29,598 nucleotides of DNA from a virus. A model generated the notes under the pieces. That model was not told where the DNA came from. It ran no database searches and worked only from the letters and a program-made list of their open reading frames with translations. The position numbers were made by a program, and so were the translations under genes. Below are positions 1 to 29,598 of the stretch, piece by piece (the stretch's first letter is position 1; each line of letters opens with the position of its first letter). The stretch is from the IMG/VR virus record IMGVR_UViG_3300025413_000092, positions 1 through 29,598 of that record; one strand, given 5' to 3'.

Positions 1-742
1 TTTTAGGGATATTTTCTTTACCCCCATGCCGCTCAGCAGGTGTCATATTTCTGCCAGATGGTCTGGTGAATCCAGGTGCCTTTACTTTCTTAGAAGCATT
101 TAATCTGTCTTTAAAGTTAGAACGTGGCTTACTTTTACCTGCTGCTGGTGCGTTTACACCTTTGCCTTTACTCAGACCACCTGAAGTCAATCCACCAGGA
201 GTATTAGATTGATTAGAGATTAGATCAATCAAATTCAGAATAGAATTAGTTAAAGTCGAGAATGCATCATTAAGTGGTTCTAATGCTTCAACAGAAATAC
301 CTTCAGAAGGAATCTGCTCAGCTGTCTTTGTTTCAGTAGAAGTGGTTTCAGCAATTCTTCTATCGTACTGGATTTGATTAAGAAGATCTTCTTGTTGTTG
401 TTTTGTGATTACACCAATTCGGTTGGCAAGTTTTATCATTCTATCTAATTGTTTAATGATAGTATTGATAGTAGGATTAGTTTCTTTCTGTACTCTTGTT
501 GGAGTTTTTAATGCAGGAAGAACACCAGTATCAGTATTTTTAGCTCTATCTAGATAAGATGATCCGATGCTACCAAGAGCTTTTGTGGCTAGTTCAGATA
601 TAGTACCTGAACTAGAACCAAAATTGAAATTACCAATATTTTCGAGAACTTTATCAAAAAGCTTTTTACCGAAACCACCCTTTTCAGCAGTTTCGGCAAC
701 CTTTTCGCCTTCAGTTACAATAGCAGTTGGTAGTTTTGCCAA
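1..742 (-). CDS. Probable tail tape-measure protein, N-terminal part (cut by left window edge)
   Basis: An open frame runs leftward from a TTG at 742 to the window edge, giving 247 codons with no stop. TTG is the best start: TAG (754-752) and TAA (748-746) lie in the same frame just upstream, and the next in-frame ATG is more than 100 codons in. It begins (M)AKLPTAIVTEGEKVAE. It has a helical stretch with Lys/Gln/Asp-rich coiled-coil character (TIIKQLDRMIKLANRIG, then KQQQEDLLNQIQYDRR), followed by a Gly/Ser/Pro/Lys-rich linker. No catalytic domain is visible in this part. It directly follows the gp26-like chaperone and its frameshift extension, which is the place of the tape-measure gene in many tailed phages; the identity rests on that order and on the composition. 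A large hub or lysozyme protein is the alternative. Confidence 0.6.
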   Translation of the reverse strand, partial: MAKLPTAIVTEGEKVAETAEKGGFGKKLFDKVLENIGNFNFGSSSGTISELATKALGSIGSSYLDRAKNTDTGVLPALKTPTRVQKETNPTINTIIKQLDRMIKLANRIGVITKQQQEDLLNQIQYDRRIAETTSTETKTAEQIPSEGISVEALEPLNDAFSTLTNSILNLIDLISNQSNTPGGLTSGGLSKGKGVNAPAAGKSKPRSNFKDRLNASKKVKAPGFTRPSGRNMTPAERHGGKENIPK

Positions 743-751
743 GTTTTATCT

Positions 752-925
752 CTATTCTTCTTTTTGTTTTTCTAAAAATTGCATCAATAGCGCTACATAT
801 ATGTCTCGTTCAAATGGCATTAAATCTTCAACTTCCGTTATTGAATAATGATGGTGCTGAGCCAAAGCAAATACTGTGGTGTAGTAGTTTGCTAATGTAT
901 TATGGCTCAGCGCCAGGTAAAAAAA
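752..925 (-). CDS. Frameshift extension of gp26-like tail assembly chaperone (gpGT-type, -1 frame)
   Basis: This frame is -1 relative to the gp26-like gene. It opens right after a TGA at 928-926 and ends at TAG 754-752, so the frames overlap only at 925-907. It has no ATG before codon 820-818. Its most conserved-looking part lies upstream of that ATG: a His-rich stretch (LAQHHHYSITEVEDLMPFER), then DIYVALL and a charged helical tail. Independent initiation would lose that part, whereas a -1 slip on the seven T at 925-919 (minus strand) joins it to gp26 residue 233 and gives a 288-aa fusion with 55 new residues. The arrangement of chaperone, -1 extension, tape measure matches lambda gpG/gpGT/gpH. 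In T4 this neighbourhood is gp26-gp51, so a gp51-like role is possible. The frame is seen directly; frameshifting is inferred. Confidence 0.75.
   Translation of the reverse strand, partial: FFYLALSHNTLANYYTTVFALAQHHHYSITEVEDLMPFERDIYVALLMQFLEKQKEE
903..925 (-). promoter_or_regulatory. Putative -1 ribosomal frameshift site: T7 slippery heptamer plus small hairpin
   Basis: On the minus strand the gp26-like frame reads GAT TTT TTT ACC, so the heptamer at 925-919 is T TTT TTT. This is a perfect X XXY YYZ slippery site that lets both the P-site and A-site tRNAs re-pair after a -1 slip. Three bases downstream, TGGC (915-912) can pair with GCCA (906-903) around the loop GCTGA, which contains most of the zero-frame stop. 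The stem is only 4 bp and the spacer is short for a classic stimulator, so the hairpin is weak evidence. The heptamer's position and phase are strong. Confidence 0.72.
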
Positions 926-1617
926 TCACTTAACGTAGTCAATTCAATGATTCGATCATTACCAAGTGAGTTCTTATATTCAAGTTTGTAGTACATCTGG
1001 GGAAGATTATCAAAGAATTCTCTAATCTTTCCAAATGTTTCTACATCAAGACTTTCAAGCCATTCAGTAAGTTCGGCATCAGTATAATCTTTAGCAGGAT
1101 AGACATTTTCTTCATCAAAGATTGAGTCAATACACTTACGGACTAGATATTCAACTAGTTCGGCACCTGTTGAATTAAGTGGTGCATCATCAATAATGGT
1201 GACTGATGGATACTTCATCTTAATGCCAACTGAATCATTTACATGAATAATATTTGAAATATCAGGCTTCTTAAGCATTTCTACTTCATCTAGATCAATC
1301 TGGAAGTCATAGATCTTATCATCTTCATTGTCTTTATATGAGACTTCAATAATGTTATTGACAGATTTTGATCTCAACTTCAGGAACATATACTCCAAAT
1401 CAAAAGTCGCAAGATCATTAATCTTGAAGAATTCACTTGCGACACAGTTATTCAAAACCTGTTTAATAGCAAGAACAATATCCTTTTCAGATGTTGATTG
1501 CTGAGCCATGAGAAGAATCTTTTCTTCTTTGACTGTAAATGGTCTGAATTTAACTGTAGTTCCAAGTGACGGAACATCCATGTCAAATAGTGGTTTGTCA
1601 AGTTTAGGTAATGTCAT
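907..1617 (-). CDS. gp26: gp26-like baseplate hub / tail assembly chaperone (T4_baseplate family)
   Basis: The product is 236 aa (T4 gp26 is about 208 aa). The N-terminal half has the pattern typical of the T4 base plate protein family (PF12322): RPFTVKEEKILLMAQQ at residues 25-40 and FDLEYMFLKLRSKSVNN at 72-88. T4 gp26 acts in assembly of the baseplate hub. In this phage group it sits where other phages have the tail assembly chaperone that coats the tape measure. The ATG at 1617 has a good Shine-Dalgarno (GGAG, 7 nt upstream), and the gene starts 12 nt after the tube-like gene ends. The C-terminus carries a T7 slippery run three codons before the TGA, so two products are expected: the 236-aa form and a rarer 288-aa -1 fusion. 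Family assignment is confident from motif; the exact role is by analogy. Confidence 0.85.
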   Translation of the reverse strand: MTLPKLDKPLFDMDVPSLGTTVKFRPFTVKEEKILLMAQQSTSEKDIVLAIKQVLNNCVASEFFKINDLATFDLEYMFLKLRSKSVNNIIEVSYKDNEDDKIYDFQIDLDEVEMLKKPDISNIIHVNDSVGIKMKYPSVTIIDDAPLNSTGAELVEYLVRKCIDSIFDEENVYPAKDYTDAELTEWLESLDVETFGKIREFFDNLPQMYYKLEYKNSLGNDRIIELTTLSDFFTWR

Positions 1618-1629
1618 AATTTACTCCAA

Positions 1630-2202
1630 TCATTTAGGATAATTAACTTCATAGTCTATGTATGCGAACGGAATTGTAAGTTTAATAGGCTGACCATCAC
1701 CCCATGATAAGCTTTCAGAAGGAAATGCCATGGGAAATGCGTGATAAACTTTATTAGTAAGTTTTAGATTACCTAGATCATCATACAACTCAATAGAAAT
1801 ATCAGTTGTGTAACTATCTTTATAGCCTACTTCATAAACACCTTTAGTCTTTGCCTGAGTATTGCCTTGACCTTTGAAATTAAAGATTGCATTTACCCAG
1901 TCATTAAAGAACTTATGAATATAAGAATTGGCATCGATTGTGAAGGTAATTGAAATTTCTTCAAAGTTAGCTACATATGGGACACGTTCAGTTGGCCCAT
2001 AACCAAGTCTTGGTGGACCGTCAGCCGAAGCGAATGCCATACCAGGCATTCTAACCGAGTCAGCACGAATTAGAATATCATTAAGTTTACCGTATGAATT
2101 TAAAGCCGCAGGTGTTGCAAAGAATACTGAATACTTATTATTCTTAAGTATTCCATTCTTATTAATGCTAGTGATGAATTCATCTATTTTAAATGCCGGC
2201 AT
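1630..2202 (-). CDS. Compact tail-tube-fold protein, gp54-like baseplate-tube initiator
   Basis: The product is 190 aa. It follows the tube-protein pattern of T4 gp54/gp19: an N-terminal strand NNKYSVFFAT (21-30), a middle IRADSVRMPG loop (45-54), then EEISITFTIDANSYIHKFFNDWVNAIFNF (81-109) matching the 'strand + helix DWVN' element, then DISIELYDDLGN and a C-terminal strand pair (FPSESLSWGDGQPIKLTIPFAYIDYEVNY). T4 gp54 caps gp48 and starts tube polymerisation; it is about 320 aa, so this version would be much shorter, nearer the size of the tube monomer gp19. Lying between head-completion and chaperone genes, it could be an initiator or the main tube subunit. It starts 1 nt after the preceding stop, so translation is probably coupled. 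Confidence 0.6.
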   Translation of the reverse strand: MPAFKIDEFITSINKNGILKNNKYSVFFATPAALNSYGKLNDILIRADSVRMPGMAFASADGPPRLGYGPTERVPYVANFEEISITFTIDANSYIHKFFNDWVNAIFNFKGQGNTQAKTKGVYEVGYKDSYTTDISIELYDDLGNLKLTNKVYHAFPMAFPSESLSWGDGQPIKLTIPFAYIDYEVNYPK

Positions 2203-2203
2203 T

Positions 2204-2800
2204 TTAGTTACTCAATACTTTCTTTTTTGAATCTGCCCATACTTGAGTCTTTGAAGCTTTAGCAAATCGTTCAGTAGGAAGCCAAAGTGCAATGTCCCAT
2301 TCAGAAGGAAAGATATACATAAACTTCGACTGCATATGGTTAAATAGATATTGCTTCACACAAGGCTCGAAATATCTAAATTTAGCAGCACTGTTTAGTG
2401 TCTGATAACTGATTCTAAGTCTTGTTGATTCATCATACCTACTATTTATTCGAGTACCATATAAGGCATCCATAAGTTTAGCTCTAAGTTCTAAAGGTAG
2501 ATAGTGTAGATTAATGCCCCAGAATCTACCTCGTTCAATCTTGAAAGGGAAAATTAGAGGCGCTCTATCGTAGTAAGGTAGCGTATCTTTATGTTTAGGG
2601 TCATAGAGATACATATACATCGCACCTGGCTTGATCACTTTAGTAATTCGATCTGAATCCGAGTTGATAAGCTGACGCTCATTAATGCGACCTTGCTTTG
2701 ATGCAATCTCTCTATACCACTTACGTGCTTCTTCAGTTCGAGCAGGAACCTTGCCCGCACGGATACCTTTTGTGATTAGTTCGTCAAATATATTAGCCAT
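2204..2800 (-). CDS. Conserved 198-aa T4-like virion protein; possible DNA end protector (gp2-like)
   Basis: The product is 198 aa and basic. It begins MANIFDELITKGIRAGKVPART and includes MYMYLYDPKHKDTLPYYDRAPLIFPF, then INLHYLPLELRAKLMDALY and a C-terminal WDIALWLPTERF segment. I see no enzyme motif, signal peptide or membrane segment. From memory, proteins with this signature are conserved in T4-like marine phages next to gp4 and are sometimes labelled DNA end protector (gp2). The gp4 neighbour fits, because T4 genes 2 and 4 are adjacent, but T4 gp2 is longer (about 274 aa) and I cannot show homology from sequence alone. The ATG overlaps the gp4 stop (TAATG), so the two are translationally coupled. 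The gene is certain; the function is not. Confidence 0.55.
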   Translation of the reverse strand: MANIFDELITKGIRAGKVPARTEEARKWYREIASKQGRINERQLINSDSDRITKVIKPGAMYMYLYDPKHKDTLPYYDRAPLIFPFKIERGRFWGINLHYLPLELRAKLMDALYGTRINSRYDESTRLRISYQTLNSAAKFRYFEPCVKQYLFNHMQSKFMYIFPSEWDIALWLPTERFAKASKTQVWADSKKKVLSN

Positions 2801-3237
2801 TAAAATAGATCATCCTCGGTAATCTTGATAAATTCCCAACCTCGGTCAGCACAGTATTGTTCAGCCATTTTCCATTTTGCAGAATTCACACCCCATGTAG
2901 CAACTTCATTGATATAGCGCTTGGTAGCCTTTGTTTGTACTTTTGGTGGAACTGTTTGTGCTTTAGGTTTGACTTCAATTAGAAATGCTTTCGTTTTTCC
3001 ATCTTTGTCTTTACGTCTCATGAAAAAGTCAGGATAGTATCTGTGTATTCTATTATCTATAGGTGAACGATAAGGAATAATAATTTCTTCACTGGAATAC
3101 TCCAAAACATCTGGGTGAGCATCAAAATACATTAAAACTTTTAACTCCCAAGATGATCTGTAAATTATATTAGTTGGGTCACCTTTATATTTATCAGGAT
3201 TTTTTGGTTTAAATTTACCTTGATAATATTTAGCCAT
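2800..3237 (-). CDS. gp4: Head-completion nuclease, T4 gp4 homologue
   Basis: The product is 145 aa (T4 gp4 is 150 aa). The start, MAKYYQGKFKPKNPDKYKGD, is typical of the family. A PD-(D/E)xK nuclease signature is visible: Glu31 in YRSSWE, Asp70 in YYPDFF, and Glu88-x-Lys90 in FLIEVK. The fold is related to TnsA-type endonucleases. In T4, gp4 finishes the filled head, probably by trimming or sealing DNA at the portal before tail joining. It is the first full gene of the leftward unit, downstream of a late promoter box at 3330-3323. An AGGTGG-like Shine-Dalgarno lies 6 nt before the ATG and is itself the end of an 18-codon leader ORF (3240-3296) that repeats the gp4 start. Only 2 nt separate leader stop and gp4 ATG. 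Confidence 0.9.
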   Translation of the reverse strand: MAKYYQGKFKPKNPDKYKGDPTNIIYRSSWELKVLMYFDAHPDVLEYSSEEIIIPYRSPIDNRIHRYYPDFFMRRKDKDGKTKAFLIEVKPKAQTVPPKVQTKATKRYINEVATWGVNSAKWKMAEQYCADRGWEFIKITEDDLF

Positions 3238-3296
3238 GTTTAGCCACCTTTGTATTTATTCGGATTCTTAGGGATAAATTTTCCTTTGTAAGCCAT
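3235..3296 (-). repeat. Diverged tandem copy of the gp4 5' end
   Basis: The leader segment 3296-3240 and the first 60 nt of gp4 (3237-3178) encode near-identical peptides side by side. The copies share the frame-relevant pattern GKF-P-K-N-P-(N/D)-K-Y-K-G. This is direct evidence of a partial tandem duplication or of mosaic joining of two gp4 alleles. Confidence 0.75.
3240..3296 (-). CDS. 18-codon leader ORF duplicating the N-terminus of gp4
   Basis: The frame reads MAYKGKFIPKNPNKYKGG and stops with TAA. Aligned to gp4 residues 1-20, 14 of its 18 residues are identical after a two-residue gap. The codons differ at many synonymous positions (for example CCT/CCA, AAG/AAA, TAC/TAT), so it is not a fresh duplication. 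It ends 2 nt before the gp4 ATG and its last codons supply gp4's Shine-Dalgarno. No strong Shine-Dalgarno precedes its own ATG (only GGGTAA-like bases, just downstream of the expected transcript start). It could be a translated leader peptide coupling into gp4, or the remnant start of an older gp4 copy after recombination. The sequence similarity is direct; the role is unknown. Confidence 0.6.
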   Translation of the reverse strand: MAYKGKFIPKNPNKYKGG

Positions 3297-3308
3297 ACCA
3301 ATTACCCG

Positions 3309-3316
3309 TATAAATA
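3309..3316 (+). promoter_or_regulatory. T4-type late promoter (rightward), TATAAATA
   Basis: A perfect TATAAATA lies in the short intergenic gap, 41 nt upstream of the GTG at 3350. T4 late promoters need only this -10 element, read by the gp55 sigma factor with the sliding clamp. The expected start of transcription is about 3322. It would drive the rightward gp48-gp53-hub operon. Confidence 0.82.
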
Positions 3317-3322
3317 AAGATA

Positions 3323-3330
3323 TATTTATA
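3323..3330 (-). promoter_or_regulatory. T4-type late promoter (leftward), TATAAATA
   Basis: The plus strand reads TATTTATA, so the minus strand carries a perfect TATAAATA. The expected leftward transcript start is about 3317, roughly 20 nt before the leader ATG at 3296 and 80 nt before gp4. Only 6 bp separate this box from the rightward box, and each predicted start falls next to the other promoter's box. Confidence 0.75.
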
Positions 3331-3349
3331 AAAACTAAAGGAACAATTC

Positions 3350-3733
3350 GTGGCATTCAATGTCAATGACTACATTAAAAGTTCTAGTAAATCTCCAACT
3401 CAACGAATAGTTGATACAGTTGTTGCAAGTACTACTTCTGGCACTACTTCGGGTACTCTAACTTCAGCACAGTCTACTGCACAAGTTCTTTTGACTGTTG
3501 GTTCTTCATACCAGTCAATTTCTGCTTCTACATCATCTCAGACTGATAATCTACTTTCAAGTGCTGCTGATGCTTTCTTTGCTCTGGCTGGTAAGAATAC
3601 AAGCAGAGCAACAAAGACTTCAATTTTGAATATGCGCGTCCCAGATGGAACTGAAGTAAGTAAGATGACCCCTGCTGGTAAAATTGGCGCCGCAAAGAAG
3701 AATAACGAAATTCAAATCATAACGGTGCGATAA
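3350..3733 (+). CDS. Small Ser/Thr-rich protein of unknown function, first gene of rightward unit
   Basis: The product is 127 aa from a GTG start; AAAGGA lies 7-8 nt upstream and the late promoter at 3309 just before that. The middle (about residues 25-75) is rich in Ser, Thr and Ala (TTSGTTSGTLTSAQSTAQ), suggesting a flexible or fibrous segment. The C-terminus is basic (KMTPAGKIGAAKKNNEIQ). There is no signal peptide, membrane segment or known motif that I recognise. Its stop overlaps the start region of the gp48-like gene (ATAATG), so it is probably a virion or tail-assembly protein made together with the tube cap. I do not recognise the family. Confidence 0.7.
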   Translation: MAFNVNDYIKSSSKSPTQRIVDTVVASTTSGTTSGTLTSAQSTAQVLLTVGSSYQSISASTSSQTDNLLSSAADAFFALAGKNTSRATKTSILNMRVPDGTEVSKMTPAGKIGAAKKNNEIQIITVR

Positions 3734-4749
3734 TGTCAGATACAGTATATAAACCACTTAATAGTTATCCTGCAGACCCCGCAGCATTTAATGGTGCGTC
3801 TTATACACCAATTGAAGAAACAAATGCACCAGACGGTTCATATCTTGGACCATACTTTACTCGTATGCTCATTGGTGATTATGTAAAGACTACTCCTTTT
3901 GGTGATAAATTAATTGGTGGTTCAGATTGGAAACCAACAAAGGAAATTAGACTTCCTATTCCAACTAGTTTAAGAGATTCTACACATGTACAATATGATA
4001 CTCCAACTTTTTTAGGCACAGTCGGAGATTTGTTTAATGGATCCTATGGCTCAATTGAAGCGACAGGATTAAGAGGTGGTGTTAATGGTGCTCTTGATGC
4101 GGGAAAACTTATCGGTCAATTTTTAAGTGGGAATAAAAAAACTTCAAGTATTGGGAATATAATTTCAGGGATTGTTGGTAAAGTAGAATCTTCTGCTGAT
4201 CAAATGACGTCGGCTGTACAGCAATCTTTAGGTCTAGCACCTAACCCAAACCCATCAGTTGCATTTACTGGTCCTGAATTGAGACAGTATTCATTCTCTT
4301 GGGTTTTTTATCCAAGAAACCCAACTGAATCACAAAATATACAATCACTAATTAATATTCTAAAATCATCTGCGTTACCTGAAAATAATACTTTCGGTTC
4401 AGCAGCAGTTCTAAAATATCCAAAATTAGTTCAGCTGAATTTCTTTCCATGGGATTCTGGTGGTACTGGTCAGCATTATTGGAGTCCTTCAAGTATTATC
4501 AAATTTAAAAGATCATTCATCACAACTGTTGATGTTGACTATAATCCTTTTGGCACACCTGGCTTTTTTAAAGATACTAGATTACCAGTGACATATGCAC
4601 TAAGTCTTGGATTCCAAGAAGTTGAATATATGATGTCTGGTGATTGGGGTGGAGATTTTGCACCTCAAAGTTCGATTTTTATTGCTGAAACTGCAAATAA
4701 TACAGCACCAAATAATGATCATCTTGCAAGTACAGCAGCAGCACTTTAA
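3733..4749 (+). CDS. gp48: Baseplate tail-tube cap, gp48 homologue
   Basis: The product is 338 aa (T4 gp48 is about 364 aa). The diagnostic block is at residues 180-216: GPELRQYSFSWVFYPRNP, then TESQNIQSLINILKSSALP. It is followed by aromatic-rich strands with PKLVQLNFFPW and the closing DTRLPVTYALSLGFQEVEYM. This matches the T4 tail-cap family (PF11091). A Gly/Ser-rich linker (about 110-175) separates an N-terminal arm from the tube-like domain. gp48 sits on the hub and, with gp54, nucleates the tail tube. Start ATG at 3733 overlaps the previous stop by 1 nt. It is followed 10 nt later by the gp53-like gene. Confidence 0.85.
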   Translation: MSDTVYKPLNSYPADPAAFNGASYTPIEETNAPDGSYLGPYFTRMLIGDYVKTTPFGDKLIGGSDWKPTKEIRLPIPTSLRDSTHVQYDTPTFLGTVGDLFNGSYGSIEATGLRGGVNGALDAGKLIGQFLSGNKKTSSIGNIISGIVGKVESSADQMTSAVQQSLGLAPNPNPSVAFTGPELRQYSFSWVFYPRNPTESQNIQSLINILKSSALPENNTFGSAAVLKYPKLVQLNFFPWDSGGTGQHYWSPSSIIKFKRSFITTVDVDYNPFGTPGFFKDTRLPVTYALSLGFQEVEYMMSGDWGGDFAPQSSIFIAETANNTAPNNDHLASTAAAL

Positions 4750-4759
4750 TGGATAATAT

Positions 4760-5638
4760 ATGAACTACTTCAATAAACTCCCTGTAATATCATATGATGG
4801 CCAATCTGCTATCAATATATTAGCAAGAGCTGCTTTATCTACTTCTACCAAGAATAATAGACAAGCATATTATCCATACGTGATGGCTGAAGAAGATCGT
4901 GTGGATCGTCTGTCAAACAACTACTATGATTCACCTGGCTATACTTGGCTTATCTGGTATGCGAATGACACCATTGATCCTTATTATGGTTTGGCTTTAA
5001 ATTCAGATGATCTATTAAGCTTTATTTCCTCTAAGTATGGATCTATTGCTACTGCACAAAGTACAATTGCATTCTATCGAAATAACTGGTATGGTGATGA
5101 TACTCGTCTTACAATTCCACAATGGACAGCATTACCAACTTCACAAAAGAAATACTGGGATCCTGTTATTGATTCAAATTTACAGACTTATGCATATCGC
5201 CGTAAACAAATTGAAACTGCTCTTAATACAAACAGAATCATCACACTGGGTATTGCGAATAGCACTGGAATCTTTACTGTAGGTGAGCAGATAAGTATTG
5301 ACAATACCACTTATGGCTTCTGTACTTATGCAGATTCTAATACAGCCACTATTAAGCATGTATCAGGTCAATTTGCTACTATCCAAGATAGTCCAACTTT
5401 AACATTTGATCCATCAACAGTTCTTACTGGTCAGACTTCAGGTTTTACAGCTAATCTTGTATCAGCGACAATCATTACAACTACTGATGCTTTAACTGAT
5501 TCACTTTATTGGGAACCACTTTCATTCTTCGATTATGAAATGGAAGCTAATGAAACTAGACGCAATATCAAGCTAATAAGTAGTACACTTCGTAATCAAA
5601 CAGAGAATGAATTAACAAGAGTTATGCTACAATCATGA
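4760..5638 (+). CDS. gp53: Baseplate wedge protein, gp53 homologue with inserted beta module
   Basis: The product is 292 aa, against about 196 in T4. The gp53 core is visible: MNYFNKLPVISYDGQ, WLIWYANDTIDPYYGLALNS (63-82, the DPYYG signature) and IAFYRNNWYGDD (103-114). The C-terminal helix WEPLSFFDYEMEANETRRNI (251-270) closes the fold. Between RRKQIETALNTN (147-158) and about residue 248 is an extra segment beginning IFTVGEQISIDNTTYGF, which looks like the F-x-x-G-E/D-x-I beta module scattered through gp7, gp8 and downstream proteins here. gp53 joins wedge to hub in T4. Its stop codon overlaps the hub start (ATGA at 5635). Confidence 0.85.
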   Translation: MNYFNKLPVISYDGQSAINILARAALSTSTKNNRQAYYPYVMAEEDRVDRLSNNYYDSPGYTWLIWYANDTIDPYYGLALNSDDLLSFISSKYGSIATAQSTIAFYRNNWYGDDTRLTIPQWTALPTSQKKYWDPVIDSNLQTYAYRRKQIETALNTNRIITLGIANSTGIFTVGEQISIDNTTYGFCTYADSNTATIKHVSGQFATIQDSPTLTFDPSTVLTGQTSGFTANLVSATIITTTDALTDSLYWEPLSFFDYEMEANETRRNIKLISSTLRNQTENELTRVMLQS

Positions 5639-7047
5639 GTGATTTTTTAAATCCTATTTCAAGTCTTCAAGGTTTCGGGAGTAACTTACTAGGTTCAGTG
5701 AAAGCTGCACTAAATCCTACTTCGATTCTTAAAGATGCATTACACCAAGCAATAGGACTGAATCCTACTAAAGAACCAGGTACGGATTTCCGTAACGGTG
5801 ATATCCGCATCGAAAGCATCTCACTATTAAGTGAAGATGGGCAGAAAGTTTTTGATCTGATGTCACAGGTAGTTGACATCAATATCTATGAAAGCATTCT
5901 ATATCCTATCATTTTTGCTACAGTTACAATCAATGACGGTATTTCACTACGAAATACATTCCCTCTAGTTGGACATGAACTAATAGTCTTTAGAATTGCA
6001 ACACCAGGTGGAAACATTCGTGAATATTCATTTAGAACTATGGAAAGCCCAGGAACTGTAGTTCAATCTACAAATCGTAAGTTAGAAACATACTCAATAA
6101 ATCTTTGTAGTATTGAAGCATTCAGCAATATGAAAAACTTTATTGGTGCTCTTTCATACGAAGATAATATCAATAATGTTGTTCAGCGAATCTTAAAAGA
6201 TAATCTGAAAACTCCAAAGAACATTCGTATTGATAAGACTAAAGGTATTGAAAAGAATACAATTTCACTAGTACATCCTTTCCAAGCTATTAATCATCTA
6301 AAGCATATTGCAAGATCTGACAAGTATGGATCTCATCTTTGGGTTTTCTATGAAAGCAACCGTGATGGTTATGTCTTTACTACCATGGAACGCTTGATGG
6401 AGAATGGTGCTAAACTATTAAAACAAGATCTATCAGATAAACGATTCTATTTTGACACACTTCGAAATGATTCATATAGTCAGTTTAAATATAGAAACAT
6501 TCTAGCCTACAATAAGCTTACTGGTAAAGATCCAGGAGCTACTATTGTCTATGGGGGACTTTCAGGACAAGTAGTTGGCTTCGATATGCGTACCGGCAAA
6601 AGATCTGTTGTCACTTATAATGACTCAGCTTCAGACGGTAAGTTAGTCAAATCGGATATTGGTGGCAGTGGAACAAATCCTTCATCATTTACGTCGATGT
6701 ATGGTTCAGTTTCACCAGACAGAAAGAATATGATTCTAAGTTCTGCATATTCAGATCAGACTGATTTGCTTATGAGAGCGGTAAATAGTCAAGCTTATGT
6801 CACAAAACTTACCGAGAACATTACACAGATTGAAATTTATGGTGACTTTGAAGTTGCGATTGGTGACGTAATTGAGCTCAATCTTCCTACTGCTGCTTCT
6901 TCGATGGATCAGGAAGGTAAGTTGCATAATTATGATAGTGCGAATTATATTGTATCAGCGGTTAGACATATAATTCTAAATAGTGACAGACCACAACATG
7001 CAATGTCACTTGAATTACTTAAAGTTGGTTATCCAGGAGCTAAATAA
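5635..7047 (+). CDS. gp27: Baseplate central hub protein, gp27-like
   Basis: The product is 470 aa (T4 gp27 is 391 aa). After a variable N-terminal 60 residues come the hub-type strands RNGDIRIESISLLSEDG (53-69), VVDINIYESILYPIIFATVTIND and GHELIVFRIATPG, then a second half with PFQAINHLKHIARSDKYGSH and WVFYESNRDGYVFTTMERL. This is the two-domain tube-like arrangement of gp27/gpD hub proteins. The C-terminus (IEIYGDFEVAIGDVIELNLPTA) resembles the strand that contacts the spike. It lies immediately before the gp5-like spike, overlapping it by one base (TAATG at 7045-7049), matching the gp27-gp5 complex. Assignment is from pattern and order. Confidence 0.78.
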   Translation: MSDFLNPISSLQGFGSNLLGSVKAALNPTSILKDALHQAIGLNPTKEPGTDFRNGDIRIESISLLSEDGQKVFDLMSQVVDINIYESILYPIIFATVTINDGISLRNTFPLVGHELIVFRIATPGGNIREYSFRTMESPGTVVQSTNRKLETYSINLCSIEAFSNMKNFIGALSYEDNINNVVQRILKDNLKTPKNIRIDKTKGIEKNTISLVHPFQAINHLKHIARSDKYGSHLWVFYESNRDGYVFTTMERLMENGAKLLKQDLSDKRFYFDTLRNDSYSQFKYRNILAYNKLTGKDPGATIVYGGLSGQVVGFDMRTGKRSVVTYNDSASDGKLVKSDIGGSGTNPSSFTSMYGSVSPDRKNMILSSAYSDQTDLLMRAVNSQAYVTKLTENITQIEIYGDFEVAIGDVIELNLPTAASSMDQEGKLHNYDSANYIVSAVRHIILNSDRPQHAMSLELLKVGYPGAK

Positions 7048-7982
7048 TGAGTTATGGACCTTCACAGTATGCTGGCGAAAGCGGCTTTTATTGGTGGATA
7101 GGCAAAGTTGACAGCATCGAAGACGATCCTAAAAGTAGTAAACTTGGGATGGCTCGAGTTAAAATTTTTAATCTTCATGATGACGTAAAAGACAATACAG
7201 CACTTCCCTGGGCACAGTGTATGCTTCCAGTGACAAGTCCAAGTGTCCGCGGAGTTGGTGATACTCCGTCACTTCTAGTGGGTTCGATAGTCTTCGGCTT
7301 TTTTGCTGATGCTGTAGCAAGCATTAAGCAAGCTAAGGTTCCTATCATCATGGGAACCATTCCCGTCTTTCCATCTGATACAGACCATTCAATTCCTCTT
7401 GATGCCAGAGGCAAGCGTTCAATCAACAAGAAAGCTCAAAAGGTCGGAAATGAACCAGATGATCCATATAAGGCTTCATATCCTTCAAACCGAGTAATCA
7501 AAACTCAGTCAGGCCACATGATTGAACTCGACGATACTCCTGGGGCCGAACGTGTTCACATTTACCATAAATCCGGATCTTACATTGAAATGTCTCCAGA
7601 CGGCGGTGTAACTGTAAAGTCAGTCAAAGACAGTTTCGACATTGTCGGTGGAATCAAGAATATATATGTCGCAGGAGACTGCAAAGTACAAGTCGATGGA
7701 TCGATGAATGCGATTGTGAAAGGACCGATAAATATGGTAGGCCAATCTGACTTGAGTTTAATCGCTAAAGGTAGACTATTCCTTCAGGGAATGCTTGGAA
7801 TTAAAATGAGCTCAGGCTCAGATATTGCAATGGAAGCACCAGGAGGTGTAGCGGTAACTGATGGTAGCTTAAGTGTTATTGATGAACTATCAGTAGGAAC
7901 CGGAGCTACAGGAAGCATAATTGCGGGCGGTCGAAATTTACAGATTAGAGATGGTATTATTGTAGGGATAAGTGATACGTAA
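7047..7982 (+). CDS. gp5: Central spike protein, gp5-like, without lysozyme domain
   Basis: The product is 311 aa (T4 gp5 is 575 aa). Residues about 10-110 form the OB-fold: FYWWIGKVDSIEDDP, ARVKIFNL, PWAQCMLPV, GSIVFGFF, PIIMGTIP. The bridging motif SGHMIELDDTPGAERVHIYH (residues 156-175) and KSGSYIEMSPDG are the standard gp5/VgrG joint into the beta-helix. Residues about 180-300 are short alternating strands (VDGSMNAIVKGPINMVGQSD, SGSDIAMEAPGGVAVTDGSL) of the needle. No lysozyme catalytic region lies between OB-fold and needle, so peptidoglycan cleavage must come from another protein. The start overlaps the hub stop, and the stop overlaps the next ATG by one base. Confidence 0.85.
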   Translation: MSYGPSQYAGESGFYWWIGKVDSIEDDPKSSKLGMARVKIFNLHDDVKDNTALPWAQCMLPVTSPSVRGVGDTPSLLVGSIVFGFFADAVASIKQAKVPIIMGTIPVFPSDTDHSIPLDARGKRSINKKAQKVGNEPDDPYKASYPSNRVIKTQSGHMIELDDTPGAERVHIYHKSGSYIEMSPDGGVTVKSVKDSFDIVGGIKNIYVAGDCKVQVDGSMNAIVKGPINMVGQSDLSLIAKGRLFLQGMLGIKMSSGSDIAMEAPGGVAVTDGSLSVIDELSVGTGATGSIIAGGRNLQIRDGIIVGISDT

Positions 7983-9469
7983 TGGCAGATACAGTACCAA
8001 CAATTTCATCAGCTGCACTTGATGCTCAAATCGCTGCTAATATTGCGGCGATGCCTCAGATGTCGCCCTCGACAAATACAGGTTCTTGTAAAGTAAAGCG
8101 TGACCAAAAGACCGACAATAATCGAGTAAAACCTGGATCTACATTAGCACATGATATTGATGCTATTACAAAGAAGATTCAGAATACTACTGATTGTGAT
8201 AAACTTCAACACGAAATTAAAAAGCATCTAAATAGTCTTGAAGATGATATTAATGATAAATTAAAAGTGGTTGAAAAGAAACTTGGTGAGATTCTACCAA
8301 TTACGTCTCTGCCAACAAATCCTTTTAAAATACCAGCCTGGCTTAAAAAGTTTTCAATCGGTCGAATTCTTCCCGACCTAGATGCTACTATCGATTTCAT
8401 TCAGCGCGCAGTGGAAGTAACTACTGCAATGACCAAATTGGCGGCAGTTATTACAAGTGTGGCTCCAAGACTTAAACAGTGTGCTATTCAAGCAGAACAA
8501 CAGGCAATATCAAAAATTGAGTCAGATATTAGACATGCTATTGACAAAGAAGTTGCAAGTGTAAAGAAATCTATTACCGATGCAATTGCCAAAGCACTGT
8601 GTGATGAATCAATTGCCACTGCAGGTGGAGCACCAACTACATCAGATACATTGAGCACAGTACTGTCAGGAGTAGATGCCGTTACATCATTAATTCATGG
8701 TGTGAATAATCTAATCAACACCACAACAAATGGAATCAACAATAGTTTAGCTGCAATTGGTGCCAATCAAAGTGTTATTCAAAACATCACAGGTATTCCA
8801 CCTGTCATTGACACCTCATCTGTAAACAATTTTATTACTTCAGTCAATAGTACTGATTATACACAATATAAGAATGATGTCAACACCGTTTTGAATCTTC
8901 CTGCACCAGATATCATTTCTTTACCTGTAGCAAATGGCAATCCAATGATCGGCAATACCGTCATGTGTTCTGATGGCGTCTGGGCTGCAAACGGCGTTAG
9001 CAATAATGCTGCATTCACATATTCGTATCAGTGGTCAAGAAACGGAGTAGAAATCTATGGTGCCAACACCAATTCGTATTCTCCTGTTCTTGACGATATT
9101 GAATCTACTTTATTTTGTGTTGTCACAGCAGAAAACCAAGTCAATGTTGAACAAGCACAATCAAATCAGATTGGACCAGTAACGTTCGGTTTAGCTCCTG
9201 CTGACATGCCGGCAATCTACGGTTCTGCAGCATCTGGACAAACTTTGACTTGCACACAAGGTAATTGGCCAACAGGAACAAAGGCATTCCAATACGAGTG
9301 GTATCAAGCAGATACTAACTATATTGTTCAGAACGTTACATCTGCAAATAATACTTATAAAGTAAAAGTTTCAGATATAGGTCATCCACTTTTTTGTAGA
9401 GTTTATGGGCAGACTACTAAATATCTTCTGCATGTTGATACCGCAAATACATCAGTTGTCACATATTAA
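7982..9469 (+). CDS. Virion protein with helical N-half and two C-terminal Ig-like domains
   Basis: The product is 495 aa. Residues about 45-210 are Lys/Glu/Asp/Ile-rich and strongly helical (LEDDINDKLKVVEKKLGEIL, QQAISKIESDIRHAIDKEVA), probably coiled coils. Residues about 215-305 are Ser/Thr/Asn-rich. The end has two tandem Ig-like repeats of the invasin/intimin-like type, each with the pattern G-x-x-x-x-C-x-x-G-x-W, Y/F-x-Y-x-W, then D-x-x-x-x-L-x-C: the first has TVMCSDGVW, SYQWSRNGVEIYGAN and LFCVVTAEN; the second has TLTCTQGNW, QYEWYQ and LFCRV. Such domains decorate many phage tails and are thought to bind surface carbohydrates. It lies between spike and gp25, so a baseplate-attached adhesin is likely. 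Exact role unknown. Confidence 0.75.
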   Translation: MADTVPTISSAALDAQIAANIAAMPQMSPSTNTGSCKVKRDQKTDNNRVKPGSTLAHDIDAITKKIQNTTDCDKLQHEIKKHLNSLEDDINDKLKVVEKKLGEILPITSLPTNPFKIPAWLKKFSIGRILPDLDATIDFIQRAVEVTTAMTKLAAVITSVAPRLKQCAIQAEQQAISKIESDIRHAIDKEVASVKKSITDAIAKALCDESIATAGGAPTTSDTLSTVLSGVDAVTSLIHGVNNLINTTTNGINNSLAAIGANQSVIQNITGIPPVIDTSSVNNFITSVNSTDYTQYKNDVNTVLNLPAPDIISLPVANGNPMIGNTVMCSDGVWAANGVSNNAAFTYSYQWSRNGVEIYGANTNSYSPVLDDIESTLFCVVTAENQVNVEQAQSNQIGPVTFGLAPADMPAIYGSAASGQTLTCTQGNWPTGTKAFQYEWYQADTNYIVQNVTSANNTYKVKVSDIGHPLFCRVYGQTTKYLLHVDTANTSVVTY

Positions 9470-9480
9470 GAGAGTAAACC

Positions 9481-9897
9481 ATGACTGCCACTAGTTCAAA
9501 TAGAATAAAAACTACTGATATCATTTATAGTGATTTCCTCAACGATCTAGTTCCTCATCCGGTTCATAAGGACATTGTTCGTTATATCAATGAACATGCA
9601 GTTACTAGTTCTATCCGTAATCTAATTTTAACGGATGCAGGTGAACGCCTTTATACTCCTGATGTCGGCGGTAGTATTAGATCATTACTATTTGAAAACA
9701 TCAATGGTGCAACAGCCGAATCAATCTCTATGCGAATTCAGTTGACTATAAGTAAATATGAACCAAGAGCTATGGCATTAAATGTCGTAGTAGTTCCTTA
9801 CTATGATAGTAATGCTTATGTAGTGACCGTCACATATTCTTTAATAAATAAATCCGATCCAGTTACTGTTAATATTACCCTTAATAGAGTACGATAA
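9481..9897 (+). CDS. gp25: Baseplate wedge sheath-initiator, gp25 homologue
   Basis: The product is 138 aa (T4 gp25 is 132 aa). The family signature is clear: SSIRNLILTDAGERLYTPDV (residues 43-62), GGSIRSLLFENINGA, then IQLTISKYEPRA with the core EPR triad that gp25 and its type VI secretion relative TssE share. gp25 sits in the wedge and starts sheath assembly around the tube. The ATG follows a purine-rich stretch (AGAG) 11 nt after the Ig-protein stop, and gp6 begins 2 nt after the stop here, the same gp25-gp6 pairing as in other contractile systems. Confidence 0.92.
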   Translation: MTATSSNRIKTTDIIYSDFLNDLVPHPVHKDIVRYINEHAVTSSIRNLILTDAGERLYTPDVGGSIRSLLFENINGATAESISMRIQLTISKYEPRAMALNVVVVPYYDSNAYVVTVTYSLINKSDPVTVNITLNRVR

Positions 9898-9899
9898 GA

Positions 9900-11681
9900 A
9901 TGTCAAATAGCTCAATTATTCTAAGCAGTTTAGATTTTGATACCCACAAAAATACGCTTAAAGCTTATTTGAGGTCACAAGATCGCTTCAAAGACTACGA
10001 CTTTGAAGGTTCAAACATGAACGTTCTGCTTGACATTCTGTCTTATAATACATTCCACAATGCCTTCTATTTGAATATGATTGGCAATGAAATGTTTCTT
10101 GATACTGCTCAATTAAGAGATTCCGTAGTTTCACACACAAAGGAATTAAACTACGTTCCGAAATCATTTACTTCGGCTAAAGCTTTAGTGAATATTACTG
10201 TTGTTTCAAGTAATATCAACAAACGAAGTCTAGTGATTCCAAAAGGATTTACATTCACATCGCCTGCATTGAATAGCAACTATACTTTTACAGTTGCTGA
10301 AAACATTACAATGACTGATTATACTATCTCTCCTGATAACATTCAGATTACTTTCACAGCCACTGATGTTGTATTGTATGAAGGTTATTATGTCACTGAC
10401 ACATATACAGTTTCATATCAGAATCCTCAGCGTTATCTAATTTCAAATCAGACTGTTGATACATCATCAATTGGTGTTCTTGTTCATGAAGATGCTGGTG
10501 CAACTACATATACCTACACAAACGCACCTTCACTATTTGATCTGACCTCTACATCAACCGTATTCTTCATTCAGGCAGCAGAGAATAGTGCCTACGAAAT
10601 TGAATTTGGAGATGGAATTAGCGGTAGAGCCCCAAAGAATAATTCCGTAATTTCCATCGAATATAGAATCACAACTGGTGAGTTGCCAAATGGCTGTAAT
10701 CAGTTTTATCCTGACGGTTCAATCGATGGAGAAACAAACATTCAGATCACATGCACTTCAGTGGCTGCCGGCGGTTCTGTTTCTGAATCTCTAGATTCTA
10801 TCAAGTTCAATGCACCCAGACACTTTACTACACAAGAACGTGCAATTACTACAGGCGATTATGAAACACTTCTTAAGCTTAACTTCCCAGAAGTAAATGC
10901 TGTAACTGCTTATGGTGGTGAAACACTAAATCCACCTCAGTATGGCATGGTTTTTGTTGCGGTAGATCTAGTTGATATGGATGGTTTACCAGACATTAAG
11001 AAGACTGAGTATTACAATTTCTTGAAACCAAGATCTCCAGTATCTATTCAGCCGGTTTTTGTTGAACCAGATTATACATATATTGGAATCACATCAAAGA
11101 TTAAGTATAATGTGAATGTCACTTCACTATCTGGCAATGATATTCAATCAATCGTTTCATCAGCAATTCTACAATATGCTCAGACATATCTAAATAACTT
11201 TAATAAAACATTTAGATACTCAAAACTAGTTGAAAGCATTGATGCGTCTCAAGTTTCTATTGTTTCAAATGAGACTGATTTTAGAATTATCAAATCTATC
11301 ACACCAATTACTGGTAATTTTGAAACATTCGATGTTAATTACAATATTGAACTTTCAATCCAATATAATGCTGGTAAATCATTTGCAGTAACTTCTACTT
11401 CAGTTATATACAGTGGACAACAATGTATTATTCAAGATGATGGAGCAGGTGTTTTAAATCTAGTATCTACCTACAACAATCAGATCGTAACTAATGTTGG
11501 AACCATCGACTATACAAAAGGACTACTTCAGTTCTCAAATCTAAAGCTAGATAGCTATTTTGGTCCTTCAATTAAGCTTTATGCGACATCAAAGGATAAA
11601 GATGTTTCAACCATTAATAATGTGATTCTAAATATAATTCAAGAAGATATTTCACTTACTGTTGAGGCTGTCCGAATCTAA
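9900..11681 (+). CDS. gp6: Baseplate wedge protein, gp6 homologue
   Basis: The product is 593 aa (T4 gp6 is 660 aa). The N-terminus is diagnostic: LDFDTHKNTLKAYLRSQDRF (residues 11-30) and YDFEGSNMNVLLDILSYNTF (33-52), then LDTAQLRDSVVSHTKELNY. Around residue 230 it has EIEFGDGISGRAP, and around 314 the gpJ-like core ERAITTGDYETLLKLNFPEV. The C-terminal half (from about residue 385) carries the KIKYNVNVTSLSG-type domain that dimerises in T4 gp6. gp6 forms the inner ring around the hub and triggers sheath contraction with gp7 and gp25. The stop overlaps the gp7 ATG by one base. Confidence 0.92.
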   Translation: MSNSSIILSSLDFDTHKNTLKAYLRSQDRFKDYDFEGSNMNVLLDILSYNTFHNAFYLNMIGNEMFLDTAQLRDSVVSHTKELNYVPKSFTSAKALVNITVVSSNINKRSLVIPKGFTFTSPALNSNYTFTVAENITMTDYTISPDNIQITFTATDVVLYEGYYVTDTYTVSYQNPQRYLISNQTVDTSSIGVLVHEDAGATTYTYTNAPSLFDLTSTSTVFFIQAAENSAYEIEFGDGISGRAPKNNSVISIEYRITTGELPNGCNQFYPDGSIDGETNIQITCTSVAAGGSVSESLDSIKFNAPRHFTTQERAITTGDYETLLKLNFPEVNAVTAYGGETLNPPQYGMVFVAVDLVDMDGLPDIKKTEYYNFLKPRSPVSIQPVFVEPDYTYIGITSKIKYNVNVTSLSGNDIQSIVSSAILQYAQTYLNNFNKTFRYSKLVESIDASQVSIVSNETDFRIIKSITPITGNFETFDVNYNIELSIQYNAGKSFAVTSTSVIYSGQQCIIQDDGAGVLNLVSTYNNQIVTNVGTIDYTKGLLQFSNLKLDSYFGPSIKLYATSKDKDVSTINNVILNIIQEDISLTVEAVRI

Positions 11682-14600
11682 TGTCTATTGAGCAAAAGAT
11701 CTCACCACTTGTTCAGAATATGTTCCCTGCATTTTATGCAGAAGAAGGACAGTCTTTCATTGCTTTTGTGAAAGCTTATTACGAATTTCTTGAACAGAAT
11801 TTTCAATTACTCACCTTGGATAATAATACAAACTTCAACATTGGAGACACCATTATTCAAGGATCCGTAATTGGCACAATTGTCAATTATGTCAATTCTG
11901 ATATACTAGTTTTAGTTAGTGGACTCGAGACATTTAAATGTGTCACAATGTGTTCGGATCTAACTCCTATCACAAGTTCATCAGGTGGTACTGCTATAAT
12001 TAAGCATGGTGGTATGAGTAGAAGACTTGGTGCGATCTTTTTGTCTCGAAATCTACAAAACATTCGCGACATTGACACTACCATGGATATCTTTCTTACT
12101 AACTTTAAGGAAAAATATCTAAGCAATATTGAATTTGATACTGCAACCAATAAAAAGCTTCTGGTTAAAAACTCGTTCGATCTTTATCGTTCAAAAGGTA
12201 CTTCAAGATCGATTGACTTATTTTTCAGATTAATGTATGGTATCAATTCGTCAGTTTATTATCCCGGCGAAGATCTGTTCAAATTGTCTGCTGGGGAATG
12301 GTTTAAACCACAGTATCTTGAAATTGCTTGTGTTGGTGATTTTTCGTTTAGAGCAGTTCAGTTAATCGGCAAGTTGGTAACTGGTGTCACATCGGGTGCA
12401 AAAGCATTCGTTGAGAAATATGTCAAACACAAACTACAGAACGGCTTCTCTCATGTTCTTTATGTAACAAATGTGACTGGAACTTTTGTTCCAGGTGAAC
12501 TGATTAAGAATGATGTTGTATATTCAGACTCACCTAAGATCTTGGGTTCATTGGCTGCTTTAGAAAATATCCAAACTCTTTCATCTAACTTTAATATTGG
12601 GGATATCGTTTCTGTTCAATCTACAAATGGATTAAACGGACTTGCTAAAGTAACTAGCACTAACGATTCTACAGGATCCGTAATCTTTAATCTACTAGAT
12701 AGTGGATGGGGATATTCAGTGAATGTAGGCAATACAGATCCTACATTTCTAGCAGATCATTCACAGACTATTGTCTCAAGCAATATACTATTTGTTTCCA
12801 GCTTAAGCACAGGTAATGTGATTTCAAGTATATCTGTAGCAAACAGCGGGTCTTCATACAATAATACTGATGTTATAACACTAGTTTCACCATATACTAA
12901 TGCATTAGCACGACCAATTACAAGTCCTACTGGTTCAGTGACAAGCATTGTACTTACAAATCCTGGAACTGGTTTCTTTACCGCACCATCTTCAATCTTG
13001 ATTTCAAACTCTTCAGGTGGTTCAAGTAATGGTAGCGGTTTAGCTTATGGTATAACATATGATAATCCAGTAAGAACTTTCGGATATTTACAGAAAGTAG
13101 TTCAAAGAAAAGCAGATATTGCATTTAATACTGCTACCGTGTCATCAGCTTGGGGTTCTAATGTAGCAGTACTTATCAGTAATGGATCAAGCATTATTGG
13201 ATCTGGAGCTATTATTGCATTTGATAATCTTACAAGTAATACAGGAACTGCAAGTCTTCTACTAGATAATAACTTCATGGTAGCGGCAAATAATAAGATA
13301 ATTCTGACTTCAAACTCACAAGTTTCAGCCAATATCAGTAGCTATTCTGATGTTTCTGCTACAGGTAGATTGATTAACATTCCTTCATCTGCTACATTAT
13401 CAGTTGACAGCGCTTCTAATCTATATTTTAATTTAAATGTTGGTGATATAATCTATCAGAAAACTTCATCAGGTCAATTGATTTCTAGTGCTTCTGTAGC
13501 TGAAACTGTAACTACAAAAGGTCTTGTAGTTGTGAATAATATTCAAGGTCCTTTTATTTTAGGACAGAATGTATATTCTGCAAATACTCTACTAAATGCA
13601 AGTCTATTAGACTATAAAGTAGCATTGGGCATTTATCAAGTAAACAATGCTTTTACAACTACTGATATAACTCCTTCAGCAAAGATTATTATTCCTTATG
13701 CAGGTCTTAATGCATCATTGAATACTATTGCAGGAGGGACTGATGCAAAGTATAATGTGAGTACTATTTCAAACTATGAAACAGTGTCACTAAATACAGA
13801 TCTGATTGCTAACAGTTCCATTTATAAATCTCGTATTAATGCCACACAGTATAATCTACCTGCATCACCAACGGCAAATATATCTTCAGTTATTTCAAGT
13901 TCATTAACTTATAAGAATTTTGTTCTGGGTGAGATTTTCGGGCTTGGGTTTATTGACCCTGGCACCAATTATTCAGAAGATCCAATTCTTTTGACATATC
14001 AGCCTTATACTTCTGGTTATGCATATAAAGATTACATTTTTACACTATCAAACATTAATGGTTCTTTCTCTACTAGTGAATACGTTCAGCAGATAGACAA
14101 TGCAAATAATGTCATCGCAAAAGGCATTATCAAATCTATCTCGGGCTCGACAATGCATGTAAAGCGTATTCAATTTAACAATAATTTTAATAGCAATGTT
14201 CAAATTATTGGATCTGTTACAGGTACTACGGCGAACATTTCGCTTATTTCCGATCAGACTTCAGGTAATATAGGTTGGAATGCTAATGTAGAATCTTCAG
14301 TATTTACCGCAAATGGCGTGATTACTGGTCTGTCTGTGTCAGATTCTGGCTTCGGTTTTATTGGAGGCCAAGAAGCTACATTTTCACTAGATGGAAGAAC
14401 AGGCACTGCGACAATAATTAATCACGGATTAGGAATCGGTTCAGGTAGATATAGAAATAGTAAAGGCTTTGTTTCCGATCTTTCAAAAATCCAAGATGGT
14501 TCTTACTATCAAGAATATTCATACGATGTGATTTCAAGAATACCACTTGAGCGTTATTCTGATATGTTCAAGAAAGTCATGCACACAGCAGGTACTAAAT

Positions 14601-14752
14601 TCTTCGGGACTATTCTTGTTGATAGTATTAATGAAGTATCTGTCACAATAGCTAATTCTCAAATCGAATTTACAGATCCTTATGTAATTCAAGATCGAAT
14701 TCTTGAAAATGTCCAAGAAAGATCAAGTATAGAGATTGAAATAAGAAGTTAA
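11681..14752 (+). CDS. gp7: Baseplate wedge protein, gp7 homologue
   Basis: The product is 1023 aa (T4 gp7 is 1032 aa). The start QKISPLVQNMFPAFYAEEGQ and the block ATNKKLLVKNSFDLYRSKGT, SRSIDLFFRLMYG, GEDLFKLSAGEWFKPQYLEI (about residues 154-213) are strongly conserved in gp7 of marine T4-like phages. Residues about 215-930 are long beta-rich repeats: F-x-(I/V/P)-G-(D/E) modules (for example FNIGDIVSVQS, FVPGELIKND) and G-x-G-(Y/F) hairpins (NSGSSYNN, NPGTGFFTAPS, DPGTNYSEDP, DSGFGFIGG). The C-terminus (SYDVISRIPLERYSDMFKKV, about 947-966) is also conserved. gp7 is the backbone of the wedge heterotrimer with gp6. A gap of 45 nt with a late promoter follows. Confidence 0.88.
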   Translation: MSIEQKISPLVQNMFPAFYAEEGQSFIAFVKAYYEFLEQNFQLLTLDNNTNFNIGDTIIQGSVIGTIVNYVNSDILVLVSGLETFKCVTMCSDLTPITSSSGGTAIIKHGGMSRRLGAIFLSRNLQNIRDIDTTMDIFLTNFKEKYLSNIEFDTATNKKLLVKNSFDLYRSKGTSRSIDLFFRLMYGINSSVYYPGEDLFKLSAGEWFKPQYLEIACVGDFSFRAVQLIGKLVTGVTSGAKAFVEKYVKHKLQNGFSHVLYVTNVTGTFVPGELIKNDVVYSDSPKILGSLAALENIQTLSSNFNIGDIVSVQSTNGLNGLAKVTSTNDSTGSVIFNLLDSGWGYSVNVGNTDPTFLADHSQTIVSSNILFVSSLSTGNVISSISVANSGSSYNNTDVITLVSPYTNALARPITSPTGSVTSIVLTNPGTGFFTAPSSILISNSSGGSSNGSGLAYGITYDNPVRTFGYLQKVVQRKADIAFNTATVSSAWGSNVAVLISNGSSIIGSGAIIAFDNLTSNTGTASLLLDNNFMVAANNKIILTSNSQVSANISSYSDVSATGRLINIPSSATLSVDSASNLYFNLNVGDIIYQKTSSGQLISSASVAETVTTKGLVVVNNIQGPFILGQNVYSANTLLNASLLDYKVALGIYQVNNAFTTTDITPSAKIIIPYAGLNASLNTIAGGTDAKYNVSTISNYETVSLNTDLIANSSIYKSRINATQYNLPASPTANISSVISSSLTYKNFVLGEIFGLGFIDPGTNYSEDPILLTYQPYTSGYAYKDYIFTLSNINGSFSTSEYVQQIDNANNVIAKGIIKSISGSTMHVKRIQFNNNFNSNVQIIGSVTGTTANISLISDQTSGNIGWNANVESSVFTANGVITGLSVSDSGFGFIGGQEATFSLDGRTGTATIINHGLGIGSGRYRNSKGFVSDLSKIQDGSYYQEYSYDVISRIPLERYSDMFKKVMHTAGTKFFGTILVDSINEVSVTIANSQIEFTDPYVIQDRILENVQERSSIEIEIRS

Positions 14753-14759
14753 GATTCAA

Positions 14760-14767
14760 TATAAATA
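14760..14767 (+). promoter_or_regulatory. T4-type late promoter, TATAAATA
   Basis: A perfect TATAAATA sits at the end of the gp7 gene region, 8 nt after its stop and 38 nt before the gp8 ATG. This is the largest intergenic gap in the rightward block. The expected transcript start is about 14773. It should drive gp8 and the long downstream genes. Confidence 0.8.
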
Positions 14768-14797
14768 AAAAATAACTTTAAGGTATCGACTACTATT

Positions 14798-16846
14798 ATG
14801 ACTACATATCAAAAAGTCTTGAAAAATCTGAATGTCCAATCTGCAGAAGCATTTAAACAAGATGTTGAAACGACATCAACATATTATGTGTTTACAGCAA
14901 ATTGCGTTCCTCTAAGTGGTCCTACTACACCTATTGACTCAGTTGAATCTGGTTATACTACTTATGATTCCATGCTTTTTGGAAATAGAATAAAATCAAC
15001 TGATCTTCGTTTAGTAGTTCCTCGAGTTAATTGGACAATTAATACAGTTTACGACATTTACGATCCTTCGGATACTTCATTATACACAAAGCAATTCTTT
15101 GTAATGGTTACAGAAGGCACCAATTATTATGTCTATAAATGCCTAGATAATAATGGCGGGTCTCCATCACTAGTTCAACCATTTGGAACTGATTCAACTC
15201 CATTATATTCTGTACTTGATGGATATGTTTGGAAATATCTTTACACACTAACTGACTTTGATGTTAGAACATTCGCTACTGATCAATATATCCCAGTTAA
15301 TATAGAGCAGAATGGATTGAGTTCTACAGTTGGTGGTGGCATTGAGGTCATTACTGTCGATCCCACAAATTCAGGGTCTGGGTATAATAACTATACTCTA
15401 GGTGCATTTAGTGATTCAAATAGTATTACATACAATAACGATTCAAATCAATATCTTTTAAACAGTAGTGCATCTAATATAAGCGGATTCTATAATAATT
15501 GTTTAATGAAGGTAATATCACTTGATACAAATTTATCTCAATATGCATTAATTACAAATTATACTGTTGTTGGCTCAAATAAGATTGTTTATTTGTCTAG
15601 TCCTTTCATGATTACACCTAAAGCAGGTGATCTATATGAGATCTATCCTAATGTTCTAGTTCAAGATTTGAATGCTACTAGCACTTCACAATGTCAAGCT
15701 AGAGCTATTATATCCGCAAATACTGGAAATTCAGTATCTAAGGTTGAAGTGATTAATCCAGGTGCCAACTACAGAAAAGCACTTGCGTATATTAATGTTA
15801 ATGGATCCGTAGGTGTTACTTCAAATGCTTCTTTAAATGCAATTGTATCTCCTGTTGCTGGGCATGGTTCAGATCTAGCTACTGAACTTTTTGCATACAG
15901 AATTGTTCTTTCAACTACTTTTACTTCTAATAATGGTGTTTTATTAACAGACAATGGTTATGGAACAATAGGCATTCTCAAAAATCCAAGTTATTCAAAT
16001 GTTTCAGTGATTCTGAACACCAATACTATAATTGGTAGTGTTTTCACTTCAGGTGAAGAAGTATATAGATATAAGTCTTATACATTAGCTGGTAATGTAT
16101 CAGTAGTATCTGGAAATACTAGAATTATAAGTGACAGTTCTACTTTTGGATCTTCACTAAGAGTTGATGATCAGATTATCGTCACAAATGGTTCACAGAA
16201 TCTTTACGCAAATGTCAATAGTATTATTGATACAAATACTGTAGTTTTAGATCAAGAACTACCTTTCACGTCTAATAACTGTACTGTTAATATTCTACAA
16301 ACATCTTCATTTGGTATTGTTAAATCTTATGATCTCAATACTACACTTACATTAACAAATGTCACACCTAGTAATTTAGATTCTTCAACAAGAAATCTAG
16401 TGGGCACAATTTCAAACTGCACTGCGGAAATTGATTCAACTGTATCTCCATATCTACTTATAAATGGACGAAATGCTGAAAACTTTAGCCAGTTTTCACA
16501 ACTTACAAAATTGACAGGTACGATTAATTCTAACATTTTCATTAACAATGAAGTACTAGTCCAAGATTCAATTCAGACTATGACATCACCATCTGCAGTT
16601 TTATTTTCTGCTCATGTTAATGGTGGAATAGGTACTGATGTCTTATATGTAACAAAAACAAATAATATTCTATCTTTAAGTAATCCAATTATAGGATCGA
16701 CAAGTGGTGGATCTTTCTCACCACAATATAAATATGATGGTGATCTCATTGTTGATTCTGGTGACATTGTATACCTCGAAAACTTAAATTATGTTACTAG
16801 AAATCTTGATCAATCCGAAACTATTAAACTTATCTTGGAGTTCTGA
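14798..16846 (+). CDS. gp8: Baseplate wedge protein, gp8 homologue with C-terminal beta modules
   Basis: The product is 682 aa, about twice T4 gp8 (334 aa). The gp8 core is in the first 170 residues: TYYVFTANCVPLSG, YTTYDSMLFGNRIKSTDLRL, VPRVNWTINTVYDIYDPSDT, and GYVWKYLYTLTDFDVRTF. The rest is inserted beta-rich sequence: G-x-G-Y hairpins (NSGSGYNNY, NPGANYRKALAYINV), a FTSGEEVYRYKS module, and a GNTRIISDSSTF...LRVDDQIIVTN segment shared with the two following proteins. In T4, gp8 bridges gp7 to the periphery. The Shine-Dalgarno is poor: AAGG lies about 14 nt before the ATG, which is unusual for this genome. Confidence 0.85.
   Translation: MTTYQKVLKNLNVQSAEAFKQDVETTSTYYVFTANCVPLSGPTTPIDSVESGYTTYDSMLFGNRIKSTDLRLVVPRVNWTINTVYDIYDPSDTSLYTKQFFVMVTEGTNYYVYKCLDNNGGSPSLVQPFGTDSTPLYSVLDGYVWKYLYTLTDFDVRTFATDQYIPVNIEQNGLSSTVGGGIEVITVDPTNSGSGYNNYTLGAFSDSNSITYNNDSNQYLLNSSASNISGFYNNCLMKVISLDTNLSQYALITNYTVVGSNKIVYLSSPFMITPKAGDLYEIYPNVLVQDLNATSTSQCQARAIISANTGNSVSKVEVINPGANYRKALAYINVNGSVGVTSNASLNAIVSPVAGHGSDLATELFAYRIVLSTTFTSNNGVLLTDNGYGTIGILKNPSYSNVSVILNTNTIIGSVFTSGEEVYRYKSYTLAGNVSVVSGNTRIISDSSTFGSSLRVDDQIIVTNGSQNLYANVNSIIDTNTVVLDQELPFTSNNCTVNILQTSSFGIVKSYDLNTTLTLTNVTPSNLDSSTRNLVGTISNCTAEIDSTVSPYLLINGRNAENFSQFSQLTKLTGTINSNIFINNEVLVQDSIQTMTSPSAVLFSAHVNGGIGTDVLYVTKTNNILSLSNPIIGSTSGGSFSPQYKYDGDLIVDSGDIVYLENLNYVTRNLDQSETIKLILEF
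16727..16734 (+). promoter_or_regulatory. Possible internal late promoter, TATAAATA
   Basis: TATAAATA lies inside the gp8 coding sequence, 125 nt upstream of the next ATG (16852). In an AT-rich genome several such octamers are expected by chance, so this is weak evidence. Confidence 0.25.
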
Positions 16847-16851
16847 GTTAA

Positions 16852-19800
16852 ATGTCAATACAGACAGACTTGAGTGTATCGCCTTATTTTGATGATTATA
16901 GTGATTTAAATGATTACTATAAGGTCTTATTTAGACCTGGTGTCTCAGTACAGGTTAGAGAACTAAATCAGCTCCAGACAATGCTTCAGAAGCAGATTGA
17001 GCGCTTCGGGGACAATATCTTTAAAACTGGTACAATCATCAGTGGTTGCGATATTGCATTCCATGATGATCTTAAGTATGTTAAGCTAAAAGATATTCAG
17101 ACAGACTCAAATCCAGTTGTAGTAGCAGATTATGCTGGTTATAGAGTACGAAATCAGAATAACATTGTTCCTCTTACCGCTTCCATTATTGCTACAGATG
17201 CAGGTTTTGAATCAAGAGCACCAGATCTAAATACACTATATCTTCGTTATATTAACTCAGGTCTAGATAGCACTCAAGGGTCTGTAAGTACTTTTCTCGC
17301 CGGTGACACTCTCACAATCTTCAATCCATTGAATGTGATTGAGAAGATCACAATTACAAATTCTTCTGCTAATTTTCTTGATACTGATAAGGTTGTTATT
17401 CTATCTGCCATCGGAGTTCAGAATGCTAATGCGGACAACACATTCCTAACATCATTGAATGTCGGTGATTATATTACTAATGGTACTGCTAACGTTCAGA
17501 TTATCGCTACACCAGACTCAAATACAATCAACAACACTCTAATTCTTCAGATTCAACCACGAAACGAAGATCTAAATACTGGTAATTTCAGTAAGTGGAC
17601 CTTTAACGTAGGTGACTCAATTCAAAAAGTTGGGACCGCACCTTCAGAAACTATTAAAGTTTCACAAATTATCGGTACTGGTGCTACTGCTAAATTGACT
17701 ACTGGTAACCTAGGACAAGCAAATTCAATCACAATGCTTTCTAAGGGTTCAGGCTACGTTGTATTACCTTCCGTAAGTATTTCATCTACTAATGCTTCTG
17801 TAAACAACATTGATCAGTTTGCTGCATCTGCTCAGAACTACTTAGCAAATGTTACAGTTCCAACTACTGATAGTCCAACTGGTTCTACTTACGGTATGAC
17901 AGTAGGTGACGGCGTTGTTTATCAGAAGGGCTATTTTACTAGAGTATCCGAGCAACTACTGATCGTTGACAAATATGACAATCAGCCTGACCAAAAATCA
18001 GTTGGTTTCCAGACCGTAGAATCAATCGTCACATCTTCACAAGATGAAAGCCTTCTTGATAATGCTACTGGTGCTCCTAACTTTACAGCGCCAGGTGCAA
18101 ATAGACTTAAGCTTTATCCAACACTTATTGTTATGGACAAAGCAAAAGCAGATGCAACAGAAGATTTTCTCTACATTGCAGAATTCTCAAATGGTCAGCC
18201 ATACAAGCAGAACAAACAGACTGTTTATAACGTAATCGGAAATAGTATTGCACAGCGTGCTTATGAACAGACTGGAAACTATGTTCTTGATCCATTCCTA
18301 GTAAATACAAAGTCTCCTACTTCTTTTGCTTCTGAAGCAAATACTTTCAATGTTGTCATCGATCCAGGTACTGCATACATCAGTGGACAAAGAGTTCAGA
18401 CAGTTGACAACTATGAACAAGCTGTCAGTAAAGGTCTTGATACCGTTCTAGGTACTGGAACTACTATTTCCATGAATTATGGAAACTATGTTTATGTTCA
18501 AGAATTTGGCGGTCTATTTGACTTTGAAAGAGGAGCAATAGTTTCACTTTATGACACACCTAATCAGTATCTCACTAAAGAACGTACTTCATTTAATCCT
18601 GCTGGTAATCTTATTGGTACTGCTCGCATTAGATCAATAGTCTACGATTCTGGTATTCCAGGTTCACCATCCTGTACTTATAGATTCTATCTATTTGACA
18701 TCAGAATGGTAAGCGGTAGTAACTTTACTGATGTCAGATCAATCTACTATTCAAATTCTTCACAAGGTATTTGTGACCTAGTACTAGTAAATGGTCTTCC
18801 AGTACTTAATGATAATACATCTTCTACATTGATCTTCAATGCTGGTCAAGATGCCGTTAAGAATATCAGCAATGTTCAGTACATCTACAGAACAAAATCA
18901 AGTCAGACGTTATCTTCAGCAGGTCAGATTACACTCAATGCTCCTTCTGATGCTACATTCCCATACAGCGGAACATTGTCAACTACAGCTGAACAAGATT
19001 TTATTATCGTACCTTCAGCTTCTGCAGATGCTTCAATCAACCTCACAGGTACAATCACATCTGTAAACACTTCAAATGTTATTGTTGGTAACGGTACTAC
19101 ATTTACAGCAGATCTATTGGCTGGTGATTACATCAAGTTCGCAGATGGTACTGTCAAGCAAGTTAGTTCGATTTCAAACAATACGATTTTGAATTTAACT
19201 GCAAATGCAAATACAAATCTAACTGCAAATACTTACAAGGTCACATTCCCTGCTAACGTGGCGATCTCATTTGCAAGATCTTCAAGAACAATTTCGTGTT
19301 TGGCGCCATACAATCAGGTAACTATTAATCTTGGACAAAATCTAACTGCTGGTGTTTCTGCCACAGTCTTCTATAATGTAAAGACTGGTGTTGTCGCATC
19401 AAATGCCAAGACAGTAAATCGTAATCAGTATGTTAGAATCTGTCTTGCAAACAACGTATCAAGCAATACAGGTCCTTGGGCACTAGGTGTCTCAGATGCC
19501 ATTCGTCTGAATGCAGTTTATCAAGGAGCTAATGCTACATTTACTGCAAATAGTGCTCTTGATATCTCAAATGATTTCTACATTGACCACAATCAGAATG
19601 AAGATTTCTATGGTATTTCATATCTATACAAGAAACCAAATACTTCTTCAGTCTTGAATGCATCAACTGATTGGTTGCTTGTTTCGTTTGATTATCTTTC
19701 TGTATCTGCTCCCGGCCTCAAAACAAAGGCTTCATACAGCATTGACGATACAAAGACTCTTGCAAACTCAAGCACTACTATTAATACACTGGAAATTCCT

Positions 19801-21228
19801 GAAGTCTTTGGAACTAGTGGTACTTATTATGATCTAAGAGATCAAATCGATCTAAGACCACAGACAAATAATTCAGTTATTCCAAATTCAAATCCAGCAT
19901 TAGCACCACTCAATCCTATTGAGCCAACTCGTATTATTATAACAGACAATGATAATAAGTTCCCTGCTCCGGATTCGATTATGATTGCTGATGTTGAATA
20001 TTATCTTCCAAGATCTGACAGAGTTATTGTAACAGACGCAAATCAGTTCCAGGTTCTTAAGGGAACTCCTGGCACAAATATTGCTCCTACTGCACCAGAC
20101 AATAGTCTAACTCTAAACGTCTTGAATATTCCTGCATATCCAAGCATTCCATTCAGTATCTCACCAGAACTTACAAAGTTCGTTGATACTGGTATTGCAA
20201 ATGAGAAATATACTACAAAGAGACTCACCAAATATCGTATTTCTACTTCACTTACAAGTAATGATATTTCAATACTACAGCCTCGTAATTACACAATGGA
20301 AGAAATTTCCAAACTTGAGAGACGTATTTCTGATTTAGAATATTACAGTTCTTTATCACTAGTTGAATCATTGACACAAAAGAAGACTATTCCAAGTTCA
20401 ACTGATCCAGCAGTAGATCGCTATAAGTTTGGTTTCTATGTCGACAATTTCCAGGACTACTCATATTCAGATGTTTCAAATCCTGGCTATAGAGCGACTA
20501 TCGTTGATGGTTATCTAGCACCTTCTGTTACAGAGTTCAATCTAAGCACTGTAACACCAAGCACCGATAATGGTCTGCCATATATCGAAACTGCATTTAT
20601 TTCTCAGAATAGAGCTACAGACGGTCCATTGACTGCTAATGCTACATTAACTGGTGCCGTATCACAGAATCAAGTTTGTGTTCAGCAAGGAAATAGAAAC
20701 AATAGCTTTAGTGTAAATGCACCTTATAGCTATGATGAATTCTTCTATACCATGAGCACACTACCAGGCAATATCAATTTCTACATGGTTGCCCCATGGA
20801 ATCTAATTGCTGTTGAACTTTACCAAGCAATCACACCATTTGGTCCTTGGTCAATTGTAGATACTTCTCAATATGCTCAACCAATAACTGATTTGGATGT
20901 TGCTTATAATAAACTAGATCTATTAGGCCCAGTATATCACACCGGAACACTTAATGTTCTAGGTTTTGGACCAGATAACGGCTTCATTATGGATCAATTT
21001 AAGATGACATTATCACATGATCCAGCAAATGGTCTATATTATAAAGTAAGAGTCTATAAGGGTGGTTCAATCATGAGACCTTATGATTATGCAAGCTTTA
21101 AATATCTAATGTGCTATCCTACAGATGCATTGGTAAACACTATAAATACAAATAACACAACCAATTATCATATGCAATTTGCAGGTTTGATGAGACCGTT
21201 TAAGCTAAACAACGAATTTCTCTTTTAA
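16852..21228 (+). CDS. Very large baseplate/tail-pin protein, DUF4815-like (gp10 position)
   Basis: The product is 1458 aa, the longest in the window. The start matches the DUF4815 pattern of T4-like marine phages: VSPYFDDYSDLNDYYKVLFR (residues 9-28), RPGVSVQVRELNQLQTMLQK and FKTGTIISG. Later come YYDLRDQIDLRPQTN, a helical YTMEEISKLERRISDLEYYS (about 1145-1164) and IMIADVEYYLPRSDRVIVTD (about 1045). It also holds a beta module at about residues 728-800 (TITSVNTSNVIVGNGTTF... LLAGDYIKF) and a SKGSGYVVLPSV hairpin near 297. Position after gp8 is that of T4 gp9/gp10, so a wedge-periphery or pin protein carrying fibres is likely. Family is recognised; role is inferred. Confidence 0.75.
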   Translation: MSIQTDLSVSPYFDDYSDLNDYYKVLFRPGVSVQVRELNQLQTMLQKQIERFGDNIFKTGTIISGCDIAFHDDLKYVKLKDIQTDSNPVVVADYAGYRVRNQNNIVPLTASIIATDAGFESRAPDLNTLYLRYINSGLDSTQGSVSTFLAGDTLTIFNPLNVIEKITITNSSANFLDTDKVVILSAIGVQNANADNTFLTSLNVGDYITNGTANVQIIATPDSNTINNTLILQIQPRNEDLNTGNFSKWTFNVGDSIQKVGTAPSETIKVSQIIGTGATAKLTTGNLGQANSITMLSKGSGYVVLPSVSISSTNASVNNIDQFAASAQNYLANVTVPTTDSPTGSTYGMTVGDGVVYQKGYFTRVSEQLLIVDKYDNQPDQKSVGFQTVESIVTSSQDESLLDNATGAPNFTAPGANRLKLYPTLIVMDKAKADATEDFLYIAEFSNGQPYKQNKQTVYNVIGNSIAQRAYEQTGNYVLDPFLVNTKSPTSFASEANTFNVVIDPGTAYISGQRVQTVDNYEQAVSKGLDTVLGTGTTISMNYGNYVYVQEFGGLFDFERGAIVSLYDTPNQYLTKERTSFNPAGNLIGTARIRSIVYDSGIPGSPSCTYRFYLFDIRMVSGSNFTDVRSIYYSNSSQGICDLVLVNGLPVLNDNTSSTLIFNAGQDAVKNISNVQYIYRTKSSQTLSSAGQITLNAPSDATFPYSGTLSTTAEQDFIIVPSASADASINLTGTITSVNTSNVIVGNGTTFTADLLAGDYIKFADGTVKQVSSISNNTILNLTANANTNLTANTYKVTFPANVAISFARSSRTISCLAPYNQVTINLGQNLTAGVSATVFYNVKTGVVASNAKTVNRNQYVRICLANNVSSNTGPWALGVSDAIRLNAVYQGANATFTANSALDISNDFYIDHNQNEDFYGISYLYKKPNTSSVLNASTDWLLVSFDYLSVSAPGLKTKASYSIDDTKTLANSSTTINTLEIPEVFGTSGTYYDLRDQIDLRPQTNNSVIPNSNPALAPLNPIEPTRIIITDNDNKFPAPDSIMIADVEYYLPRSDRVIVTDANQFQVLKGTPGTNIAPTAPDNSLTLNVLNIPAYPSIPFSISPELTKFVDTGIANEKYTTKRLTKYRISTSLTSNDISILQPRNYTMEEISKLERRISDLEYYSSLSLVESLTQKKTIPSSTDPAVDRYKFGFYVDNFQDYSYSDVSNPGYRATIVDGYLAPSVTEFNLSTVTPSTDNGLPYIETAFISQNRATDGPLTANATLTGAVSQNQVCVQQGNRNNSFSVNAPYSYDEFFYTMSTLPGNINFYMVAPWNLIAVELYQAITPFGPWSIVDTSQYAQPITDLDVAYNKLDLLGPVYHTGTLNVLGFGPDNGFIMDQFKMTLSHDPANGLYYKVRVYKGGSIMRPYDYASFKYLMCYPTDALVNTINTNNTTNYHMQFAGLMRPFKLNNEFLF
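21141..21148 (+). promoter_or_regulatory. Possible internal late promoter, TATAAATA
   Basis: TATAAATA lies near the 3' end of the 1458-aa gene, 113 nt before the next ATG (21254). It may be a late promoter for the 882-aa gene, but chance occurrence is plausible. Confidence 0.3.
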
Positions 21229-21253
21229 GTGACTAAGGAATAAGTAAAAATTT

Positions 21254-23902
21254 ATGTCTGAATATTTCAATCTTAGCCAATCACTTCAATTTGCTACAAC
21301 AATTGGTGATGTTGGAACCCCTGGGCTATTTCCTATTAATGGAGTTCAGTCAAATTACTTATCAGCTGAACAGGCATTTGAGCTTACTGCTTACGGTCTA
21401 AAGCCATTTACATATCATAATCTATTTCTTGAGAATACTGATATAACCGCGGCTGCAAAGCAATATGGTTATCTTTTGGGCGAACAACAACTATATTCAG
21501 ATGAGAATGGTAGAATTTCATTTAAGTTCTATTATAAGTCAGATGTAATTCCTGAGACTCCAGTTGAGCTGTCAAGCATCAGAGCTCAATTTCTTGCAGG
21601 GACAAAGAAGCTAAGATTAGTAAATTCTGATTTGACTTCATCATCAGAACTTTATATTTACTTACCTCCTTATGCTAGAGAAGAGCCAAAGGTTTCATTC
21701 AAAAAGTCTACTACTTCAACTCCTGCAGGTGATCTTACAAGCACACTTAATGTGCAGACAACACCTGTTGTCACAACCACAGCATCAAAAACATATTTCA
21801 CCCCAGCATCATTCAATGTGATCCAGACATTTTATGCGGATCCTGAACGTGTGAATAATGAAAAAGACATTTCAATCACATCGATTGATCTATTCTTTAA
21901 AACAAAACCAAGCAGTTCTGTAAATACTTCAGGCAAAAGTAAGCCTTCAGTATCAATTGCAATTTGTGATGTTCAAGATGAGACACCAGTTCTCACAAGA
22001 TGCTACAGTACTTCTGTTGTCGAAAAGACATATGATGAAATCAATTCATATAGCGATGCATCTACTCCAGTAACATTCAACTTACCACAACCATTGAAGC
22101 TATCTACTGGTAATTTTTATGGTATTGTAGTAATTTTTGATGATGCCAATTATCAGCTTTGGACTAATGTTGTTGGTGATCGTCTTGTAGGAACTAATAG
22201 TGCATCACCCGGAACAAATACAGTAAAAGATGGTAAACTATTCACTCGAAACAATTCATTGGTCTTTACTGCAAGAACTAATGAAGATCTTAAGTTCAAT
22301 ATTAACATTGCTGCTCATACTTCATCTTCAGCACAAAAAGTTTTCGTCAATGATGACTATGAATTCTTGACATTGGCCAATGTGTCTGGTTCATTTATTG
22401 GGGGTGAATACGTCTATAAAGATGTTCCAGCAGCAAATGGAACTGTTGCGGCTGTAAAAGGTTCAAACATTTTAGTCGGTTCAGGTGGTGCAGTGTTCAG
22501 TACACTTACTTCAGGTCAGAAGATTGTCGTTGCAAACTCAATGGTTTCACAGGTCTGTACTGTTCAGTCTATTGCAAACAATACTTATCTTACTTTAGAT
22601 CTTCCAGTTCCATTTAGTGATCCTGCAGCAAACTATAAAGTGACTGCTGTCGGTAAAGTCTATTTTAAAAATGATATTACAAATAAGCTATACTTGTATC
22701 AATCAACCGCTAATGCTTCATTGCTATTTGCTGTAAATGACTTTATTGTTGGTGAGGATTCTAGAGCTACTGCTAATATCGCTTCACTTGATGCTTATAG
22801 TGTTGATAGAGTAAAGATTAAAGGCTCAGTAAAAGCACCATCAACTGCATCTGTAAATACTGTCTTTACTTTTGCTGGTCTATTCGGTGGTTCATATAGC
22901 TTTAATCCAGCATATTACGGTCTAGCACAAATTAATGATGTTGGTGTAACAAATATCAGTGCATATAATGCTTATGTTCTTTCTAGATCTACCGAGATTA
23001 CAAACGCATCACTATATTCAAATTCAGCTCTATCCATTGCAAATAAGTCTTTGAATGTCACAGTAAATCTTCAGAATTCAAGTAATAATACTTATTCAGC
23101 TCCAACAATTGAAAACAATAGTCTTGACGTCTATTCAATTCAGAACAATATCTCAAATACTTACACAACTGTAGCAAATGGTGTTGTTCTTGACACTGAA
23201 GTTTCAGGCAACGGATTGGCTCTTTGTAGACACATCGGTAATAAAGTTACATTTGCACAGAATCATTTTGCCGAAGATATCAAAGTTTATATGAATGCAT
23301 ATCGTCCTCTTGGTACTGATATTAAAGTCTATGCTCGTGTTCACAACTCACAGGATTCAGATGCATTCGATGACAGCGCATGGACACCTCTAGTCTATAC
23401 AACTAATCAGAACACATACAGCTCGACAAGCAACGATTCTGATTTTGTTTCATATGAACTAGGCTTTGCTCCATACAGTGAGTCTGCTAATAATCTTCCT
23501 GGCAAATTCACTTCTGTATATGGAAATAACGTGATTCAAGCTTCAGGTGTAGCACCAAATACTTACGTCACTACTGGTGATTTGGTGAAACTATACAGCC
23601 CATTGTTCCCACAGAACTATTTTGTAGCTGTGGTTCAAGCTTCGGATTCAGCGTCAATTACACTAAACAACAACATTTCTTCAAACAATGTTGTTGGTAC
23701 TGGTTTGAGAGTTGATAAGCTCAAATATAAGCACACTGCATTTAACAACATAAACAACTACAATATTTGCAGATACTATAACTCAAATATGGCTGAGTAT
23801 GATACATTCGATTCGATGCAGATCAAGATTGTTCTATTGGCTGACAAAACATATCTGTCACCTAAAGTAGATCTAATTCAGGTTATTGGGGTTTCCGCAT
23901 AA
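21254..23902 (+). CDS. Large virion structural protein, baseplate periphery
   Basis: The product is 882 aa. The N-terminus (about 1-130) contains FELTAYGLKPFTYHNLFLEN and ENGRISFKFYYKSD. Residues 186-312 hold a domain seen in marine phage structural proteins: FNVIQTFYADPERVNNEKDI, SITSIDLFFKTKPSS, VSIAICDVQDETPVLTRCYS and STGNFYGIVVIF. Residues about 365-470 carry the beta modules FIGGEYVYKDVPAANGTVAA, then GSNILVGSGGAVFSTLTSGQ, also found in gp8 and the DUF4815-like protein. The C-terminal third has strands such as FAEDIKVYMNAYRPLGTDIK. No enzyme motif is seen. The Shine-Dalgarno AAGGA is about 14 nt upstream, rather far. The stop overlaps the next small gene by one base. Likely fibre-bearing baseplate protein. 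Confidence 0.65.
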   Translation: MSEYFNLSQSLQFATTIGDVGTPGLFPINGVQSNYLSAEQAFELTAYGLKPFTYHNLFLENTDITAAAKQYGYLLGEQQLYSDENGRISFKFYYKSDVIPETPVELSSIRAQFLAGTKKLRLVNSDLTSSSELYIYLPPYAREEPKVSFKKSTTSTPAGDLTSTLNVQTTPVVTTTASKTYFTPASFNVIQTFYADPERVNNEKDISITSIDLFFKTKPSSSVNTSGKSKPSVSIAICDVQDETPVLTRCYSTSVVEKTYDEINSYSDASTPVTFNLPQPLKLSTGNFYGIVVIFDDANYQLWTNVVGDRLVGTNSASPGTNTVKDGKLFTRNNSLVFTARTNEDLKFNINIAAHTSSSAQKVFVNDDYEFLTLANVSGSFIGGEYVYKDVPAANGTVAAVKGSNILVGSGGAVFSTLTSGQKIVVANSMVSQVCTVQSIANNTYLTLDLPVPFSDPAANYKVTAVGKVYFKNDITNKLYLYQSTANASLLFAVNDFIVGEDSRATANIASLDAYSVDRVKIKGSVKAPSTASVNTVFTFAGLFGGSYSFNPAYYGLAQINDVGVTNISAYNAYVLSRSTEITNASLYSNSALSIANKSLNVTVNLQNSSNNTYSAPTIENNSLDVYSIQNNISNTYTTVANGVVLDTEVSGNGLALCRHIGNKVTFAQNHFAEDIKVYMNAYRPLGTDIKVYARVHNSQDSDAFDDSAWTPLVYTTNQNTYSSTSNDSDFVSYELGFAPYSESANNLPGKFTSVYGNNVIQASGVAPNTYVTTGDLVKLYSPLFPQNYFVAVVQASDSASITLNNNISSNNVVGTGLRVDKLKYKHTAFNNINNYNICRYYNSNMAEYDTFDSMQIKIVLLADKTYLSPKVDLIQVIGVSA

Positions 23903-24081
23903 TGTCTTTTATGAAACAATCGTCTGGGTTTGTAATAAATACAGATGATAGTTATTTAAAGTCACTTAAAGCTAACAGAGAAAATAAAGTTCGGGTTCAA
24001 GAACTTGAACAAACTGTAGATCATTTAATGACTGAATTGTCAGAAATTAAAAATCTTTTGCAAAAGGTAATAAACGGTTAA
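23902..24081 (+). CDS. 59-aa coiled-coil protein (small virion/fibre-adaptor candidate)
   Basis: The frame is ATG at 23902 to TAA at 24081, giving 59 aa: MSFMKQSSGFVINTDDSYLK, then a charged helix with heptad-like leucines (RVQELEQTVDHLMTELSEIK, NLLQKVING). The start overlaps the stop of the 882-aa gene (TAATG), and the next gene starts 3 nt later, so it sits inside the operon and is almost certainly translated. Length and heptad pattern suggest a trimeric coiled coil or small assembly factor. I recall similar short proteins in this position in T4-like marine phages, but no function is known to me. Confidence 0.72.
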   Translation: MSFMKQSSGFVINTDDSYLKSLKANRENKVRVQELEQTVDHLMTELSEIKNLLQKVING

Positions 24082-24084
24082 ACT

Positions 24085-25086
24085 ATGTCAAATTCTACTA
24101 TTCCAACTATTGATGTTCTTACTGATACTTGGCAGACAGCAATTAATCGTATCAACTCATTAATTACCTCACTGTCAACTGAGATTATTACAGCAAATAG
24201 TACTAATGCTACTACAGGATCTCCACTGTCTCCACGAAATGCTGCATTGAATGGTGTCTTTTCTGCAAATACCATTACAACTATTGCAAATACATTTTCG
24301 GTTAACAATTCGATTTTGACTTTAGGTAATCAACTTCTGATTTCAGCTAATAATTCTACCGGGGCCGCAGGTTTGGTTCTTGCTTCAGGTGGTCCGACCG
24401 GCAACATATATTGGAAATCTGCTGGTACTGGAACAGTCAGCAGTATCACTGCTGGTTCAGGTTTAAATGGTGGCACTGTGAATGCCACAGGTACATTTTC
24501 AGTTATGGCAGGAAACGGAATTATTGTCAATGGAAATGGTGTTTCAGTAAGTACCAGTTTGCCTCTCAATTTTATATCGGCAAATAATTCACTTGGTACT
24601 TCAGGATATGTTCTCAAATCTGGCGGTCCTGTAGGAAATACTTACTGGGACGTTGCAGTAGCTAATGGTGCAGGTCTTGTAGGAACATCGACATTATCGG
24701 TTCTTGCTGGTAATGGAATTACTGTTGATGCGAATGGAGTTTCAGTGTCAAGCAGTTATGTCCCATCATTATTTTCAAATTCATCATTTTCAAATAATTC
24801 AATCAATTCAGGGTATACAAAACTACCAAACGGTCTAGTATTACAATGGGCTACTTTTACTGGAGTTATTGGATCATATATTTCTGGATATTTTCCCGTT
24901 TCATTTTCAAACTCTTGTATGTTATGTTCAGCTTCATATGCTGACGCATATATAAATAATGGGGTCTCGAATCTGAATATTGTTCCAACTAGTAAATATA
25001 CATACTATATCACTTGGTCCAATGCTTATAATTCGGGTGGCTCTGGAGATACTGTCACTATTAAACTTTTAGCTTTAGGATTTTGA
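24085..25086 (+). CDS. Tail fibre protein with internal repeat and gp53-like fibre C-terminal domain
   Basis: The product is 333 aa. The N-terminus (TIDVLTDTWQTAINRINSL) resembles the short attachment segment of phage fibres. Two copies of a repeat follow: residues 86-156 (ISANNSTGAAGLVLASGGPT... NGIIVNGNGVSVS) and 164-222 (ISANNSLGTSGYVLKSGGPV... NGITVDANGVSVS). The C-terminus from about residue 243 (GYTKLPNGLVLQWA, then IKLLALGF at the end) is the globular tip pattern of many fibres (gp53-like C-terminal family). It probably forms a trimer that contacts the host surface. A dedicated chaperone gene follows 6 nt later. Rich in Asn, Ser, Gly and Thr. Confidence 0.8.
   Translation: MSNSTIPTIDVLTDTWQTAINRINSLITSLSTEIITANSTNATTGSPLSPRNAALNGVFSANTITTIANTFSVNNSILTLGNQLLISANNSTGAAGLVLASGGPTGNIYWKSAGTGTVSSITAGSGLNGGTVNATGTFSVMAGNGIIVNGNGVSVSTSLPLNFISANNSLGTSGYVLKSGGPVGNTYWDVAVANGAGLVGTSTLSVLAGNGITVDANGVSVSSSYVPSLFSNSSFSNNSINSGYTKLPNGLVLQWATFTGVIGSYISGYFPVSFSNSCMLCSASYADAYINNGVSNLNIVPTSKYTYYITWSNAYNSGGSGDTVTIKLLALGF
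24340..24750 (+). repeat. Two-copy repeat inside the 333-aa fibre gene
   Basis: Copy 1 spans 24340-24552 and copy 2 spans 24574-24750. They share I-S-A-N-N-S, G-(Y/L)-V-L-x-S-G-G-P-x-G-N-x-Y-W and S-V-x-A-G-N-G-I-x-V-x-x-N-G-V-S-V-S. The second copy lacks about 12 residues in the middle, where the first has a Gly-rich insertion. Confidence 0.75.
24951..24958 (+). promoter_or_regulatory. Possible internal late promoter, TATAAATA
   Basis: TATAAATA lies within the 3' end of the fibre gene, 142 nt before the chaperone ATG at 25093. It could be chance in AT-rich coding DNA. Confidence 0.2.
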
Positions 25087-25092
25087 TAATCA

Positions 25093-25473
25093 ATGTCACT
25101 TTATATTCATTATATTGATAATATATTTGCTGGATTCTATGATAGTAATATCACAGATCAAATTCCCGAACCTAACATTAAAATAGATTTGGATCAACAT
25201 CTAGATCTATTTAATAGACTGTCAAATAATCAAAGTATAAAAGTAGGTGATATTACAATAAATCCTCAGACTGTTTCAGAAGTGCCTATCACATGGGATC
25301 AAATTAGATCTACTAGAGATAAAAAGTTAAGTGCATGTGATTGGACACAACTAAAAGATGTGTCTCCAATTCTATCTTCAAATTGGCAATCATATCGCCA
25401 GGCTTTAAGAGATATACCTCAAGCATATACTGATCCGAACGCTGTTGTATGGCCTAAAGAACCTAATACATAA
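25093..25473 (+). CDS. Tail fibre assembly chaperone (Phage_tail_APC-like)
   Basis: The product is 126 aa. The C-terminal half has the standard pattern: ITWDQIRSTRDKKLSACDWT (about residues 66-85), QLKDVSPIL, WQSYRQALRDIPQAY and DPNAVVWPKEP. This matches the phage tail assembly chaperone family (PF16778-like), small proteins that help fold or trimerise adjacent fibres. The N-terminal half (YIHYIDNIFAGFYDSN) is variable in the family. It lies between two fibre genes, so its client is one or both of them. The family is recognised with good confidence; the client is inferred. Confidence 0.82.
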   Translation: MSLYIHYIDNIFAGFYDSNITDQIPEPNIKIDLDQHLDLFNRLSNNQSIKVGDITINPQTVSEVPITWDQIRSTRDKKLSACDWTQLKDVSPILSSNWQSYRQALRDIPQAYTDPNAVVWPKEPNT

Positions 25474-25493
25474 TAGATTTATGGGATATTCTA

Positions 25494-27968
25494 ATGTCGA
25501 ATAAAATTTATGATATGTCTGATACATGGAATGATGCTAATCAGACTTTCACAGCGGTTAAGATGAAAGTTGATGATCTTAATTCACTAAACAATTCAAT
25601 GCTAATGGATCTTAGTATTAATGGATCTTCAAAATTTTCAATTGATAAGAATGGTAATGTAGTAGCTTCTGGTTCATGGAATGGTAGTGTCAATCTAAAT
25701 GCTCCTATTCCTTTAGGTAATGTTTCTGGTGTTATACCACTATCTACTATATCATATACTCAAAATGCAATTTATGAATTAACTGCTACTGGAGATATTA
25801 ACTTTCCAGATCCAGTAGATTTTATTCCAGGCGCACAAATTGATATATTTGTAACACAAGACAGTATTGGTAGCCATGCTATCACATTTGGGTCTGGTGG
25901 TGTACCAACTAACTTTTTAACTCGTATTGGTGATGCTTTAAGTACAACTCCTGGAACTACTGATATAGTTTCAATTTCAGTTACTAATAGCGGTAAGTTT
26001 ATAGTTAGAATAAGTAACGGAATTGTAGCGGCACCGGTAGGAGTAACTTATACTACTAGCTCGTTTACAGTTCCTACTCCAGGTTCTTCTGTTGTAGTAT
26101 CAGTAGCAAATGGTACTTCTTATCAAAATGGTTCATATATTTTTATTCCAGGTTCACCATCGATGTATGGCATTGTCACTTCTGGTGGTGGGACCAATAG
26201 CTTAACTATCACAAGAATATATTCTGGATCATCAAGTTCTGGAAATACAATACAAGCAGGTACCTTAGTAGGATTCTCTGGTTATCCTGGGGTTAATGGT
26301 ACTAATGGGGCCAAAGGCGCTGACTGTTTTGGTAACGTGACAGGATTTCCTGTGGCGTTTTCAGGAAACGGAGCAACAACTACTATTTCTGTTGATGATG
26401 TGAGAAGTTTTAATACTGGATCGTATGCACAGTTTATTGATGCTACTGGGTCTTCTCCATATGTAGTTGGGTATATTTTAATTACTAATGTTATTTTTAG
26501 TGGTAATTATCCTGCAGGAATATTGACAGTAACAAATATATCATGTGGCACTATTAATTATAGTAGCGGAAGCATAGTATTACAACCATGTGGTGGAATA
26601 GGCCCTCAAGGGAATACTGGTCCTCAAGGGAATATTGGACCAAATGGTCATGGTTCAACTACCACAACTAGTTCGGCAAATATTGCTCCAAACATCGTAC
26701 TGTCGGTGGTTGACAATACCGCTTTCCCAAGCGGCTCTTGGGTGTACGCAACCAACGGAACCTACTGGGTTCAGGGTAAGGTAACATCTGTCAGCGGGAC
26801 AAATTCCATCAGTATTTCCACTTATTATGCTGTAGGAAGCACTCTTCCTTCCGGCGCCGCCGTCACCTTCTCTGGTATACAAGGACCGACCGGCCAGGCT
26901 GCATATGCAACACTTGGGTCGGCGATATCTTTTACCGCCAATGGTCAGACTGCCACTGTCACTGTCTCGAATACTGCAGCCGCAATTTTTGCATCTGGTG
27001 TCTATGCCATGGTAATTGATAATAGCGCCGCGGCCTATGGACCTTCTGCACCGTTTGTTGCTGGGTTTATTCAGGTTAATTCTCAGTCGGGTGTTTATAA
27101 CCAGTATCTGAATATAACAAATATTTCTTGTGGTGCTTATTCAACCGGTAGTAATTATACTTATGTTACTTTGCAGCCTTGCGGAGGTATTGGACCTCAG
27201 GGACCGCAAGGTATACAAGGTCCTGCTGGAACAGGCGGCGGGGGAGCACCTCGCCTTGGAACTGTATCAAACCATGCTTCAGCATCAAAACTTCTCGATT
27301 TTACTACTTACAAGATGCCAGATAGTACGGCGGCTGTAGTTATCAATGCATCAGCTATGTCTAGTAAGACAATTGCATCAAACTGGTCGGCAGGTGCTAG
27401 TGGAGGTCTTCTGGATACAGGTTCAGTTGCTGCTAATACCACATATCATATCTATGCAATCTGTAAAAGCGATTTGTCAGGTGGTGATTTCATCTGTTCC
27501 CTTAACGCAATGTCTCCCGCAATGCCCTCTGGGTACTCAGGCGGCTATTACGTGCGTATTGCATCACTTTACACCGACGCATCATCGAACTGGGTGATGT
27601 TCACTCAGAGATTCAATCTCTTTATCCTGGCAACGCCTGTGCACGAGCTCAACGGATCAGCTTCATCCACTACTGCTACCACAAAAACACTATCAAGTGT
27701 TCCTACAGGAGTTCGTGTCAAACCAAGAACAAAATGGAACGGAGGTGCTGTTAATACTGCTATAGGATCGATGGACGATATAATGACAAGCGCTTCATCA
27801 TTCAATAGCAATTACGGTTATGACACCACAGGGGCTAATGGTGTAGCGGAACCAGATATTCTCACCAATACATCAGGCCAAATCCAGTATATTTCTAGTG
27901 GTGCTGGTGGTACAGTTTCTTGCTGGTCATACGGTTGGGAAGATATTGGTCTTCTCTGGGGTGTATAA
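25494..27968 (+). CDS. Mosaic tail fibre with collagen-like linkers and duplicated beta domains
   Basis: The product is 824 aa. The N-terminus (YDMSDTWNDANQTFTAVKMK, then VDDLNSLNNSMLMDLSINGS) is a baseplate-attachment type found in T4-like marine phages. The shaft has an A-B-A'-B' order: A about 182-265, B about 280-368, A' about 386-463, B' about 469-567. Gly-x-y collagen-like linkers separate them (GYPGVNGTNGAKG; GGIGPQGNTGPQGNIGPNG; GIGPQGPQGIQGPAG). The tip domain, about 586-824, has GYYVRIASLYTDASSNWVMF and ends CWSYGWEDIGLLWGV. The DNA changes from AT-rich to GC-rich near 26650: one 60-base line at 26101 has 20 G+C, one at 26701 has 33. This points to domain acquisition. Likely a trimeric receptor-binding fibre. 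Confidence 0.85.
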   Translation: MSNKIYDMSDTWNDANQTFTAVKMKVDDLNSLNNSMLMDLSINGSSKFSIDKNGNVVASGSWNGSVNLNAPIPLGNVSGVIPLSTISYTQNAIYELTATGDINFPDPVDFIPGAQIDIFVTQDSIGSHAITFGSGGVPTNFLTRIGDALSTTPGTTDIVSISVTNSGKFIVRISNGIVAAPVGVTYTTSSFTVPTPGSSVVVSVANGTSYQNGSYIFIPGSPSMYGIVTSGGGTNSLTITRIYSGSSSSGNTIQAGTLVGFSGYPGVNGTNGAKGADCFGNVTGFPVAFSGNGATTTISVDDVRSFNTGSYAQFIDATGSSPYVVGYILITNVIFSGNYPAGILTVTNISCGTINYSSGSIVLQPCGGIGPQGNTGPQGNIGPNGHGSTTTTSSANIAPNIVLSVVDNTAFPSGSWVYATNGTYWVQGKVTSVSGTNSISISTYYAVGSTLPSGAAVTFSGIQGPTGQAAYATLGSAISFTANGQTATVTVSNTAAAIFASGVYAMVIDNSAAAYGPSAPFVAGFIQVNSQSGVYNQYLNITNISCGAYSTGSNYTYVTLQPCGGIGPQGPQGIQGPAGTGGGGAPRLGTVSNHASASKLLDFTTYKMPDSTAAVVINASAMSSKTIASNWSAGASGGLLDTGSVAANTTYHIYAICKSDLSGGDFICSLNAMSPAMPSGYSGGYYVRIASLYTDASSNWVMFTQRFNLFILATPVHELNGSASSTTATTKTLSSVPTGVRVKPRTKWNGGAVNTAIGSMDDIMTSASSFNSNYGYDTTGANGVAEPDILTNTSGQIQYISSGAGGTVSCWSYGWEDIGLLWGV
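26037..27195 (+). repeat. Duplicated A-B domain pair in the collagen-linked fibre gene
   Basis: A spans about 26037-26289 and A' about 26649-26883; both run T-T-S-S ... (V/S)-V-x-(N/D)-x-T-x-(Y/F) ... G-S-(Y/W)-(I/V) ... G-T-N-S-(L/I)-(T/S)-I and end G-F-S-G or T-F-S-G-I-Q-G. B spans about 26331-26598 and B' about 26900-27195; both contain L-x-(V/I)-T-N-I-S-C-G and end V-(L/T)-L-Q-P-C-G-G-I-G-P-Q-G. The protein-level similarity is clear although base composition differs strongly between the copies. Confidence 0.75.
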
Positions 27969-27986
27969 GATTTTCGAGGAAACAAC

Positions 27987-29598
27987 ATGACATTACATAC
28001 TGGCTTATCTAAATTAGATAATAATCACAATTCTGGGTTGAATCTAGAGTTGAATATTTATCTTAATAGATGCACACAACAACCTTCTTTAGATGAAGTA
28101 ATTAGTCTCAATACATTTATTACATCATTAAAGTCAGTTGGGATTTGGTCATTATTAGACGCATTATACGTATTCAATATCAATGAATATGGATCAATAG
28201 GCTATAATTTAATTCAACCTAGATTTGATTGTACTATACACACAGAAAATCAAGCAGGCTTTAATCCAGGTTATGGTATACAAGGTGATGGCAATAGTAT
28301 TTGGATTGATACTAATTGCAACCTAAAAACATCTTCAAATTTACATTTCACATCAACTAATGCATCAATGTTTATGTGGTCATTAACTGACAATCCAGGT
28401 ACCAGTTTAGATATAGGTGCTAGTGATGGTTCAACTAATACTGGTATTGTTGCTGATAATAGCGGAAATTCTATATATTATGCAAACTATAGTGCTACTC
28501 CATTAAATCAAGCATATGCTAATGGTTTTACTTCATGGTCAAGAACATCATCAGACTTATATCTATATCAGCCTTTAGGATCTGGTTCGGCTACTGTATC
28601 TGGTGGAATTCAGGCCTATATTCCAAATAGTAATGTTGCAATTCTTAGATCCGGAACTTCTGGTAACTCATATTCAACTAATAAAATAGCAATATGCGGA
28701 TTTGGTGGGTTTCTTTCGCTTTCAAAGCTGGCCTCTCTTAATAGCATATGTAAAACATATTTAATTTCTTCTGGTACTATTAATAATAATCCGGCACCTC
28801 CCAGTGGTCCAAGATCAGTTCTTCCAGGATATTTCACGAATAACACAATCGTTACAGTTAAAAGTGTAAATGGTAGCAATTTTAGAGTATATCAGCAAAA
28901 TCCACCTCCAACATCAGATGCACTAACAAATACTTCTTATGGATTTTATCCAGTAACAGATGCTGCAACACAAGCTGTAGATCAATTACAACCAAGTATA
29001 ACTTCGTCATCAATTAGAGGGCATCATTGGATTTGGCATTATAGATCATATGAAACTTTGACTAATACTGGATATGTTTTTAATGATAGAACTAATTTAA
29101 TTCCGCCAGGAAGATATAACGGAGTGGCGATTCCTTCATTTACCGTAACGGCAGGTCACGGAACACTCCCATGTAGAGCAAGATATACCACAATTGCAAA
29201 ATCGATTGCAGCAGTTGAGGTATCGATCAGATATTCGCTTGGCTATCCAGCACACGTATCTAATCCTACTTATTTAACAATGGGGTATCTAGACGCTGCA
29301 AATGCGGCAGGAATTCCTGATACAGATGTCTATACATGGCAGTATGCTTATGCAAATAGAAGCACGATTTTTTCTAATTTTTATCAATCGAGATCATTAA
29401 ACGAAAAAACATACTCTTGCACTGACAAAATAATTTTGCCAGATAGTAGATTATATGACGCAAAAACACCTGGAGGTATTGTTTTAGATAGCGAAGCACA
29501 AGATGGTAGAACGCCAGCGACTCTGCTAACACAACTACAGAATCTTGCAAATATCTGCGCAAACAACCCATATCGTCCGGCAGAGTTTGTTGTGTACC
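27987..29598 (+). CDS. Large adhesin-like tail protein, 3' end cut by window edge
   Basis: An open frame of 537 codons from ATG 27987 reaches the right edge with no stop. A strong Shine-Dalgarno (GAGGA) lies 7-8 nt before the ATG. Residues about 20-110 (LNRCTQQPSLDEVISLNTFI, VGIWSLLDALYVFNINEYGS, FNPGYGIQGDGNSIWIDT) resemble the N-terminal part of phage tail proteins that carry a concanavalin/LamG-like jelly roll. The part from about residue 345 (GHHWIWHYRSYETLTNTGYV; TLLTQLQNLANICANNPYRP) is different in composition and I do not recognise a catalytic motif in it. GC content is low up to about 29040 (17 of 60 bases G+C at 28321-28380) and higher beyond (31 of 60 at 29101-29160). Likely a receptor-binding or depolymerase-type fibre; function unproven. 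Confidence 0.75.
   Translation, partial: MTLHTGLSKLDNNHNSGLNLELNIYLNRCTQQPSLDEVISLNTFITSLKSVGIWSLLDALYVFNINEYGSIGYNLIQPRFDCTIHTENQAGFNPGYGIQGDGNSIWIDTNCNLKTSSNLHFTSTNASMFMWSLTDNPGTSLDIGASDGSTNTGIVADNSGNSIYYANYSATPLNQAYANGFTSWSRTSSDLYLYQPLGSGSATVSGGIQAYIPNSNVAILRSGTSGNSYSTNKIAICGFGGFLSLSKLASLNSICKTYLISSGTINNNPAPPSGPRSVLPGYFTNNTIVTVKSVNGSNFRVYQQNPPPTSDALTNTSYGFYPVTDAATQAVDQLQPSITSSSIRGHHWIWHYRSYETLTNTGYVFNDRTNLIPPGRYNGVAIPSFTVTAGHGTLPCRARYTTIAKSIAAVEVSIRYSLGYPAHVSNPTYLTMGYLDAANAAGIPDTDVYTWQYAYANRSTIFSNFYQSRSLNEKTYSCTDKIILPDSRLYDAKTPGGIVLDSEAQDGRTPATLLTQLQNLANICANNPYRPAEFVVY

Follow-up and report, generated by a model that had tools for sequence, protein, structure and literature searches.

In fungal mitochondria, mobile ORFs (mORFs) create hybrid genes, as in atp6 of Allomyces and atp6, atp9, cox2 and nad3 of Glomus. 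An endonuclease gene enters an essential gene together with a foreign C-terminus, and the native end is left behind, where it remains nearer to the sequences of the closest relatives than the end in use (PMC3630166). For T4-like phages, the portion of PMC2988022 drawn on here describes free-standing homing endonucleases (seg, mob) that lie between genes or split genes into two working parts, as in Aeh1 nrdA and T4 gene 60. In ICP1, the part of PMC10448857 used here places nuclease genes at the boundaries of genetic exchange between phages.

The locus described here lies at the start of gp4, a phage head completion gene, and it shares with the fungal mORFs a displaced native end that is kept and is closer to relatives than the active end is. 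It differs in that the C-terminus is replaced there, while the N-terminus is replaced here, and in phages. The endonuclease between the native and inserted ends of the fungal genes has no counterpart in our window (the whole stretch of 29,598 nt that was analyzed, IMG/VR record IMGVR_UViG_3300025413_000092), but it has one in the IMG/VR relatives L003, L009, L147 and L148 and in the cultured Stenotrophomonas phage Marzo. With the T4-like free-standing endonucleases the locus shares mobile nucleases beside essential genes and conversion tracts in the flanks, and the L009 insert is of the GIY-YIG kind; what sets it apart is that a complete target gene is rebuilt, with a dead stub left behind, and the same portion of PMC2988022 does not describe regeneration of a target gene's start. 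The tie between homing nucleases and exchange near essential genes resembles ICP1, for which the cited part of PMC10448857 describes neither a displaced gene start nor rescue of the target gene. In the literature searched we found no description of an insertion that brings its own replacement, either in phages or at a gene's 5' end; the open-access papers covered mention no homing element in gp4, which is weak evidence of absence.

Features of the window and of the related fusion genes are collected in Table 1. The preliminary description had reported a leader ORF that repeats the gp4 N-terminus and ends 2 nt before gp4, and both points are borne out. Read on the minus strand, the leader runs from an ATG at 3296 to a TAA at 3242-3240, and its likeness to the gp4 N-terminus exceeds chance (BLOSUM62 score of 71; the best of 20,000 shuffled leaders scored 51); gp4 also matches the leader independently (E 1.3e-4). 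The lower bound first given, 3178, takes in the leader plus the first 20 codons of gp4. A sequencing error is ruled out, as the same leader recurs in two more IMG/VR contigs, assembled from other metagenomes, which overlap the window by 3,429 and 8,644 nt with 2 and 3 mismatches and no gaps. The three leader-bearing contigs are near-identical, and we count them as one lineage.

Table 1. Positions of the leader, gp4 and associated elements in the window, and of zinc-finger/gp4 fusion genes in relatives
Feature	Position	Strand	Remarks
Leader ORF	3240..3296	minus	18 codons plus TAA, encoding MAYKGKFIPKNPNKYKGG-stop; read as the displaced resident gp4 5' end (stub)
Junction	3238..3239	minus	AC (2 nt), from leader stop to gp4 ATG; from the sequence; insertion point in relatives
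gp4	2800..3237	minus	145 aa; head completion protein; TnsA-like PD-(D/E)XK nuclease fold
Putative foreign gp4 5' segment	3052..3237	minus	about codons 1-62; begins MAKYYQGKFKPKNPDKYKGDPTNIIYRSSWELKVLMYFD; boundary approximate
T4-type late promoter element	3323..3330	minus	TATAAATA; would serve leader and gp4; from a pattern scan
Likely gp4 Shine-Dalgarno	3244..3251	minus	AAAGGTGG; part of the leader's final codons, with 6-7 nt between it and the ATG
Zinc-finger/gp4 fusion ORFs	L147:1211-2158; L148:2989-3936

The identity of gp4 is supported by matches to PF08722 (E 6.5e-23) and to the head closure family PHROG 218 (E 1.3e-57). Both the fold and the active-site residues are those of a TnsA-like nuclease, with E31, D70, E88 and K90 invariant in an alignment of 13 homologues. 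A nuclease fold has been predicted for T4 gp4 (PMC1189080), and a nonspecific DNase activity needed for packaging has been reported for it (Benler et al. 2020, as cited in the part of PMC7824862 used here); the TnsA-like fold and the conserved acidic and lysine residues are common to T4 gp4 and the gp4 proteins studied here. Neither the gp4 profile nor the inserts of relatives gave a significant match when searched by sequence against the PDB.

The leader is best understood by comparison with phages in which gp4 is uninterrupted. In the sister loci L004-L007, gp4 itself begins at the leader's position, behind the same late promoter, with the N-terminus MAYKGKF[ST]PKNPNKYKG. The window leader matches the native gp4 start of L004 and L005 at 47/54 nt, ungapped and in register with the same promoter, while it matches its own downstream gp4 at 43/54 and then only with a 6-nt gap. 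Because leader and promoter together are orthologous to the gp4 5' end of these uninterrupted sisters, we take the leader to be the resident gp4 start. A 24-nt pattern around the promoter, sought in all of IMG/VR, matches only the window copies, L003-L007 and L009. The gp4 now in use in the window begins MAKYYQGKFKPKNP. Its start, like those of the downstream gp4 genes of L003 and L009, is of another type, MA[KR]YYQG or MSKYHQG, and starts of the window's own type are native in L012, L049 and L066. Over codons 23-42, the window gp4 agrees with L009 at 53/60 nt and with L003-L006 at just 34-43/60; from about codon 63 onward, L003-L006 are as near as L009. The window's foreign tract is thus nearest to that of L009, which retains an endonuclease. 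From these alignments, two gp4 alleles have almost certainly been joined in the window. Such a join was one of two possibilities raised in the preliminary description, and it is strongly supported, with the leader as the resident 5' end and the gp4 5' end as the foreign one. A tandem duplication of gp4's own 5' end would also account for the resemblance of the leader to the gp4 start, but we give it a practically negligible probability: the leader is nearer to the native start of other phages than to its own supposed copy, and promoter and leader jointly track the sister phages. We therefore reject self-duplication as contradicted by the leader comparisons.

Detached gp4 starts are rare, and nearly all of them sit beside a mobile gene. 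When all 225 fetched gp4-bearing loci (a redundant set) were scanned with a profile of the gp4 N-terminus, stubs appeared nowhere but in the window lineage, L003, L009, L147 and L148, and each resembles its own resident gp4 allele; identity of the stub to the native gp4 start is 51/54 in L003, 52/54 in L009 and 47/54 in the window. In L003, L009, L147, L148 and Marzo an inserted module lies at the position that corresponds to the window's junction. The ends of the stubs vary from about codon 3 to about codon 27, and relatives carry inserts of two or more unrelated kinds, so several separate events are needed. These recurrent insertions point to the gp4 5' end as an insertion hotspot.

We consider the window's leader to be, most likely, a scar left by a homing element that targeted gp4, carried a replacement gp4 5' end and has since been lost. 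In an ancestor, the element would have inserted near the 5' end of the resident gp4 reading frame, within the first ~3-27 codons, and would have brought its own replacement 5' end, such that the essential gene stayed whole while its resident promoter and opening ~18 codons were left upstream as a stub. Later loss of the mobile gene between stub and gp4 would have left the stub's stop 2 nt ahead of the new gp4 start. Transcription would still proceed from the resident late promoter, and the last codons of the stub would now supply the Shine-Dalgarno of gp4. The two-allele join, the inserts of relatives and the conversion tracts can be read from the sequences themselves; cleavage, homing and a past element in the window lineage are what we infer, and the loss is deduced from relatives because the window represents a single lineage. 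We class the window as a scar rather than an intact element because a homing-endonuclease gene is present at the site in relatives (L009, L003) and absent from the window.

The main rival is a plain allele swap, in which the resident gp4 5' end became linked to the complete gp4 of another T4-like phage through illegitimate or microhomology recombination, and no homing element was ever in the lineage. The window's junction is clean, with no element remnant or endonuclease visible and a gap of just 2 nt between stub and gp4; GGCTAAA stands on both sides of it, which permits a microhomology join, and the insert-free phages L012, L049 and L066 carry gp4 starts of the MAKYYQG type. We nonetheless regard a swap as rather unlikely: at all four other stubs a mobile-nuclease gene occupies the junction, and a lone insert-free stub is therefore more simply a loss.

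The inserts of L003 and L009 differ in kind and orientation. In L003, the promoter is followed by the stub MAYKGKFSPKNPNKYKGDPTNILENRK-stop, an ORF of 233 aa and gp4; the start of the ORF overlaps the stub's stop (ATGA at 289-292), and the gp4 ATG falls within the ORF's last codons. This insert matches the homing-endonuclease family phrog_3339 (E 2e-4) over the DNA-binding part only, and it is the same zinc-finger module as in L147, L148 and Marzo. In L009, the order is promoter, stub (...KYKGDPIIF-stop), a reverse-strand endonuclease, a TATAAATA of its own, and gp4. Here the insert is a homing endonuclease of GIY-YIG/NUMOD3 type (phrog_314, E 2.7e-11) whose GIY-YIG relatives occupy many other genomic sites; those in Cr30 and in Vibrio phage SRILMA are neither recognizably at gp4. 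The additional late promoter lies between the endonuclease and gp4 (L009:2920-3000), and the element looks as if it brought promoter and gene start together. Within L009 gp4, the sequence turns from window-like to L005-like, with agreement to L005 at 77/114 nt over codons 5-42 and 180/195 over codons 63-127, and on this alignment the switch is the end of a conversion tract. Conversion tracts adjoin the insert in both L009 and Marzo. Separately, in Vibrio phage VB_VaC_SRILMA (L141:2384-4074) a gene annotated as a 'head-tail adaptor' overlaps a match to a GIY-YIG homing endonuclease, with a second adaptor gene directly downstream, an arrangement that may represent a similar invasion of another neck gene.

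Marzo provides an independent case, in a cultured phage. A search of 50,697 phage records with the L003 ORF gave a single match, directly ahead of Marzo gp4, where the module gene is unannotated (L140:2498-3109; MZ326868.1) and uses the original start codon of gp4. Marzo and its sister Mendera are identical at 383/400 upstream positions, up to the gp4 start codon. The module captures gp4's ATG AGC CA and extends over ~200 codons; after it comes a regenerated start of gp4, and the stub is vestigial. The annotated gp4 downstream of the module is diverged over codons 1-48 (110/144 versus Mendera) and then matches at 338/345; where the diverged tract can be aligned, it has 11 synonymous and 3 nonsynonymous codon changes. 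A second sister pair gives a corresponding picture, in that the uninterrupted L155 aligns to L147 both before and after the insert, and the two alignments overlap briefly, by the duplicated gp4 codons. Because both pairs, L147/L155 and Marzo/Mendera, could be compared, the insertion itself is seen directly.

L147 and L148, which were found with a profile of the L003 and Marzo proteins, have an upstream gp4 stub followed by an ORF of 315 aa that joins the zinc-finger module and gp4 in a single reading frame. These are the only in-frame modules among the 225 loci, and neither contig (fragments of 5.0 and 36.0 kb) carries a second full gp4. Compared with the T4 gp4 nuclease, the gp4 of these phages gains ~170 aa of N-terminal zinc-finger module. 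The zinc ligand positions C5, C8, H21, C44, C47, C64 and C68 are invariant in L003, L147, L148 and Marzo. We found no nuclease domain within the module and no separate nuclease beside the L147 and L148 fusions. In IMG/VR the module occurs only in L003, L147 and L148; among phages it is found in Marzo, with weak matches in pv27, the Vibrio K362 group and Escherichia IME392, and the search of bacterial genomes found none. A structural model of the L148 fusion (mean pLDDT 76, pTM 0.54) matches a zinc finger over its first 35 residues (Z 4.5, rmsd 1.4), and its gp4 half matches TnsA (Z 10.0) and, more weakly, Vsr (Z 5.7). The likeness of that half to the catalytic domain of the homing endonuclease I-Bth0305I, which has a Vsr-like fold, is weak (Z 4.8, rmsd 3.4, 83 residues), TnsA being much nearer, and unlike I-Bth0305I, the L148 module is joined to a structural gene. 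Ahead of the fusion's Shine-Dalgarno, L148:2895-2992 holds TATAAATA and then a strong GC-rich hairpin (z -3.1), which may control the timing of module translation. In L008 (positions 1-90), an open frame extends upstream of gp4 (SGLMQQAGNRTMRHQFRLKAIENPNKYKGD) without a normal gp4 start, and the contig ends 63 nt upstream; this is possibly a third fusion.

The L147 and L148 fusions suggest a predicted natural zinc-finger nuclease made from an essential phage protein, of which we found no report in the literature searched. Extending this, we raise as a tentative possibility that a selfish DNA-binding module without a nuclease borrows that of gp4, either fused to it (L147, L148, possibly L008) or encoded directly ahead of it (L003, Marzo), and would thereby steer this essential, otherwise nonspecific nuclease to cut element-free gp4 alleles while the recoded 5' end keeps the phage viable. 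Such an element would amount to a natural zinc-finger nuclease combined with a home-and-rescue drive, and the window would be an allele that lost it.

Whatever its origin, the leader could have a present role. The minus-strand TATAAATA, 27 nt before the leader start, is the sole consensus copy on that strand of the window, and because it precedes the leader, the leader is probably transcribed with gp4. A plus-strand copy (3309) lies near the minus-strand one (3330), and the two form back-to-back late promoters (window 3309-3350) that serve gp4 and a gene starting with GTG at 3350. The gp4 Shine-Dalgarno has a duplex energy of -7.4 kcal/mol, the third strongest anti-Shine-Dalgarno match among 20 window genes; that of the leader's own start is weak (-3.9). 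Since the stub's last codons give gp4 its Shine-Dalgarno, coupling of gp4 translation to that of the stub is plausible. One could go further and propose a functional leader peptide or translational-coupling device selected to regulate gp4, an idea to which this Shine-Dalgarno, the 2-nt spacing from stop to start, and the stop/start overlaps that likewise chain stub, module and gp4 in L003 all lend some weight. We judge it very unlikely. The preliminary description had proposed selection on the peptide and suggested looking for the same leader in relatives, yet it is absent from the uninterrupted L004-L007, L010 and L011 and from the other loci examined, and the stubs end differently from case to case, leaving that proposal unsupported. 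The codon differences between the window leader and L004 (3 synonymous, 2 not) are too few for a test of selection. The RNA of the leader region has no unusual structure (z -0.10), by which a structured attenuator is rejected, as is an intron or other structured RNA, with no Rfam match at gathering score in the window, L003, L008, L009, L140, L147 or L148.

For annotators, these observations account for odd short ORFs ahead of gp4. The zinc-finger/gp4 fusions make a sharp claim on how a mobile element could acquire a nuclease. More broadly, a mobile gene can live in an essential phage gene by bringing a recoded replacement for the part that it breaks, a logic known from fungal mitochondrial genes, at their 3' ends, and from engineered home-and-rescue gene drives.
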